A program made the position numbers and the translations under genes. DNA of 64,000 nucleotides. Source: a bacterium. GTDB taxonomy: Bacteria > UBA10199 > JAIBAG01. Below the pieces are notes generated by a model that was given only the letters and a program-made list of their open reading frames with translations, was not told the origin of the DNA and did no database searches. Of this stretch, positions 1 to 64,000 are shown piece by piece (position 1 is the stretch's first letter; each line of letters opens with the position of its first letter). Location of the stretch: assembly GCA_019695305.1 (NCBI GenBank), contig JAIBAG010000014.1, forward strand, positions 1 to 64,000. Reading direction: 5' to 3'.

Positions 1-2
1 TA

Positions 3-923
<921 letters not shown>

Positions 924-1003
924 CCGACAAAAGGGGCGGCCACCTTCCCAAATTTTAAAGGGGGATGTTTATTCTGATTTGAAGCTTTCGTCTACAAAAA
1001 AGC

Positions 1004-1603
1004 TTAAGCCGCTTTTGTTTCGCCGCGCACCATTTCTTCTCGGCATAAAATAAAATAGCCTACTTTTTTGCCCTGTTTCATGGCTTCGCCAATAAAAATA
1101 TGGCTAGAAACCTGACGCACATAATCGTGCAGTTTGCCATACACCAAGGTAGATACGCCTTTGTTGCTGTCTTTGTATGCAGGCCATCCGTTTGGCCATT
1201 TTTTAATGTTTTGGTTATAGTCAAAATGGAGCTCATTGCCGGCACGATCGGAATTTTCGGTTACAATAAAATAGCCAGGGCCGGTAAACCATTCCATAGC
1301 CTGTTTATTATAGCCAATCAAAGTAGTGCTATCTTCGGTGCGGCATAATACTTTTTGAAATTTACGAAAAGCAGGCATGGAATTGATACCATGAAATACA
1401 ACCGGTACATAAGGGGCCGTAGAAGCAGGAATCATATCGGTTAATTTAATATTACCTCTGGCAATGCTAAATAATCCTTCCTGCATTTTGGCAGGCAACG
1501 CATAAATTTCGGAAAGTCGCGATTCGCTCGATAACCAATCACAGTAACGCGATACTTCGTCCTGCGAGGCCTTTTTGTTTATAAAATTAATCAGTTCACT
1601 CAT
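1004..1603 (-). CDS. Hypothetical protein, 199 aa
   Basis: I do not recognise the family. The start is supported by AAAGGA about 7 nt upstream of the ATG. The protein has no signal peptide or membrane segment, and looks soluble and mixed alpha/beta, with aromatic-rich central segments (WFTGPGYFIV, WPNGWPAY). It is transcribed divergently from the M15 peptidase gene at 1649, with only 45 bp between the starts, so the two may share a control region. No function is proposed. Confidence 0.7.
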   Translation of the reverse strand: MSELINFINKKASQDEVSRYCDWLSSESRLSEIYALPAKMQEGLFSIARGNIKLTDMIPASTAPYVPVVFHGINSMPAFRKFQKVLCRTEDSTTLIGYNKQAMEWFTGPGYFIVTENSDRAGNELHFDYNQNIKKWPNGWPAYKDSNKGVSTLVYGKLHDYVRQVSSHIFIGEAMKQGKKVGYFILCREEMVRGETKAA

Positions 1604-1648
1604 AAAAAATCCTTTCGTTTCCCTACCAATGGGTTATGGCAAATTAAG

Positions 1649-2545
1649 ATGAAGCTTTCAAGAAGAACAATTGCCTTATTTATAGCGGTTTTTATCCCCT
1701 GTTTAGTGCACGCTAACGAGCGTTTTTTATATACCGGAGATGGTAATCTTACGGTTAAAAACAGCCATTCGGGTGCTTCGGCAAGCCTAAACTATCGTGA
1801 TGCCACCGGACGTTTGTCACCCCAGGCCCAAGCAGCTTTTAATAAGGTTTGGAACGTGCCGGCGCCGTTTAACGTGGCTCCGCGGCTTATCAGCCTTTTG
1901 GATTATGTGCAGGATAAGTATTTAAAAGGGGCTCCCTTGGTGATTGATTCGGGATACCGTAGCCCCACCCATAATGAAAATTTGCGTAAAAAAGGAAAGC
2001 TTGCCGGCCAAACCAGTTATCACATTGAAGCCATGGCAGCAGATCTTGGGATTGATAGAAAAACCTCTCAAAAAATATGGGAAGAATTGCGCGAGTTTAA
2101 ATATGGGGGTGTGGGCTTTTATGGATCGGGCGAGCTTCATGTAGATAGCGGCAAACCCCGCTTTTGGGATGCCGCTACGGCACTGCCAAAAGATAAATCG
2201 CCACCTGAAAATAGGAATATCTATTTGAATGTGGATTATGACGTGTATCAGTCTGGTGAGAATGTCAAATTGACCTTTACCGGAGTAAGCGATTTCCCAT
2301 TTGGGGTTAAGAGGCAAATGAGTTTGCTTCGAGGTGGGAAAAAAGAAAAAATAGAACCGCTTTATAAAAGCGTAAGTTCTGGTGACTGTGTTGTTATCCA
2401 AAATCGTACGGAGGCCCACGGCATAACGCTTCAGCTTGCAGATGATCTTAAAAATGGGGAGTATGAAATTGAAGCAGAGTTTTGTGATCCTAAAACCCAA
2501 AAGATGCCCGAAAAAATTTTCTCTCGAGTTTTTAAAATTGATTAA
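1649..2545 (+). CDS. Exported M15/DUF882-type peptidoglycan peptidase
   Basis: An N-terminal signal peptide (charged MKLSRR, hydrophobic core, cleavage near VHA-NE) sends the 298-aa product to the periplasm. Residues ~95-180 match the M15A/DUF882 (YcbK-like) zinc peptidase fold: DSGYRSPTHN, then SYHIEAMAADLG and ELHVDSG. These supply the expected His, Asp and His zinc ligands, although Met/Ala replace the usual Gly before the Asp. Family members cut peptide cross-links in peptidoglycan. The C-terminal ~110 residues look like an extra beta-rich domain of unknown role. The stop overlaps the stop side of the convergent gene at 2542 by 4 bp. Confidence 0.8.
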   Translation: MKLSRRTIALFIAVFIPCLVHANERFLYTGDGNLTVKNSHSGASASLNYRDATGRLSPQAQAAFNKVWNVPAPFNVAPRLISLLDYVQDKYLKGAPLVIDSGYRSPTHNENLRKKGKLAGQTSYHIEAMAADLGIDRKTSQKIWEELREFKYGGVGFYGSGELHVDSGKPRFWDAATALPKDKSPPENRNIYLNVDYDVYQSGENVKLTFTGVSDFPFGVKRQMSLLRGGKKEKIEPLYKSVSSGDCVVIQNRTEAHGITLQLADDLKNGEYEIEAEFCDPKTQKMPEKIFSRVFKID

Positions 2546-3099
2546 CGGAAAAAGGCTCTAACACCGGCTGTAAGTTCAAAATTGGTATGTCCCGATTGAG
2601 GATCAATTAAAGCTTTAACCCCGGCATCTAGTCCCAAAATATTCATTGTTAAAGGTCCCACCAATAAACTCCCGTTTGCCCCAACTGTTATTTGAGGATG
2701 AACATCACCATCTACAAAATTTTCACGTGCACCTATTGTAAAGTCGGCAATTCCACCGGGAATTAATGTAGGGGCTGCAGCTAAGCGCAAGCCCACCGAT
2801 TGTCCTGCATAACCATCTAAACCTGTGTCCTTTTTGCCAGTAATGCCGCCATCTACAACGGCAACAGCGCCAACGGTAAAATTCATCATGTCACCAAAAG
2901 TTGCGGCGTAGTCGCCAAAAAAACGATAGTTGGGTGTTTTGTTATCGCCATCAAGTAAGCCTCCAGCTGTAAAACCAATAGAACCCTGATGGTTAGTATC
3001 AACATCACCTAAAGGAGATTTGAGAGCAAGCGGGTTATATTTTTGTTTGGTATGATGATGCCCTGGATGAACAGGGGGGGTAGCATTAATTTTTCCCAT
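2542..3099 (-). CDS. Hypothetical beta-rich protein, 185 aa
   Basis: Not recognised. I chose the ATG at 3099 over one five codons upstream because the upstream start would overlap the preceding gene. There is no signal peptide, and the N-terminus has a His-rich PVHPGHHH. The rest alternates Gly and hydrophobic residues (FTVGAVAVVDGG, FTIGARENF, ITVGANGSLLVG) and ends in FFR, a pattern seen in outer-membrane beta-barrels, but the missing signal peptide is at odds with that. It follows the 3102 gene by 2 bp, so both are in one operon. Confidence 0.6.
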   Translation of the reverse strand: MGKINATPPVHPGHHHTKQKYNPLALKSPLGDVDTNHQGSIGFTAGGLLDGDNKTPNYRFFGDYAATFGDMMNFTVGAVAVVDGGITGKKDTGLDGYAGQSVGLRLAAAPTLIPGGIADFTIGARENFVDGDVHPQITVGANGSLLVGPLTMNILGLDAGVKALIDPQSGHTNFELTAGVRAFFR

Positions 3100-3101
3100 A
3101 A

Positions 3102-3554
3102 TTAAAAGCCCCAAAAAACAAGAAGGGCCCCCAGAGCAAATTGACGAAAATCGTCAGCAATTTTTTCGCGGACCTCTTCAGGAGTTGGAGGATTAATTTT
3201 ACGGTCAATCACACGAGCAAAGCGTTTATAGCGGGCGCTATCAAAATCTTGGTGTCCAAAAACAGCTACCTCGGTTGCTCTATCAAATTTAAGAATTTGA
3301 TGGGGAGATAGCCGAAGCATGCGGCCATCGGCTAGTTCAATGCGAATTTTGCCGTTTTCCATTTCAATTTTGGGATTTTCAGCCACATCAATATATGTTG
3401 AGCCGGTTTGGACTCCTACGGCGGCTTTACCGTACGTAATTGGCGATTTATTATCATCGTTTAAAATACGTTCAATGCGACGCGCAAATGCTGGCCCAAT
3501 ATGAACTTCTTTAGGTTCGTGATTAAGTGTTTTGGTTGCTGAAACGTTGCCCAT
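3102..3554 (-). CDS. Hypothetical protein, 150 aa
   Basis: Not recognised. The start at 3554 is set by a strong GGGAAGGGAG ribosome site about 6 nt upstream; a longer frame to 3581 lacks one. The N-terminus MGNVSATKTL is Ser/Thr/Asn-rich and resembles that of the downstream protein (MGKINATPP), with no signal peptide. The middle is beta-rich and charged. The C-terminus has one short hydrophobic stretch (FALGALLVFWGF) that could be a membrane or partner contact. First gene of a two-gene operon. Confidence 0.6.
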   Translation of the reverse strand: MGNVSATKTLNHEPKEVHIGPAFARRIERILNDDNKSPITYGKAAVGVQTGSTYIDVAENPKIEMENGKIRIELADGRMLRLSPHQILKFDRATEVAVFGHQDFDSARYKRFARVIDRKINPPTPEEVREKIADDFRQFALGALLVFWGF

Positions 3555-3887
3555 AAAAACTCCCTTCCCAAGTGGAATCAATACAAAGTTGGTTTTTAAA
3601 CCGCCCTGTAACGTTAATATTTCAATGTGCTTTTAATCTTGCCCAGACTAATAGCTTTCAGTTTAGTTATCGGTGAAATTGTTTTTTTGTTGCTTAAATT
3701 TTTTACTGGTAACCCAATGCCCTTATAAGTGATGAATATCACTTGGAGATTTTTAAGGCTAAATATTTATCCATTTTTTACGATTTAGCTTGCGCTTTTG
3801 ACGCAACATTCCCTACAATCTGCCGATAAATCCTTTGTAAAATCAAGTAGTTGCTAGCGCAGTGCGTCATTTATGTGAACTGAGGGG
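3555..3887. other. AT-rich intergenic region
   Basis: Between two minus-strand units. It holds a dyad at 3727-3744 (listed separately) and a small hairpin TTGCG/CGCAA near 3789-3805. At 3884-3903 there is a GGGGTCAGTCTATAATTC-type string, which I have seen next to REP-associated transposases (from memory, unverified). No gene seen. Confidence 0.5.
3727..3744. promoter_or_regulatory. CRP/FNR-type dyad
   Basis: AAGTGAT-GAAT-ATCACTT is a perfect 7-bp inverted repeat with GTGA-N6-TCAC spacing, typical of CRP/FNR-family sites. It lies 173 bp upstream of the 3554 start codon and is the best regulatory candidate for the 3102-3099 operon. The regulator is inferred. Confidence 0.45.
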
Positions 3888-4574
3888 TCAGTCTATAATT
3901 CGTCCCTCAATTTTACCGCTTTCAGTAAAGTTGTCATATTCCTGTCCTTCAATAATTGTCCAACCGAGTTCATTTAATTTGTCGTCAGTTAGTTGTTCCT
4001 TATTGTATTCCGTCAAATGTAGGTTTCCGTATTTACATATATTAAACTGAATTTGTTCGTCTTTGTCAAATACGAAAATATATTCCGCTACACTTGGGTC
4101 GCAACGTGTTGTCCAAAATAGAATTTCAATAAAGTCTTTCAAACTGTCAATGTTTATTTCAAACGCTTCATTAAAAGTTTTATCTCCAACAATTTTTTCA
4201 AGTGTCTTGTATGCGTTCTTTAATGGTTTATAATTATTGTCTCTGTTTCCAAAGAAGTCAAGTTTTAGGTGAGAAATTATTATGAATTCGTTCACATTTA
4301 CTGTCTTAAATAGCTCAGTCAGCTTTTCGGTTAACTTATTTGTAAAAGTGTCAATGTCTGAATGGTCTAAACCGATAATTTTATTAAAAGTCGGATAGTC
4401 TTTTTCTTCATTCTTTATGCAGTCAAATTGTTCCCAATACAAATGCTCCTCATTGTCGTCCTTGTAATATTGTAGCATTTCTTCATCGTAAAATGCTTTC
4501 TGCATTTTAGTCAGTTCAGAGCCTATAATTCTCTTCTTCTTTACGATTTCTTTTCGTGTCGTGAGTGTCGTCAT
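3888..4574 (-). CDS. Cassette-borne hypothetical protein, 228 aa
   Basis: Not recognised. The composition is unlike its neighbours: very rich in Asp, Glu, Asn, Lys, Ile and Phe, with AT-rich codons, closer to Bacteroidota genes. No signal peptide or membrane segment. It lies just beyond an attC-like palindrome (4582-4710) and in the same direction as the truncated methyltransferase. Small hypothetical genes following such palindromes are typical of mobile gene cassettes. Foreign origin is inference from composition. Confidence 0.65.
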   Translation of the reverse strand: MTTLTTRKEIVKKKRIIGSELTKMQKAFYDEEMLQYYKDDNEEHLYWEQFDCIKNEEKDYPTFNKIIGLDHSDIDTFTNKLTEKLTELFKTVNVNEFIIISHLKLDFFGNRDNNYKPLKNAYKTLEKIVGDKTFNEAFEINIDSLKDFIEILFWTTRCDPSVAEYIFVFDKDEQIQFNICKYGNLHLTEYNKEQLTDDKLNELGWTIIEGQEYDNFTESGKIEGRIID

Positions 4575-4581
4575 AATATCA

Positions 4582-4710
4582 CAGCTAACGTTCGCGTGTA
4601 TGCGATGTTTGCTGGCTGTATAATATCGCGAAGCAGTACAGCCAGCAAATATGGGTGCAGTGAGAAGGAGGGTACGACGACGAACGGAACCGCATGCACG
4701 CTGTTAGCTG
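4582..4710 (-). repeat. attC-like imperfect palindrome (integron-cassette recombination site candidate)
   Basis: The ends are CAGCTAAC (from ~4583) and GTTAGCTG (to 4710). The outer arms GCGTGTATGC and GCATGCACGC pair with unpaired extra bases between them and the ends. An inner pair TTTGCTGGCTGTA/TACAGCCAGCAAA pairs perfectly over 13 bp. Folded imperfect arms with extrahelical bases and AAC/GTT tips are the structure of attC sites, although GTTAGCT departs from the GTTRRRY consensus at one base. No integrase gene is in the window. Confidence 0.55.
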
Positions 4711-4722
4711 ATGTTTTAAAAT

Positions 4723-5215
4723 TTATTTCGTCGCATGAATAACTACTTCGTTGTGTTTAGTCCAGAGAATTTTAAAATCCTGGAAGCCAGCTTGTTTTAA
4801 CAGTTCAGTCATCTGTTCGGCAGTAATCATGTGATCTTTTTCACGTTCTTTTTTGAAATTCTCTTCTGCGAAATCTTCCGTCGCCCCCATTGCTAGTGCT
4901 ATTTCTTTACGTTCGGTAAAGCATCTTTCGAGTTCGGCGGTATCAGAAAAGCTCACAAGATCAGTCCAGACAAAAATTCCACCTTTTTTAAGCCACTTAT
5001 AAATATTGTTTATTAGTCGTGATTTGTCTTCATATCGTATATTATGAATGACTAAGTTTGAGAGTACAGCATCAAAACTATCTGGATTAGCTTCAAAATC
5101 TACAGCGGACATCTTATGAAACCTCAAGGTGGAATTTTTGTCTTTTAGTCGTCTTTTAGATTCTTCAATCATTGACTCTGAAATTTCAACTAAATCAACT
5201 GATTGAGGTAATGTA
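4723..5215 (-). pseudogene. SAM-dependent methyltransferase, 5'-truncated
   Basis: The reading frame carries the middle and C-terminal part of a class I methyltransferase: VDLVEISESMIEESKRRL (end of motif I region and acidic motif II), FDAVLSNLVIHNI (motif IV) and WLKKGGIFVWTD. The N-terminal helix and glycine-rich motif I are missing. In-frame codons continue upstream past the internal ATG at 5172 until about 5215, where the divergent 1290-aa gene begins. The gene was therefore probably cut at its 5' end when this cassette was inserted. It is unlikely to bind SAM. Confidence 0.65.
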
Positions 5216-8200
5216 TGGCACGAAGCTTTAAAATTGATGATTTAATCCCGTGGCTACGCCATGAGGACTCTGCCGAGCCCCAGCCGGAAGCTATTCGCCA
5301 AGAATTGCTCAAACTTAATGTTGAAAACGATCCTGGTATGGATTGGGTATCATTCCCAGATGCGTCGGAAGATTCTTATATTACCGACTTCGAGTTTTAT
5401 AAAAACAAACAAAAATTAAATCCTACGCTGAGGCGACTTGTTTCTAAATTTTTTGAAGAAGGTTATGAAGTTTATCGCACGCCCATTACCGATAAAAATA
5501 ATCCGTATTATGGTAACGATTTTGTAGTGGTAGACGATGGAGACGGACTCATTGAGTACGCTCATCACGATTACTGCGCATATATAAATCCGCAAACCGG
5601 CGAGAGTGGCCAAATGTCGCCTGTTTGGCAGTATGATGGCCAAATTACTGATCTGGGTATTGATAATTACTCCAATATTCCATTAGTGCAGTTATTGTTT
5701 TTGGATGATGCAACCAAGTTTTCAATTTCCGATACAGCTAAAATTGTAAAAGCGCTTCCCAATTTGTTTACAGTAGCTCCCGAAAATAAAGAAAAGCTTA
5801 AAGCTGCTAATGAACCCGCTAAAGATTTTGTGATTGAACAATTTGTGAACGAAGCTAATAAGCCCGCCCCCGATCCGCATCGCTTGCAAAATCTTTTTAT
5901 TGAACTGCTGATTATGGCCGAAAAAGGTTGGGGCGGCGATTTATTTAGGGCTTTTGAAGTACTAACGGCCGAAGAATGGAATATGGTCCTCGATCATCCA
6001 ACGTTACCCATTAAAACGGCCCATGCTTTTGCCAGTGCCATTAAAGGAAATGGCAAAAACCCCTTAGAACATTATTTGTTAGATATTCAAAATAGTAATG
6101 CTTATCCTTTCCCCTATCGTTTATTGGTAGCAAGTGCTTTGTGTTATACCGATGGTGATTTTGAACTACACGACATTGGACTAGAACTAGTTAAAAATAT
6201 TCTTTTTGAAGCGCTTCAAAATCAGACCCCCGGAGGTCCCAAAATAATTACTCATCCTGCTTTTCGTCTTATGGCGCTAGAGGCCTTGGGTACATTGTCG
6301 GAAAGAAATAAGTTTTCTGATAATGATATAATGAGGCTTATTACATTTTTAAGTACCTATCAATCAATCACCGAAGATGAAATTAAAAAAATATTAAAGC
6401 CGGCTCAATACGATAGGGATGTAAGGCATGCTATTGATGTAACAGAACAGACTGCAGAAAATAATGGTGATAATAATGAGGTTAAAGTTGAGCCTGTGTT
6501 AGAAGAAGTAGGCGAAGCTGACTATGGAATTGATGGTATGCTTACCTATTGGCTCATGGATTATAACCATCAAATTATGGAAAAAGCCTTTAGTGCTATT
6601 TTGGCTTACCATAATCCGCTTTATATAGAGAGTGTTTTAGCATCTTTTATCACACGCGATCGCTCAGATGAACCTGTAAGTACCGAAAGCCAGGCGTATG
6701 TAGAGTATTACAAAATGGGTGAGGCCAAAAAAGCGTTGGGCCGACTTTATGGTAGTAATGAATGGTTACGTACAGCTCAAAGTGATGACCGGGCTAACGA
6801 TATAGGCCGTGGCGTAGAAAGAAATCCTAAAAAGAAAGATTTGTTATTATCGGCTTTTACCGACCATACTCTTCAAAGAATGTGGGATACCAAAGACCGA
6901 CTTTTGGGCAAAAACTTTTCTGTTTTTCAATTGGTGCGGTACTTTTTAGAAGTAGAATCAAAAGATAACCCTTCAATGGATGCGGTATCAATAATAGATT
7001 GGATGTATGATTTGCCGCGTGAAAAAAGAAAGGCTATTTTAGAATACGATTTTAAAGAAGCTCCCATTAATCCACAGCGTTTGAGAGATGTTTTGCAAGC
7101 TCTTGATACTGAATTAAATCAATTTATTCGTCGCTTTTGGCCCGAAGTAAATTTTATTGTTTTTAAAAATTGGTTGGGTTGGTGCCAGGCTGATTATTTT
7201 GTTTACAGATCTAGTGAAACTGCAGCTTTTTTAGAAGTGTCTCGTCAACGTAGGAACACGTATGAAAATGAATTGGCATCGGCGGGTGCTGAGGAAGAGA
7301 ATTTGTTAGTTAAAAGTTGGGATACGGAAGATGAAGTTTTATCTAAAAACTATATAGCTCTTCAAATTGCACGTTACTATCAAGAAGTTTATAAAGGACA
7401 AAGGCAAGGCGATAATCCGTTAACAGATTGGTGGAATGGCTTAGGTGAAGCCGAAAAAAAGGAAGTACTAGACCATGTTTTTGATAATAAGCCTTTAGAT
7501 AACTTTGATGAGTTTGTTTATAGTCACTCAACAGAACTGCGAGCGTTGGTTATAGATGAGAGTGGGGATTATCAGATTGCTGATTCATTAAGGCTTAATT
7601 CGGCTGTTTTTCAGTGCTGGCAAAATTGGGAACATTTTGGCCCATTTATTTTTGAAGGATTAAGGGCCGCTAAGCAGGCTATTAAGGCCGATATTGCGCG
7701 TAAAGCTTGGAGTTGGGAATTTTACGGGCTAAAACCGCAAGATTTTATGGCGGCCTATCCTTTTTTAAGTAGTGATGACCAGAAAGATACCAAGCGTCGT
7801 GAGCTTATCTTATTTTTTCTACAAGAAATAAAGGGATCAACTTTTGCTTATTATAGAATGGATTTAATCACCTATTTTTTTGGCCCTGACATCATAAAAT
7901 TGGGGTCAGCGTGGGATGACGTACGTAAGGCTGCTTTTACTACATTTGGCGATTTAAGAATGCCGAAGGCATTTGTGTATACGCAATTGATGCAAGTGTA
8001 TCATGTAGAGAGCGAGAGCGAATTAATGTTGGCTTTGACAAGTCTTGAAAAAAATCCTCAGGTTTTGGATACCATTTTAACAAAAGTGTTAGGCGAACAT
8101 TTGCCGATGGAATCAGGGGGGGATTTTACCACGTTAAATAACGAACCAATGGTTGCACAGAATACACCTTTAGCACGTAGCCCGGAGCGCGTGCCCCTGC

Positions 8201-9087
8201 CTTCAGCGGATGAACATGGACTTTTTTGGCCTTATAAATTTGAGAGCCATTTTGGACGTTATATAGATGCAGATGGTTTTAATCGGATAACCCATAGGAT
8301 AGACAACCCTCCCGATAGAGCGCCGCATGAGTATCATTATTTGTTTAGAAAATTGGCTCGTCGCTATTCGGGAGATACGGTCGAGTATTTGGTAGATCTT
8401 TTATCCGAAAAAACAGATGTTCATCCTCACAAACATAAATTTAGATACGTTGCCGAAAGAAATGATTTAAAAAATGTATTATGGTGGTTAGTATCTAACT
8501 TGGCAGATGCAATTTTTACTGATCATAAAATTGAAAAACTATTTGTAAATTCGTATTTACATGCCTCAGGCTCTAAGAATAATCCTTTTAAAGAAGTTAT
8601 GGATAAAATTGTTCAGGCTTTTTTACAAGGCTGGGATACCAAGCATCAATCCAGTTTTGTGGAGCTTGCGCGTGAATTCTATTTAACTTACGAGTCAGGT
8701 AATCCAATAGAACATCTGGCCTATATTGCTTTTAATTATGTGCGCCGGCAGTATATTTTAGCTGTTTTGCGTGACGCTGCCGAGCAAGGGTATGATCCCT
8801 TGGTATACATGACGCAAAAATTAGATGATATTGAGGATAAAATTAACAATCTCACACAAGGAAAGCCGGTGGATGATTATATAGAGAGTCAAGAAGCTCT
8901 TATACGTTCACTAGAAGTTAACGAACGAAGAGATTCCCATGTGAGTGCTGATCTGGATGCTCAAATTAAGCGCTTAAGTACCAATCTTGATGAACTACAG
9001 CTCCTTTTAGAACAACGTCGTCAGGCTCTAGATTTTATTGTTCAAGCCCGCCTGGGTTATCAGCCCGAACCTGTGGATCTTCATTAA
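5215..9087 (+). CDS. Giant helical protein of unknown function, 1290 aa
   Basis: Not recognised. The start is supported by GAGG 7 nt upstream. There is no signal peptide or membrane segment, and the protein looks mostly alpha-helical. An internal duplication is visible: a ~145-residue unit starting with W557 (WDTKDRLLGKNF..QLVRYFLEV..DNP) recurs from W702 (WDTEDEVLSKNY..QIARYYQEV..DNP), each followed by an EK(R/K)..L..F..P segment. The C-terminal ~80 residues form a coiled coil. The architecture suggests a scaffold or a substrate-binding helical repeat protein. It stands alone, with the next gene 50 bp downstream. Confidence 0.75.
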   Translation: MARSFKIDDLIPWLRHEDSAEPQPEAIRQELLKLNVENDPGMDWVSFPDASEDSYITDFEFYKNKQKLNPTLRRLVSKFFEEGYEVYRTPITDKNNPYYGNDFVVVDDGDGLIEYAHHDYCAYINPQTGESGQMSPVWQYDGQITDLGIDNYSNIPLVQLLFLDDATKFSISDTAKIVKALPNLFTVAPENKEKLKAANEPAKDFVIEQFVNEANKPAPDPHRLQNLFIELLIMAEKGWGGDLFRAFEVLTAEEWNMVLDHPTLPIKTAHAFASAIKGNGKNPLEHYLLDIQNSNAYPFPYRLLVASALCYTDGDFELHDIGLELVKNILFEALQNQTPGGPKIITHPAFRLMALEALGTLSERNKFSDNDIMRLITFLSTYQSITEDEIKKILKPAQYDRDVRHAIDVTEQTAENNGDNNEVKVEPVLEEVGEADYGIDGMLTYWLMDYNHQIMEKAFSAILAYHNPLYIESVLASFITRDRSDEPVSTESQAYVEYYKMGEAKKALGRLYGSNEWLRTAQSDDRANDIGRGVERNPKKKDLLLSAFTDHTLQRMWDTKDRLLGKNFSVFQLVRYFLEVESKDNPSMDAVSIIDWMYDLPREKRKAILEYDFKEAPINPQRLRDVLQALDTELNQFIRRFWPEVNFIVFKNWLGWCQADYFVYRSSETAAFLEVSRQRRNTYENELASAGAEEENLLVKSWDTEDEVLSKNYIALQIARYYQEVYKGQRQGDNPLTDWWNGLGEAEKKEVLDHVFDNKPLDNFDEFVYSHSTELRALVIDESGDYQIADSLRLNSAVFQCWQNWEHFGPFIFEGLRAAKQAIKADIARKAWSWEFYGLKPQDFMAAYPFLSSDDQKDTKRRELILFFLQEIKGSTFAYYRMDLITYFFGPDIIKLGSAWDDVRKAAFTTFGDLRMPKAFVYTQLMQVYHVESESELMLALTSLEKNPQVLDTILTKVLGEHLPMESGGDFTTLNNEPMVAQNTPLARSPERVPLPSADEHGLFWPYKFESHFGRYIDADGFNRITHRIDNPPDRAPHEYHYLFRKLARRYSGDTVEYLVDLLSEKTDVHPHKHKFRYVAERNDLKNVLWWLVSNLADAIFTDHKIEKLFVNSYLHASGSKNNPFKEVMDKIVQAFLQGWDTKHQSSFVELAREFYLTYESGNPIEHLAYIAFNYVRRQYILAVLRDAAEQGYDPLVYMTQKLDDIEDKINNLTQGKPVDDYIESQEALIRSLEVNERRDSHVSADLDAQIKRLSTNLDELQLLLEQRRQALDFIVQARLGYQPEPVDLH

Positions 9088-9136
9088 AATTTATTTTTAA
9101 AATGACGAAAGCCCCCAATAAAGGTATTATTTACCG

Positions 9137-9916
9137 GTGATTACCAATTTTTTTTCAGGATTGGCTTATTTTAAAAAGGGAGGCAGTTATCTCCTTAAAA
9201 ACCGTTCTCTTTTTAAATTTATTATTCCCCCCACACTTATTAACTTAGCACTTTTCTTTTTGTTGGGTTTTATCCTTTTTCATTATTACACGCCGCTGTT
9301 TGATTCAATTTCCTCCAAGTTAGGAGGCCTTAAGGTAGAAAGTACGGCCTGGTGGACGCATTTGGTGGGGGCTTTTTTGTGGTTTGTAAAAAGCATTATC
9401 CACGTTTTATTAGGGCTTTTTATTTTGGTAGTGTTGGTCGTAGGGCTTTTGTTTTTTTCGCAAATCATCAACGGCCCGTTTTACGATTTAATTTCGGAAG
9501 CAGTAGAAATTCAATTAACCGGCGCCGGGGATCCCCCTTTTAGTGTGGCGCGCCTTATGCGTGATATTCCTAAAATTATTATACTTGAACTTAAAAAATT
9601 GATCTTATTTGTAAGTGTACCGCTTGTGATGTTGTTGTTAAATTTAATTCCGGTTTTGGGATCTATTATTTACACCCTATTATCCAACATGTTTGCCGCC
9701 TGGAGTTTGGGCTTTAACTACGTCAGCTATACTATGTCGCGCAAGCTTATCCCGTTTAGCTCTCAGATCAAGTTTGCTGCCGGGCACAAAGCCCGTGTGA
9801 TGGGGCTTGGTGTGTGGGTGATGATTCCTCTTTTTAATCTGCTTTTTGCTCCCATATTTGTAATTGGCGGCACGCTCTTATATTTGGAGCACAACAATGA
9901 ACATAGCTCTTCTTAA
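9137..9916 (+). CDS. EI24/CysZ-like integral membrane protein
   Basis: A 259-aa inner-membrane protein starting at GTG 9137. It has about five to six hydrophobic segments (residues ~28-48, 80-110, 150-185, 225-250) and FFSGLAYFKKGGSYLLK at the N-terminus, with NGPFYDLISEAVE in the central loop. This pattern matches the EI24/CysZ family, whose CysZ members import sulfate; many relatives have no known substrate. It overlaps the start of the alanine dehydrogenase gene by 20 bp, so the two are translationally linked, but sulfate transport is not implied by that neighbour. Confidence 0.7.
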   Translation: MITNFFSGLAYFKKGGSYLLKNRSLFKFIIPPTLINLALFFLLGFILFHYYTPLFDSISSKLGGLKVESTAWWTHLVGAFLWFVKSIIHVLLGLFILVVLVVGLLFFSQIINGPFYDLISEAVEIQLTGAGDPPFSVARLMRDIPKIIILELKKLILFVSVPLVMLLLNLIPVLGSIIYTLLSNMFAAWSLGFNYVSYTMSRKLIPFSSQIKFAAGHKARVMGLGVWVMIPLFNLLFAPIFVIGGTLLYLEHNNEHSSS

Positions 9917-10964
9917 AGAAAGTAAAAAAAACGAGTTTCGCGTGGCCCTTGTTCCCGATCAGGTGGGAATGTTAACGCAGGCCGGTCATGTTGTAAGAAT
10001 TCAAAAGGGAGCGGGTACGGCTATTGGATATACGGATGCGCTTTATAAAAAAGCCGGAGCAAAAATTGAATCTTCTGTTTCAAAACTCATCAAACAATCT
10101 CACTTGGTAATAAAAGTAAAGGAACCCACGCCAGCCGAGCTTGGTTTTATGCGAGAGGGGCAAATTTTATTTTGTTATTTGCATTTGGCGGCTTTTCCAC
10201 ATTTAACGAAACTTATTTTAAAAAAGAAAATTACCGCTTTGGGCTACGAAACCCTGCAAATGCCAGATGGAAGCCTTCCGTTATTAAAACCCATGAGTGA
10301 AATTGCCGGTAAATTGGCTACGCAAAATGGAGCACACTTTTTAAAAATAACCGAAGGCGGTAGTGGCGTATTGTTGGGAGGTACCCAAGAGGTAGGGCCG
10401 GCTACGGTTGTTATTTTAGGAGGGGGAGTAGTGGGTTTATCGGCCGCCAAAATTGCCATGGGGATGGGTGCAAACACTATTGTATTAGAAGCCAATCCCG
10501 CCAAATGTGAGTTTCTAAAAAAGCAATACGAAGCGTTATATGTGTATCCGGCTACTCCCGAAAATATTGTGTTGTATGTTCCCCAAGCCGATTTACTAGT
10601 AGGGGCTGTATTGGTGCCGGGGGCTAAAGCTCCCAAATTAGTGAATAAAAAATTAGTACAAAAAATGAAAAAGGGTTCGGTGGTTGTGGATGTAGCGGTA
10701 GATCAGGGGGGCTGCATAGAAACCTCCCAAGTAACCACGCACGAAAAACCCATCATCAATAAATTTGGAATTTTGCATTATGGTGTTGCCAACATGCCAG
10801 GCTCGGTTCCGGTAACCGCCACGCAGGCCTTAAGCACGGCCACTTTTCCGTATATTGAACTTATTTCCAGCCAGGGCTTAGAAAAAGCCATCGAGAAAAA
10901 GCCAGAATTAAAAGGGGCTATCAACTGCGCCGCGGGGCGTATTGTGCATCCGGGCCTAAAGTAG
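9897..10964 (+). CDS. ald: Alanine dehydrogenase
   Basis: A 355-aa cytoplasmic enzyme that interconverts L-alanine and pyruvate + ammonia with NAD. Visible features are the N-terminal VALVPDQV and KVKEP substrate-site segments, LKPMSEIAG, and an NAD-binding glycine motif (LGGGVVGLSAAKIAMGMGA) near residue 180, with MPGSVPVTAT toward the end. The length is close to the usual ~370. The start at 9897 has GGAG upstream and gives the family N-terminus MNIALLKE; a longer frame from 9864 is only overlap with the previous gene. Confidence 0.93.
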   Translation: MNIALLKESKKNEFRVALVPDQVGMLTQAGHVVRIQKGAGTAIGYTDALYKKAGAKIESSVSKLIKQSHLVIKVKEPTPAELGFMREGQILFCYLHLAAFPHLTKLILKKKITALGYETLQMPDGSLPLLKPMSEIAGKLATQNGAHFLKITEGGSGVLLGGTQEVGPATVVILGGGVVGLSAAKIAMGMGANTIVLEANPAKCEFLKKQYEALYVYPATPENIVLYVPQADLLVGAVLVPGAKAPKLVNKKLVQKMKKGSVVVDVAVDQGGCIETSQVTTHEKPIINKFGILHYGVANMPGSVPVTATQALSTATFPYIELISSQGLEKAIEKKPELKGAINCAAGRIVHPGLK

Positions 10965-11092
10965 CTTAGGCTCTCATTTAAGGCCACATTTATGACGCAT
11001 ATTTTTCATAATGATAATTATTAAAAAGATGACGCCTTTTTTTGTTTTTCTTTAAAAATCCTTATTTATTTCAACGGTATTTTTTTTATTTC

Positions 11093-11108
11093 TTGGCACA
11101 AAACCTGC
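11093..11108 (+). promoter_or_regulatory. Sigma-54 promoter for 11135 gene
   Basis: TTGGCAC (11093-11099) and CTGC (11105-11108) have the GG and GC exactly 10 bp apart, as sigma-54 holoenzyme requires. The predicted RNA start near 11120 leaves a short leader with TTGAGG before the ATG at 11135. No copy of the AGTCTCA palindrome lies upstream. Confidence 0.7.
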
Positions 11109-11134
11109 ACTTATTTTGACAATTGAGGTTTTGT

Positions 11135-12574
11135 ATGATGCGCATATTTATTTTTATTATTTTAATGTGGCTGTCGGCCTGCGGTGGTGCAACAAGTGAT
11201 ACTGTGCAAGCTGATAAAACCCAAGACCCTCCTCAAAAGTCTGATGATGGACCCGATAGTGGTGAAGCTTTAAGCGAATCTGATTTTAGTGATACTCCTT
11301 TTACCTATACCCTTGAACGCGGGCGAACTAATGTTGAGTTATTGGAACAAATCCCCATTACGCATTTAAATGCCTTGCGGGCTGTTAAAGTTGAAATTCC
11401 AGATGCGGTAGAACGCAATGCTGTGTGTAACGATGGCTCTGCTGGTGTTTTTTATGTGCGTAAAGGACAGCTTGCCGACAGATGGCTTTTTATTTTGGAA
11501 GGTGGCGGGGGATGTAATTCGCTGCAAGAATGTAAAGATCGTGTTTTAGAAAAACCCAATTTAATGACCAATAAAAACACCCCCGATGTATTAGACAAGT
11601 CAGACGGTATTTTTGATCCAAGCGACAACAATATATTGGGCCGTGTTAATTTGGTTTATGTGCCTTATTGTACCTCCGATTACTTTACGGGTTCGGTGGA
11701 TGCCAAGGATTCACCGGTGCCCGGAGTGGCGTTTCATGGTCATGATATTTTAGACGCTATTTTTAACGATTTGCAATCGCAACGTTTTCAAAATTTACCC
11801 GATTTAGATGCCGCTTCTACAATTATTTTATCTGGGTTTTCGGCGGGAGGAACAGGTGCTTATGCCTATGTGCCTTTTTTAAGCGATCGCTTGCCAGAAA
11901 GTGTAAATTTATTTGGCCTTATCGATTCGTACGGACCCGAAATAGAAACTTACAGTAATGTTCAAGAATATGCCAGCATGCGTAGCGATACGCAGTATGA
12001 TGATTTAGAGTATTTACCGTATACATTAAAGATGAACGATATTATCCGCGGGACTTTTGCTCAGGAGCCTGAAGGTGATGCTGTTGTAGATGAAGAGGGG
12101 CATTTAATTGGGTACGGTAGCAGTGCAGCCTGGCAGCTGGCTGTTAACAAAAAACTTTATTTGCCCTGCGCCAACAAAGCTTTAGAAGATAAATTACCCT
12201 TAATGGTTTGCTTTAAAACGTTGTATTTGCGCCAAACTTTTAGTACTCCACTTTTATTTTTTGGATCACTTCGTGATCATTATATTCTCAATCTAAAGGG
12301 TTTGACCGATGATATGCAGGGCCAATATCCCAATGCCGTTTACCAGTTTGCACACGATAAAATTAAAACTTATGTAGCCGAACGTCTTCCTCAAGATGCT
12401 ATATTTTTGTACGACGACAATTTTCATGTGGGTTTACACACCAACCCATTTTACTATGGCGCTATTAACAACGTAAGATTTCCCAAACTACTTCTTGATT
12501 GGATGCTGGGGCAAAACACTCAATCTGTTTTTATTGAAAATCCGTCAAAGTATGGTTTTAGTAAAACCAATTAG
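11135..12574 (+). CDS. Pectinacetylesterase/Notum-family lipoprotein
   Basis: A 479-aa exported lipoprotein: MMRIF plus a hydrophobic core ending in the lipobox LSAC. An Asp/Ser-rich linker leads to an alpha/beta-hydrolase domain. FILEGGGGC and a VPYCTSDYFTG segment, plus the nucleophile elbow GFSAGG, mark the pectinacetylesterase/Notum family; a C-terminal DNFHVG supplies the likely catalytic His. Such enzymes remove acetyl or acyl groups from polysaccharides or proteins; the substrate here is unknown. A well-spaced sigma-54 promoter precedes it, linking it to the activator at 22397. The start is ATG 11135 after GAGG. Confidence 0.8.
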   Translation: MMRIFIFIILMWLSACGGATSDTVQADKTQDPPQKSDDGPDSGEALSESDFSDTPFTYTLERGRTNVELLEQIPITHLNALRAVKVEIPDAVERNAVCNDGSAGVFYVRKGQLADRWLFILEGGGGCNSLQECKDRVLEKPNLMTNKNTPDVLDKSDGIFDPSDNNILGRVNLVYVPYCTSDYFTGSVDAKDSPVPGVAFHGHDILDAIFNDLQSQRFQNLPDLDAASTIILSGFSAGGTGAYAYVPFLSDRLPESVNLFGLIDSYGPEIETYSNVQEYASMRSDTQYDDLEYLPYTLKMNDIIRGTFAQEPEGDAVVDEEGHLIGYGSSAAWQLAVNKKLYLPCANKALEDKLPLMVCFKTLYLRQTFSTPLLFFGSLRDHYILNLKGLTDDMQGQYPNAVYQFAHDKIKTYVAERLPQDAIFLYDDNFHVGLHTNPFYYGAINNVRFPKLLLDWMLGQNTQSVFIENPSKYGFSKTN

Positions 12575-12594
12575 AGTTATTCATAATCCTTAAT

Positions 12595-12644
12595 AGTCTC
12601 ACACCAGTCCTATTTTGAGACTGTGTGAGACTATCTATGAGACT
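12595..12644. promoter_or_regulatory. Enhancer-type palindrome A (AGTCTCA-N24-TGAGACT)
   Basis: AGTCTCA at 12595-12601 and TGAGACT at 12626-12632 form a 10-bp inverted repeat (AGTCTCACAC/GTGTGAGACT). Additional TGAGACT copies lie at 12616-12622 and 12638-12644. The half-site at 12632 ends 75 bp before the -24 GG of the promoter at 12706. The same palindrome recurs at 29300 and 32118. Confidence 0.75.
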
Positions 12645-12705
12645 CTCCTTCAACTCCTGTTTTTATAAATCATTAATAAATATGGTTATTTTATAACGCG
12701 GCCGG

Positions 12706-12720
12706 TGGCATGGTGTTTGT
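12706..12720 (+). promoter_or_regulatory. Sigma-54 promoter for 12760 gene
   Basis: TGGCAT (12706-12711) and TTGT (12717-12720) are spaced GG-N10-GT; the -12 C is replaced by T. The downstream AAAGGAGA-ATG context matches that of the genes at 29190 and 32005. Confidence 0.65.
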
Positions 12721-12759
12721 AATACTGTTTGTTATGTTCATTTTTAAAAGGAGATACAG

Positions 12760-13188
12760 ATGACAACAGTAAACAACATTCAAAATAGTGACCCTAATAA
12801 AGTGGGTTTCAACATTCCGTTTTCCAACGGGCCCGATGGAGTAACTCTGCTTAATGTTAAGCCCGGCGATAAAGTAAGTTTATTTGCACATGATAACGGC
12901 GTGACTGTTAACCATAACGATAAACAATACTTTTTTAGCAGCTGGCAATTTCGTAATAGTCTTTCGCTGCAGGGTGTGGGCCTTAACAAAAATAATGTTG
13001 AAGTTAAAAATAATACCACCCAAGATGTGGTGATCAATTTTAAAGCGCCCAATGGGAAACGTGTGGATGCGGATAAGCTTACGGGTGTTAAGGAGGAGAA
13101 GGGTTTGTTGGAAAAAATTGCGAACAGCCCTGTTTTGCCTACGGTAGGAAATAGAAAGGGTGGTTTGCAATGGAAAGGTACTTGGTAG
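12760..13188 (+). CDS. Small sigma-54-controlled protein without signal peptide (candidate effector)
   Basis: A 142-aa protein, not recognised. The N-terminus MTTVNNIQN is Thr/Asn-rich and has no signal peptide; similar starts (MTSINTN, MTTFNFN) open the two other palindrome-controlled genes. The body is beta-rich (DGVTLLNVKPGDKVSLFAH, KNNTTQDVVINF). The strong site AAAGGAGA precedes ATGACA. The next gene, for an exported TPR protein, overlaps its end by 19 bp, so the two are co-translated. By analogy with its relatives it may be a secreted effector with a periplasmic partner, but the sequence shows no enzymatic motif. Confidence 0.6.
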   Translation: MTTVNNIQNSDPNKVGFNIPFSNGPDGVTLLNVKPGDKVSLFAHDNGVTVNHNDKQYFFSSWQFRNSLSLQGVGLNKNNVEVKNNTTQDVVINFKAPNGKRVDADKLTGVKEEKGLLEKIANSPVLPTVGNRKGGLQWKGTW

Positions 13189-13952
13189 TTTTAATATTGC
13201 TTATTCTTTTAGGAATACCCCAGCATGTTTTAGCAGCTCAGCAACTGGTTTTTGAAACCGAATGTGAGTTTGATAGAAATGATAAAGTATATTCGGAATC
13301 TTTGTATGAGGTGATGGACAAGGCTGACAAGCTGTTTAAAAAAAATGAATACAAAAAAGCGTATAGTCTTTTGGGAAAAGCCGTTGCTGCTAATCCCTTT
13401 GTGCCACGGTTACGGCGTGCCCAGGCATGCGCTCTTGTTGCTATGGGTAAAGAGAATCTGGCCTTAAAGGAGACTAACAAAAGTCTTACTCAATTTCCTG
13501 GCGACATCTCCATCATAACATATCGGTTGGCTGCTTTTTTAAACGGTAAGAAATGGAAAGAGGGGATTCAATACGCCGAAAAAATGATTGAGAAAAATCC
13601 AGACGAACCTATGTTTTATATGTTGTACGGGATGATGTTGCAAAATTTACATCAAGAAGAAAAAGCGAGGGAGCAATATAGTTATTTATTATCTTACGCA
13701 CCTAAGGATGCCATCATGTATTACATGCGAGGTGTTAGTTTTGAACGTGAAGGGCAGTATCAAAAAGCTTTAGCAGATTTAAACAAAGCTGTTCAGTTGG
13801 CATCCAACACAAAAGAGTACTACATGGTAAGAGCTTCAATTTATCATGGGATGGAAGAAGCTGAAAAGGCTCAGGCCGATATTGATATGAGTGTTGCTTT
13901 AGGTGCGGATAAAAAGGAAGTGCTTAAAATTGTTTATAGAAAAGGGAAATAA
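13170..13952 (+). CDS. Exported TPR-repeat protein
   Basis: A 260-aa protein with an N-terminal signal peptide (hydrophobic LVVLILLILLGI, cleavage after VLA or LAA). Tandem tetratricopeptide-like helices start at about residue 45 (FKKNEYKKAYSLLGKAVAANP) and continue, with clear repeats such as GQYQKALADLNKAVQLA near residue 195. TPR domains bind protein partners, here in the periplasm. The overlap with the 12760 gene makes that product the likeliest partner; an immunity or chaperone role is inference. Confidence 0.75.
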   Translation: MERYLVVLILLILLGIPQHVLAAQQLVFETECEFDRNDKVYSESLYEVMDKADKLFKKNEYKKAYSLLGKAVAANPFVPRLRRAQACALVAMGKENLALKETNKSLTQFPGDISIITYRLAAFLNGKKWKEGIQYAEKMIEKNPDEPMFYMLYGMMLQNLHQEEKAREQYSYLLSYAPKDAIMYYMRGVSFEREGQYQKALADLNKAVQLASNTKEYYMVRASIYHGMEEAEKAQADIDMSVALGADKKEVLKIVYRKGK

Positions 13953-13996
13953 GCGCTTGGTATTATTAGTATTTTAACTGAGGTTGACTTAGGTGA

Positions 13997-14015
13997 TACA
14001 TGTATAGTACATGTA
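13997..14015. promoter_or_regulatory. Double TACATGTA operator of the toxin-antitoxin pair
   Basis: Two perfect 8-bp palindromes TACATGTA (13997-14004 and 14008-14015) repeat every 11 bp (one helical turn), ending 4 bp before the antitoxin ATG. A TTGACT box at 13984 may be the -35. Paired palindromes are typical of ribbon-helix-helix antitoxin autoregulation. Confidence 0.65.
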
Positions 14016-14019
14016 TAGT

Positions 14020-14262
14020 ATGAAGCAGAATCAAAACATGCACTTACTGCTGCCAACCAGTTCACTGCAGGTCCTTAAAAAGCAGGCTAAAATCACCAAA
14101 AAGTCGGTGGCCCAGCTTATTCGGGAAGCGATCCACAAAGTATATGGTGGCAGCGATACTACTGAGCGCGAGAAGGCTTTTACCCGCTTGATGAATGTAA
14201 GTGGGTTGCCAGCTGAAGATTGGGAAACTACAAAAGAGAGTTTGTTAAAACGTTATGAATGA
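14020..14262 (+). CDS. Ribbon-helix-helix antitoxin (VapB-like)
   Basis: An 80-aa protein with an N-terminal ribbon-helix-helix: NMHLLLPTSSLQVLKK (strand + helix), then KKSVAQLIREAIHKVY (second helix). The C-terminal tail (LPAEDWETTKESLLKRY) would wrap the toxin. I chose ATG 14020 over ATG 14011 because the upstream codons belong to the operator repeat. It overlaps the PIN toxin start by 8 bp. It probably represses its own promoter at the two TACATGTA sites. Confidence 0.8.
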   Translation: MKQNQNMHLLLPTSSLQVLKKQAKITKKSVAQLIREAIHKVYGGSDTTEREKAFTRLMNVSGLPAEDWETTKESLLKRYE

Positions 14263-14659
14263 ACCTTGTTTTATAGACACCAATATTCTGATGTATGCAG
14301 TGGGTGGCGAGCATCCTCTTAAAAAATCGTGTCAGGAGATTATCAAAAAAATTTTTGATCGCAGTATTTATGCTGTTACCAATACCGAAGTTTTTCAGGA
14401 AATTGCCTATAGATATTGGAGTTTAAAAAAATGGAAATTAGCGAGGCAAATTTTAGATGATTATGAAATGCTTTTTGATGAAATTTTACCTATAGAGAAA
14501 AAACATTTAAAACTTTATTACCACTTGCTTGAAACCATGCCGCAACTTTCCCCGCGCGATGCCATTCATTTAGCGGTGATGCAGACGAATAACATTACGC
14601 ATATTTATACTACCGATGCAGCATTCAAAAAGATTCCCCATATTAAAGTGCTTTTATAG
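14255..14659 (+). CDS. PIN-domain ribonuclease toxin (VapC-like)
   Basis: A 134-aa PIN nuclease. The metal-binding acidic residues are visible: D8 in FIDTNIL, E in NTEVFQEI, D in SPRDAIHLA and D in TTDAAF. VapC toxins cut tRNA or rRNA and are neutralised by the protein encoded just upstream. The length is normal for the family. The stop codon directly abuts a heptanucleotide repeat array starting at 14659. Confidence 0.85.
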   Translation: MNEPCFIDTNILMYAVGGEHPLKKSCQEIIKKIFDRSIYAVTNTEVFQEIAYRYWSLKKWKLARQILDDYEMLFDEILPIEKKHLKLYYHLLETMPQLSPRDAIHLAVMQTNNITHIYTTDAAFKKIPHIKVLL

Positions 14660-14717
14660 CGGATCGCTAATCGCGAACTGCGATTGGCGAAAAGCGAAAA
14701 AATCATTCTGATTTTTC
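14659..14717 (+). repeat. Heptad array and AT-rich hairpin after the toxin gene
   Basis: Six consecutive 7-bp units starting GC (GCGGATC, GCTAATC, GCGAACT, GCGATTG, GCGAAAA twice) run from 14659 to 14700. They are followed by AAAAATCA-TTC-TGATTTTT (14698-14716), which could be a weak terminator. The units match the period of arrays at 14861, 14956 and 18934. Confidence 0.65.
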
Positions 14718-14832
14718 TCAAAATGAAAACTGCCGTCAAAATATGTATATAAATTGGATACTTGGCGGGTAGGGGGTTTATAAAATATCAATAATTTCAA
14801 GCACTTCTCTTTTTTTACTCTATCTTTATATA

Positions 14833-14848
14833 TGGCACTGGGCTTGCT
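14833..14848 (+). promoter_or_regulatory. Sigma-54 promoter for the 14940 lipoprotein gene
   Basis: TGGCAC (14833-14838) and TTGCT (14844-14848) match the consensus fully, with GG-N10-GC spacing. An ATG that overlaps it at 14832 is therefore not a real start. The predicted leader of about 80 nt is made mostly of heptad repeats. Confidence 0.75.
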
Positions 14849-14860
14849 CTGTAGTAAGAG

Positions 14861-15027
14861 CGCTTATCGTGTATCGCTAATCGTTCTTCGCGAACTGCGA
14901 ACAGCAATCCACGAGCTGCGCTATTTGGGGTCAGTGCATATGAAGAAACTTATATCGCTTATTGCTCATCGTTTATCGCTTATCGCCAATCGATCTTCGC
15001 AAATTACAATCTGCAATCTGCGATCTG
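14861..15027 (+). repeat. Two heptanucleotide repeat arrays, the second inside a signal peptide
   Basis: Nine 7-bp units run from 14861 to 14923 (CGCTTAT, CGTGTAT, CGCTAAT, CGTTCTT, CGCGAAC...). A second set of about ten runs from 14956 to 15027 (CGCTTAT, TGCTCAT, CGTTTAT, CGCTTAT...). The second array lies in frame within the N-region of the lipoprotein signal peptide starting at 14940. Confidence 0.75.
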
Positions 15028-16679
15028 CCTTTCTTGTTTTTCTTCTTTTAACTTCTGCCTGCGCCGGAGTGGGTGGTGGTGCGGGGTCTCCTGTTGATGA
15101 AAGTGGTAGTGGTGGAATTGGTGGTCCTGGTGGTGGGCATTTACCTGGTGGCGGCGATGCCATGCCTCCCATTGCTATTGAGCCTAAATCTATTGATAGA
15201 TCAAAAGCTGTTGTTTACGCTTCCGATTCAAGCAACGATACGCCCATTGTGGGTGTGGAAGGGGCTGTTGATACGCAGGGTATGAGCGATACGGATGGTG
15301 ATGGTTATGCCGATATGTATAGTGTGGAAGTAGTATCGGATGCTAGCGATGCAAAATCCATTACTTGCCCTCTTGCTATTAATGGAAGTTTTGAGTGTAT
15401 TGTTCCCAACACAACCGTGGCTAATAATTTTACGGCGTATGTTACCGATGGTCAGCAAAAAAGCAAACCCATTACCGAAGCTCCCAATCCCAATTTATTA
15501 TGGGTTAAAAACGCACCCACCGATGTTGTTGCCGGAGGTGTTCAGGCTAATTTAGCCGCTTTAGGATTAAGCAATACAGATGTTTCGTTTACCTTAGCAG
15601 GCAACACGGTAGTGCCTCTTGTTAACGATGGTGGCCTTTTTATGGTGGCGGGTAATAATGCTAACAATTACAGTATTGGAACAGCGCAAAACGAGTTAGC
15701 GTACGATCCAACGGCAAACTATTTGGCCGATAGAACAAACCAGGGTGTTCCGTACAATGCCTTCGATTCTTTATATTTAGGTGATCCTCTGCAGGAGGTT
15801 TTAAGGTATGTAGATACAACCACTGTTCCCGAGGCGGATGATTATCCTAAGGTTAAATTTACGGCTGATGGGAAAATACGGTTTGGGATAGAATCAAAAA
15901 CAAGATACCAGAATCAAGGTTTTATTTCTGACTTAGGCGATACAAACCGTATCCATTTTATTGACCCGTCTGATCTAGATCCTGTTACTCAGCAACCTTT
16001 AACACACAAGAGAACGATAGATTTTGATATAGACGAAGGCCTTGGCATTACGTTGGCTTTGTTTGTAGATGAAAATGATAAATTTAGGTTAAGGGCTAGC
16101 TATCCATTAGCTCCTTCTAATGGTCGTTTTGGCGGCACTTCTTTTTTAACTGTTAATAACAGGACCGATGCATTTGCCAATGACCAACAATTTGGTGATT
16201 TGTTAATCTATTTTTCTCAAACAGCTACTCAAGCTGGCCGCGCTCTTTTGTTAGATAAAACTCATGCTAGAGTTTGGGTTGTAACTTATAATTACGATCG
16301 CTTTAATCCTGCTAACTCCATGGTGAGTAGTAATTTTAATACTCCTGGTAATGGAATTTTGGTGGGCGCAAATCCAAAAGAAATGGTTTTAAATTCCGAT
16401 AAAACAAAGGCCTATGTAGTGTGTAGTGATAATAAAATATATGTACTCGATTTAATGAAAGATACAACGCCGCCAGCGCCGCGTATTCCTGCCAATGTTA
16501 TTGTAGATAGTATAGATCTTAGTAGCTACACCGCTAAAAATATTGAATTAAAACCTAAAACAATAGCCTATCAAAAAGATGTTTCGGGTAATGAATATTT
16601 GTTGGTTGGTTTAGAGGGTTATAAAGGTGTGTTAACAGTAGATTTAGCCAATGCTACAAAAACGCCTGTTAGTTATTAA
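14940..16679 (+). CDS. Lipoprotein, 579 aa, probable beta-propeller
   Basis: The start MKKLISLIAHRLS gives a signal peptide ending in the lipobox LTSAC, followed by a Gly-rich linker. The signal peptide N-region is unusually long (~30 residues) because a heptanucleotide repeat array encodes part of it. The middle holds an Asp-rich SDTDGDGYADMY calcium-loop-like motif. The C-terminal half has segments such as PKEMVLNSDKTKAYVVCSDN, typical of YVTN/quinoprotein-like propellers. Function unknown. A consensus sigma-54 promoter at 14833 places it in the island regulon. Its stop overlaps the convergent 16676 gene by 4 bp. Confidence 0.75.
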   Translation: MKKLISLIAHRLSLIANRSSQITICNLRSAFLVFLLLTSACAGVGGGAGSPVDESGSGGIGGPGGGHLPGGGDAMPPIAIEPKSIDRSKAVVYASDSSNDTPIVGVEGAVDTQGMSDTDGDGYADMYSVEVVSDASDAKSITCPLAINGSFECIVPNTTVANNFTAYVTDGQQKSKPITEAPNPNLLWVKNAPTDVVAGGVQANLAALGLSNTDVSFTLAGNTVVPLVNDGGLFMVAGNNANNYSIGTAQNELAYDPTANYLADRTNQGVPYNAFDSLYLGDPLQEVLRYVDTTTVPEADDYPKVKFTADGKIRFGIESKTRYQNQGFISDLGDTNRIHFIDPSDLDPVTQQPLTHKRTIDFDIDEGLGITLALFVDENDKFRLRASYPLAPSNGRFGGTSFLTVNNRTDAFANDQQFGDLLIYFSQTATQAGRALLLDKTHARVWVVTYNYDRFNPANSMVSSNFNTPGNGILVGANPKEMVLNSDKTKAYVVCSDNKIYVLDLMKDTTPPAPRIPANVIVDSIDLSSYTAKNIELKPKTIAYQKDVSGNEYLLVGLEGYKGVLTVDLANATKTPVSY

Positions 16680-18925
16680 TGAGTAGCGCCGCCCGATAAT
16701 ATATAAACAGCTCCAGAGCCCGAAAGTGCCGGCACATCATTAACAAGTACATCTTGGTTTCCATCACCATCCACATCACCACCACCGGCAACGGTAGATC
16801 CCAAATCAATTGTACTGCCATCTGTAATTTGCTGTGCAGTGGCTATATCCACAGCAGGGCCAGGGGTTGTGGCTAGCGTTTGGCCACTCAAATAAAAGGC
16901 AGCTCCATTTGCACCAAACGTGTTAGAGGCCATTAATAAATCATAGATTCCATCGCCATTGGTATCGCTTGCAGCTGTGAGTGCTGCTGGCATTGTGCCA
17001 TTGGGTGTGGTGCTAAAAATACGTTTGCCATTTAATAATTCAACATCGCTCCCTAATATCACATTGCTACCGTTAAGCGTTAAATCAAGGGCGCCTAAGC
17101 CGGCGCGGGCATCTTCAAAATCTTGCCCGTAAATAACATAGGTTACACCACCAGCAGGTGAGCCTGCACCGCCTGTTTCATCGGCTTTAGCACCAATTAC
17201 AATGTCGGGAATTCCATCACCATCAATGTCTTGTATGGCCACAGCCGAACCCGCGCGTGCCATTGGTGAATTACCTGTAAAGGTGCGATACTCAATGCCC
17301 GAAGCAGGTGTTAAATCGCTCAAATTAATAATGGGAGGCAGAGTAGGACTACCATAAATTAAAATAGCTTGGCCACGGCCATCAATTCTGTAGCCAACTG
17401 TGTCGCCCAACAAAATATCGCCATAGCCATCACCATCTACATCGCCAATGGCTACATGTTTAGCCCAATCACTAATAAGGTTTAAATTATCACTGAAGCG
17501 TAAGGTTCTAACACTGTCTTTTAAAACGGTACCGCTATAGGGACGTGCGGGAATAAAGTCAATCTTATCATCACCCGAACCCACAGTAGTTACAATTTCG
17601 CCAAGGCTATCACCATTTACGTCTGCTTTAAACGTGTAGGTAGTGCCACCAATTAACTCATCTGCGGCTCCAACAATAATAGCAGCGGCTCGTCTATCAC
17701 TCCCACTAGCAATACTGCCGCCATTAAAGATCATGATAGCCCCAGAATTAGTGCCGTTTCCTAAGCCAAACCAATCATGAGCTACGCTATTATTATAACC
17801 ACCAGCACCCACAATTAAGTCTTTTGTGTTATTGCCGTCGGCGGTACCATCTAAGTCGTAAGCAATAACACTGGCGCCAAAACCTTCGGCTGGCATGCTG
17901 GCCACAATTCTTACATCGGCATTGCTTAATGAACTGCTACCGCGTGCAGCAAAGAAAGCGGGAGAACCGTATTGCACATAAACAGCACCAGAATTATCTC
18001 TAATTATTTTTCCTGCAGCGCCCACCAATACATCATCATACCCATCACCATCTACATCCCCAAGAGCGATTGCGCCATTACCAGCGCCATCGCTGGCGGC
18101 TTCTCCAAAAAACATCACCGCATCGCTAGCCAAATTAGGGGCCGTGGTTCCATCGCAATTGGTATCAATACCATTAACACGTTGAAAGGCATTGGGGCCC
18201 GGGTTTACGTAAGCTAGTGTATCGTTGCAATCGCCACTTAAACTCACTACATTGCCGTAAGCATTTTCAATAAAACCTTGTGAATGATATTGAGCTAATT
18301 GATCGGCGGTTAAAGAACTTTCGTCTAAATATAAATCGCCATCAATATCTACGTTGGAGTAATCGGGAGCAACAATCACATCGGTATCGTCCGTATCTTG
18401 CGTATCAACATCGGTATCTGCGGCAGTATCGGTTGAAGCGTCGACGGAAGGCTTGGTGTTGTTACAGCCGGATCCACCTACTAATAAGCTGCCTAAGGCT
18501 GCTACCGTGAACACACCACCGGCTGTAATTTCGGCAGGGGCTGCTAGTACCACAACGGCTACGCCGCCAATGGTTAACACGGCACCTGCTATAATATCAC
18601 CAGCACTGTAGCCCGGATCTACATCTTGCACGCGCACTTGCATGGTGCCTGCATAGGCTACAATGGGTTCGGCTTCATCTGCAGGACCTTCGCAAACTGG
18701 AGGTTCATCAAAAACGGCGGTGCTGGCTACACTGGTTTGTGGTGCTGCTTGAGGAGCAACCGGAGCATATTTATCTACGGGGCTTTCCGGCGCGGATGTG
18801 TTGGACAAGTCAGGCCAGTCGGACGCGTCAGACGTGTTGGAAGTATTGCACTGCCCATACGCAGGGTCTTCCCAGGGGTAGAGTTCTGTTTCGGGAAAAG
18901 ATTGATTGGTGACTGGGTAGGTCAT
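16676..18925 (-). CDS. FG-GAP repeat protein, 749 aa (paralogue of 19010 gene)
   Basis: No N-terminal signal peptide: it begins MTYPVTNQSFPETELYPWEDP. A Pro/Ala-rich stretch leads to a hydrophobic region (residues ~135-175) ending in LLVGGSGCNN, and then an Asp/Thr-rich linker. The rest is a series of FG-GAP/integrin-like repeats with calcium loops (DVDGDGYDDVLVG, DVDGDGYGDILLGD, DVDGDGNQDVLVND), so a seven-bladed propeller is likely. It lacks the DCDDTDATINPG metal-binding block that its paralogue has. Such proteins are usually on the cell surface. No Shine-Dalgarno is seen; a heptad array precedes the ATG. Confidence 0.75.
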   Translation of the reverse strand: MTYPVTNQSFPETELYPWEDPAYGQCNTSNTSDASDWPDLSNTSAPESPVDKYAPVAPQAAPQTSVASTAVFDEPPVCEGPADEAEPIVAYAGTMQVRVQDVDPGYSAGDIIAGAVLTIGGVAVVVLAAPAEITAGGVFTVAALGSLLVGGSGCNNTKPSVDASTDTAADTDVDTQDTDDTDVIVAPDYSNVDIDGDLYLDESSLTADQLAQYHSQGFIENAYGNVVSLSGDCNDTLAYVNPGPNAFQRVNGIDTNCDGTTAPNLASDAVMFFGEAASDGAGNGAIALGDVDGDGYDDVLVGAAGKIIRDNSGAVYVQYGSPAFFAARGSSSLSNADVRIVASMPAEGFGASVIAYDLDGTADGNNTKDLIVGAGGYNNSVAHDWFGLGNGTNSGAIMIFNGGSIASGSDRRAAAIIVGAADELIGGTTYTFKADVNGDSLGEIVTTVGSGDDKIDFIPARPYSGTVLKDSVRTLRFSDNLNLISDWAKHVAIGDVDGDGYGDILLGDTVGYRIDGRGQAILIYGSPTLPPIINLSDLTPASGIEYRTFTGNSPMARAGSAVAIQDIDGDGIPDIVIGAKADETGGAGSPAGGVTYVIYGQDFEDARAGLGALDLTLNGSNVILGSDVELLNGKRIFSTTPNGTMPAALTAASDTNGDGIYDLLMASNTFGANGAAFYLSGQTLATTPGPAVDIATAQQITDGSTIDLGSTVAGGGDVDGDGNQDVLVNDVPALSGSGAVYILSGGATH

Positions 18926-18933
18926 TCTAAAGG

Positions 18934-18968
18934 TTTATCGCTTATCGTTTATCGCGGATCGCTAAGAG
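18934..18968 (-). repeat. Heptanucleotide repeat array upstream of 18925 start
   Basis: TTTATCG, CTTATCG, TTTATCG, CGGATCG, CTAAGAG: five 7-bp units in the 84-bp gap between the two FG-GAP genes. The array occupies the place where the ribosome site of the 18925 gene should be. Confidence 0.7.
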
Positions 18969-19009
18969 TTAAACTAAGGTTTATGGATTAATGTGAAGAA
19001 ATTGAAATT

Positions 19010-21916
19010 CTAATAAGAGGCACCACCCGATAATGCAACAACTACGCCTGTTCTGTTTGCGCTAGCATCGTTAATGAGGATATCTTGATTCCCATCGCCA
19101 TCTATATCGCCACCACCGGTAACGGTAGTTCCAAAATTCACTAAGCTAGCATCTGTAATTTGTTGAGCTGTGGCTACATCCACTGCAGGGCCAGGGGCGG
19201 TGGCCAGTGTGTGGCCTCCCATATAAAAGGCAGCGCCATTTGCGCCAAAATTGTTAGAGGCCATTAATAAATCGTTGATGCCATCGCCATTGGTATCGCT
19301 ACCAGCAGTAACGGCTGCCGGTAATTCGCCATTGGGTGTTGTGCTATAAACACGTTTCCCATTTAATAAATCCACGTCACCATCCAGAACTGTTTCGCTG
19401 CCATTAGCAGTTAAATCAAGGGCACCTAAGCCAGAGCGGGCATCTTCAAAATCTTGTGCGTACACCGTGTAGGTTACGCCACCATGTGGAGCTACTGCAC
19501 CACCTGTTTCATCCCACTCGGCACCAATGATAATATCGGCAAGCCCGTCGCCATCAACATCTCGTAAGTCTACAGCAGAACCAGCTCCTGCATTTGGCGA
19601 GTTCCCTGTAAAAGTGCGATACTCAATGCCCGAAGCAGGATTTAAATCTCTCATTTCAATGATAGGCGGTAATGTAGGGCTACCATAAATTAAAATAGCT
19701 TGGCCGCGGCCGTCGTTATTATATCCAATTGAATCACCCAACAAAATATCGCCATAGCCATCACCATCTACATCGCCAATGGCTACATGGTTAGCCCAAT
19801 CGGCAACAAAATTTACGTTATCCCTAAAGCGTAAAGTGCGCACACTGTCTTTAGCAATTGTGCCGCTATAGGCTCTGGCGGGAATAAAATCGAGAATTCT
19901 GCCATCGAGAGGATTTACTGCGGTTACAATTTCGCCAAGGTTATCTCCATTTACATCTGCATCAAACGCGTAGGTAAGGAGTCCAATAGTTTCATTTTGC
20001 GCCCCAACAATGGTGGCATCGGCATTAGCGGCACTGGTACTAACAAGACTGCCGCCATGAAAAATCATGATAGCACCTGAACCAGAACCATCGCCTAATC
20101 CATCCCATAGGTAGGCGGCACTGTTATTATGGCCAGGGGCTCCAACAATTAAATCTCTTGTATTATTGCCGTCAGCGGCACCATCTAAATCGTAAGCAAC
20201 AACACTGCCTCCAAAATTTTCACTAGCCATGCTCGCGCTCATTTTTACATCGGCATTAGCCAATGTTGCTGCACCACGTAGAGTAAAAAAGTCGGGAGAT
20301 CCATACCAAACATAGGCCGCACCCCCATGACCAATGCCGGGGCCTGCATCATTACTTGCTGATCCTACCAACACATCATCATAACCATCACCATCTACAT
20401 CCCCAAGCGCAATGGCTCTAAAGCCTGCAGCATCTCCAATACCTTCTCCAAAGAGCATCACCGCATCGCTAGCCAAATTAGGGGCCGTGGTTCCATCGCA
20501 ATTGGTATCAATACCATTAACACGTTGAAAGGCATTGGGGCCAGGATTAACGTAGGCTAGTGTATCGTTGCAATCGCTTCCGGCGCTTGTTTCGCTATAG
20601 CCTAAGGGGATTTCACCCACATCCATCAATTGCACGGGGCCACTTGCATAACCATCTTGATCGGCATCGGGATACAACGGTAATGTGCGCCATACAGCGC
20701 TGTTTTCGTCATTGGGATCGGTGCCGCCTGCAACAATGGCCGCAACACCATCTTGATCGATGTCTATTAAATCTTCACCATCACCATCCTGATCAATTCC
20801 ATCGTACGGAATTTCGATGGCGCCATAATAACATAACGGATCTCTATCGTCGTGATCGTCACCACCCACAGCTAAAGCCGTGTGGCCGTCGCCGTCTACA
20901 TCATCATCGGAGGTTACTGCATCACAATCGTTATCTGTACCATCATACGGTTCTTCGGCTACGCCCGGGTTAATAGTGGCATCCGTATCATCGCAATCGC
21001 CGCTTAAGCGCACTACATCGCCATAAGCATTTTCAATAAAACCTTGTGAACGAAATTGGGCTAGTTGATCGGCGGTTAAAGAACTTTCGTCTAAATATAA
21101 ATCGCCATCAATATCTATGTTGGAGTAATCGGGAGGAATAATCACATCGGTATCGTCTGTATCCTGCGTATCAACATCGGTATCGGTTGTGGGTTGTGTA
21201 TCGTCTGTGTCACCTGTATCGCTGGTTTGGAGCGTGTCGTCGGTATCGTCGGTTTGTTGTGTATCGTCGGTATCGTCAGGTTTGTCGGTAGGTTTATCGG
21301 TGTGTACATCATCGGCGTCGGTTGAAGCATCGTCGGAAGAATCGGTATTGTTACATCCAGATCCTCCTACTAATAAGCTGCCTAAGGCTACTACCGTTAT
21401 CACACCACCTGCGGTAATTTCGGCCGGCGCGGCTAATACCACAAAGGCTACACCGCCAATGGTTAAAATGCTGCCCACAATAATATCGCCGGCACTGTAG
21501 CCCGGATCTACATCTTCTACACGCACTTGCACGGAGGCAGGTTTATCTGCCACTTGCATGGTGCCTGCATAGGCTACAATGGGTTTGGCTTTTACAACTT
21601 CTACACTAACAGGTTCGCCCCAGTCTTCTTCGTCAAGTGGGCTGTCTGCGGCTAAAACAGTGGGAGAGGTTTCTTCGGTGGCCGGAACTTCGCACAGAGG
21701 AGGTTCATCAAAAACGGTGGTGCTGGCTACACTTGTTTGTGGTGTTGGTTTGGGAGCGGCCGGCGTGTAAGTGTCTACGGGGCTTTCCGGCGGAAGAATA
21801 TCCGAAAAATCTGGCTCAACAGGATCATCTGGAAAACTCTGAGCAAGCGCAGGATCTTCCCACGGGTAGATATCGTCGGGTGTTACAGATGAAGTTGGAA
21901 ATTCAACGTCGGCCAT
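19010..21916 (-). CDS. FG-GAP and MopE-type metal-binding repeat protein, 968 aa
   Basis: A larger paralogue of the next gene. The N-terminus MADVEFPTSSVTPDDIYPWEDP has no signal peptide. A hydrophobic segment (residues ~140-185) ends in GGSGCNN and is followed by a long Thr/Asp repeat linker (DDTDDTQQTDDTDD). Then come several putative metal-binding repeats of the MopE/thrombospondin-3 type (GDCDDTDATINPG, DNDCDAVTSDDDVDGDGH). FG-GAP blades with DVDGDG loops end the protein. A TTGACA-N16-TATGCA promoter lies about 95 bp upstream. Surface adhesion or calcium binding is likely; the export route is unclear. Confidence 0.78.
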   Translation of the reverse strand: MADVEFPTSSVTPDDIYPWEDPALAQSFPDDPVEPDFSDILPPESPVDTYTPAAPKPTPQTSVASTTVFDEPPLCEVPATEETSPTVLAADSPLDEEDWGEPVSVEVVKAKPIVAYAGTMQVADKPASVQVRVEDVDPGYSAGDIIVGSILTIGGVAFVVLAAPAEITAGGVITVVALGSLLVGGSGCNNTDSSDDASTDADDVHTDKPTDKPDDTDDTQQTDDTDDTLQTSDTGDTDDTQPTTDTDVDTQDTDDTDVIIPPDYSNIDIDGDLYLDESSLTADQLAQFRSQGFIENAYGDVVRLSGDCDDTDATINPGVAEEPYDGTDNDCDAVTSDDDVDGDGHTALAVGGDDHDDRDPLCYYGAIEIPYDGIDQDGDGEDLIDIDQDGVAAIVAGGTDPNDENSAVWRTLPLYPDADQDGYASGPVQLMDVGEIPLGYSETSAGSDCNDTLAYVNPGPNAFQRVNGIDTNCDGTTAPNLASDAVMLFGEGIGDAAGFRAIALGDVDGDGYDDVLVGSASNDAGPGIGHGGAAYVWYGSPDFFTLRGAATLANADVKMSASMASENFGGSVVAYDLDGAADGNNTRDLIVGAPGHNNSAAYLWDGLGDGSGSGAIMIFHGGSLVSTSAANADATIVGAQNETIGLLTYAFDADVNGDNLGEIVTAVNPLDGRILDFIPARAYSGTIAKDSVRTLRFRDNVNFVADWANHVAIGDVDGDGYGDILLGDSIGYNNDGRGQAILIYGSPTLPPIIEMRDLNPASGIEYRTFTGNSPNAGAGSAVDLRDVDGDGLADIIIGAEWDETGGAVAPHGGVTYTVYAQDFEDARSGLGALDLTANGSETVLDGDVDLLNGKRVYSTTPNGELPAAVTAGSDTNGDGINDLLMASNNFGANGAAFYMGGHTLATAPGPAVDVATAQQITDASLVNFGTTVTGGGDIDGDGNQDILINDASANRTGVVVALSGGASY

Positions 21917-22396
21917 AAAGTTAATTAATTATCGGCAATTTTTCTTAAAAGTTTCGTCTTTTCAAGTTTTTGGGTGTATCACCCACAACTTTTTTTGCTC
22001 TCTTTTATGCATACTCCACTCACCAACTCTGTCAACCCTAAATCTTATTTTTTCTTCATAAAAATCAAGAGTATACGGCACAATAATGACGCTTTGGCGG
22101 GCTGGTGTTAATTTTGTGGCTCTATTTTGGGCAGGAATGTGTGTTAAAACTTAACGGCTATTTGTTGTTAATCTTTATTTAAATAGCGGGGATTATTTAA
22201 GATTTTTTAAAATGAACTCACTTTTTAAGTATATTCTATGGAGTAATACTTATCCAATTGAAATATCAAGATTTTTATTTAACGCGGCGCGTCTAGTTTT
22301 TTAAAAATTCCACATAAAATACAAATTTTATATATAAACTGCTTATTCAATTCGCTATACTTATAACTCGTTTGGGGTGGAGCGGTATGCGCTCCC
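21917..22396. other. Divergent AT-rich intergenic region, 480 bp
   Basis: It separates the FG-GAP gene (minus) from the sigma-54 activator gene (plus). On the minus strand a sigma-70-like promoter (TTGACA 22035-22030, TATGCA 22013-22008, 16-bp spacer) serves 21916, and TGGGTG-TAT-CACCCA (21970-21984) forms a small hairpin in its leader. Upstream of 22397 I see no -24/-12 site, only AT-rich sequence. No gene seen. Confidence 0.5.
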
Positions 22397-25300
22397 ATGC
22401 AGGAAGAAAGTTTAAAAATAGACAACCGGTATTCCATCATTCGTCCCTTGGGCGGAGGTTTATCCGGCGAAGTGTTTGCCGTAGCCGACGACGACGGCGA
22501 AAAGGCACTTAAATTTCTTAAAAAAGTTCAGTTTAACGTTTCCAAAGACGAAGCCCTCCAAAGTTTTAAAAACGAATTTTCCATTTTATCCGAACTGAAT
22601 CACCCGCACATTGCCCGCATTTTGGATTTTGGTTTTGATACCCGCCAGGAAAAATATTTTTTTACAACCGAACTGGTATGTGGCCGCGATTTTTTTGCCG
22701 CCACTGCAGAGAGCTCGTTTGATGAAATTGAAATGCTGGCCGTGGAAGTGTTGCGCGCTCTCAATTATTTACACAGCCGTGGTATTTTTCATTTAGACAT
22801 CAAACCACAAAACGTGCTGGTGGGCGAAGAGGGCGGTGTTAAAAAAGCCAAGCTCATCGATTTTGGTTTGGCCGGTTTTGCCAACCCGCGCAAAAAAGTG
22901 GGGACGCCCGCCTATATGGCACCCGAAGTTATTTTGGGAGGGACGCTGGATGGAAGGACCGATCTTTACTCGTTTGGTGTGCTTCTTTACAAAGTGCTTA
23001 CGCGGCAAAATCCGTTTGCCTCAAAAAATGCACGCGAATCGTTAGAGCGCCACCGCACGCTTATCCCGCAAGCTCCCAGCGAGGTAAGCCCGCTAGTTCC
23101 CAAATTTTGGGATCGTATTGTCCTTCGTCTTTTGGCCAAAAACCCAACCGATCGTTACCCCGAAGCCTCGGCGGTTATTCGCGATATTAATTTTTTAAAT
23201 AATAAAAATCATGATGTAGAAACCATGGACACGCGCCTTTCGTATTTGCCCGAAAAAGGTGTGCTGATTGCTAGGGATAAACAAGAAAAAGTTTTTCACG
23301 ACATGTTTAAAAGTATTTTTACCGAGCATCAAAGTTTGTTGGCGCGTTTGCTAATCATAAGCGGAAAAACCGGTACCGGAAAATCGCGCTTGCTAAGCGA
23401 ATTTAAATATCACTCGCAGCTTAGTAATGTGCCGGTTTATGGCTGGAGCAGCTTTAGCCGCGAAAAAAAGACACCACCCTTTTGTTTGGTAATAGATACC
23501 ACCGACCAAGTGCCCGTGCAGGAAGTAAACCGATTGCTGCAAAAACATGCGCACGACGAAATATTACTCTTATGGGCTGTTGAAGAATGCCCGGCACAGC
23601 TTGCGCAATGCCAAATTATTAAATTGGAACATTTTAACAAGCTGGAACTGGCCGAATATATTTCTATGGTTACGGGTCTTTCAAGCCCGCCTCAAAAATT
23701 AATTGATGGTTTGCATAAACGCACCGAAGGCAATCCGCTTTTTGTAACCGAGCTGTTAAAAACCATGCTGGCCTCCAACATGCTTTTAAATGCCTCTGGC
23801 CGTTGGGCCTCTAATACGTTTCAGGATATTGATATTAATTTTGAAAAAATACAAATTCCCCAAACACTACTGGGCCTTTTAAACAAGCGTTATCAGGCCT
23901 TGGCGGTTGACGAACAAACCTTACTAGAATGGCTAACCATTTTTAATCGGCCACTTTCTGTGGACGAATTTAAAGAATTAACAGCTTTTCAAAATGTAGA
24001 AGCCGAGCTTTTAAAATTAACAAGCCTGGGCTTGGTAGAGCGTACCTCGCGCGAAAAGCACTATTTCTTTTCTAATTTATTAATGCGCGACGCCATTTTG
24101 GCCGATATGACTGCCGACAAAATGGGACGTATGCACAACGATGCCGCCTTGTTTGTTAAAAAAAATAACGGTGATCACGACGATTATTTATATCATATGG
24201 GTCGGGGCACCAATCACAGTTTGGCTGTGGATGCGCTTTTAAAATTATCCGAAACCCAAACTCAAAACGATCAGTTTTTACAGGCTATTGAATCGGTATC
24301 GATGGCCTGGAAAAGAGCGCAAAACCTGGATTTGGCGCTGCAAATTAGAGTAGAAACGCGGCTTGCCGAATGTTTCATTTTAGCCCGCGATTACAAAAAT
24401 GCTGTGCATCATTATCAACATTTAAGTGATATCCACGAAACCGATCCGGTACTTAAAAACTTACCGTATGTTTTTCAAATTCAGGAAAAGCTGGGCGATT
24501 TATTTGTAAAGCTCGATCAGTTAGATAGAGCACGTGAACTTTTTGAAAAGGCACTTTTAAGTTTGAAAAATCAAAAAGAGCGCACCGTAGAACGCATGGT
24601 GATTGAAAACCATTTGGCCTCCATTCACATGCGCGAAGGCCGCTTAGACGAAGCCGAAAGCATTTTTGAACGTAATCAGGCTTTATGGAATGGTTTTGAC
24701 TTAGCCAACCAGCAAAAAGTGACCAATAACAAACTGGCCCAGGTTAAAAGCATGAAAAAAGACTATGCTGGTGCCATTTGCCAAATTTTAAGCGACATTG
24801 CTTTTTACGAAAAAATTCAAGATTCATATTTGCTCACCAAAACCTATCATTTTTTGGGTGATCTTTATTATTCGCAAATGCTTAACGCCGGCGGCAGCGA
24901 GAGAGTGGGGCTTAAAGAAGAAGCCTTAAAAGCTTTTTTTAAGTGCACCGAAATTTCTAAAAAAATTCAGGCACACGATTTGATGCTGCGCTCGTATAAC
25001 GGCATGGCCAATTTGTATTATGTAGAAAAAGAATACAAAAGTTCGCTTGAATACTACGAGCGTGCTTTAGCGTTAGCGCGCACTCAGGAAGAATTTCAGT
25101 CGGCCTCGGCTATTGCTACCAACATGGGCAATATTTTTAAGCTGTTAAAAAATTATGCCGATGCCTACTCGCATTTTGTATATGCCATTAACACGCTAGA
25201 AAGTCTTAACCCCAAAAATTACTACACCTGGCTTTATTTATTTAACGCCCATGTAGAACTTTCGGAAACTTTTAGAGATACGGGCGATGCGGTGCAGGCA

Positions 25301-27379
25301 CTGGAACATTTAAATATAGCCGAAGGTATTATTCAAAAAAATCCATCGTTAGAGGCTTACCGTTTTTGGATTCATTTGGAAACGGCCAAAACCGAACTAA
25401 AAAATAATAACCGTGTTGCTGCCGAAGAAAGCCTGGCTCGCGCCGAAACATTGGCTTTGCAGCCGCACGAGCTTGAAGAATTGAGCAAATTTAAAGCAAG
25501 TTTAATTGGGCAAGAAAACAAGGCTGATATGAAGCCCGAGGAGGAAGTGATGAACTCTGTTACTAAATATGAAACCATTTTGCAGATTAATAAATTTATT
25601 AATTCCGAACATAACCCAGAGCTGTTGTTGAAAATGGTATTAAATTATGCGCTTGAATTATCGGGAGCCGAAACTGGTATGGTGCTACTTATTAACGAAG
25701 CTGGTGATTTTGATATTAAGGCTACGGTGAATACGCCCAATGTGAATTCGCTTTCCAATTTTTCAAACTCGGTAGCGCGTCAGGTTCTTAATACCGGAAA
25801 AGAAGCCATTATTGCCGATGCTTTAGCCGATGATCGTTTTACATCGTCACAATCTATTGTGTTATCGGAAATGAAGTCGGTATTATGTTTACCTATTCGT
25901 TCTAAAAATAGAACCATTGGTGTGTTTTATTTAGATAATCGTTTTAAAACCGATGCTTTTTTAAATGCCGATATTAAAGTGCTTAATGCATTTTGCGATC
26001 AGGTGGGGATTGCATTGGAAAATGCGCGTCTTATTAGTGGATATGAAGGGATTAAAAAGAAATTAGAGGAACAATTAGAAAAAACCAGTGAAGAGTTAAC
26101 TCATGTAAAAGAGCGGCTCGATATTGAAATTTCGGCGTATCTTACCAAATACTCTTACGACAATATTATTTCTAAAAGCGAAGCCATGGGCGAAATTTTT
26201 AAGCTTTTAGATAAAATTACCGAAACCAATCTGTCGGTTTATTTGTTTGGAGCCTCTGGTACAGGAAAAGAGCTGATTGCGCGTGCTTTGCACTATAATA
26301 ATAAAGCACGCTCTCAAAAACGTTTTGTGGCCATTAACTGCGGTGCTATTCCGGCTAATTTGATAGAAAGCGAACTTTTTGGTTATAAGGCTGGAGCCTT
26401 TACGGGTGCTGTAAAAGATAAAAAAGGTCTTTTTGAAGAAGCACATGGTGGCACCATTTTTTTAGATGAAATTGGCGAGCTGGATTTGAGTTTGCAGGTA
26501 AAATTATTGCGTGTACTGCAGGAAGGCGAAGTGCGTAAAATTGGCGACACCCATTCTGTAAAAGTGGATGTGCGCGTGGTATGTGCGTCTCATAAAGATA
26601 TTGCCAAAATGGTGAGTGAGCAAAAATTTAGGGAAGATTTGTTTTATAGGTTGTGTCAAATTACGGTAGCCATTCCTCCCCTAGCCGACAGGCGTGAAGA
26701 CATTCCCGTATTGTGCGAGCATTTTATAGAAAAATACCGTACCGAAAATAAAATGGATGCGTCTATTAAGGCATCACCAGAATTTATGAAGGCTCTTTTA
26801 GCGCACAATTGGCCGGGCAATATTAGAGAACTAGAAAACTTGATTTCGGTGGCTTGCGCTTTGCGTGAAGGAGGGCATTTAACGTTGGCGTCTATTCCGC
26901 CTACCCACGCGCTGTTTAAAAACAAGGCCGATAGTAATGTGGCTTATTTATCAAAAACGCTTAAACAAATTGCTAACCCCGAAAAAGAAATAAATATTGA
27001 TGAAAAAAATATCTATAATCCGGGCCGTGCCTGGGCTTCTTACGAAGCTCTTGTTATTGCAGCCTGTTTTAAACTAAACGATTTTAAAAAGAGTTCTACG
27101 GCCGATATGCTTGATATATCGGCATCCACTTTTTATAAAAAAATTAAAGACTACGATTTAGATAATCCGTCTAACACCCTTTTTGCCGAAAACTTTTGGT
27201 ATAACCCCAAGCTTACCTTAAAGGATTACGTGCCGTTAGTATTTAAAGCCTCGCTTACGTATTGCGACGAACATCCGTATGCCGCTATCAAGTTATTAGA
27301 CGTGTCGCAGGGGTATTTTTATAAAATTTTGAAGCAGATTAAAGATGGTGAAAAGGATACGGGTACCGGGGCACGTTAA
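22397..27379 (+). CDS. Ser/Thr kinase-AAA-TPR-GAF-sigma-54 activator, 1660 aa
   Basis: A very large cytoplasmic regulator. An N-terminal Ser/Thr kinase (residues ~10-270) has LGGGLSGEVF, ALKFLKK, HLDIKPQN near 131 (HLD for HRD), DFG near 154 and GTPAYMAPE. A second ATPase has P-loop ISGKTGTGKS near 321. A long TPR region follows (~620-1030), then a GAF sensor (~1060-1215), then a sigma-54 AAA+ domain with GASGTGKE near 1284, the loop GAFTGA near 1333 and LDEIGEL. The C-terminus holds a Fis-like helix-turn-helix (SSTADMLDISASTFYKKIKDY) and a second similar segment (AAIKLLDVSQGYFYKILKQ). It remodels sigma-54 polymerase at enhancer-bound promoters and is the obvious activator of the six -24/-12 sites nearby. 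The start lacks a well-spaced ribosome site. Confidence 0.9.
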   Translation: MQEESLKIDNRYSIIRPLGGGLSGEVFAVADDDGEKALKFLKKVQFNVSKDEALQSFKNEFSILSELNHPHIARILDFGFDTRQEKYFFTTELVCGRDFFAATAESSFDEIEMLAVEVLRALNYLHSRGIFHLDIKPQNVLVGEEGGVKKAKLIDFGLAGFANPRKKVGTPAYMAPEVILGGTLDGRTDLYSFGVLLYKVLTRQNPFASKNARESLERHRTLIPQAPSEVSPLVPKFWDRIVLRLLAKNPTDRYPEASAVIRDINFLNNKNHDVETMDTRLSYLPEKGVLIARDKQEKVFHDMFKSIFTEHQSLLARLLIISGKTGTGKSRLLSEFKYHSQLSNVPVYGWSSFSREKKTPPFCLVIDTTDQVPVQEVNRLLQKHAHDEILLLWAVEECPAQLAQCQIIKLEHFNKLELAEYISMVTGLSSPPQKLIDGLHKRTEGNPLFVTELLKTMLASNMLLNASGRWASNTFQDIDINFEKIQIPQTLLGLLNKRYQALAVDEQTLLEWLTIFNRPLSVDEFKELTAFQNVEAELLKLTSLGLVERTSREKHYFFSNLLMRDAILADMTADKMGRMHNDAALFVKKNNGDHDDYLYHMGRGTNHSLAVDALLKLSETQTQNDQFLQAIESVSMAWKRAQNLDLALQIRVETRLAECFILARDYKNAVHHYQHLSDIHETDPVLKNLPYVFQIQEKLGDLFVKLDQLDRARELFEKALLSLKNQKERTVERMVIENHLASIHMREGRLDEAESIFERNQALWNGFDLANQQKVTNNKLAQVKSMKKDYAGAICQILSDIAFYEKIQDSYLLTKTYHFLGDLYYSQMLNAGGSERVGLKEEALKAFFKCTEISKKIQAHDLMLRSYNGMANLYYVEKEYKSSLEYYERALALARTQEEFQSASAIATNMGNIFKLLKNYADAYSHFVYAINTLESLNPKNYYTWLYLFNAHVELSETFRDTGDAVQALEHLNIAEGIIQKNPSLEAYRFWIHLETAKTELKNNNRVAAEESLARAETLALQPHELEELSKFKASLIGQENKADMKPEEEVMNSVTKYETILQINKFINSEHNPELLLKMVLNYALELSGAETGMVLLINEAGDFDIKATVNTPNVNSLSNFSNSVARQVLNTGKEAIIADALADDRFTSSQSIVLSEMKSVLCLPIRSKNRTIGVFYLDNRFKTDAFLNADIKVLNAFCDQVGIALENARLISGYEGIKKKLEEQLEKTSEELTHVKERLDIEISAYLTKYSYDNIISKSEAMGEIFKLLDKITETNLSVYLFGASGTGKELIARALHYNNKARSQKRFVAINCGAIPANLIESELFGYKAGAFTGAVKDKKGLFEEAHGGTIFLDEIGELDLSLQVKLLRVLQEGEVRKIGDTHSVKVDVRVVCASHKDIAKMVSEQKFREDLFYRLCQITVAIPPLADRREDIPVLCEHFIEKYRTENKMDASIKASPEFMKALLAHNWPGNIRELENLISVACALREGGHLTLASIPPTHALFKNKADSNVAYLSKTLKQIANPEKEINIDEKNIYNPGRAWASYEALVIAACFKLNDFKKSSTADMLDISASTFYKKIKDYDLDNPSNTLFAENFWYNPKLTLKDYVPLVFKASLTYCDEHPYAAIKLLDVSQGYFYKILKQIKDGEKDTGTGAR

Positions 27380-27391
27380 GAAAGAATCCTT

Positions 27392-27799
27392 TTATAAGCG
27401 AGTCTTTAATTCGTCTATTGCAACATCATGAGTGTCTACTTTGGCTGCAATGCGCGCCATGGTGTGGTCAACTTTATCAAATCGATGTTCAATGTCGTTA
27501 AACCGGGTTTCGAAGCGTTTTTCTATATATTCAAATCTTTTATCAATTCTTTCAAAGCGATGTTCAATTTCTATAAACTTGGTGCTGTGATATTTTAAAG
27601 TAAGTTCAATATTATCAAAGCGAAGGTTATTTGCAGCTTTGGCTTCATCAAATTTACGATGCATTTCACTGCGTAAACCCTCTAATCCTTCCATGACAAT
27701 TCTCATGTCAGATTTGAAATGCTCGGCAACAATGCCTGCAAAACGGTGGGCGTCATCAACGCCGAAAGTTTGTTTTCTTTTTGGTTTCTTTGTTGTCAT
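27392..27799 (-). CDS. Coiled-coil protein, 135 aa
   Basis: Not recognised beyond its coiled coil. From residue ~45 onward it repeats a heptad-like RF(D/E).IE pattern (LRFDNIELTL, HRFERIDKRFEYIEKRF, RFNDIEHRFDKVDH), predicting a long rod that probably oligomerises. The N-terminus is basic (MTTKKPKRKQTF). There is no signal peptide. GGAGA lies upstream of the ATG. It is convergent with the activator gene, with 12 bp between stops. Confidence 0.65.
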   Translation of the reverse strand: MTTKKPKRKQTFGVDDAHRFAGIVAEHFKSDMRIVMEGLEGLRSEMHRKFDEAKAANNLRFDNIELTLKYHSTKFIEIEHRFERIDKRFEYIEKRFETRFNDIEHRFDKVDHTMARIAAKVDTHDVAIDELKTRL

Positions 27800-27889
27800 A
27801 TATAAATCTCCAAAACTTTAAAGTTGAAATTCTCTTTCGTCAAACGATTTGAAAAAATACTTATCCACAGGGCATATTTTTTTGTAATT

Positions 27890-28468
27890 TCACGACTTTG
27901 TGTTGTTTATAAAGACGCTATCTTTTATATGATGGGTATCGGTCCACTTTAAAAAGTTAGCAAAATGGTTTTCTAAATCTTTTAAAGTACGGGCTTGTAT
28001 TTGTAATTGCAGTGCTTCAGTTTTGCTCTTTGCTTCACAAATGTAATAACGTTCGTAAGGAAAGGGAGTGTCTTTAAGTTGCAATTCGCCACCTCGGCAT
28101 GGCCCTATTGTTTGAGGCTTGTCTTGCAAATTATTGGAAACTACTTTGGTAGTACTTTGAGATAAGGTAATAGATTTAAGATCTTCTTCAAAAATTTGAT
28201 CATAGTTTTTCCCGTTAAGTGGGAGAGTGTTGGCAATAAAAAATACCGGTGTATTTTCAAAATTGGGTGTATTTGTAGGTAAAAGCAACATAAGCACGCC
28301 TGCTTGTTGGGCAATATCGGGTTTTATAGAGTAACCTTCAATCTCACAGCCATAGAGCATCATGGTATTACGATAGGGCATGTAGCATTGAAGTTCTTGT
28401 GGTGTTTGCGCCTGTGAGGATGTGACTCCCAATAATAATATAAAAAATAAAAGAACAAGTTTATTCAT
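27890..28468 (-). CDS. Exported protein, candidate periplasmic immunity partner
   Basis: A 192-aa protein with a clear signal peptide (MNKLVLLFFILLLGVTSSQAQ). The mature part has five cysteines (LQCYMPY, YGCEIEG, GPCRGG, YICEAK), so disulfides are likely in the periplasm. No family recognised. The ATG overlaps the stop of the L,D-transpeptidase-like gene by 4 bp, so translation is coupled. A small exported protein coupled to a leaderless cell-wall enzyme is the arrangement of periplasmic immunity proteins (for example Tldi with Tlde in type VI systems). That role is inference from context. Confidence 0.65.
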   Translation of the reverse strand: MNKLVLLFFILLLGVTSSQAQTPQELQCYMPYRNTMMLYGCEIEGYSIKPDIAQQAGVLMLLLPTNTPNFENTPVFFIANTLPLNGKNYDQIFEEDLKSITLSQSTTKVVSNNLQDKPQTIGPCRGGELQLKDTPFPYERYYICEAKSKTEALQLQIQARTLKDLENHFANFLKWTDTHHIKDSVFINNTKS

Positions 28469-29190
28469 TGGCCATCTCTTTCTAAAATAATAATAACATC
28501 TGCGCTTTCGGTGCTAATAGCGTTCCAAATATCCATTGCTTGATTTTTGGGAATTGTAAGGCAGCCCTCGGATCCTCGCTCTTTATTGCCTCCAGAATGA
28601 ACGTGAATGGCGTTTGCAATCCATTGATTTCCATGGTCGGGATTTGGGCCAATGGATGGGATATATTTATTTTGATTAATAACAATCCCATCGCGATTTT
28701 TATGCCCCGTTGTACTGTATTTCCCAAGATAAACACCAGCAGCAATTCCTGGGCTATTGTCGCTTTTGTCAGGCCACGAATTACCTTCGGTACGCATTAA
28801 AATTTTTCCATTCCGATAAAGATTTATTTCGGCATTAAAAGGAGTGGGGGAGGCTTTTTCTCCATGTTCCGTCATTTTTAACACAAAGGGTGTAGGGTTT
28901 TTTGCCAGTTGATCGATGCTTTTTGTGAAGCCTGCTTGTTTATAAAGGTTGTAGCTATCTACAATATTATTTTTGACCCATTCGTAATCATTTTTTAACC
29001 CTAGTTTGTTTGCCTCGTAAGGATTTGTTTTTATTTCGTCTAAAATTTGCGAGGTCACGTAATGATTGTCGTAATTACCTTGCAATCCTGTGTCTAGCAT
29101 AGCTTCCAGGTTATTTTTAAAGCCCTCAGTGTGTAAGGGGTATGCCGCAATAGCGCCTGAAGAAAGAGCGTTGGTATTGATGGATGTCAT
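28465..29190 (-). CDS. L,D-transpeptidase-type protein without signal peptide (candidate cell-wall effector)
   Basis: A 241-aa protein. The N-terminus MTSINTNALSSGAIAAY is Ser/Asn-rich and has no signal peptide or membrane anchor. The C-terminal ~110 residues carry the YkuD-type catalytic pattern: NAIHVHSGG (His196/His198) and RGSEGCLTI (Cys210), with GKILMRTEGNSWP and SPGIAAGVYLG before it. The family makes or edits 3-3 cross-links in peptidoglycan, and type VI Tlde effectors use the same fold. It is first in an operon with an exported partner and is preceded by a consensus sigma-54 promoter and palindrome B. The ribosome site is AAGGAGA, start ATGACA. Confidence 0.75.
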   Translation of the reverse strand: MTSINTNALSSGAIAAYPLHTEGFKNNLEAMLDTGLQGNYDNHYVTSQILDEIKTNPYEANKLGLKNDYEWVKNNIVDSYNLYKQAGFTKSIDQLAKNPTPFVLKMTEHGEKASPTPFNAEINLYRNGKILMRTEGNSWPDKSDNSPGIAAGVYLGKYSTTGHKNRDGIVINQNKYIPSIGPNPDHGNQWIANAIHVHSGGNKERGSEGCLTIPKNQAMDIWNAISTESADVIIILERDGQ

Positions 29191-29210
29191 AAAATCTCCT
29201 TACCCCTCTA

Positions 29211-29228
29211 TTGCTTAATGCGTGCCAA
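29211..29228 (-). promoter_or_regulatory. Sigma-54 promoter for 29190 gene
   Basis: On the minus strand TTGGCACG (29228-29221) and AAGCA (29215-29211) are spaced GG-N10-GC. The -24 box is a perfect match. The predicted RNA start near 29201 leaves an ~11-nt leader that is almost only the AAGGAG ribosome site. Confidence 0.8.
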
Positions 29229-29298
29229 AGCTTGATTTTTTAATCACGATGAAATTCAAGATGTTATAAAATGGAGATGTGGAAGGGAGTCCTAATTG

Positions 29299-29338
29299 CA
29301 GTCTCAAAATCGGACTCTAAAGTCCGATTTTGAGACTG
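29299..29338. promoter_or_regulatory. Enhancer-type palindrome B
   Basis: CAGTCTCAAAATCGGACT (29299-29316) and its exact complement (29321-29338) surround CTAA. AGTCTCA-N24-TGAGACT is the outer dyad and GGACT/AGTCC the inner dyad. The near half-site starts 74 bp from the -24 GG at 29226. It also follows the stop of the 29385 gene by 46 bp, but has no T-run, so it does not look like a terminator. Confidence 0.8.
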
Positions 29339-29384
29339 TGGGAAAAATAATTTGTAGTTTGGCGTTGGTATGAGGGATGAGAGT

Positions 29385-30614
29385 TTAATTAGCTTGTAAA
29401 TAATTTATGACAAAATTATCACGTTCACTCTCATTGTATTCTTCGTCGTCAAAAACTTGTGTTGCATTTCTAAAACGAATAATGAAATGGCCATCATCAA
29501 GAGCCATAGTGTTAACTTCGATAAGATTATAAAAGCTTCCGCTTGTTTCGTCTAGTGGGTGATGGGTCACATTAATTGCTTCAAAATTATTGTAGTAGTC
29601 AGTGAAATCGAAGTAGATATCATTGTCTGGGTCTACTGGATACACATAGTCTTCAAAATATTTATCGATATAATCGCTATCGTTATAAACGGGAAAAACA
29701 ATAAGATATCCGTTTCCAGAGTTTGTAAAGCCCACAAGAGATATAAAATCACCCCTTGTTACAGGGACATCAAATTCATAATAGCCACTTCCTTGTCCTT
29801 GATAGTAAGTGCCATTTTCAGGTGTAAGTGTTAAGTCGTTTATTAGTTCCCGCTCTTCGTAAGTATGGCATGGTTTAGTGATGGTTATTGATGACGTGTT
29901 TGCATTGTAAGAAAGGCCCATGGCTATAAGATAACTGTTAAAAATATCAGAGTTGTTGCTATTGATTTCACTTTCTTGTTCCATGCCATCAATCGATTTA
30001 ACTTTAAGTTCTTCAGTATCCTCGTATTCAATATACCATCCGTCATCGGCAGATGTAGAAAAACTGTCAACAGCTTCAAAGTCAAAAAAAGTGTTATTGT
30101 AGTCTTCTGTTTTCAGTTTTTCATCATTTTGGTAACAAGAAAAAGTGTCGGGATTGTTGATGTATCTTTCTGCATTTAAAATGAGAGAAACACGATCTGG
30201 AACTTCGTTGCTTTCTTCAGTCCATTCGCTGTCATCATATAATAAATATTTAGATTCAAATGTGCCATATGCGCACCACGAGCCATGATTTGAGCTGTAG
30301 TCTGATATCCCAATTCCGGGTAAGCTTGTTCCAGAAAATGAGGTCCAATCGCGACACATAAAAAAATGTTTGTTTTTGTCGAGTATTAAAAAGGAATGGT
30401 CTGTTCCGCCGCTAGAACCACATACACTGTATTCACAGCCGCTAGACGTTTCAGAGCCATCAGCAGAATAGACACCTTCTATTAGCGTATCCATGGTAGA
30501 TAATGATCCCGTTGGTGGATCAGGAGGGGTGGGTGCTGGGCTGCCTGCTCCGCCACAGGCAAAAAGAAATGTGAAGAATAAGAAAGGAATATTGATTTTA
30601 ATTTTTTTTATCAT
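29385..30614 (-). CDS. Lipoprotein, 409 aa, unknown
   Basis: The start ATG 30614 follows AAAGGTGAG. The signal peptide (MIKKIKINIPFLFFTFLFAC) ends in a lipobox, and CGGAGSPAPTPPDPPTG is a typical exposed linker. The mature protein is rich in Asp, Ser and Tyr, with Cys pairs (SGCEYSVCGSSGG) and beta-rich character. No family recognised. It lies between the two candidate effector operons on the same strand, but has no -24/-12 site of its own. Confidence 0.7.
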   Translation of the reverse strand: MIKKIKINIPFLFFTFLFACGGAGSPAPTPPDPPTGSLSTMDTLIEGVYSADGSETSSGCEYSVCGSSGGTDHSFLILDKNKHFFMCRDWTSFSGTSLPGIGISDYSSNHGSWCAYGTFESKYLLYDDSEWTEESNEVPDRVSLILNAERYINNPDTFSCYQNDEKLKTEDYNNTFFDFEAVDSFSTSADDGWYIEYEDTEELKVKSIDGMEQESEINSNNSDIFNSYLIAMGLSYNANTSSITITKPCHTYEERELINDLTLTPENGTYYQGQGSGYYEFDVPVTRGDFISLVGFTNSGNGYLIVFPVYNDSDYIDKYFEDYVYPVDPDNDIYFDFTDYYNNFEAINVTHHPLDETSGSFYNLIEVNTMALDDGHFIIRFRNATQVFDDEEYNESERDNFVINYLQAN

Positions 30615-30740
30615 GGCACTCACCTTTGTTTGCTGGTTTAAATAATAAACAGTTATAAAAGCAATATAAAATTTAGGGTTAGCTCCTTTTTACATTATAG
30701 GGATATATCCTAACTTTTATTGTTAAATGGCGTGTATTTC

Positions 30741-31307
30741 TTATAATCTCAGCTCTATCGATTGAACAAATTTATCATCTTCCAAACACTGATTAGAATT
30801 GATGTTGGGGGGATTAAAGAAAATACAATCCTGGCTTTTGGCTTCAATTTTAACAAGTGTTTGAGATGTTTGTGAATATTGGATTTTTACCGGATGATCG
30901 GGAACACAGCTATTTTCCTCGTAATTTTGTTGCAAGCGTTCAGCAGGTCCAAATGTAACCGTAGACAAATTTTGAGATGATTTTTTAATCTCGTAAATTT
31001 GACAGCTTTTATCGGTCCATTTTTTTACCCAGCTTTCAATTTGGTTAGAGGGTACATCTGATTGCACGGTTATTTCAAAAATACCATTGTCTGAGAGGCT
31101 TAGCTTATTGGCTGTGCCAATATACAATGTGTTTTTGTTTTCTTTTACCGATACAGTCATTACTTCTTTAGCTTCGTTATAAGCTGTTTTGGGTAAAGAA
31201 AACGCAAGAGGAGTGTTGGCGCTTTTATATAGAGTGAATTCTTGAGCTTCTGCAGTAGTGCATGCCAGCACGCTTATAAAGGTAATAAGGTATAATTGTG
31301 GTTTCAT
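30741..31307 (-). CDS. Exported protein, candidate partner of the 31310 product
   Basis: A 188-aa protein with a signal peptide (MKPQLYLITFISVLACTTAEAQ; the Cys in SVLAC could be read as a lipobox, but TTAEA-Q is a good signal peptidase I site). The mature part is beta-rich with several Cys (KSCQIYEI, ENSCVPD, SQDCIFF, NQCLED). No family recognised. It starts 2 bp after the stop of the Cys/His hydrolase gene, like the 27890 gene after its enzyme, so a periplasmic immunity role is proposed by context only. Confidence 0.65.
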   Translation of the reverse strand: MKPQLYLITFISVLACTTAEAQEFTLYKSANTPLAFSLPKTAYNEAKEVMTVSVKENKNTLYIGTANKLSLSDNGIFEITVQSDVPSNQIESWVKKWTDKSCQIYEIKKSSQNLSTVTFGPAERLQQNYEENSCVPDHPVKIQYSQTSQTLVKIEAKSQDCIFFNPPNINSNQCLEDDKFVQSIELRL

Positions 31308-31309
31308 AA

Positions 31310-32005
31310 CTATTGAGGAATAAAAACGGTGTATCCGCCGTACTTATTGCCGTTGGTAATTTGGTTTTGAATGTGATCACTGGCTTCTTGGCCGTTGCCC
31401 AAGGCTATTGAAATATGACCATAGGGTTTTTGTGGCGATTTATCCCACACCACAATAGAGCCCGCCGGCAGCTTGTTTAAATCTTCGGCTGCTACATCGA
31501 GTGTTTTAAATTTGGGGCTTGCTAACAGCTGATCTTTGGCCTGGTAGGCAGCATAGCCTTTCAGATTAATGCCCATTTGATACAAAGCGCTTTTAACTCC
31601 ACGGTAGCACTTGCCTTTAGAGCTCATGTCGGTTGCCACTGTGGTAGCTGCAAAGGCTAATTTGTCGCCAAAGGTTTGGAGTTTTGTGGGGCTTTGTGCT
31701 GCACCGGCCATATTTTGTAATCTAAAATTGTAAGTATCAACAGACGGCTTCACAATTTGATTGCGGGTATCGGCATAAGTTGTGGGTAAGTTAAAAAGCT
31801 TGGTGAGTTGTGGGTGTTGGCTCGAAAATTCGAAGAGTTTTTGAGTGATAAAATCGGGATCAAAATGTTTTTGTATCCCTTCCTTTAAAATACCGCTGTA
31901 TTCTTTAAAAAAAGTTTCAGGGGTTACTTTGGGACTGTTTGATAAAAATAGGTTTGGGTTAAAGTTTATTTTGTTTGTATCTATATTGAAGTTGAATGTT
32001 GTCAT
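31310..32005 (-). CDS. Cys/His (NlpC/CHAP-like) hydrolase without signal peptide (candidate cell-wall effector)
   Basis: A 231-aa protein with N-terminus MTTFNFNIDTNKINFNPN, Asn/Thr-rich and no signal peptide. The C-terminal ~100 residues resemble papain-like peptidoglycan amidases: Cys133 at the start of a helix (GKCYRGVKSALYQMG), AGSIVVWD, and YGHISIALGNGQEASDH with His197 and Asp210. Tae-type type VI effectors have this Cys...GH(I/V) layout. The gene is preceded by palindrome C and a sigma-54 promoter and followed by a gene for an exported protein. Amidase activity and secretion are inferred. Confidence 0.7.
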   Translation of the reverse strand: MTTFNFNIDTNKINFNPNLFLSNSPKVTPETFFKEYSGILKEGIQKHFDPDFITQKLFEFSSQHPQLTKLFNLPTTYADTRNQIVKPSVDTYNFRLQNMAGAAQSPTKLQTFGDKLAFAATTVATDMSSKGKCYRGVKSALYQMGINLKGYAAYQAKDQLLASPKFKTLDVAAEDLNKLPAGSIVVWDKSPQKPYGHISIALGNGQEASDHIQNQITNGNKYGGYTVFIPQ

Positions 32006-32028
32006 AAAGTCTCCTTGAGCTTTAAGTA

Positions 32029-32046
32029 TTCCAAAACACGTGCCAG
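32029..32046 (-). promoter_or_regulatory. Sigma-54 promoter for 32005 gene
   Basis: On the minus strand TGGCACG (32045-32039) and TTGG (32034-32031) have the GG-N10 spacing; the -12 C is G. AAGGAGA and ATGACA follow, as in the 29190 gene. Confidence 0.75.
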
Positions 32047-32115
32047 GTATTTTAAAATTAAAAAGCGAGAATAATCAGAGGTTTGTAAATTGGGATAAAA
32101 GGCGTGAGTCCGACA

Positions 32116-32158
32116 ACAGTCTCAATATCGGACTGGATAGTGTCACCGGTGAGACTGT
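32116..32158. promoter_or_regulatory. Enhancer-type palindrome C, shared by divergent promoters
   Basis: ACAGTCTCA (32116-32124) and TGAGACTGT (32150-32158) are exact complements, i.e. AGTCTCA-N25-TGAGACT, with an inner CGGACT. The near edge is 74 bp from the -24 GG of the minus promoter (32044) and about 119 bp from that of the plus promoter (32275). Its position between divergent genes rules out a terminator role. Confidence 0.78.
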
Positions 32159-32273
32159 GCTTAAACTATTGGTTTGAGAGGCAAATAGTGCCAGGAATCA
32201 AAAAACTGACGGTCTTTCTTCTAGTAAAACATATATAAATCAATGTGTTATATATTAAAAAGGGGTTTGTTTT

Positions 32274-32289
32274 TGGCATCCTCCTTGCT
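32274..32289 (+). promoter_or_regulatory. Sigma-54 promoter for 32303 gene
   Basis: TGGCAT (32274-32279) and TTGCT (32285-32289), GG-N10-GC. The expected RNA start is about 32300, only 2-3 nt before the ATG at 32303, so the mRNA would be nearly leaderless. Confidence 0.72.
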
Positions 32290-32302
32290 TTATCTATAAA
32301 GC

Positions 32303-32560
32303 ATGAACATCCATCAATGGCAAAAGCGCTATTTAGAGTTAGCCGAAACAGTAAACACAGAAACTTCAGTGGGCCTTGAAACCCTCGATTGTCAGCTTAC
32401 AACCTTGAGTGTCGATTTGTTTGAAAGCGAAGAAAAAAATCAAAAGCTGGAAAGACGTGTGAAAGAAATTTTAGAATTGCGCGCCAATCTTAATACCCAG
32501 GTTGAAATTTTAAACGGACATTTGTGTCATTTAAACACCGGTGTTATCCATAGCGTTTAA
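32303..32560 (+). CDS. Small coiled-coil protein, 85 aa
   Basis: Not recognised. It is almost entirely helical with heptad Leu spacing (LEERRVKEILELRANLNTQ-type, residues ~45-75), predicting a coiled-coil dimer; there is no signal peptide. A strong sigma-54 promoter ends just before the ATG and there is no Shine-Dalgarno, so translation would be leaderless unless the true start differs. Its stop overlaps the stop of the convergent Ppx/GppA gene by 4 bp. It shares palindrome C with the 32005 effector gene, so it may be an adaptor or chaperone for it (inference). Confidence 0.6.
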   Translation: MNIHQWQKRYLELAETVNTETSVGLETLDCQLTTLSVDLFESEEKNQKLERRVKEILELRANLNTQVEILNGHLCHLNTGVIHSV

Positions 32561-33483
32561 GCTAAAAGCTTATCCGAAATTTCGTAGAGCAAACCTTCTT
32601 TTAATCCGCATCCGGGGATATGGCATTTTTCTATATCGGCCTCGGTCATTACTTTTAAAATCATGGTGGCAGCCGGTAAAATAACATCGGCTCTGTCAGA
32701 ATGAATATCAAATTTATCCATTCGCTCTTTAATATCGGTTTTTTTTATTTGAGCGATTACATAATTTAAATCTTTTACTGTAAATTTGTTGGAGGAGTTG
32801 CGCTCAAGCAGCATTTTACGCAGGCGGCCCAGGCTTTCAAAATTGCCGCCTGTGCCCACAAACATATCAATATTGCCCTTGGCCCGGGCTGCATCTATAA
32901 ACTCTTTAATACCCGTATGTTTAGCAGCCAGGTCGGGTAAATTGTCTTCCGATAATTTTTTTTGATTCATAATTTCTAGCAAGCGCACAGTGCCGGCAGG
33001 GAAGGTTTTGCAGGCTAAGATTTTGCCTTTAAGCGAATGAGTAAGCTCTACACTGCCGCCGCCAATATCCATCAGCAAAACGTTTTTATCGGCAATTTCG
33101 GCATTTTTAGATACGGCCAAATGAATAAGACGTCCTTCTTCCATGGCATCAATTACTTCTAACTTAATGCCGGCTTGGGCCAGGATGGCCTCTGCTGTTT
33201 CTTTTCCATTAGAAGCGTCGCGCAACGCGCTGGTTGCTACAGCTCTATAATGAAGGATTTTACGGTTATTGATAACTTTACGAAATTTTTGGAACGCATC
33301 CACTGTACGCTTGATAGTAGAAGAAGCAATTTTACCTTCGGTAAAGGTATCGTGACCTAACCTGATCGCTTTACGGAATTTTTTAATAGGCACGATGCTG
33401 CCATCATTTTTGGCTTCGGCTACCATAAAACGGATAGCGTTAGAGCCTACATCAATAGCAGCAATAGGGATGGAAAAGTCCAT
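32557..33483 (-). CDS. Ppx/GppA-family exopolyphosphatase
   Basis: A 308-aa cytoplasmic phosphatase of the ASKHA fold. The first phosphate loop is AAIDVGSNAIRFMVAE (~8-23) and the second LLMDIGGGSVELTH (~140), with RAVATSALRDASN between them. The family hydrolyses polyphosphate or pppGpp. It ends after the two-domain phosphatase core and lacks the C-terminal HD-like domains of the ~500-residue E. coli enzymes, so the choice between Ppx and GppA activity is open. Confidence 0.88.
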   Translation of the reverse strand: MDFSIPIAAIDVGSNAIRFMVAEAKNDGSIVPIKKFRKAIRLGHDTFTEGKIASSTIKRTVDAFQKFRKVINNRKILHYRAVATSALRDASNGKETAEAILAQAGIKLEVIDAMEEGRLIHLAVSKNAEIADKNVLLMDIGGGSVELTHSLKGKILACKTFPAGTVRLLEIMNQKKLSEDNLPDLAAKHTGIKEFIDAARAKGNIDMFVGTGGNFESLGRLRKMLLERNSSNKFTVKDLNYVIAQIKKTDIKERMDKFDIHSDRADVILPAATMILKVMTEADIEKCHIPGCGLKEGLLYEISDKLLA

Positions 33484-33577
33484 AATGTTCTATAGGCAAG
33501 CCTCTCATACTTTTCAAGAATGAAGAAAGGGTATTTTTTGATTGTCATCCCGCTAAAAGCGTCTACAATAGGCCACC

Positions 33578-34009
33578 ATGCTTGAACAAATTTCACCTAC
33601 TGCCCTTTGGGCTATTACCGGCATTATCCTTATTATTATCGAAGTTTTTACCGGAACCTTTGCAGTTTTGTTTTTTGGCCTGGCGGCTTTATTGGTAGCT
33701 GCTCTCAAGTTTTTTGGACTAAATAATATAACCCTTGAGTTGATCATATTTGGTTTATCTGGTTTGTCGGGGCTTTTATTATTCAGAAAAAAATTTGCCG
33801 CTAATTTTGGTGCTTCAAAAAACTTCTCGGCCGACGCCGGTCATCATGTAGTTTTAAATGAAAATATTGTTCCCGGAAACGTGGGTACTGTTGATTATCA
33901 GGGAACCAAATGGACGGTTGTTAATGCCGATACACGTGCTTTAAATGCCGGAGAAAAAGTTGTTATTAGTAAAACTGAAGGAACTAAACTGTTTGTAACT
34001 GGAAACTAA
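33578..34009 (+). CDS. NfeD-like membrane protein
   Basis: A 143-aa protein with two to three transmembrane helices in the first ~70 residues, followed by a small OB-fold domain with the typical GNVGTVDYQGTKWTVVNAD...AGEKVVI pattern. NfeD proteins pair with SPFH/stomatin proteins in membrane microdomains; the SPFH gene follows 9 bp downstream, which confirms the pairing. Confidence 0.88.
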   Translation: MLEQISPTALWAITGIILIIIEVFTGTFAVLFFGLAALLVAALKFFGLNNITLELIIFGLSGLSGLLLFRKKFAANFGASKNFSADAGHHVVLNENIVPGNVGTVDYQGTKWTVVNADTRALNAGEKVVISKTEGTKLFVTGN

Positions 34010-34018
34010 GGAGATTAA

Positions 34019-34936
34019 ATGTATACAGCTATTATATTTGCCGCATTTGCCATTATATTTTTCTTTAAAACCGTTAAAATTGTGCCGCAGCAATCGGCTT
34101 ATGTTATCGAACGGCTAGGTAAATACAGCCGCACGCTAGACGCCGGCTTGCATATTGTGGTGCCGTTTGTCGATCAGATCCGTTACAAGCATCAATTAAA
34201 AGAAATTGTTCTCGATATCCCCGAGCAAATTTGTATCACCAAAGATAACGTGCAGGTGCACATAGACGGCGTTATTTTCTTCCGTGTGGTAGATGCCCAG
34301 CGCGCTTCTTACGGTGTTAATAATTATATCCAGGCAATCATTCAATTAGCGCAAACCACATTGCGTTCTGAAATTGGTAAAATTGATTTGGACCGCAGCT
34401 TTGAAGAACGCGAAAAAATCAACAATGCCATTGTGCTTTCTATCGATCACGCAACTGATCCCTGGGGTGTTAAGGTGTTGCGCTACGAAATGAAATCAAT
34501 TACGCCTCCTAAAGATGTATTGGAAGCCATGGAAAAACAGATGCGTGCCGAACGCGAAAAGCGTGCGCAAATCTTGGTTTCTGAGGGTGATCGTGATGCC
34601 AAGATCAACCGTGCCGAAGGTATTAAACAAGAAACAATTAAAAATTCTGAAGCTGAAAAACAGAAAAAAATTAACGAAGCTGAAGGTCAGGCTCAGGCTA
34701 TTATGTCGGTGGCCAGTGCGACGGCGCTCAGTCTTTCCAAAATTGCAGAATCTATCAAGCAGCCCGGTGGGGATATGGCTACCAAGCTTGTTGTAGCCGA
34801 AAAATATCTGCAGGAATTTGGCAAGTTGGCTCAGGCTACCAACACCATGATAGTGCCAGGATCGGTATCGGATATTAGTGGGATGATTGCTACCGCCATG
34901 TCGGTTTTTGAAAGCGCTAAAGGGGCAAAGCAGTAA
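34019..34936 (+). CDS. SPFH/Band 7 (stomatin/QmcA-like) protein
   Basis: A 305-aa protein with one N-terminal membrane segment (residues ~2-18) and a Band 7 domain starting VPQQSAYVIERLGKYSRTLDAGLH. AQTTLRSEIGKIDLDR and the long Ala/Glu helix EKRAQILVSEGDRDAKINRAEG are diagnostic. It oligomerises in membrane microdomains and affects protease or membrane quality control. It forms an operon with nfeD, with GGAG ahead of the ATG. Confidence 0.93.
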   Translation: MYTAIIFAAFAIIFFFKTVKIVPQQSAYVIERLGKYSRTLDAGLHIVVPFVDQIRYKHQLKEIVLDIPEQICITKDNVQVHIDGVIFFRVVDAQRASYGVNNYIQAIIQLAQTTLRSEIGKIDLDRSFEEREKINNAIVLSIDHATDPWGVKVLRYEMKSITPPKDVLEAMEKQMRAEREKRAQILVSEGDRDAKINRAEGIKQETIKNSEAEKQKKINEAEGQAQAIMSVASATALSLSKIAESIKQPGGDMATKLVVAEKYLQEFGKLAQATNTMIVPGSVSDISGMIATAMSVFESAKGAKQ

Positions 34937-34999
34937 AATTTTGATATTTTCATTTAAAGATTGCTGTTTTAATGCCGTAAAAGGGTATAGAGGATAGTT

Positions 35000-35401
35000 A
35001 TGGGCAAGAAAATTCTCATTGTAGACGACGAAGCCGATTTGGTGGACGCTATTGCCACGCGCCTGGAGTATGAAGGCTACGAGGTAGATGAAGCCGCCAA
35101 TGGTCGCGAAGGCCTGGGGGCCATTATTGGCAGCTTTATGAAGGGCCGTGCCTTTGATTTGATACTCCTCGATATCCGTATGCCTGGGATGACAGGGCTT
35201 GAAGTGTTAGCGGCTATCCGTAAGTTTGAGAGCCTTACCAAAGTGCCTAAAGATCAAATGTTGCCTATTTTAATGCTCACTGCCCACAAAGAATCTTATG
35301 TAGAAGCCTTTGATAAAGGCTGCACCGATTTTGTCGTGAAACCTTTCGACGAAGCCGATCTCCTCAAAAAAATCCGCGAAAAGCTGAACTCGCTTCATTA
35401 A
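35000..35401 (+). CDS. Single-domain response regulator (CheY-like)
   Basis: A 133-aa receiver domain only. The acidic pair D9/D10 (ILIVDDEAD), phospho-acceptor D58 (LILLDIRMPG), T in LMLTAHK and K in FVVKPFD are all present, so it should be phosphorylatable. There is no output domain; it acts by binding a partner. No histidine kinase is adjacent. The loop between helix 2 and strand 3 is slightly long (GAIIGSFMKGRAFD). Confidence 0.9.
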   Translation: MGKKILIVDDEADLVDAIATRLEYEGYEVDEAANGREGLGAIIGSFMKGRAFDLILLDIRMPGMTGLEVLAAIRKFESLTKVPKDQMLPILMLTAHKESYVEAFDKGCTDFVVKPFDEADLLKKIREKLNSLH

Positions 35402-35414
35402 AAAATCAGGCCTT

Positions 35415-35430
35415 GTCTGACACGTCAGAC
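35415..35430. promoter_or_regulatory. GTCTGA-CACG-TCAGAC palindrome
   Basis: A perfect 6-bp inverted repeat 14 bp after the response-regulator stop. It has no T-run, so it is a weak terminator candidate; it could be an operator for the downstream lipoprotein gene. Confidence 0.35.
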
Positions 35431-35550
35431 GATTGGAACTCCCTCTCTGTATTCTGCAAGTCTCCTTACCCCCAATAAACCACTTTATTAAATATTTTTT
35501 ATAAATATTTGATATTATTTATATTTTTAACATTAAAAATGAGGGGCTTT

Positions 35551-35567
35551 GTATTCAAGGAGAATAC
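35551..35567. promoter_or_regulatory. GTATTC-N5-GAATAC operator, copy 1
   Basis: GTATTC-AAGGA-GAATAC is a perfect 6-bp dyad 70 bp before the lipoprotein start at 35637. An equivalent site (spacer AAACA) precedes the paralogous gene at 39056. Its presence at both copies suggests a shared regulator. Confidence 0.6.
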
Positions 35568-35636
35568 GGATTGTTGGAATGTATCTTGACCGGATAGTTT
35601 ATTTTTGAGTAGGTTGAGGCATTGAAAGGAACTTTT

Positions 35637-37238
35637 ATGAAATTATCTCGATGTCTCTTAAGTGTATTACTACTGTTGCTCATGTCCTGCTCTTCGAAGA
35701 GTGGATCGGGTACTGAAACCGCTAACCCTGTTATTTCAAAACCCGTCCCTATTGCTGGTAAGGCTTATAAAATTACAATCACATCACGCCACGAAGTGTT
35801 GCAGGTGAGTGTTCAGCCCGAAACCTTGGCCATTGATCGTTTTAAAATGGTATCGGGTGTTAGCAATAACCTTAAAATAGTTTTAACACGGAGCGGTTCT
35901 GAAGATTTTGTTTTTCAGGATTCTCAGAATGATGAGTACAATTATACTGATAATGAACTCAATTTTGATACCGATTTTTATGATGGAACCAATTACGATG
36001 TGACGCTGGTTTTAGACGATAGCAATAATCCCAGTCTTACCGGCTTTTTGGTGAATGGTGTAAGTGTGGACGCTACTCTTGAGGTAGTAGGTACTAATAA
36101 TCCAGGCACTGCCGAAGAAGCCATTGCGGCCGGGCAAGAATTTTTAAAAGCAAAGGATATTATTTCGGCTCGTGATACCTATTGTAACGAATTGGCCGAT
36201 GATCCTGCCAATGCCTCTTTAGCTTTTGGCTGCGGTTGGCTTAAGCTAATGTTGGCTATTGAACAGACTTCCGTTGGGGAGATTTTGCAGTCCTTTAATC
36301 AGCAGCCAGTAAATATTGCGAACGATATTATTGGGCCTCAGGGTATGATTCGGGAGTATTACAATATCCGGGGGCAAAATAGCACTTACCAATTTTACTA
36401 TCCCGATTTTAAACTTCCGTTTGCTTCTAATTTAAAACAACATTCAAACAGCGACAACGCTTTAGTGGTAAGTGTCATTAAGCCTTTAATAGATAAAGGT
36501 GTGAGCGTGGCGCAGCTACAAGCTTTGTTAAAACAGTTAGAGCCTTATTTTATCGAGCTTGAATCTCACTTTAATAAAGCCGTGGGCGATCCTTCTTTAG
36601 ATTTTGTTATCCCCAAAGAGTTTTATGGGGTGGACAATAATATCCATGCTAAACAGGGCGATGCCTACAGCATGCTGGCGGCTAGCCAAGGTGCGCTGGT
36701 AGCCATTAATCTGTTTTGTGCCTATGATTACGGCATACAATTAAAAGATTATTTAATTAAAAACGGAAAATTATTCGATAAAGCCTTTGTGGCCGATCTT
36801 AACGGCGAAGTGAAAACATTTGGAGCTTTAACCACGGATAATATTCCATTTTTATCGCTTTTAAACGGGAGCCTTGTTACGGGCCAAAAGGCTCGTTTCA
36901 TTCAAAGTTTAAAAAATGCGCGAAAGGGTTTGAATAAAATTAAAGATGACTCTACCGATTTTTATCCGTCCTTACGCAAATCGAAAGTAAGCGATATGAT
37001 TGTGGCTGTAGAAGAAACATCCACGTCGATGACCGGTCAGGCGGTGCACTTTAGCAATGTGCCGCATCAAGAAGACTTTTCGGTTAATTTGGGCGCTTTC
37101 TTTGATGCTCCGCCCAATGCTCAAACTCTGCCAATTGAAGCCGGCTATCCTTTTGTTATCGAAAACAAAGTAGCGAAGCCGGTAGAAAACTATTTTAAAG
37201 AATTAGGAACCGGTATTGTTGAGGTTAACAATCCTTAA
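35637..37238 (+). CDS. Lipoprotein of the GSGTETANP type, 533 aa (module 1)
   Basis: The start MKLSRCLLSVLL follows AAAGGA. The signal peptide ends in the lipobox LMSC, followed by SSKSGSGTETANPV, a motif I associate with a family of deltaproteobacterial/Fibrobacter lipoproteins. The mature protein has an N-terminal beta-rich domain, then a helical part starting GTAEEAIAAGQEFLKAKDI, which looks TPR-like. It is co-transcribed with an MlaC-like gene 4 bp downstream. The pair is repeated at 39056-41228, so the two proteins probably work together at the outer membrane. Function unknown. Confidence 0.75.
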   Translation: MKLSRCLLSVLLLLLMSCSSKSGSGTETANPVISKPVPIAGKAYKITITSRHEVLQVSVQPETLAIDRFKMVSGVSNNLKIVLTRSGSEDFVFQDSQNDEYNYTDNELNFDTDFYDGTNYDVTLVLDDSNNPSLTGFLVNGVSVDATLEVVGTNNPGTAEEAIAAGQEFLKAKDIISARDTYCNELADDPANASLAFGCGWLKLMLAIEQTSVGEILQSFNQQPVNIANDIIGPQGMIREYYNIRGQNSTYQFYYPDFKLPFASNLKQHSNSDNALVVSVIKPLIDKGVSVAQLQALLKQLEPYFIELESHFNKAVGDPSLDFVIPKEFYGVDNNIHAKQGDAYSMLAASQGALVAINLFCAYDYGIQLKDYLIKNGKLFDKAFVADLNGEVKTFGALTTDNIPFLSLLNGSLVTGQKARFIQSLKNARKGLNKIKDDSTDFYPSLRKSKVSDMIVAVEETSTSMTGQAVHFSNVPHQEDFSVNLGAFFDAPPNAQTLPIEAGYPFVIENKVAKPVENYFKELGTGIVEVNNP

Positions 37239-37242
37239 ATCT

Positions 37243-37821
37243 ATGAAGAAAATAGTTTGGCTTTTATTTATTTTTTTTCTGATAGTTCCTGGGGCACTTT
37301 ATGGTGCCTCGGGAACGAGTCAGATTTTTGTGGAGGAATTTCTCGCATATATGAAGGCACTTCCTGCTACACCCACTTCGGACGATGCGAACAAAATTGT
37401 CGACCGTTTTTATGCTAGCGATATCCTGCTTGGTAAATCTACCCTTGATGTAGAAGGGTTAACAGGAGCTCAAAAAAAAGAAATGGCTGGTCTTTTTGAC
37501 CGTCTTTTAAAAAAGAAGATTTTTTTAGAACTGCCAGGGTGGAACGCTTATTTCAAAAACTGTTCGATTGGTTCTGTTAAAAAAGAAGGCTTAGAAGACC
37601 GTGTTATCGTCAAAACTATGATAGAACCGGCTAAAGCGTTTGAGATGGTTTTTATTATTTCGAAAAATCAAACAGGGTACAAAATTGCAGATTTTGAAAT
37701 GAATGGGGTTTTATTGAGCCGTAATTTTAGAGGCCAATTTAACCGTATATTTAACGAAGAAGGGTATGCTGGAATTGTAGCGCGCCTTACTCAGAAGCTA
37801 AATTCTCCTTTAACGCACTAA
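37243..37821 (+). CDS. MlaC/Ttg2D-like periplasmic lipid-binding protein (module 1)
   Basis: A 192-aa protein with a signal peptide (MKKIVWLLFIFFLIVPGALYG). The C-terminal YKIADFEMNGVLLSRNFRGQFN..NEEGYAGIVARLTQKL matches MlaC, which carries phospholipid between inner and outer membrane. The usual partner genes (mlaE, F, D) are absent here, so it may serve the preceding lipoprotein. The start at 37243 gives the signal peptide; the longer frame overlaps the previous gene. Confidence 0.8.
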   Translation: MKKIVWLLFIFFLIVPGALYGASGTSQIFVEEFLAYMKALPATPTSDDANKIVDRFYASDILLGKSTLDVEGLTGAQKKEMAGLFDRLLKKKIFLELPGWNAYFKNCSIGSVKKEGLEDRVIVKTMIEPAKAFEMVFIISKNQTGYKIADFEMNGVLLSRNFRGQFNRIFNEEGYAGIVARLTQKLNSPLTH

Positions 37822-37970
37822 GCCATATCAATTTCAATTAAATGGGATTTCTTTTGGGGTTCTTCTTGCGGGTAGGGTATTTCACCTGGCATGGGCAGCG
37901 GAAGCTCAAGTGGGATAAGGATTTCCTGAGTTTCGCCTTTTTCTTTATCGGTTTTTTCTAACCAATACAT
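37818..37970 (-). CDS. Small Pro/Glu-rich protein, 50 aa
   Basis: Not recognised. ATG 37970 is preceded by AAGGGAGAG at good spacing; the frame extends upstream without a ribosome site. The sequence is acidic and proline-rich (LELPLPMPGEIPYPQEEPQ), probably unstructured. Its end overlaps the convergent MlaC-like gene by 4 bp. Confidence 0.5.
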   Translation of the reverse strand: MYWLEKTDKEKGETQEILIPLELPLPMPGEIPYPQEEPQKKSHLIEIDMA

Positions 37971-38042
37971 AACGCTACTCTCCCTTAATATAAGGATACG
38001 GGATTTCCTCACAAAGCTTAAGGGTTTTTTTAAGTTTTTTTG

Positions 38043-38795
38043 TCAGGCTGCGTTATGTAAAAGGTCTAAAAGTGATTCGTTATTTAGTTCAATAAAATCA
38101 GCGCCTTTTTTAGCCTTTAAAGCCTTAGCCAACTTGGGTAAGAGGTGTTTGATGAGCTTTTGAGTATTGTTCTGCAAAACGGTATCGTTTGAGAGCGAAA
38201 GGCTTAATTCAATAATATGACGCAGGTTGTCATCGGATAAAGACTCTAAAATACTGTGCATAGGCACGTCCAAAATTTCATTCGCTAAGCCTTCCACAAA
38301 TTGGGCAAACATTTTTTGGTTTTTGGGATTTAGTACAAAGCCAACGGCAACATCGAGCACCATGTTGATTACAAAATCGATGGCACCTCGTATTTGTTTT
38401 TCAAGCATGCTGGTAGCAAGCCCGCCAAAAAGAGGGTTTACCTTTTTATAAAACGACACAATGGCTACATGGATGGTTTCGCCAAAAAGATTTTTAATAT
38501 AATCGGAGTGGATAATACTTTTAACCCAGCGTTCCGATTTTTTATCAAGCACCACATTGTGCTCAATGGCGTTTAAAATTGTTTTGACGGCTTCTTTACC
38601 CAAAAAAGAGCGGGCGGTAATTTTTTTATTTTTGTTAAAATAAGAACGTATTTCGTTATGAATTAAAGTGGCTAGCGCGGCTGTTTCTTTGGTTTTAATC
38701 GAGTAGGACAAATCTAGATCATCGCTGCTTTTTTCCAGTTTTTGAAAATTCACAAGATGGCCAAGGGGAATTTGGAGGATGTTTTTAGATGTCAT
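38043..38795 (-). CDS. Hypothetical helical protein, 250 aa
   Basis: Not recognised. The start ATG 38795 (MTSKNILQIPLG) is preferred over TTG/ATG further up because the earlier codons are not conserved-looking, although no clear ribosome site is seen. It is rich in helices, with an amphipathic middle (AIDFVINMVLDVAVGFVLNP) that may touch membranes, and no signal peptide. It sits between the two lipoprotein/MlaC modules on the opposite strand. Confidence 0.6.
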   Translation of the reverse strand: MTSKNILQIPLGHLVNFQKLEKSSDDLDLSYSIKTKETAALATLIHNEIRSYFNKNKKITARSFLGKEAVKTILNAIEHNVVLDKKSERWVKSIIHSDYIKNLFGETIHVAIVSFYKKVNPLFGGLATSMLEKQIRGAIDFVINMVLDVAVGFVLNPKNQKMFAQFVEGLANEILDVPMHSILESLSDDNLRHIIELSLSLSNDTVLQNNTQKLIKHLLPKLAKALKAKKGADFIELNNESLLDLLHNAA

Positions 38796-38931
38796 AGAAG
38801 CTGTTTTTAGCACTCTTAAAATGAAATACAACCAAATCTTAGTTCATCCGTAATAGTTTGAAATAACTCGCTTTTATAAGGCTCTCCTTATTCTAAACAC
38901 CGGAGTAAATCCTTTTTTTGAAAGGAGGAGT

Positions 38932-38948
38932 GTATTCAAACAGAATAC
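38932..38948. promoter_or_regulatory. GTATTC-N5-GAATAC operator, copy 2
   Basis: GTATTC-AAACA-GAATAC, the same dyad and spacing as at 35551, 108 bp before the ATG of the module 2 lipoprotein. Confidence 0.6.
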
Positions 38949-39055
38949 AGAATCTGCTTGAAAATCAGGAATTTGCTAGCAACTTTTTGCTTAGTTCTGC
39001 GATAAGTCAATCCGGGCAAGGGAAAGTACATATTAACTTTTTGAAAGGAATTTTT

Positions 39056-40645
39056 ATGAAGTTCTCTTGCTATATGTCGAGCGCCTTGCTCTTCTTGTGT
39101 ATGTCGTGTAGTTCCATCGGAGGCTCTGGCACTGAAACCGCTAATCCTGTCACTGTTAAGCCTATGCCTTTGGCTGGGAAAGCCTATAATCTGACTGTTT
39201 CGTCCCGTAACGAAAAGCTCCAGTTTGGTTTTGGTACCGATCTGGTGAGTATTGATCGTTTTGCAACGTCTAACCCGATTTCTGCCACAGTTCAATCCAA
39301 AGATTTTTCTGGCAGCAGTCTGCGGGATTCTCAATCGGACGCTTATCTCTATCAAGATAATACGGTGGATTTTGAAACCGACTTTAATGACGGTACTCAT
39401 TATAGTGTGAGTTTAGGTTTGGATGCCGATAATAATCCTAGTCTTACCAGTTTTTTGGTGAATGGTACGCCCACCGAAGCCTCGTTGGCTCTTGTTGTTG
39501 GCGGTCAAAACCCGGGAACAGCCGAAGAAGCTTTGGCTAGTGGTTATGCGTTTTTAAAAACGCAGGACATTGTTTCCGCTAAAAATGCCTATTGTAATGA
39601 GTTGGTAGATGAACCCGCTAATGCCCAATTGGCTTTTGGTTGTGCCTGGCTGAAAATGACACTTTCTATCGAAGAAGCCCCGGCGGTGAGTATTTTGGAA
39701 GCCTTTAATCAGCCTCAAGTGGTGGTGGCTACCAATATTTTTGGGCCCGATGGTGCTATTAGTCAGTATCATCAATTGGCTAAAACGCATGGTGATTACA
39801 AGTTCAACTATAGTGATCTTAAACTGCCTTTTTCGCAACTCATGCGCCAAAATCCAAATTTTAGCAAACTTATGGCGGCTGTTATTAAACCGCTAATCGA
39901 TAACAATGTGTCGATGGCCACACTGCAAGGTTTCTTAAAACAGCTTCAGCCTTATTTTATTGGATTAGAATCCGATTGTAACAAGGCTGTGGGTGACAGT
40001 TTGCTTGATTTTGTGATTCCTAAAGAAGTGTATGGCACTGATAACGATTTACATGCCAAACAGGGTGATGCTTACGCTTTACTGGCTGTCAGCCAGGGTG
40101 TTGTAGCAGGTCTTGATATGGCGGGTGCTTATGATTACGGTGTGCAGTTTAAAGGCTATTTAGTTAAAGATAGTAAAATAAATGTAAATGCTCTAACGGC
40201 CGATTTAAACGGAGAAGCCAAAACAGTGGGTGTTTATTCCACCGATAATGTTCCGTTTTTATCGCTGCTAGATAGTAGTTTAATTACCGGCCAAAAGTTG
40301 CGTTTCATTCGGGCATTACAAAATGCCGAAGAAGGCTTAACTCGCATTCGAAGCGCAGGTAGTGATTTTGCCCCGTCGTTAACAGAGGTTGCTTTAACCG
40401 ATTTACTGACCACCGTGCAGCAGGCTCAAACATCGCTTAAAGGACAATTTGTATCTTTCACAAGTTTACCTAAAAATGAAGAGGTGACCATTAACCTAAA
40501 GGCATTTTTTGATGTTCCTCCCAATGCACAAACTATGCCTGTAGAAAGTGGTTATCCCTTTGTAGTGGAAGGATATAAGATGAAGCTTGTTGAAAGTTAC
40601 TTTCAAACACTGTTAACCGGTATCATCGATATTCATCATCAATAA
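39056..40645 (+). CDS. Lipoprotein of the GSGTETANP type, 529 aa (module 2)
   Basis: A paralogue of the 35637 product along its whole length: lipobox FLCMSC, SSIGGSGTETANPVTVKPMPLAGKAY, GTAEEALASGYAFLKTQDI, and DFVIPKEVYGTDNDLHAKQGDAY (module 1: DFVIPKEFYGVDNNIHAKQGDAY). The ribosome site GAAAGGA precedes ATG 39056; the open frame further up contains the operator and is not coding. An MlaC-like gene follows after 1 bp. Duplication of the entire two-gene unit is clear. Confidence 0.78.
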   Translation: MKFSCYMSSALLFLCMSCSSIGGSGTETANPVTVKPMPLAGKAYNLTVSSRNEKLQFGFGTDLVSIDRFATSNPISATVQSKDFSGSSLRDSQSDAYLYQDNTVDFETDFNDGTHYSVSLGLDADNNPSLTSFLVNGTPTEASLALVVGGQNPGTAEEALASGYAFLKTQDIVSAKNAYCNELVDEPANAQLAFGCAWLKMTLSIEEAPAVSILEAFNQPQVVVATNIFGPDGAISQYHQLAKTHGDYKFNYSDLKLPFSQLMRQNPNFSKLMAAVIKPLIDNNVSMATLQGFLKQLQPYFIGLESDCNKAVGDSLLDFVIPKEVYGTDNDLHAKQGDAYALLAVSQGVVAGLDMAGAYDYGVQFKGYLVKDSKINVNALTADLNGEAKTVGVYSTDNVPFLSLLDSSLITGQKLRFIRALQNAEEGLTRIRSAGSDFAPSLTEVALTDLLTTVQQAQTSLKGQFVSFTSLPKNEEVTINLKAFFDVPPNAQTMPVESGYPFVVEGYKMKLVESYFQTLLTGIIDIHHQ

Positions 40646-40646
40646 T

Positions 40647-41228
40647 ATGAGACTCATTGCACTCTCCTTATTATTTTTAGTTCTGGTATTCCCACTGGCC
40701 CATGCCACCGAGGCCGGTGGGGATAGCCGGACCTGGCTTAAGGGTTTTATAACCCAGCTGGGCAAGGTTTCGTCCTCTGTAAACGAGACAGAAGCCCATG
40801 CTCTGGTAGAGATCTATTACGATTCGAGTTCTATTTTGGGTAGAGCCTCCATTGATTTTATAGACACGCTGAATTCTGAGCAAAAAAAGGAATTAACGGC
40901 TTTGTTCGACAAACTTCTTAAAAAGAAGTTTTTTTCCGAAATGAAAAATTGGGAACCGTATTTTAAAAATTATTCCATCGTTTCGGTTACCGCCAACAAT
41001 GGATTGGAAAAAATAAAAGTTCAATCGGTAGTGAACAACCATAAAACCGTTGTCATAAACTTTTTTGTTTTAAAACAGGAACAAAATTACAAAATTGTAG
41101 ATTTGGAAGTGGACGGCGTTTTATTAAGCCGTAATTTTAGATCGCAATTTAATCGCATTGTAAACGAAGAAGGTTTTCAGGGAATTGTGGCTCGTCTTAA
41201 CCAAAAGCTCAATCAGGCGTCACTTTAG
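40647..41228 (+). CDS. MlaC/Ttg2D-like periplasmic protein (module 2)
   Basis: A 193-aa paralogue of the 37243 product with a signal peptide (MRLIALSLLFLVLVFPLAHA) and the MlaC C-terminus YKIVDLEVDGVLLSRNFRSQFN..NEEGFQGIVARLNQKL. It follows the lipoprotein gene by 1 bp. Its end overlaps the end of convergent hisD by 9 bp. Confidence 0.8.
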   Translation: MRLIALSLLFLVLVFPLAHATEAGGDSRTWLKGFITQLGKVSSSVNETEAHALVEIYYDSSSILGRASIDFIDTLNSEQKKELTALFDKLLKKKFFSEMKNWEPYFKNYSIVSVTANNGLEKIKVQSVVNNHKTVVINFFVLKQEQNYKIVDLEVDGVLLSRNFRSQFNRIVNEEGFQGIVARLNQKLNQASL

Positions 41229-42503
41229 ACGGATTGAAACCGCTTTGGCGTGGGCGTCCAAACCTTCCATTTCGGCAAGCCGAATGGCATCCGGCGCTAA
41301 TTTGTTAAACGCGTTTTTATCGAGCGAAATAACCGATGTGGCTTTGATAAACGAATTGGTATTAAGCGGCGAAAAATAACGGGCGGTTCCAGCGGTGGGT
41401 AGCACGTGGCTGGGGCCTGCTAAATAATCGCCCATGGTTTCTGGCGTATAGGCACCCATAAAAACAGCGCCGGCATTGATAATTTTATCCAAAATTTTCT
41501 TAGGGTCTTTAACGGCTAGTTCCAAATGCTCAGGAGCAATTTCGTTTACTAAATCAATCCCGTCATTCAAGTTACGCACCAGCACAATAAGGGCTCGCTT
41601 TTGAATAGATGCATTGGCAATGTCTTTACGGCGAAGGCTTGCCAATTGGATGCGTACTTCACCGTCCACACGGCTGGCAAAATTGGAGTCGTCGGTAATA
41701 AGAAGAGGGCAGGCTAGTTCGTCGTGTTCGGCCTGGGCTAATAAATCGGCAGCAATATATTGAGCGGGAACACTACCATCTGCCAGTACGCAAATTTCGG
41801 AAGGGCCGGCAATCATGTCGATATCCACATCGCCATACACGCGCTTTTTAGCCAAGGTGACATAAATATTACCAGGCCCCACAATTTTATCTACTTTAGG
41901 AACCGATTTAGTGCCGTAAGCCAGTGCACCAACAGCTTGTGCTCCACCCACTTTAAAAATTCGATCCACACCGGCAATTTTAGCGGCGGCCAAAACAGCT
42001 GGGTTTACTTCTCCGCGGGGCCAGGGTGACACCATGATAATTTCGGAAACTCCCGCTACGCGAGCAGGAACGGCAGTCATTAACACAGAAGAAGGATAGG
42101 CGGCTTTGCCACCAGGTACATAAATGCCTACACGTTCGATAGGGCGGTAGTTAAAACCCAGGGTAATGCCATCTTTTGTGTTTTGCCAGGATTTAAGAAT
42201 ACCTTGTTTAGAAAAATCTTCGATGCGACGGGCAGCGTTTTCGATGGCTTTAATATCTTTTTTATCTACTTTTTTAACAGCAGCGGCGATTTCCTTTTTG
42301 GACACTTCAATGTTTTTTGTAGAAACAACAAAGTTATCAAATTGTTCGGTGTATTTAAAAAGTGATTGGTCACCCATGCGGCGAATGTCGTCTAAAACGG
42401 TGGCAACGGTTTTTTCCACCGTGTCGGGAAAAAGCATGCGGTCTTTGTAAACTTTTCCAAAGTCGTATCTAAAATTGCGATCGGTTGTTCTTAGAATTTT
42501 CAT
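41220..42503 (-). CDS. hisD: Histidinol dehydrogenase
   Basis: A 427-aa enzyme that catalyses the last two steps of histidine biosynthesis, L-histidinol to L-histidine, with NAD and zinc. Family features: GIYVPGGKAAYPSSVLM, VGPGNIYVTLAKKRVYGDVDIDMIAGPSE, LLAQAEHDELACP, and HLPT-like HVLPTAGTARYFSPL near the end. Full length. It stands apart from other his genes; the next gene (murA) is unrelated. Confidence 0.95.
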   Translation of the reverse strand: MKILRTTDRNFRYDFGKVYKDRMLFPDTVEKTVATVLDDIRRMGDQSLFKYTEQFDNFVVSTKNIEVSKKEIAAAVKKVDKKDIKAIENAARRIEDFSKQGILKSWQNTKDGITLGFNYRPIERVGIYVPGGKAAYPSSVLMTAVPARVAGVSEIIMVSPWPRGEVNPAVLAAAKIAGVDRIFKVGGAQAVGALAYGTKSVPKVDKIVGPGNIYVTLAKKRVYGDVDIDMIAGPSEICVLADGSVPAQYIAADLLAQAEHDELACPLLITDDSNFASRVDGEVRIQLASLRRKDIANASIQKRALIVLVRNLNDGIDLVNEIAPEHLELAVKDPKKILDKIINAGAVFMGAYTPETMGDYLAGPSHVLPTAGTARYFSPLNTNSFIKATSVISLDKNAFNKLAPDAIRLAEMEGLDAHAKAVSIRLK

Positions 42504-42615
42504 GTGTTTAGACTAATTTTTTAATGCAGCACATGACCCTTAAAGGCGTATTTAAAAATTAGACAGTTTTGGGAACTTAATCCAAAAAAGGGGGAATATC
42601 AAGGGGGAATTGGGG

Positions 42616-42749
42616 GAGTAACCCACCCTGTCCCTCCCTTAATCTACCCCACAGGGGCCACTTCGAGGAGGGAGGAGGATTTGAAGCAAAATTAAGGCAG
42701 AATACCCCTCCCCCTTAGATTAAGGGGGAGGACGGGAGGGGGTTACTCT
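42616..42749. mobile_element. MITE-like palindromic element, copy 1
   Basis: Bounded by GAGTAACCC (42616) and GGGTTACTCT (to 42749), with inner complementary stretches (CCCTCCCTTAAT.. and CCCCTTAGATTAAGGGG). It is 134 bp, longer than the other two copies because of an insert in the middle. It abuts the murA stop codon. Confidence 0.75.
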
Positions 42750-44008
42750 TAGTACTTCACCTTACCGCGTTTTACCCGGGCTCCCAGCTTGCGGAATTTG
42801 CGCTCCATGTGCTCGTAACCCCGGTCTAAATGGTAAACCCGGTGGATTTCGGTAATGCCCTGGGCGGCAAGGCCGGCTACAACCAGGCAGGCCGAAGCCC
42901 TTAAATCGGTGGCCATAACCGGGGCTCCGGTAAGGTATGGAACTCCTTTAATGATGGCCGTGTTGCCTTCCAGCTTAATATCGGCCCCCATGCGGTTAAG
43001 CTCGGGCACATGCATGAAGCGGTTTTCAAAAATATTTTCGGTAATAAGACTCACCCCGTTACTGCGGGTCATCATGGCCATAAATTGGGCCTGAAAATCG
43101 GTGGCAAAACCGGGGTAGGGTTGGGTGTTGAGGTTTACCGGCAAAATTTCTTTGGGGGCTTTAATGTGAATGGTTGTTTTTTCTATTTCGTACAAAGCAC
43201 CGCACTCGCTTAAGCGGGATAAAAGTGATCCCAAATGCTCGGGAACGGCATCTTGTACCGAAATTTCGCCTCCAGCCAAAATACAACCAATTAAAAACGT
43301 GCCGGCTTCAATGCGATCGGGCATCACGGCATAATCACAGCCCGTCAGTTCATCTACCCCTTCAATAGTAATGGTGTCTGTTCCGGCACCCATAACGCGG
43401 GCCCCCATGGCATTTAACACATTGGCTAAATCCACCACTTCGGGTTCGCGCGCGGCATTTTCTAAAATAGTGGTGCCTTGGGCGAGCGTTGCGGCCATCA
43501 TGATGTTTTCGGTACCGGTTACCGTGATGTCGTCAAAATAAATACGCGCGCCTTTTAATTTTTTGCATGTTGCTTCTACATATCCGCCTTCAAGCTTAAT
43601 AGTGGCGCCCATTTCTTCCAATGCTTTTAAATGCCTGTCGATGGGGCGGGCTCCAATGGCGCAGCCGCCGGGTAACGATACACGGGCTACACCCATGCGG
43701 GCCAGCATGGGGCCCAAGACTAAGCACGAGGCGCGCATGGTGCGCACTAAATCATACGGGGCTTCAGTGCTGGTAATTTTTTGAGCGGTAAGTTTTACCT
43801 TTTTTTTGCCGGGCTCAGCCTTAATGCCAAATTGGGCAATAAGTTTTACCATGGTGTTGATATCGGCTAAATCGGGCATGTTTGAAAAGGTGCATGTTTC
43901 GCGTGTGAGAATAGAGGCGGTTAAAATAGGCAGGGCTGCATTTTTAGCCCCCGATACTTTTACCGTGCCGTGTAACTTATGTCCGCCTTCAATAATAATT
44001 TTATCCAT
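42749..44008 (-). CDS. murA: UDP-N-acetylglucosamine 1-carboxyvinyltransferase
   Basis: A 419-aa enzyme (same length as E. coli MurA) that transfers enolpyruvate from PEP to UDP-GlcNAc, the first committed step of peptidoglycan synthesis. K22/N23 (SGAKNAALP) and the catalytic Cys in [14 protein letters not shown] are present. The start at 44008 gives the family N-terminus MDKIIIEGG; a frame to 44068 is encoded by repeats. Just upstream, where a ribosome site should be, lies a heptanucleotide array (44015-44049). Confidence 0.95.
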
Positions 44009-44014
44009 TTGAAT

Positions 44015-44094
44015 GGTGGATGGTAAATGGTGGATGGTGGATGGCAGAAGAAATAACTTTCTTTCCATTCACTATCCACTATCCACTATTCACC
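44015..44094. repeat. Heptad-repeat hairpin between prmC and murA
   Basis: Left arm 44015-44049: GGTGGAT, GGTAAAT, GGTGGAT, GGTGGAT, GGCAGAA. Right arm 44067-44094: ATTCACT, ATCCACT, ATCCACT, ATTCACC. The arms are complementary, so a long hairpin forms. The prmC stop (TGA, 44092-44090) lies inside the right arm. Confidence 0.8.
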
Positions 44095-44938
44095 TCTCTA
44101 TAACTACAATCCGTTCAATCCCTTGATAGTCTTTTATGGTTTTTATGCTGCCTAGGCCATCAAAAAGTGAAACTACTTTTTGAGCCTGCGTATCGCCCAC
44201 TTCTACAATAGCTAGCTGCCATTGTAGACGGCTTTTTAAGGTTTCGGCAATTTTTTTGTAAAAAATAAACCCGTCATCATCGGCCACTAAGGCCTCTAGG
44301 GGTTCAAAGTTTTTTACATCGGGCATCACTGTTTCCATTTCGGTTTTACTAATATAGGGAGGGTTAGAAACAAAAATATCACAAACTGGCATTTGTATTT
44401 CGGTTAAAAAGTTCTTTTTTTCCAGCGTTAGTCTTTCACTTACCACATGCCGTGCTGCATTTTGTGAGGCAATTTCTAAAGCTTTCTCAGAAATATCCCA
44501 ACTGGTGCCCATGACTGTTGTCCAATGCTTTAACAGCGTGATGATGATATTGCCCGAGCCGGTTCCAACTTCAAAAATATGAGAGGGTTTTGTTTTATCG
44601 GTAAAAAAAGGATGCTTAAGCACCGCTTCCACCAGGAGTTCGGTTTCGGGGCGCGGGATGAGAACGCCTGGGCCAATGGCAAAGGGTAAGGAATAAAATT
44701 CTTTATTCCCCACAATATAGGCTACCGGTTCATTTTTAGAACGTCTCAGCATTAGTTCTTTAAAGCGCGCTAATTCATCCGCATTCATGGGGCGGTCAAA
44801 TTGCATGTAGAGTTGCACACGGGTTAATCCTAAAACATGCGCCAGTAAAATTTCGGCATCTAAACGAGGCGAGGGGATGTTGTGTTTTTCAAAATAACCC
44901 GTGGTCCAGTCGAGTAGCGAGAGCGTTGTCCATTGCAT
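44090..44938 (-). CDS. prmC: Peptide chain release factor N5-glutamine methyltransferase
   Basis: A 282-aa SAM enzyme that methylates the GGQ glutamine of release factors. Visible are the N-terminal helical domain (SPRLDAEILLAHVLGL), VLIPRPETELLVE, the SAM site FEVGTGSGNIII and the catalytic VSNPPYIS. prfA, its substrate, is encoded immediately upstream in the same direction, the usual arrangement. Both gene junctions are filled by heptad repeats. Confidence 0.93.
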   Translation of the reverse strand: MQWTTLSLLDWTTGYFEKHNIPSPRLDAEILLAHVLGLTRVQLYMQFDRPMNADELARFKELMLRRSKNEPVAYIVGNKEFYSLPFAIGPGVLIPRPETELLVEAVLKHPFFTDKTKPSHIFEVGTGSGNIIITLLKHWTTVMGTSWDISEKALEIASQNAARHVVSERLTLEKKNFLTEIQMPVCDIFVSNPPYISKTEMETVMPDVKNFEPLEALVADDDGFIFYKKIAETLKSRLQWQLAIVEVGDTQAQKVVSLFDGLGSIKTIKDYQGIERIVVIER

Positions 44939-44944
44939 GGGGAA

Positions 44945-45021
44945 TTAGGGGTTGGGGGCTAGGGGTTAGGGGCTAGCAAGAATAATCTGTAAGCTAGTCC
45001 CTAACCCCTAATCCCTAGCCC
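44945..45021. repeat. Heptad-repeat hairpin between prfA and prmC
   Basis: Left arm 44945-44979: TTAGGGG, TTGGGGG, CTAGGGG, TTAGGGG, CTAGCAA. Right arm 44994-45021: CTAGTCC, CTAACCC, CTAATCC, CTAGCCC. The arms are complementary. The last codons and TAG stop of prfA (45008) are made by the right arm. Confidence 0.8.
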
Positions 45022-46081
45022 CTTCTTTAAGCGCTTCGGCTTGATGGTGCATCACGAGGGGATCAATAAGCAAATCCATATCGCCGTTTAACACCGTATC
45101 TAATTGATGCAGAGTAAGTCCAATGCGATGATCCGTTACGCGGCTTTGTGGAAAATTATACGTGCGGATTTTTTCGCTGCGGTCACCGGATCCTACTTTC
45201 TCTTTTCTGTCGGCGGCTTCGCTTTGCATCTGTTCCTGCATTTTCATATCATACAAACGAGTTTTTAAAACCTTCATGGCTTTGGCTTTATTTTTGTGCT
45301 GCGATTTTTCATCCTGGCAGACTACAACTAATCCCGAAGGAATATGCGTTAAGCGCACGGCAGAATCGGTGGTGTTTACACTCTGACCTCCGTGGCCGCC
45401 GGCGCGGAATACATCAACGCGCAGTTCATTTTCTTTAATATCAATTTCCACATCTTCGGCTTCGGGCATAACGGCTACCGTCACAGCGGAGGTATGAATG
45501 CGACCTTGAGCTTCGGTTTTGGGCACGCGTTGCACGCGGTGGGTACCGCTTTCAAATTTAAGGCGCGAGTACACGTTGTTGCCGCTAATTAAAGCAATCA
45601 CTTCTTTAAAACCACCCACACCGGTGGGATTAGACGATACGATCTCTACAGTCCAACCGCGTGTTTCGGCATAACGCGAGTACATGCGGAAAAGATCGGC
45701 CACAAAAATACCGGCTTCATCCCCGCCGGTGCCGGCGCGGATTTCTAAAAAGATATTTTTAGCGTCGTTAGGGTCTTTGGGGAGCAGAAGAACTTTAAGT
45801 TCGTTTTCAAGACTGGCCACTTCGGCTTCTAGCCCGGGCATTTCCTCTTTAGCCATCTCGCGCAGCGTTTCGTCGTTTTCTTCTTCTAAAATCTTTTTAT
45901 TACCGGCCAGCTCTTCCTGTTTTTTACGGTATTTGCGATGGCATTCTACGAGTACGCGCAAATTCATTTCTTCTTTGGCCAGTTGCTGAAAGAGGGCGTT
46001 ATTGGCAAGCGTTTGCGGATCACCCAAACGGCGGGTTAGTTCTTCGTATTTTCTTTCTACGTCGTGTAGTTTATCGAACAT
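45008..46081 (-). CDS. prfA: Peptide chain release factor 1
   Basis: A 357-aa class I release factor recognising UAA/UAG. The GGQ motif ([18 protein letters not shown], around residue 230) triggers peptide release and is the target of PrmC. The IRTYNFPQ and [10 protein letters not shown] stretches are typical. The length is normal (E. coli 360), but the final residues (..GARD) come from the heptad repeat that has overrun the 3' end. Confidence 0.95.
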
Positions 46082-46087
46082 AAAATA

Positions 46088-46180
46088 AGAGTAACCCCCT
46101 CCAGCTCCCCCTTAGTCTAAGGGGGAGAGAAAAGAAAGCTCCCTCCCTTAAATTAAGGGAGGGTTGGGGTGGGTTACTCT
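46088..46180. mobile_element. MITE-like palindromic element, copy 2
   Basis: AGAGTAAC (46088-46095) and GTTACTCT (46173-46180) are the terminal inverted repeats. The inside consists of two palindromes (CCCCCTTAGTCTAAGGGGG and CCCTCCCTTAAATTAAGGGAGGG). 93 bp, ending 7 bp before the prfA start codon side. Confidence 0.8.
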
Positions 46181-46344
46181 TAAGATGCGGATTAATGAAT
46201 AAAAAATAAAAACAATCCTGATAAAGCGGTTCTGGCAAAACTTTAATGTTTGCAAAACTCCCACCCTGCTTCGCCCCGCTCCGCGGTGCTGCGCTGGGTT
46301 GGCTGTCTATTATAGTGCGGCTAAAGCCGCTACATTATGGTGGC

Positions 46345-46387
46345 CAAAAAAAATCCCATCCCGGGGTTTATTCCTGGATGGGATTTT
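46345..46387 (-). terminator. Rho-independent terminator of rpmE
   Basis: On the minus strand, an 11-bp stem AAATCCCATCC/GGATGGGATTT (46386-46376 with 46361-46351) is followed by a run of T (46351-46345). It lies 50 bp after the rpmE stop. Confidence 0.8.
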
Positions 46388-46436
46388 CGGCAGATTCGAA
46401 CCCACACCACCTGGGCGAATCCGCAGTTAAAAACCG

Positions 46437-46688
46437 CTAATCGTTAATGGTAATTGTGCGAGGGCCTTTCTTTTTAGCCAAGAGCTCGTCACGTTTTGCA
46501 TATTTTTTATTGAAACGATCCACACGTCCTTCGGTATCCAGTAATTTTTGCTTACCGGTAAAAAACGGATGGCATTTGGAACAAATTTCTACGTGGATTT
46601 CTTTGGAGGTAGAGGCGGTATCAATTGTGTTTCCACATGAGCAAACAACCTTTACATCATAATATTGAGGATGAATTCCTTCTTTCAT
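46437..46688 (-). CDS. rpmE: 50S ribosomal protein L31
   Basis: An 83-aa ribosomal protein, zinc-binding type: CSCGN and [12 protein letters not shown] supply the Cys ligands. [16 protein letters not shown] is the family N-terminus. A short charged tail ([15 protein letters not shown]) extends the usual length. A strong terminator follows. Confidence 0.95.
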
Positions 46689-46797
46689 AAATAACCTTTC
46701 AGCAAGCAGTTCGTACGATCAAAAAAACGAGGCGTACCCTTATCATAGGTTTTAACGAGTACTCAAGGATAAAATGGACGGGATTTTTGGGTGTGAA

Positions 46798-46823
46798 GGG
46801 TGGGGTAAATTGTTACCCCACCC
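46798..46823. terminator. GGGTGGGGTAA-ATTG-TTACCCCACCC hairpin
   Basis: A perfect 11-bp stem with a 4-nt loop, 13 bp after the radA stop. There is no T-run on either strand, so it is a possible transcription or RNA-stability element rather than a classic terminator. Confidence 0.45.
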
Positions 46824-46835
46824 ATCCCAACCACC

Positions 46836-48197
46836 CTAGATTAGGGCGTCTATTAAATCTGAAACCGATTCTACAAGGCTCACTTTTATTTGGGAAGACC
46901 CAATTATTTTCTTATTGTTTTTCGGGAGGATACAGTGTGTAAAGCCAAGCTTGTGGGCCTCGGATAAGCGAATGTCGGCACCCATGACACCTCTAATTTC
47001 ACCTGTCAAACCTACTTCGCCCAAGATAAGTGTTTGATGTGGAAGGGGTTTATTGCGGAAACTGGAGACCAAGGCCGCCAAGATGGCGGCATCGGCGGCT
47101 GGTTCCATAATTTTAAAGCCTCCGGCCGCATTCACGTACACATCCTGGTTATACAAATTAAGGCCCAAAATCTTCTCTAACACCGCGATAACTAAAGCAA
47201 CTCGGCCATTATCAACCCCTAATGTTGTGCGCCTGGGATTGGTTAAGGATGAATCGGAAACGAGTGCCTGAATTTCCACCAAAAAGGGACGGGCCCCTTC
47301 CAGGGCTGCTGTAATGGTAGAGCCGCTTACTTCTTTGCTGCGTTCGGGTAAAAAGAAAAGAGAGGGATTGGTCACTTCAATCAAGCCATCACCGGTCATT
47401 TCAAACACGCCAATTTCGTTGGTGGATCCAAAACGATTTTTGATGGATCGCAAAATGCGGCATTGTTGGCGCGTGTCACCTTCAAAATATAATACTGTAT
47501 CCACCATGTGTTCTAAAACACGGGGGCCGGCAAGAGCGCCTTCTTTGGTGACATGGCCAATGAGGAGCGTTGCGATGTTTTGTGTTTTCGATAAATATAA
47601 AAGTTTCCCTGCGCACTCGCGTACTTGCGAGATAGAACCTGGAGCCGATTCGAGGTTTTGTAAATAAACGGTTTGAATGGAATCGACCACGAGCACATCG
47701 GGTTTTATTTTTTGCACCTGGTTTAAAATGCGCTCAATCGAATTTTCGGCCACAACATATAATGATGAGCTGATGTTTAAACGATTGGCACGCATTTTAA
47801 TCTGCTCGCGCGATTCTTCGCCGGTAGCATAGAGCACACTCACACCGCTCTCGGCCAATTTGTTTAAAGCTTGGAGGACGAGTGTGGATTTACCGATCCC
47901 TGGATCGCCACCCAGGAGGATCAGCGAACCAGGAACAATGCCGCCACCCAGCACGCGGTCTAATTCTTTTAATTGCGTGGGGATACGCTGGTAGCTATCA
48001 AGAGTTACTTCTGAAAGGGGAATGGCTTCATCCGATTTGAGTTCAAAAAACGGGATATCGGGTTCGTTATTGCCGGTTTTAATTTCTTCCACAAAACTGT
48101 TCCACTGATTGCAATCGGGACATTTTCCCAGCCACTTGGAAGTTTGATGGCCGCAGTTTTGGCAGGCGTAGACGGTTTTTAGTTTTACTTTGGGCAT
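46836..48197 (-). CDS. radA: DNA repair protein RadA
   Basis: A 453-aa RecA-like helicase that drives branch migration in recombination. An N-terminal zinc finger (CQNCG..CPDC, residues 12-29), Walker A GGDPGIGKST (97-106), the RadA signature KNRFG (~253) and a C-terminal Lon-protease-like domain (GEVGLTGEIRGV) are all present. Full length (E. coli 460). A heptad hairpin lies just upstream of the start. Confidence 0.95.
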   Translation of the reverse strand: MPKVKLKTVYACQNCGHQTSKWLGKCPDCNQWNSFVEEIKTGNNEPDIPFFELKSDEAIPLSEVTLDSYQRIPTQLKELDRVLGGGIVPGSLILLGGDPGIGKSTLVLQALNKLAESGVSVLYATGEESREQIKMRANRLNISSSLYVVAENSIERILNQVQKIKPDVLVVDSIQTVYLQNLESAPGSISQVRECAGKLLYLSKTQNIATLLIGHVTKEGALAGPRVLEHMVDTVLYFEGDTRQQCRILRSIKNRFGSTNEIGVFEMTGDGLIEVTNPSLFFLPERSKEVSGSTITAALEGARPFLVEIQALVSDSSLTNPRRTTLGVDNGRVALVIAVLEKILGLNLYNQDVYVNAAGGFKIMEPAADAAILAALVSSFRNKPLPHQTLILGEVGLTGEIRGVMGADIRLSEAHKLGFTHCILPKNNKKIIGSSQIKVSLVESVSDLIDALI

Positions 48198-48207
48198 TAT
48201 TGAAGAA

Positions 48208-48281
48208 GTGGGTGGTAGGTAGTGGATGGTGAATGGTTAAGGAAGGTTTTTCCATCCACTATCCACCATCTACTATCCACC
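48208..48281. repeat. Heptad-repeat hairpin between 48273 gene and radA
   Basis: Left arm 48208-48235: GTGGGTG, GTAGGTA, GTGGATG, GTGAATG. Right arm 48251-48281: TCCATCC, ACTATCC, ACCATCT, ACTATCC, ACC. The arms are complementary. The stop (TAG) and last Gly codons of the 48273 gene lie in the right arm. Confidence 0.8.
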
Positions 48282-48791
48282 AAAAATTTGCATCAACGCC
48301 GGGGTAAGCGCAATAAATTTTACCGTCAGCTTTTCTGCCACTAGCATAAAGACAAGCCAAAAAATGAAAAAATCAAAACGAATAAAACCGTGCAGGTTAT
48401 AGCGCGAGGCCGAATAGTCCCAGGGGCAACGCCCGCTAATTTTTTTTATAAGAAAACCCGTGGTGTATTCTACAAACCACAGCCCTAGAACATAAAGCCC
48501 ACCGCGTACCATGAGGGGTGTTTGTGCCAACATTTTGGAAATGGGTTCTAAAAAAATAAGCAGGGCATAAATGGGCAGCATCCATAAAAATGTGTATCCC
48601 ATGGCCCGCTTGTCGCGTCCGGGTATACGCCACATGGGTTGCGTGTTGATTGATTCGCGGGCCACAACATTCCATGTTTTTAAAAAATGGGGTGAGAGTA
48701 AATCGCAAGTGGCTGTAAAGAGTACCTCGCACACAAGCCCGTAGATCATATAAAGAGGAAGACGATAGAGTATGCCTGGTTCGAAAAACAT
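48273..48791 (-). CDS. CmpB-like (ABC-transporter type IV) membrane protein
   Basis: A 172-aa protein with about four membrane segments. GRCPWDYSASRYNLHGFIRFDFFIFW near the C-terminal half matches the W(D/E)YS...N..G.I signature of the putative ABC-transporter type IV (CmpB) family, whose role is unknown. The final Gly-Gly is encoded by a heptad repeat. It is divergent from the MFS transporter gene. Confidence 0.65.
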   Translation of the reverse strand: MFFEPGILYRLPLYMIYGLVCEVLFTATCDLLSPHFLKTWNVVARESINTQPMWRIPGRDKRAMGYTFLWMLPIYALLIFLEPISKMLAQTPLMVRGGLYVLGLWFVEYTTGFLIKKISGRCPWDYSASRYNLHGFIRFDFFIFWLVFMLVAEKLTVKFIALTPALMQIFGG

Positions 48792-48855
48792 CGCTCATGC
48801 CTAGCATGAACTGCTTTACTTGCCAAAACAAATAGTGGTAAACCTTTGCAATTCT

Positions 48856-50037
48856 ATGAACAAAAAGCCGCTTTTAACAATTTTTCTCGTCGTTTTTATC
48901 GATCTTCTGGGTTTTGGATTAGTCATTCCTATCCTTCCGTATTACGCCAAGACATTCGGGGCATCCGCCATGACGGTGGGGCTACTGATGGCCAGTTACT
49001 CCGGCATGCAGCTTTTGTTTTCACCTTTCTGGGGTAGTTTGTCCGATCGCATCGGCCGCAAACCCGTGCTGCTTACCAGTATTGCAGGGCTGGGTGTGGC
49101 GATGGTGATATTAGCCTCGGCACAAAGTTTGGCCTGGTTTTTTGTGGCCCGTCTTTTAGGTGGTTTTTTTGGAGCCAATATTGCCGCAGCCAGTGCGTAC
49201 ATTGCCGATATCACGCCTCCTGAAGAACGCACGAAGGGGATGGGGCTCATCGGAGCTGCGTTTGGGATGGGGTTTTTATTAGGGCCTGCCTTGGGCGGTA
49301 TTTTATCGCAATGGGGTTATAACAAAGCGCCGCTTTTGGCTGCTTGTTTATCGGGTGTTAATCTTTTGTTCGCCATTTTTACTTTGAAAGAGCCCAATCT
49401 TACCGCCCAAGAACGACAAGCTCATCGTAATCGTTTTAGTTTGGATATCATCACAAAAACTTTGGGTCGTCCGCAGACAGGACTCGTAATTGTTATTTTC
49501 TTTTTAGTGACCCTGGGTATGGCTCAACTTGAAACTTCATTTGCTCTTTTTGCTTTAGCCAAATTTAATCTGGATGCTTTTCATGCCGGTTTAATTTTAG
49601 CGCTGATGGGTTTTATGTCGGCGTTAATTCAGGGTGGGGGGATTGGAAAACTCTCTAAAAAATTGGGAGAGACAAAACTGATTACCGCAGGTTCTCTTAT
49701 CATGACAAGCGGTTTACTGGCGGCTACACTTGCCGGTATTGTCCCTCTATTTGTTGTGGCGATTTGTATTTTTGGTATTGGGTATGCTGTTTCCAACCCG
49801 TCTCTTTATGGACTCGTCTCTAAAAATGCCCCGCAGGGTATGCAAGGGGCTACCATGGGTGTGTATCAATCCGCTGGTTCGTTAGGGCGTATTTTGGGCC
49901 CACTTTTTGCTGGTTTTCTCTTTGATCACTGGGGAAAAGAGTACCCTTTTATTTTAGCGGCCTTCTTTTTTGTGGTGGTGTTTTTGCTGGTTACTTTTGT
50001 ATCTAAACGCGTTTGGGGCACTCATCAGGGTGCTTGA
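48856..50037 (+). CDS. MFS multidrug/tetracycline-type efflux transporter
   Basis: A 393-aa inner-membrane protein with twelve hydrophobic segments. The 2-3 loop motif GSLSDRIGRKPVLL and LGPALGGILSQWG (motif C-like, TM5) place it in the drug:H+ antiporter branch near TetA. The start MNKKPLLTIFL is at 48856; an in-frame longer start at 48820 has no support. The substrate cannot be told from sequence. Confidence 0.88.
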   Translation: MNKKPLLTIFLVVFIDLLGFGLVIPILPYYAKTFGASAMTVGLLMASYSGMQLLFSPFWGSLSDRIGRKPVLLTSIAGLGVAMVILASAQSLAWFFVARLLGGFFGANIAAASAYIADITPPEERTKGMGLIGAAFGMGFLLGPALGGILSQWGYNKAPLLAACLSGVNLLFAIFTLKEPNLTAQERQAHRNRFSLDIITKTLGRPQTGLVIVIFFLVTLGMAQLETSFALFALAKFNLDAFHAGLILALMGFMSALIQGGGIGKLSKKLGETKLITAGSLIMTSGLLAATLAGIVPLFVVAICIFGIGYAVSNPSLYGLVSKNAPQGMQGATMGVYQSAGSLGRILGPLFAGFLFDHWGKEYPFILAAFFFVVVFLLVTFVSKRVWGTHQGA

Positions 50038-50068
50038 TTCGGTTTTGTAAACAGGCTAGTCAAAAAAA

Positions 50069-50800
50069 ATGATTACCCTCTACCAATTCAAGCTTTCTCA
50101 CTACTGCGAAAAGGTACGTTGGGCGCTTGAATATAAAGGCTTGCCGTATAAAATTATTAATCTTCCCCCGGGTTTTCATCGCTTCGTTATTAAAAAGTTT
50201 GCCCCGTCTACCAGTGTGCCTGTTATTGTTGATGGTAAACAATGTATTCAGGATTCTACCGCTATCATTAATTATCTCGATTCACAATACCCTCAAAAAA
50301 AGCTCACGCCCGAAGAGGATAACTACGCCAATAAAGCTATTGAGCTAGAAGAGTACTTCGATAAAGAGTTAGGGATCCATTTACGTCGCTATTTTTATCA
50401 CACCATGCTTTGTCATCGGTCGGAAATTATCAATTTGTTAACGGCCGATACCAAGCCTTTTGCTCGCTTTATTTTTTCAATTTTCTTTCCCTTTGTGCGC
50501 AATTATATGCGTAAAGGTCTTAATATTACCCCGCAAAAAGCCGAAGAATCGCGTGTTCGAGTTTTAAAGGCGCTCGATAAATTGGATGAGATGGTGATGC
50601 AGAATAATTTTTTGGTGGGCAATAGCTTTAGCAGGGCTGATTTAACGGCGGCTTCACTTATTTCTCCTATGGTGGGGCCTAAAAAACAGCCCATGGTGTA
50701 TCCCATAAAATTGCCCGAGCCGCTGGAGAACTTTAGAAATCAGCAAAAGGAACGGCCTTATTATAAATGGGTTCATCATGTTTATGATAAGTATCGATAG
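50069..50800 (+). CDS. Glutathione S-transferase-like protein 1
   Basis: A 243-aa protein: N-terminal thioredoxin-like GST domain (ITLYQFKLSHYCEKVRWALEYKGLPY, then PVIVDGKQCIQDSTAIINYLD with the Gln-Asp-Ser/Thr pair that binds glutathione), then a helical C-terminal domain (FLVGNSFSRADLTAASL). Cys13 in SHYCEKV sits where redox-type family members keep one. Tandem with a close paralogue 64 bp downstream, probably in one operon with argS. Confidence 0.85.
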   Translation: MITLYQFKLSHYCEKVRWALEYKGLPYKIINLPPGFHRFVIKKFAPSTSVPVIVDGKQCIQDSTAIINYLDSQYPQKKLTPEEDNYANKAIELEEYFDKELGIHLRRYFYHTMLCHRSEIINLLTADTKPFARFIFSIFFPFVRNYMRKGLNITPQKAEESRVRVLKALDKLDEMVMQNNFLVGNSFSRADLTAASLISPMVGPKKQPMVYPIKLPEPLENFRNQQKERPYYKWVHHVYDKYR

Positions 50801-50864
50801 GGCGCGATAAGATAGACTTGATATAGACTCTTGATTAGCCATTAAAAAAAAGTTAGGTGGAGGC

Positions 50865-51596
50865 ATGATTACCCTCTACCAGTTCAAACTTTCTCACTAC
50901 TGCGAAAAGGTGCGTTGGGCGCTTGATCATAAACAACTGCCGTATCGGGTTGTCAATTTAATGCCTGGGGCGCATATCCCTGTCATTCGTTTAAAGGCGC
51001 CTCACAACACCGTACCGCTTATCTGTGATCATGGCCGTTATATTCAAGACTCAACCGTAATTTTAGATTATCTCGACGATAAATATCCCAAAAATTCTCT
51101 TACTCCCAAATCGGCCGCCGATCAAAAAAAGGCGCTCGAACTTGAAGAATATTTTGATCAGGAAGTTGGTATTCATTTGCGTCGTTTTTTTTACAATACG
51201 CTTTTGCAATATCCGAATATTGTGGTGCCACTTTTAACAGCCGATTTAAATATCGCATTTCGCACCTGGTTTAAACTTTCCTTTCCTCTTACCCGAATTT
51301 TAATGCGCAAGGGGATGAATATAAATGACGAAAGCTCCAAACGCTCGGAAGAACGCTTAAACAAGGCTTTGGATAAACTTGATAGTTTGGTAAAAAAATC
51401 GGATTTTCTGGTGGGCGATAAATTATCGCGTGCCGATATTACAGCGGCCTCGTTACTGGCACCGCTGGTAAGCCCTAAAGAGCATGTGATGCAATTTCCG
51501 CAAGACGTGCCTGATCCTTTGGGGGCATTTATGCAGGAACAAAAAAAGAGACCCTCTTATAAGTGGGTTGAAAAATTATACAGGAACCATCGATGA
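50865..51596 (+). CDS. Glutathione S-transferase-like protein 2
   Basis: A 243-aa paralogue of the preceding gene with the same N-terminus (ITLYQFKLSHYCEKVRWAL) and YIQDSTVILDYLDD, and the C-terminal FLVGDKLSRADITAASLL. AGGTGGAGG precedes the ATG. The stop overlaps the argS start (ATGA-type, 4 bp), so expression is coupled to argS. Confidence 0.85.
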   Translation: MITLYQFKLSHYCEKVRWALDHKQLPYRVVNLMPGAHIPVIRLKAPHNTVPLICDHGRYIQDSTVILDYLDDKYPKNSLTPKSAADQKKALELEEYFDQEVGIHLRRFFYNTLLQYPNIVVPLLTADLNIAFRTWFKLSFPLTRILMRKGMNINDESSKRSEERLNKALDKLDSLVKKSDFLVGDKLSRADITAASLLAPLVSPKEHVMQFPQDVPDPLGAFMQEQKKRPSYKWVEKLYRNHR

Positions 51597-53281
51597 TTAA
51601 AGAACAGTTACAACACATGATTGTAGATGCCGTAAAAACTGTGGATGCCAGCGCCAGCTTTACACCGCATTTGGAAAAACCTGCTATCGTTGCACATGGT
51701 GATTTAGCCACCAATGTGGCGCTAACACTTTCCAAGCAATTGGGCAAAAAACCGCGCGAATTAGCCGAGCGCATTCAAAAAAATATTAAAGATGATATCG
51801 GTTTAATCGAAGAAATTACCATTGCTGGCCCTGGATTTCTCAATTTTAAAATTAAATCTTCGTTTTGGGTAAAATCGCTTCAAAATATTACTCAATTAAA
51901 TGATTCCTTTGGCACTAGTAAAAAATATGCCGGGCAAAAAGCCGTTGTCGAATTCGTGAGTGCTAACCCTACAGGTCCACTGCATATTGGTAATGCCCGT
52001 GGTGGTCCTTTAGGTGATGCGATTTGCTCACTGTTAACGGCTACGGGTTATGATGTGACGCGTGAGTTTTATGTGAATGATATTGGCGGGCAGATCGATC
52101 AGCTTGGCCGCACTATGCTGTACTGGATGGGTGAGAAAACCGGCAAGGTAAAAGTTGAAATCGATTTTGCCGGAGGTAAAGGGTACCAGGGTGAATATGT
52201 AAAAGAACTGGCCGACCGCGCTTTGGCGGATATGGGCGAAGGCGTAATGAGCTTGCCCGAAGCCGAAGCTGTTACCAAGCTAGGTTTAAAAGGAATTGAA
52301 TATCTGCAGCTGGAAATTAAACGCGATTGCCAGGACATGGGGATAAAGTTTGATTCGTGGATTCATGAAAAGGATATTTTAGGGGATGGGGTTACTAAAA
52401 AGTATCTCGACGAACTTAAGGCTAAAAACATGGTGACTGAAAAGGATGGAGCTACCTGGTTTGCACCGCATGATGATTACTTGGCCGATCGTGAATGTGT
52501 TTTGGAGCGCTCCGATGGTGGACGCCCCACTTATTTTGCTAACGACATTGCTTATCACGTCGAAAAATACAAACGGGGTTATAATCTTTTACTCAATATC
52601 TGGGGTTCCAATCACCATGGTCACGTTCCTCGCGTTCAGGCGGGGGTGAAAGCGTTGGGTTGTGATCCCACAAAAATTGAAACGGTTCTTTATCAATACG
52701 TGCGTGTGAAGCGTGGCAACGATGCGGTGAAAATGTCCAAGCGTGGTGGCAATTTCGTTTTAGCGCGTGAGGTGTTGGATGAAGTGGGGCGCGATGCGTT
52801 CCGCTTTTTCCTTTTAAGCCGCTCGCCCGAGGCGCATTTGGATTTTGATTTGGAACTGGCCAAACAAAAATCTGCCGAAAACCCGGTGTATTATGTGCAG
52901 TATGCTCATGCGCGTATCTCGAGCATTTTGGCCAAAGCTGCTGCCGAAGGGCATGTGTTTGATGGAAAGTTTAATGCTGCTTACGAGAATCTTTTAAACT
53001 TACCCGAAGAAATCCAGTTAGCGCAGAAGATTTTATCTTTCCCTGAAATGATTGAAGGAGCTGCACTTGGCCGCGAACCTCATAAAGTGATTTATTATCT
53101 TATCGAGCTCGCTCAGGCTTTTCAGCAATACTACGACCGGGCGCGGGGTGATGAACGTTACCGCGTAATCTCGGCCGATAAAACGATGACTCAAGCCAAA
53201 CTCTATTTTATTGCCTGTATTCGTCAGGTGATTAAAAATGGGCTGGCTGTACTTGGGATTTCGGCACCGGAGAAGATGTAG
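51593..53281 (+). CDS. argS: Arginyl-tRNA synthetase
   Basis: A 562-aa class I synthetase that charges tRNA-Arg. The HIGH-type motif SANPTGPLHIGNARGGPLGD (~residue 130) and KMSKRGGNF (~380, in place of KMSKS) are present, as is the C-terminal anticodon domain with QYAHARISSI. It is coupled to the two GST genes upstream. The stop lies 1 bp before a MITE-like repeat. Confidence 0.95.
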   Translation: MIKEQLQHMIVDAVKTVDASASFTPHLEKPAIVAHGDLATNVALTLSKQLGKKPRELAERIQKNIKDDIGLIEEITIAGPGFLNFKIKSSFWVKSLQNITQLNDSFGTSKKYAGQKAVVEFVSANPTGPLHIGNARGGPLGDAICSLLTATGYDVTREFYVNDIGGQIDQLGRTMLYWMGEKTGKVKVEIDFAGGKGYQGEYVKELADRALADMGEGVMSLPEAEAVTKLGLKGIEYLQLEIKRDCQDMGIKFDSWIHEKDILGDGVTKKYLDELKAKNMVTEKDGATWFAPHDDYLADRECVLERSDGGRPTYFANDIAYHVEKYKRGYNLLLNIWGSNHHGHVPRVQAGVKALGCDPTKIETVLYQYVRVKRGNDAVKMSKRGGNFVLAREVLDEVGRDAFRFFLLSRSPEAHLDFDLELAKQKSAENPVYYVQYAHARISSILAKAAAEGHVFDGKFNAAYENLLNLPEEIQLAQKILSFPEMIEGAALGREPHKVIYYLIELAQAFQQYYDRARGDERYRVISADKTMTQAKLYFIACIRQVIKNGLAVLGISAPEKM

Positions 53282-53282
53282 A

Positions 53283-53378
53283 AGAGTAACCCCCTCCAGT
53301 CCTCCCCCTTAATTTAAGTGGGAGGGGCTAAGAAAGTTCCCTCCCTTAGATTAAGGGAGGGATAGGGTGGGTTACTCT
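53283..53378. mobile_element. MITE-like palindromic element, copy 3
   Basis: AGAGTAAC (53283-53290) to GTTACTCT (53371-53378), 96 bp, with internal CCCCCTTAATTTAAG.. and CCCTCCCTTAGATTAAGGGAGGG palindromes. It fits exactly between argS and the convergent 53372 gene, and its right end provides that gene's stop codon. Confidence 0.8.
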
Positions 53379-54202
53379 TTCGCCCCAATTTCAATAATTT
53401 TAAAACTTCCCCAATTTTTAAGATAATTCCAGTGCGAGCCAATGCCATCTGGAATTTTACTCGTATTAAACTTGGTTTCTATAATAAGGGGGTTAGAGGG
53501 AATAGCGAGTATGGTTAGTTCTATAAAACTATTACCCACTACCATAACAGGAATGGTTTCTTTATTTCCATTTAATAAAATGTCGGTTTCTTTTTGAGAT
53601 TGCAGTGCAAAAGTAGTGGCTTGTGTTAAAAAGGAACTAAGGTCGCGAATTTGTTTTTTAGGGGCCGCTGCCGGTGGGGGTGAAGAGCCAATACCTGTCA
53701 TGTTGCGCAGGCTTTGTAGTGTAATATCAATTTCAGAATTGCTCTCTAATAACGCTAAATCTGAAAAGAAAATACCGGCGTCAAAAGCAACGGTTTTTTT
53801 ATTTTTAAGCGTGGCTAATAAGTTTTGAGGAAACCACATTAGGCTGTTACGTTCTAAAGTTTTATTGCCCGGGCTCCATAAGATAGGCAAAAAACACGAG
53901 TCGGCATCGGCAATGGTGTCGGTATGAAAAAAACCTTTAACAGTTTTTACTTTGTAAGCAGGCCATGGCTCGTTTCCTGTTTTTTCACGAGAGAGTGATT
54001 GCCACAACACATCAATGCCGCTGGCTGTGTTTTTAACAACAGCGCGTTTGGTACTGCCACCCCGTTCGTTTTGGATAGTGTTTTCAAGCGTTAGGCTTAA
54101 GGCGTCGGGATCGCGCAAAAAATCGGGATAAGCAAAGGAAAAAGAAACGGGGATAAGCATTAAACTTACCCCCGTTACGATGATGGAAATAAAGCGTTTC
54201 AC
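53372..54202 (-). CDS. Exported protein, 276 aa, outer-membrane sorting-type
   Basis: A signal peptide (MKRFISIIVTGVSLMLIPVSFSFA) is followed by a domain with YKVKTVKGFFHTDT, LMWFPQNLL and a C-terminal beta-rich part. It somewhat recalls LolA/periplasmic lipoprotein-carrier-like exported proteins, but the family is not certain. The gene lies 6 bp after the 54209 gene. The last codons (..AKE stop) are made by the end of the MITE-like element. Confidence 0.6.
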   Translation of the reverse strand: MKRFISIIVTGVSLMLIPVSFSFAYPDFLRDPDALSLTLENTIQNERGGSTKRAVVKNTASGIDVLWQSLSREKTGNEPWPAYKVKTVKGFFHTDTIADADSCFLPILWSPGNKTLERNSLMWFPQNLLATLKNKKTVAFDAGIFFSDLALLESNSEIDITLQSLRNMTGIGSSPPPAAAPKKQIRDLSSFLTQATTFALQSQKETDILLNGNKETIPVMVVGNSFIELTILAIPSNPLIIETKFNTSKIPDGIGSHWNYLKNWGSFKIIEIGAKE

Positions 54203-54208
54203 TCTTTC

Positions 54209-54637
54209 TTAATCAACCCATAATTTGATTTTGGGTCCCATCGAAGAATCATAGGGGGTGTACCAATACCAGTAGCTATACTCATGCTTAATGGTATCGC
54301 GCACTTTCCACGAGCATTCCTGGCTTTTGGCCATGCTGTGGAAATTAACTTCACGGTTTAAAAGTTCTTTTAAAGGGGTTCTGTTGTCGTTTACCTTTTT
54401 ACCAATGGCGTTTAAGTCGCAGCCGGTTACCGTTCCGTTGGCATTACAGGTGCAGTTTTGAGAAGCTAGATATTTGTTCAAATCTTTTACTACAGCATCT
54501 TTAGCCACCGTACCTACCACCTCTTTGGTAATGGCTTCGGTTTGAGTGCCGGTTACGTTGGGAATGCCAAAGCTGTGCGCTTTAAAGGCTACTAAAGAAA
54601 CGATAGCGCAAAACACAAGTGCAGATATTTTTTTCAT
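54209..54637 (-). CDS. Exported protein, 142 aa, unknown
   Basis: A signal peptide (MKKISALVFCAIVSLVAFKAHS) and a mature part with three Cys (ASQNCTCN, TGCDLN, QECSWK). The sequence NGTVTGCDLNAIGKKV and the aromatic EYSYWYWYTPYDS give no family match. GGAG precedes the start; the 53372 gene follows in the same operon. Confidence 0.65.
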   Translation of the reverse strand: MKKISALVFCAIVSLVAFKAHSFGIPNVTGTQTEAITKEVVGTVAKDAVVKDLNKYLASQNCTCNANGTVTGCDLNAIGKKVNDNRTPLKELLNREVNFHSMAKSQECSWKVRDTIKHEYSYWYWYTPYDSSMGPKIKLWVD

Positions 54638-54697
54638 GGAGTCTCCTTATAGTTAAGTTCCCCGGAAATGGGGAGGGAGAAGCGTAGCATATGTTTT

Positions 54698-55444
54698 TTA
54701 CATGTCCATAATTTTAAACACTTCATCCATCATGCTTTTTCTCTTGGATTCGTTAATGTAAGTGCGCGCTTCTTTATTGTCGCCATCGAAAGTTAGTATT
54801 TTTTCGTAATGTTTGGTAGCCATGTCTTTGTTATCAGCTTTTTTGTAAAGACGGGCTAATTGCAGGTGAAAATTAACAAATTCCTCGGCGGTGTAATCGG
54901 TAGGTTGGATTTTTTCGAGTTTTTCCAAAAAGTTTTCGGCTTTTACCGTATCTTCGGAACTTAAATTATTTTGAATGAGTAATTTTAAAATAGGAGAAGT
55001 AGGTTTGGTTTTAGCCGCTTCTTCCAAAAAGGGCATAGCTTTTACAACATTACCCGATAAATACAGGGCTCTACCGTAGTATTCGGGAAAATCGGCATAA
55101 TAAGAGGTTTCTTTTCCCCATTTGGCAAAATTATCAAAAGCCATTTGGTAATATTGCAAAGCTACCGGGTAATTACCCTGCGATTCAAAACCAATACCCA
55201 TTTTCATAAGCACAAGAGGAGAGGTGCAGCCCAGTAAAACTGATTTACGTAAAAATTCTAATCCCGTTTGCACATCCTGACGGTCAAAGGCATCAAAACC
55301 CTCTTTTACAAAAGGATCCCATTTGGGATTAGTGAAGGGTGAGCTGGTATGCAGTTTATAATCTTGGCCCGCTACCGTGGTAAATTGTTCTTGGGCATAA
55401 ACAGCACTTGATAGAGTAAGTAGCAGGGCTAAGAGCTTTAACAT
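54698..55444 (-). CDS. Exported TPR-repeat protein, 248 aa
   Basis: A signal peptide (MLKLLALLLTLSSAVYA) and several tetratricopeptide helices (LEFLRKSVLLGCTSPLVLMKMG, GNYPVALQYYQMAFDN, NKDMATKHYEKILTFDGDNKEA). Periplasmic protein-protein scaffold; the partner is unknown. The next gene in the same direction starts 60 bp downstream. Confidence 0.75.
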   Translation of the reverse strand: MLKLLALLLTLSSAVYAQEQFTTVAGQDYKLHTSSPFTNPKWDPFVKEGFDAFDRQDVQTGLEFLRKSVLLGCTSPLVLMKMGIGFESQGNYPVALQYYQMAFDNFAKWGKETSYYADFPEYYGRALYLSGNVVKAMPFLEEAAKTKPTSPILKLLIQNNLSSEDTVKAENFLEKLEKIQPTDYTAEEFVNFHLQLARLYKKADNKDMATKHYEKILTFDGDNKEARTYINESKRKSMMDEVFKIMDM

Positions 55445-55574
55445 AAGGTTTACTATAGTATATCTAAGTCTTTAGATCATTTAATTTTTTGTAACGATTT
55501 TCCCCTCTCCCTAAAGGGGAGAGGGAATGAAGAAAAGAAATTGACTTAGTGGTGCAATGCGTTAAATCTCATTC

Positions 55575-56039
55575 ATGAACTGGAAACAAACTTTGGCCAT
55601 TCGTGCCTTTTCTCTTAAAAATTTGCCTCTTTTATTTCTCATTCGTCCTCAAATTATTGAGATGAATGAAAAACGTTGTGAAGCGGTGATCCCTCTCAAT
55701 TATTTAACCCGCAATCACGTTAAAAGCATGTATTTTGGAGTATTGGCCATGGGGGCCGATTTGGCCGGGGGGCTTTCGATGGTGGATGCCATTGAAAAAA
55801 CGGGGAACAAAGTAGGATTTATTTTTAAAGATTTTACCGCTAACTTTATTAAGCGTGCCATGAGTGATGTGCATTTTATTTGTGAAGAAGGGGAAATTGC
55901 AACCAAAGCGGTAAAGGAAACGTTAAAAACCAAAAAGCGTGTAAATGCTACGGTTAACATGTATGCCACGACACCTAAAGTAAGCGGTGATGAGCATGTG
56001 GCAGAGTTCACGCTTACGCTTTCGGTAAAAGCAAAATAG
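55575..56039 (+). CDS. DUF4442 hotdog-fold protein (thioesterase-like)
   Basis: A 154-aa soluble protein with the hotdog pattern LTRNHVKSMYFGVLAMGADLAGGL, which is close to the PaaI/DUF4442 thioesterase active-site helix. TGNKVGFIFKDFTANFIKRA and the beta-strand TTPKVSGDEHVAEFTLTLSV follow. A TTGACT..TTAAAT promoter lies just upstream. Acyl-CoA thioesterase activity is inferred. Confidence 0.75.
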   Translation: MNWKQTLAIRAFSLKNLPLLFLIRPQIIEMNEKRCEAVIPLNYLTRNHVKSMYFGVLAMGADLAGGLSMVDAIEKTGNKVGFIFKDFTANFIKRAMSDVHFICEEGEIATKAVKETLKTKKRVNATVNMYATTPKVSGDEHVAEFTLTLSVKAK

Positions 56040-56072
56040 CGAGATTGCGGGTTAGGCCCGTGATGACGAGCT

Positions 56073-56618
56073 CTATTCTTTTTCTAATCTCTTAATTACT
56101 TCTAACGATTCTTCCACATGCTTTTCGGCCTGGAATTGCGAGTTAAACACGTGACGTACAATTCCTTTTTTATCTACAATATAAGTTACACGTCCGGGAA
56201 GTAAGCCCATTGTTTTAGGAACGCCCATAAGCTTACGCACTTTACCGCCACTATCGGCTAGCAAAATAAATGGGAGGTGATGAGTGGCTGCAAATTTTTT
56301 GTGCGATGCTTCATCGTCGGAACTAATGCCAATCACTTCGGCACCGGCGCGTTTAAAATCGTCGTAGCTGTCGCGAAAAGTGCAGGCTTCTTTGGTGCAA
56401 CCGGGGGTGTCGTCTTTGGGATAAAAATAAATAACCAAAACTTTTTTCCCAATTAAATTTTTTATATCAACACTTTTTCCGTTTTGATCAGACAAACTGA
56501 ACTCGGGTAATTTATCGCCTTCTTTCACGCGTACCGTCCTTTCCTCATTACTTCTTCCGAGCGATGAGAACGCCATCACGCAGAGGAATGAGAGTAGTAT
56601 CAAAATTTTTGTCTTCAT
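56073..56618 (-). CDS. bcp: Peroxiredoxin of the BCP family, exported
   Basis: A 181-aa thiol peroxidase. FYPKDDTPGCTKEACTFRD has the peroxidatic Cys and a resolving Cys five residues later, as in BCP. An N-terminal signal peptide (MKTKILILLSFLCVMAFSSLG) is unusual for BCP and predicts a periplasmic enzyme. The start is ATG 56618; a longer frame to 56726 lies within the methyltransferase gene. It overlaps the upstream methyltransferase gene by 71 bp, so the two are tightly linked. Confidence 0.85.
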   Translation of the reverse strand: MKTKILILLSFLCVMAFSSLGRSNEERTVRVKEGDKLPEFSLSDQNGKSVDIKNLIGKKVLVIYFYPKDDTPGCTKEACTFRDSYDDFKRAGAEVIGISSDDEASHKKFAATHHLPFILLADSGGKVRKLMGVPKTMGLLPGRVTYIVDKKGIVRHVFNSQFQAEKHVEESLEVIKRLEKE

Positions 56619-57186
56619 AAATAATCTTATTGTGTTCACTAATGGCTTTAGTGGATGGCCTGTTATCGCTAACAGGGGCATACACAGCACCACTCCAGAG
56701 TGTATTATCGCAAATATAAAGTCCACCGGATTTTAAGCGCTCTTTGGCGGCTTGCCAAGCCGCCGGATAGCCTTCTTTGTCGATATCATCATAAATAATA
56801 TCAAAGTTACCAGGAGTATTGTTAAGGCTGGTTACGGCATCGCCGGTTAAAAATGTAATCTGATCCCACACGTTTGCACGGGTTAAATAAGTTTCAGCTT
56901 TTGTTTTATTATTAGCACTGCCATCGGTGCACCATACTTTGCCCTCTTTACCCATAGCTTTGGCAAACCAGTAAGCCGAGTACCCATAACCGCTGCCTAA
57001 TTCAAAAACAGTTTTGGCGCCTGCTATTTTAGTGAGGGTATAAATCATGGCGCCTACAGCGCGATCGATAATAGGAAATTTATTGGCGCGGCCGTATTGT
57101 TCCATTTCGATCAGAACAGCGTCATCATATTTAGCTGCCAGTGAGAAAAGGTATTTTGTGAGCTCCGGTGAATTAATGTTATGCAT
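56548..57186 (-). CDS. O-methyltransferase (caffeoyl-CoA OMT-like)
   Basis: A 212-aa SAM-dependent methyltransferase of the COMT/TrmR-like family: TVFELGSGYGYSAYWFAKAM (motif I), FDIIYDDIDKEGYPAAW (motif IV, metal-binding Asp pair) and GGLYICDNTLWSG. The substrate (small catechol or wobble-uridine tRNA) is not resolved. It lies upstream of bcp with a 71-bp overlap. Confidence 0.85.
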   Translation of the reverse strand: MHNINSPELTKYLFSLAAKYDDAVLIEMEQYGRANKFPIIDRAVGAMIYTLTKIAGAKTVFELGSGYGYSAYWFAKAMGKEGKVWCTDGSANNKTKAETYLTRANVWDQITFLTGDAVTSLNNTPGNFDIIYDDIDKEGYPAAWQAAKERLKSGGLYICDNTLWSGAVYAPVSDNRPSTKAISEHNKIIYEDKNFDTTLIPLRDGVLIARKK

Positions 57187-57274
57187 ACCGTTATTTGGGA
57201 TAAATAACAGGGAGAGTCAAATATAAAACTCTTGTTTACAGATCATTTTAAACCGTTAAAATAAGGTATTGGTC

Positions 57275-57478
57275 ATGAAAAAAATTACCGTCCATAAATT
57301 TACTTCATTCAAAAAAGCCCAGCAGTCGGATTATTGTGAACGTTTAAAAATGTCGCCACAGGAGCGTGTTGACCAAATGCAGTATTTGAGACTTCTTTTT
57401 AAGAAGATCAGGCATGACAAAAAAACAAAACACAGAAAAAGATTTCGAGGAACTTTTAAGCTTATTTGGCAAACATAA
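57275..57478 (+). CDS. Small partner of nucleotidyltransferase, 67 aa
   Basis: A basic protein starting MKKITVHKFTSF at ATG 57275, with LKMSPQERVDQMQYLR. Small proteins with the same MSPEERLE-type helix commonly precede nucleotidyltransferase-fold genes. It overlaps the next gene by 65 bp, as toxin-antitoxin and tRNA-modifying pairs often do. Confidence 0.6.
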   Translation: MKKITVHKFTSFKKAQQSDYCERLKMSPQERVDQMQYLRLLFKKIRHDKKTKHRKRFRGTFKLIWQT

Positions 57479-57887
57479 TGTGACTTATTGTATTGTGGGT
57501 GCCTTTGCCGTGGCTTTTCATGCTATTCCCCGTTACACAAAAGATATTGATCTATTTGTTGAGGCTAGTACTCAAAACGGTGATCGTATCATTAAGGCTC
57601 TTAAAGAGTTTGGTTTTACACCTAAAAATTTATCGGCAAACGATTTTGCTACTCCCGGATTGATTCTGCAGATGGGGTATGAACCGGTCAGGATTGATCT
57701 GTTGACCAAAATTGATGGGTGTACTTTTCCCACTGTTTGGAAAAATAGAAAAAAAGGCAAGTACGGAAAAGTACCTGTCCATTTTATTGGGCTTGCCGAT
57801 TTGATAAAAAACAAGAAAGCTTCCGGAAGAATGCAAGATAAAGCGGATCTGGAGTTACTGCAAAAAAAAACTCGTAAAAAGAAATAA
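57414..57887 (+). CDS. Nucleotidyltransferase-fold protein (MNT/AbiEii-like)
   Basis: A 157-aa protein with a polymerase-beta-type NTase core: YCIVGAFAVAFHAIPRYTKDIDLFVE (the G..A..H pattern followed by D-x-D metal ligands) and VRIDLLTKIDG (third Asp). Such NTases act as toxins or antitoxins. Fitting with the overlapping 67-aa gene, a toxin-antitoxin or defence role is likely but not proven. Confidence 0.7.
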   Translation: MTKKQNTEKDFEELLSLFGKHNVTYCIVGAFAVAFHAIPRYTKDIDLFVEASTQNGDRIIKALKEFGFTPKNLSANDFATPGLILQMGYEPVRIDLLTKIDGCTFPTVWKNRKKGKYGKVPVHFIGLADLIKNKKASGRMQDKADLELLQKKTRKKK

Positions 57888-57975
57888 AACTTTAGCAATG
57901 ATGTGGCTGTTGTGGCCCTAGAAGTATCCAAAAAATATTATGAAGTGATAACCATCATGGTTAACTTTGAGGTTT

Positions 57976-58302
57976 ATGAAACCTATTAAAATAATTCACG
58001 ACTCCGAAACTGATTATGTTTCCATCGATTTTAAAGACACAGTGGAAGCTAAGTCGTATTTTACAAATGGCATTATTGTGCGGGAAGATAAAAAAGGTCA
58101 AGTGATTGGTATTGATATTACTGATTCTTCCAATTTTTTTTCCGGGAAAGACACCATCGATTTTAAACAGGCCTGCAAGCTGTTGGGCTTATCGGCCAGT
58201 ACACTTCGCCGTCGTATCAAAAAGGGTGGTATCCAGTACACCAAACCCAACGGCAAAGATTATCGTTTTAAAAAATCCGATCTTTTGGGATTATCCTCAT
58301 AA
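57976..58302 (+). CDS. DUF2283 and helix-turn-helix fusion, 108 aa
   Basis: The N-terminal half (KIIHDSETDYVSIDFKD..GIIVREDKKGQVIGIDI) is DUF2283, a small beta-domain of unknown function. The C-terminal half (IDFKQACKLLGLSASTLRRRIKKGGIQYTKPNGKDYRFKKSDL) is an excisionase/MerR-type helix-turn-helix that binds DNA. The start chosen is ATG 57976. Probably a small regulator, perhaps linked to the NTase pair before it. Confidence 0.75.
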   Translation: MKPIKIIHDSETDYVSIDFKDTVEAKSYFTNGIIVREDKKGQVIGIDITDSSNFFSGKDTIDFKQACKLLGLSASTLRRRIKKGGIQYTKPNGKDYRFKKSDLLGLSS

Positions 58303-58336
58303 TAATCCACTCTTAAGCAACACACTCAAAAGAACA

Positions 58337-58370
58337 ATAAAAAAGCCCCCGCCTGAGGCGGGGGCTTTTT
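58337..58370. terminator. Bidirectional terminator
   Basis: AAAAAGCCCCCGCC-TGA-GGCGGGGGCTTTTT: a 14-bp stem (nine GC pairs) with A and T runs on the two sides. It serves the hppA gene (minus) and the 57976 gene (plus). Confidence 0.9.
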
Positions 58371-58391
58371 AGTGGTTACTTTAAGAAAGTA

Positions 58392-60776
58392 TTACGCCTT
58401 CTTGTCGATGCGCATTCCGTAGAACGAGCGGTAAACGAAGAAGAGCGAGATGGCAAAGAATACAGCGGCAAGCTTAACGCTCATACCGGCAGGTAATTCG
58501 ATGGCCAATTCAACGGCTAATAAACCGAAGAGAGTTGTGAACTTGATCACGGGGTTTAAGGCCACCGAGGATGTATCCTTGAAAGGATCGCCTACGGTAT
58601 CGCCCACTACAGTTGCAGCGTGTAAGGGTGTACCTTTTTCTTTCAGGTCCACTTCCACTAATTTTTTAGCATTATCCCAAGCACCACCGGCGTTAGCCAT
58701 GAAGATAGCTTGATATAAACCAAAAGCAGCAATGGAAATTAAGTATCCAATGAAGAAGAAGGGTTCGAAACAGGCAAAAGCCAAGGTGCTAAAGAAAATG
58801 GTGAGGAAGATGTTGAACATACCTTTTTGGGCATATTGTGTACAAATTTCCACAACCTTTTTACTGTCGCTTACAGAGGCTTTAGTAGCGCCATCAAGTT
58901 TAATGTTAGCCTTGATGAATTCCACAGCGCGGTAAGCGCCGGTGGATACGGCCTGCATGGAAGCACCGGTGAACCAGTAAATGATAGCTCCACCAGTGAT
59001 TAAGCCCAACAAGAAGGGCGCATGGAGGAGCGTTAATTTATCGAGGTTTTCGGTAAGACCTTTGGTTAAGAGCACGATGATGGAAAAGATCATGGTGGTA
59101 GAACCTACTACCGCGGTACCGATAAGCACGGGTTTAGCCGTTGCTTTAAAGGTGTTACCGGCGCCGTCGTTGGCTTCCAGATAATGTTTTCCTTTTTCAA
59201 ACTGAGGTTCAAAGCCGAAGTCTTTTTTCACTTCGTCTTTAATTCCTTTAATTTGTTCGATAACAGACAGTTCAAAAACCGACTGAGCGTTATCGGTAAC
59301 AGGGCCGTAAGAGTCAACCGCGATGGTTACAGGGCCCATACCTAAGAAACCGAAAGCAACTAAGCCGAAGGCGAACACGCCGGGAGCCATCATCAGTTCG
59401 GGAGCAAAGCTACCGGTGAGCCAGTAAGCGCTGCCCATTAAAATAACAAACACGATCCCCATCCAGTAAGCGCTGAAGTTACCAGCAACCAAACCGGAGA
59501 TGATATTTAAGGAAGCGCCGCCTTCTCTGGAGGAGGTCACTACTTCTTTAACGTGCGAAGAGCTTGTAGAGGTGAAAATCTTGATCATTTCAGGAATGAT
59601 CGCACCGGCTAAGGTACCGCAGGTAATGATGGTTGAGAGTTTCCACCATAAAGTTGTGTCACCGTTCAAGTCGGGGATTAAGAAATACGATACGCCGTAG
59701 GTAAACGCGATAGAAACGAACGAGGTTAACCATACGAGTACGGTTAAGGGATGTTCGAAATCCATTTGATCAACGTTGGCATATTTAGCTTTTTGAACAG
59801 CGGCGTTGAGTTCATACGAGATGAAGCTAGCAGCTACCATCACGAGACGCATGATGAAGATCCATACTAACAACTGAATTTGTACAGTAGGATTGGGAAC
59901 AGCTAAAAGAATAAACGTAATGAGCGCTACGCCAGTTACACCGTAGGTTTCAAAACCGTCAGCAGAAGGACCAACCGAGTCACCGGCGTTGTCGCCAGTA
60001 CAGTCGGCAATAACGCCGGGGTTACGGGCGTCATCTTCTTTAATGTTAAAGACGATTTTCATCAAATCGGAACCGATGTCGGCGATCTTGGTAAAGATAC
60101 CGCCGGCAATACGCAGGGCCGAAGCACCTAACGATTCACCTACGGCAAAACCGATGAAGCAAGATCCAGCCATGTCAGCAGGAACAAAGAGGAGGATTAA
60201 GAGCATCAGCAATAATTCCACACTGATCAGCACCATACCGATGGACATACCGGCTTTTAAAGGGATGTCGTAAGTAGGGAAGGGTTTACCTTTAAGGCTT
60301 GCGAAAGCGGTACGGGAGTTAGCAAAAGTGTTCACGCGGATACCAAACCAAGCCACAGCGTAGCTGCCAGCAATACCGATTAAGCTAAACACTATAATGA
60401 TGGCCACGCGGCTTGCTTCCATGTGTTGGAGTACACCGAAGTACACCACCATGATGGCACCGATAAACACTTCTAAAATGAGAATGAATTTACCTTGAGT
60501 AAAAAGATAAGTTTTACAGGTTTCATAAATCAGCTCCGAAATTTCGAGCATGGATGCATGAACCGGCATGTTTTTAAGTTTGGAATATTGCATGATACCA
60601 AACAATAAACCGAGCACGCAGATAGCAATGCCGTAGGTTAAGAGTTGGTGTCCGGTATGTGCCCCTAAAAAGGTCACATCATTTAAATTGGGAAGCACGA
60701 TATCGGCTTCGCTAGCAAATGCCGATACGGATGTAAGGGCTAGTGCTAGAAAGGTTACAAATTTAATCATTCTCAT
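58392..60776 (-). CDS. hppA: Membrane-bound proton-translocating pyrophosphatase
   Basis: A 794-aa integral protein with about 15 membrane helices. It couples pyrophosphate hydrolysis to ion pumping across the inner membrane. Conserved sites: IADIGSDLMKIVFNIKEDDARNPGVIADCTGDNAGDSVG (the pyrophosphate/Mg pocket) and VVGDTVGDPFKDTSSVALNP near the end. The start is ATG 60776, with GGAGAA upstream; codons further up are not conserved. A short signal-like N-terminus precedes the first helix. Na- or K-dependence is not decided here. Confidence 0.93.
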   Translation of the reverse strand: MRMIKFVTFLALALTSVSAFASEADIVLPNLNDVTFLGAHTGHQLLTYGIAICVLGLLFGIMQYSKLKNMPVHASMLEISELIYETCKTYLFTQGKFILILEVFIGAIMVVYFGVLQHMEASRVAIIIVFSLIGIAGSYAVAWFGIRVNTFANSRTAFASLKGKPFPTYDIPLKAGMSIGMVLISVELLLMLLILLFVPADMAGSCFIGFAVGESLGASALRIAGGIFTKIADIGSDLMKIVFNIKEDDARNPGVIADCTGDNAGDSVGPSADGFETYGVTGVALITFILLAVPNPTVQIQLLVWIFIMRLVMVAASFISYELNAAVQKAKYANVDQMDFEHPLTVLVWLTSFVSIAFTYGVSYFLIPDLNGDTTLWWKLSTIITCGTLAGAIIPEMIKIFTSTSSSHVKEVVTSSREGGASLNIISGLVAGNFSAYWMGIVFVILMGSAYWLTGSFAPELMMAPGVFAFGLVAFGFLGMGPVTIAVDSYGPVTDNAQSVFELSVIEQIKGIKDEVKKDFGFEPQFEKGKHYLEANDGAGNTFKATAKPVLIGTAVVGSTTMIFSIIVLLTKGLTENLDKLTLLHAPFLLGLITGGAIIYWFTGASMQAVSTGAYRAVEFIKANIKLDGATKASVSDSKKVVEICTQYAQKGMFNIFLTIFFSTLAFACFEPFFFIGYLISIAAFGLYQAIFMANAGGAWDNAKKLVEVDLKEKGTPLHAATVVGDTVGDPFKDTSSVALNPVIKFTTLFGLLAVELAIELPAGMSVKLAAVFFAISLFFVYRSFYGMRIDKKA

Positions 60777-60973
60777 TTGGTTGTTCTCCGTTGTTAAAGA
60801 AGTTAAGGTTTTGCCTTGTGGGCAAGCTAGAGGGGAACCCACTGGGGACCCCAAAAGTGCGCTTCGTTTACACAAAGGGGCATTTTTTGTCAAAGAATAA
60901 AGGGGGCTTCAAAAAAGATAAAAATGTTAAAAAAACCCTGGAAATTATTGCTAAAATCAAATACTTGGAAAAA

Positions 60974-62176
60974 ATGCCGAAAAAACGCGACCTCTTAACC
61001 ATTCTTCTTGTTGCTGGGCTTAGTGCTCAGTGGATTTACCTTCATAACGTGGTGGGGCATCTGCCTAGCCCCTACAATGCCATTGCTCCGGGACTAGCCA
61101 TCTTTGGTGCGGCTTTTATGTTGTCGTGGGGGGCGGAATTGGCTCAATTTTATATCCCTCAGTCGCTGGCTTTAGCCTTTTTAGCCCTGGTGGCGGTTCT
61201 TCCCGAATATGCCGTGGATATGTACTTTGCCTGGGAAGCCGGGAAAGACCCTCAATATATCCATTTTGCTACTGCTAATATGACGGGCGCTAATCGACTG
61301 TTGATTGGTGTGGGTTGGGCTGTTGTAGTTTTTGCCTATTTCTTTAAAACAAAAAAAGGCGAAGTGAAGCTTGAAAAAGGAAATCGTGTTGAGCTGATGT
61401 TTCTGTTTTTGGCTACTCTTTACTCGTTTGTCATTCCTCTTAAAAAATCACTCAGCTGGATGGATGCAGCCGTTTACATCCTTCTTTTTGCAGGCTACAT
61501 GTTTCAGGCTACGCGTGCTCATCACGAAGAACCTGAAATTGAAGGGCCTATCGAGTTTATTGCTCCCTGGAAGGGACTTCCTAAAATATTGGCCACGCTC
61601 TTCTTTTTTGGACTTTCGGGTTATACTATTTTTATTGCCGCCGAACCTTTTGCCGAGGGTATTTTGGAAGTGGGTCGTAAAACCGGTATTGAAGAATTCA
61701 TTTTAGTACAATGGCTGGCACCTCTGGCCAGTGAATCTCCCGAATTTATTGTAGCCATTCTATTTGCTCTGCGTGCCAAAGCAGCCAATAGTATGCAGAC
61801 GCTTGTGTCGTCCAAGGTTAATCAGTGGACACTTTTAATTGGGATGTTGCCGCTTGTTTACAGTTTGTCGGCCGGTCATTTAGAGCCCATGCATATGGAT
61901 GAGCGTCAGGCCGAAGAAATTTTTCTGACGGCTGCGCAATCACTTTTGGCTTTAGTGATGATTATGAACTTGCGTTTCTCTATTACTGAAGCACTTATTC
62001 TGTTTGTGTTATTTATTACGCAGATGTTTTTTACATCTACCGAAGCGCGCAACATTTACGCGTTTATCTATGTGTTATTAGCAGTTGGCTGGTTTGCCGT
62101 AGTAAAAGATAATCGTGCCGGATTTTTTGCTATGCTTAAAGATGGTTTTGGTGATCCTAAGAAGATTGGCGACTAA
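60974..62176 (+). CDS. Sodium/calcium exchanger-family (CaCA) membrane protein
   Basis: A 400-aa protein with about eleven hydrophobic segments. Two alpha-repeats are visible: VLPEYAVDMYFAWEAG..FATANMTGANRLLIG, and APLASESPEFIVAILFALRAKAAN, with Glu in PE(Y/F) as expected for cation binding. CaCA proteins exchange Ca2+ or other cations for Na+ or H+. The start is ATG 60974; an upstream frame lies in hppA's leader. It is divergent from hppA. Confidence 0.8.
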   Translation: MPKKRDLLTILLVAGLSAQWIYLHNVVGHLPSPYNAIAPGLAIFGAAFMLSWGAELAQFYIPQSLALAFLALVAVLPEYAVDMYFAWEAGKDPQYIHFATANMTGANRLLIGVGWAVVVFAYFFKTKKGEVKLEKGNRVELMFLFLATLYSFVIPLKKSLSWMDAAVYILLFAGYMFQATRAHHEEPEIEGPIEFIAPWKGLPKILATLFFFGLSGYTIFIAAEPFAEGILEVGRKTGIEEFILVQWLAPLASESPEFIVAILFALRAKAANSMQTLVSSKVNQWTLLIGMLPLVYSLSAGHLEPMHMDERQAEEIFLTAAQSLLALVMIMNLRFSITEALILFVLFITQMFFTSTEARNIYAFIYVLLAVGWFAVVKDNRAGFFAMLKDGFGDPKKIGD

Positions 62177-62507
62177 ATAAGTAACGGAGTGTGAGTAAAC
62201 TAAAGCCAACCACAAATAACTGGTGCAATCCCAGAGGCAAAAACTCCATGTCGTGGGCCAGCCCCGTAAGCCAAGCCATAAGGCCTGTAGCTAGCAGAGC
62301 GTATAGTGAATAAACCTCTTGTTTGGTTGCAACACTTCTTTTTATAAAATTTACAATAAAAAAAGCGATGAGAGGAAAACTCAGCATGCCCCATCGGGTA
62401 TGAAAGCTGGTAATCAGGGAATCTTCGTTAACACGGTGATAAAGTCCTAAAAAGCTCGTGATGATAAGCCAGATAAAGAGTATAGTTTTAACAAGTTTTG
62501 AGGACAT
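62157..62507 (-). CDS. Small membrane protein, 116 aa
   Basis: Three to four predicted membrane helices (TILFIWLIITSFLGLYH, MLSFPLIAFFIVNF, YALLATGLMAWLTGL, LFVVGFSLLTLRYLF). No family recognised. Its end overlaps the end of the CaCA gene by 20 bp, and its start lies 2 bp from the divergent VanX-like gene. Confidence 0.65.
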   Translation of the reverse strand: MSSKLVKTILFIWLIITSFLGLYHRVNEDSLITSFHTRWGMLSFPLIAFFIVNFIKRSVATKQEVYSLYALLATGLMAWLTGLAHDMEFLPLGLHQLFVVGFSLLTLRYLFSRQSS

Positions 62508-62509
62508 AG

Positions 62510-63319
62510 ATGAAAAAAATTTATGAGAGTTTAAAACAATTACTTCACGATCATCATTACGATCGTGCCAAACGTGTATTGGTTACCGTTTTTGGCTTTA
62601 CCTTTTTACTTATCGGCTTGGCAATGATCTTTTTGCCTGGGCCTGCACTTATTGTGATTCCAGCAAGTTTAGCGTTACTGGGTACCGAGTTTGTATGGGC
62701 TAGACGCTTTTTAAGAAAATTTAGGCAAGAAGTAAACCGTGTGCGAGGGATTATTTTTTCGGATAAATCCAAAGAGCCATTGGTAGATGTAGAAGAAGTG
62801 GATCCAACTATATTGGTTGATATTCGATACGCCACCACTAATAATTTTACAGGAAAAATTTTGTATCCATCGGCCAAATGTTTGTTGCGTCAAAGTGTGG
62901 CTGAAAAGCTTTCTATGGTGCAGCAGGAGTTGCTGGACTTAGGGTATGGTTTAAAAATTTGGGATGCTTATCGCCCGCACTCTATTCAAAAAATTTTATG
63001 GGATCATATGCCCGATGAACGCTATGTGTGTCATCCTCATCAGGGTTCTATGCATAATAGAGGTGCAGCTGTGGATGTTACGCTGGTTGATAAGGATGGT
63101 AATGAGCTGGAAATGCCCACAGCCTTTGATGAGTTTTGTGAAAAGGCTCATCGATCCTACCAGAACTTGCCCCCTCCCATTTTAAAAAATAGGCAGCTCT
63201 TGGAAGGTATGATGAAGCAGTTTGGCTTTACGGGGCTAGCTACCGAATGGTGGCATTTTAACTGTGATGGTGGTGAACATTATTCTATTTTAGACACCCC
63301 CCTTGATAACAAAATTTGA
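62510..63319 (+). CDS. PGPGW membrane domain fused to VanX-type D-Ala-D-Ala dipeptidase
   Basis: A 269-aa fusion. Residues ~20-75 are a PGPGW-type small membrane domain (LAMIFLPGPALIVIPASLALLGTEFVWAR). Residues ~95-265 are an M15D dipeptidase: DAYRPHSIQK, SMHNRGAAVDVTL (His and Asp zinc ligands) and GLATEWWHFN (catalytic Glu, ligand His). VanX/DdpX enzymes cleave free D-Ala-D-Ala. The membrane anchor probably holds the enzyme at the inner membrane, facing either side. Confidence 0.82.
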   Translation: MKKIYESLKQLLHDHHYDRAKRVLVTVFGFTFLLIGLAMIFLPGPALIVIPASLALLGTEFVWARRFLRKFRQEVNRVRGIIFSDKSKEPLVDVEEVDPTILVDIRYATTNNFTGKILYPSAKCLLRQSVAEKLSMVQQELLDLGYGLKIWDAYRPHSIQKILWDHMPDERYVCHPHQGSMHNRGAAVDVTLVDKDGNELEMPTAFDEFCEKAHRSYQNLPPPILKNRQLLEGMMKQFGFTGLATEWWHFNCDGGEHYSILDTPLDNKI

Positions 63320-63552
63320 TTTATCACGTTTGTTTTTTTGGAGTGACTTCTTTATTTTTTTAAAAACTCAAATAATATTATATACTTAAAATGCCATTCT
63401 GGCTCCCCCTTCTTTTTTAGGTGATAACAAACTGTTCTCACTTTCTGCATTTTGGCCTCATTTTGCTGTCAACATTTAAGGTGCTTTGTACGATAACTAA
63501 TATGTAGGTTGAATGGTGTTTTGAAAACTTGGTTTTAAGCGGTACGAGACGG
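63320..63552. other. Intergenic region upstream of the structured RNA
   Basis: AT-rich, with a possible promoter TTGAAA (about 63522) - 16 bp - TACGAG (63544) just before the predicted RNA 5' end. No gene seen. Confidence 0.4.
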
Positions 63553-63700
63553 AAGCCCCGGATCGGCCGGCAACTTTCATTTCTTTATATAGAGTGAGAG
63601 TGAAGGGATGGTAAAACGTCCCCTGACTCTTTCCCTATAGTAGCCTTCTGGCTACGAAATGCCCAGATTGTTGCCGGCCGATCCGGGGTTTTGTTTTTTA
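63553..63700 (+). ncRNA. Candidate structured RNA, ~145 nt
   Basis: Two perfect 19-bp complementary arms, CCCCGGATCGGCCGGCAAC (63556-63574) and its complement (63670-63688), enclose 95 nt and are followed by a T-run (63689-63699). Inside are CATTTC/GAAATG (63578-63583 with 63656-63661) and the hairpin GTAGCC-TTCT-GGCTAC (63640-63655), plus a further stem AGAGT..GGGA/TCCC..ACTCT (63597-63630). The arms pair as a multi-branched RNA. No protein is encoded. I do not recognise it as SRP, 6S, RNase P or a known riboswitch. Confidence 0.6.
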
Positions 63701-63714
63701 AAGCACTTCAAAAT

Positions 63715-63744
63715 AAAAAAGGCATCTAAAAAGATGCCTTTTTT
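63715..63744. terminator. Bidirectional terminator GGCATCT-AAAA-AGATGCC
   Basis: A 13-bp stem AAAAAAGGCATCT/AGATGCCTTTTTT with a 4-nt loop. It terminates the minus-strand gene at 63763 and can also back up the upstream RNA. Confidence 0.85.
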
Positions 63745-63762
63745 ATTTCTATTGTCAAAATT

Positions 63763-64000
63763 TTATTGAGTAAATTTTTCCATAAGCTCGTCATAATACT
63801 TAAGATGGTTTTCTTGGTTTAAGCGACGCTTAGCTGTAAAATTAACAACAATAGAATGCGGTAAAACACGTGCCGATTCGGTAGTAATGGTGTTTTGGCC
63901 AATCATCAGTGTGTATTTGCCACGAGGTTCAAGGGCGTTTTGCAATTTAATACGGATAATAGACTCCTGATAAGAGGTGTCGGTTTCAATAGTAATATTA
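63763..64000 (-). CDS. C-terminal part of an unknown protein (5' end beyond window)
   Basis: The reading frame is open to the window edge. About 78 residues are visible, e.g. SIIRIKLQNALEPRGKYTLMIG and SIVVNFTAKRRLNQENHLKYYDELMEKF at the C-terminus, beta-rich then helical. No family recognised. Confidence 0.55.
   Translation of the reverse strand, partial: NITIETDTSYQESIIRIKLQNALEPRGKYTLMIGQNTITTESARVLPHSIVVNFTAKRRLNQENHLKYYDELMEKFTQ

Follow-up and report, generated by a model that had tools for sequence, protein, structure and literature searches.

What is the strongly folded stretch that lies between two converging genes near the end of the window, the 64,000-nucleotide stretch of DNA analysed here? 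The folded element covers positions 63553-63691 of the plus strand and forms a Y-shaped structure of about 140 nt (Table 1). It has a T-run beside its fold, contains no open reading frame, occurs once and has no known relatives. We tentatively read it as an orphan structured small RNA, self-terminating and about 140-150 nt long, either transcribed in its own right from the plus strand or released from the 3' end of the upstream gene (probability about 0.4).

Table 1. Features of the folded element and its surroundings, with positions in the window
Feature	Position	Strand	Basis or remark
Upstream gene, fusion of a PGPGW transmembrane domain and a D-Ala-D-Ala dipeptidase (Peptidase_M15)	62510..63319	+	Pfam PF09656, PF01427
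Closing stem, 5' arm (AAGCCCCGGATCGGCCGGCAAC)	63553..63574	+	Inverted repeat I1, 22 nt, 95% complementary; 19-nt perfect core 63556-63574
Stem P2, 5' side CATTTC	63578..63583	+	Fold; partner 63656-63661
Long inner hairpin, interrupted by four 1x1 mismatches	63588..63639	+	Fold; tip GGGATG-GTAAAA-CGTCCC at 63605-63622
Short inner hairpin GTAGCC-TTCT-GGCTAC	63640..63655	+	Fold
Stem P2, 3' side GAAATG	63656..63661	+	Fold
Closing stem, 3' arm (GTTGCCGGCCGATCCGGGGTTT)	63670..63691	+	Fold and inverted-repeat search
T-run TTTTGTTTTTT, putative intrinsic-terminator tract	63689..63699	+	Sequence, rarity of such runs, comparison with spaced inverted repeats
Separate 17-bp A/T-flanked hairpin	63711..63748	.	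Inverted repeat I2, 100% complementary
Convergent lipoprotein-like gene, 3' part; 361 aa, extends beyond the window end	63763..64000	-	No Pfam match

The closing stem consists of 19 consecutive Watson-Crick pairs without a mismatch (CCCCGGATCGGCCGGCAAC, 63556-63574 with 63670-63688). Two A-U pairs and one G-U pair extend it to 22 pairs. Its 19 bp have a G+C content of 79%, versus 42% across the window, and the arms of the inverted repeat are 95 nt apart. The T-run TTTTGTTTTTT directly adjoins the perfect stem and has 10 T in 11 bases; runs with at least 10 T in 11 occupy 0.04% of the window positions. The 95-nt core between the arms folds as a three-way junction of stem P2 and two hairpins. 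The initial annotation had proposed a 19-bp closing stem with GC-rich arms, two or three inner stems and a terminal T-run, and each of these features was recovered.

The region 63540-63710 has a minimum free energy of -88.3 kcal/mol (z -10.1), and none of 200 shuffled sequences folded equally well. Folded alone, the inner 95 nt reach a z-score of -7.3. The plus-strand fold of 63553-63695 (-83.5) and the minus-strand fold of 63549-63691 (-77.3, z -10.0) are nearly equal. Because the strands fold almost alike, the fold by itself carries no strand information. The plus strand is preferred since a T-run follows the stem on this strand only.

Within the window, the element is the longest perfect inverted repeat with a spacing of at most 250 bases. 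A simple estimate from the window composition expects about 1e-4 perfect 19-bp arms within about 150 bases per 64 kb, and up to about 0.01 per 64 kb at the composition of the arm itself. Spaced long-arm inverted repeats occur at 12.6 per Mb in 792 kb of the element's genome, about half of them belonging to one repeat family, at 6.6 per Mb in other bacteria and at 4.8 per Mb in phage contigs. Among 26 such spaced repeats from the same genome, other bacteria and phages, the element is the only one in which at least 8 of the 11 bases past the stem are T (1/26). The combination of this T-run with a strongly folded interior distinguishes it among the 26 repeats. Elsewhere in the window, an 18-nt perfect inverted repeat with arms 140 nt apart (4968-5143) encloses an unstructured interior. 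One of its arms overlaps a 150-codon minus-strand reading frame, and it is perhaps a template-switch product.

A GC-rich stem with an immediate T-rich tract is the signature of intrinsic (Rho-independent) terminators, and the element has both. Unlike these terminators, which have a short loop of 3-10 nt, it carries a structured interior of 95 nt between the arms, and its closing stem is at least twice the usual length. A simple terminator scan with loops of 3-8 nt does not report it. The element may instead be a giant 3'-UTR terminator that ends or stabilises the upstream dipeptidase mRNA and has no independent existence, a possible reading that fits almost as well. It starts 233 nt 3' of the dipeptidase stop codon on the same strand, and the simple scan found no intrinsic terminator in between. 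Long spaced stems with T-rich ends also occur in other bacteria, for example at L065:7874-7960 and L033:2976-3069. If the element is only a terminator, it shows what size such structures can attain. Two observations weigh against this reading. The interior is far more structured than its composition predicts (z -7.3), which would be superfluous for a plain terminator. The separate A/T-flanked hairpin is, judged by its sequence, probably a bidirectional terminator for both convergent genes. As it is complete and lies within 25 bp, a larger structure would be redundant for termination alone. Both points favour the small RNA. Beyond the convergent lipoprotein-like gene follows a DUF4423 gene. Relatives carrying the dipeptidase gene are without the element in a synteny comparison.

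Transcription of the small RNA, its termination, its stability and any partner are what we infer from these features. As RNA polymerase exits the element, the second GC-rich arm would pair with the first, and the long closing stem beside the U-tract would halt transcription. The same stem could then lock both RNA ends together and protect them from exonucleases. The working part would be the three-way-junction core with its long capped hairpin, short hairpin and two single-stranded joints, which may bind either a protein or mRNA. A weak promoter of the element could set the 5' end, or this end could arise by processing of the 3' end of the dipeptidase transcript, for example by RNase III or RNase E. 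With the start placed at the stem, TTGAAA-16-TACGAG (63521/63543) is the best promoter-like site; it has 8 of 12 matches, a score attained by 21% of random 18-nt stretches and thus no better than chance, although host rules may differ. A somewhat better promoter-like site is located further upstream at 63359-63386. In the earlier proposal of a stable small RNA with its own terminator, the stable fold and the terminator signature stood; an independent small-RNA gene found no such support, as there is no good promoter at the expected place and no homologue was found. Because a promoter and homologues are lacking, the small-RNA reading stays below a probability of one half. Should it be transcribed, the element would add a well-defined candidate regulatory RNA to a phylum that is thinly sampled (46 genomes).

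No reading frame of at least 40 codons crosses the element, and the overlapping frames have 22-36 codons only. The search with 4227 Rfam families at curated gathering cut-offs gave no match to the element; the sole passing match in the window was a tRNA. A second pass at E <= 10 yielded weak matches over 63350-63800, all below cut-off and most of them on the adjacent A/T-rich hairpin. The initial annotation was thus right that the locus has no ORF and resembles no familiar RNA family.

The overall layout resembles that of 6S RNA (SsrS, RF00013), which is also single-copy and has its 5' and 3' ends joined by a long closing stem. Membership in RF00013 is defined by a covariance-model score of at least 46.4 bits. 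The genome encodes an ordinary 6S RNA at C4:49317-49500 with 87.6 bits, so the element is not its missing 6S. In this 6S RNA, the 3' strand of the long-range closing stem leads directly into TTTTTT, and the closing stem of the element likewise adjoins a T-run. The comparison may offer a useful precedent within the same genome for a closing stem that runs into a T-run, and an end-sealing stem that doubles as a terminator would, if the element is transcribed, mirror this layout. An identification as 6S RNA was rejected, with no RF00013 match to the element even at E <= 10. Unlike 6S RNA, the element has no sequence or covariance match, measures 139-147 nt versus about 184 nt, and has an additional 6-bp stem that holds a three-way junction. 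Bacillus subtilis has two 6S RNAs. That the element is another 6S-like RNA, divergent and binding RNA polymerase, is the most improbable of the readings considered. It would agree in topology only: with P2 open, the core resembles an apical stem above a bubble, which carries a small hairpin on its 3' side, and the closing stem below. The missing RF00013 match and the presence of a true 6S RNA in the genome both speak against it.

Searches for relatives gave no homologue. Blastn and a covariance model found no second copy in the same genome. The covariance model R1 found none in 45 other genomes of the phylum, blastn none in a sample of 385 genomes, and none were found in annotated phages or plasmids. 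R1 was built on one sequence, so distant relatives would escape detection. The nearest genomes compared belong to other families of the same order, and the orphan status is therefore unsurprising. With no homologue in any search, the fold shows no sign of selection. A 34-nt match, G366 (E 3.9e-5), was rejected, as the locus has no similar fold context. At least 120 unrelated matches to a 17-base arm pattern in genome contigs were judged, as a group, to be chance hits of a short GC-rich word.

Several other assignments were dismissed. The RYYYAAC/GTTRRRY ends of an integron attC site are absent by eye. A retron ncRNA would be accompanied by a reverse transcriptase, and none was present among the adjacent genes read. 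A riboswitch or leader would need a plus-strand gene downstream, and there is none. The element does not overlap the coding frame of the lipoprotein gene and is thus not antisense to it. Pairing of a small-RNA seed UUUCAUUUCUUU with AAAGAAAUGAAA was rejected since the target word occurs 4 times, which is no enrichment over shuffled sequences (mean 1.8, range 0-8).

The perfect 19-bp stem speaks against the small RNA in one respect: a stem without any mismatch could have originated as a DNA palindrome. Intergenic near-palindromes of the ERIC and Correia type are MITE-like, 100-200 bp long, multi-copy and fold as RNA (PMC2229807, PMC10969869). The element is likewise an intergenic near-palindrome that folds as RNA, but it is single-copy in its genome by blastn and covariance model, and an assignment as a multi-copy repeat or MITE was rejected on these grounds. 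A palindrome without RNA function, that is, a MITE-like or template-switch repeat left behind as the final copy of a mobile element or made by palindrome correction, is unlikely. It would account for the perfect Watson-Crick complement over 19 bp and for both strands folding equally well, and it has company in the same genome. About 20 intergenic palindromes have unique, mostly perfect arms, and an unrelated Y-shaped palindrome occurs at L405:3611-3787. It leaves the T-run on one strand only unexplained, no flanking target-site duplication was seen on reading the sequence, and two further points count against it: the element is single-copy, and the 20-copy family's covariance model does not match it.

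The Y-shaped near-palindrome at L405:3611-3787 (contig C1) is 177 nt long, with a minimum free energy of -98 kcal/mol and an interior z-score of about -8. It lies between divergently oriented ORFs, has no T-run and is single-copy in the part of the genome examined.

The 20-copy family is the wider gain from checking the element, combining unique perfect arms with a covarying core. Its palindromes are 147-173 bp long (loci L453-L472; for example L403:5964-6122, L403:13026-13179, L408:6430-6580, L436:4465-4628 and L450:9920-10087) and share the core CCCTCAC...GTGAGGGCGTCATCTAATAGA. Three spaced repeats with this core came from a first genome sample and two more from a larger sample. A covariance model of the core, R2, matched 21 places in the genome and none in 45 relatives of the phylum. 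Arms of 29-44 nt (armscore 25-40) flank the core in 20 of the 21 places, and their outer parts are copy-specific. The arms are mostly perfect over 27-44 nt, and 13 of the 20 copies show perfect self-complementarity along their whole length. In the 8-bp stem of the core, pairing is kept through two-sided changes at 6 of the 8 pairs. Most copies are located between genes of the same orientation, 0-25 nt past a stop codon. The family has no Rfam match at cut-off. Within the window, R2 matches nothing at E <= 10, and the element is not a family member. It is conceivable, though very improbable, that a single process in this lineage creates or maintains perfect arms around structured intergenic cores, and that the element, L405:3611-3787 and the 20-copy family are its products, with different cores and transcribed as end-sealed RNAs. 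Three related imperfect palindromes of 76 nt also lie within 5.2 kb of the same genome (L410:8932-9005, 11371-11445 and 14055-14130).

At its tip, the long inner hairpin has the form GGG-NN-GGTAAAAC-NN-CCC, which recurs as a hairpin in viral contigs (L144, L146-L265). No link between the element and phages via GGTAAAAC is claimed, as an exact 18-mer match is estimated to be about chance for a viral collection of this size. In the viral hairpin, the NN/NN positions form Watson-Crick pairs in 96 of the first 120 matches versus 7.5 expected, and in 35 of 120 in a permuted-loop control. The paired matches seen in bacterial chromosomes read as P-loop coding sequence. Of the viral matches, 78 of 121 do not fall in long ORFs, most of them lying 4-25 nt past an upstream stop codon, and less than one third of the hairpins are followed by a T-run. 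Ten upstream genes were tested: five encode major head proteins, which belong to several families, and another encodes a single-strand DNA-binding protein.
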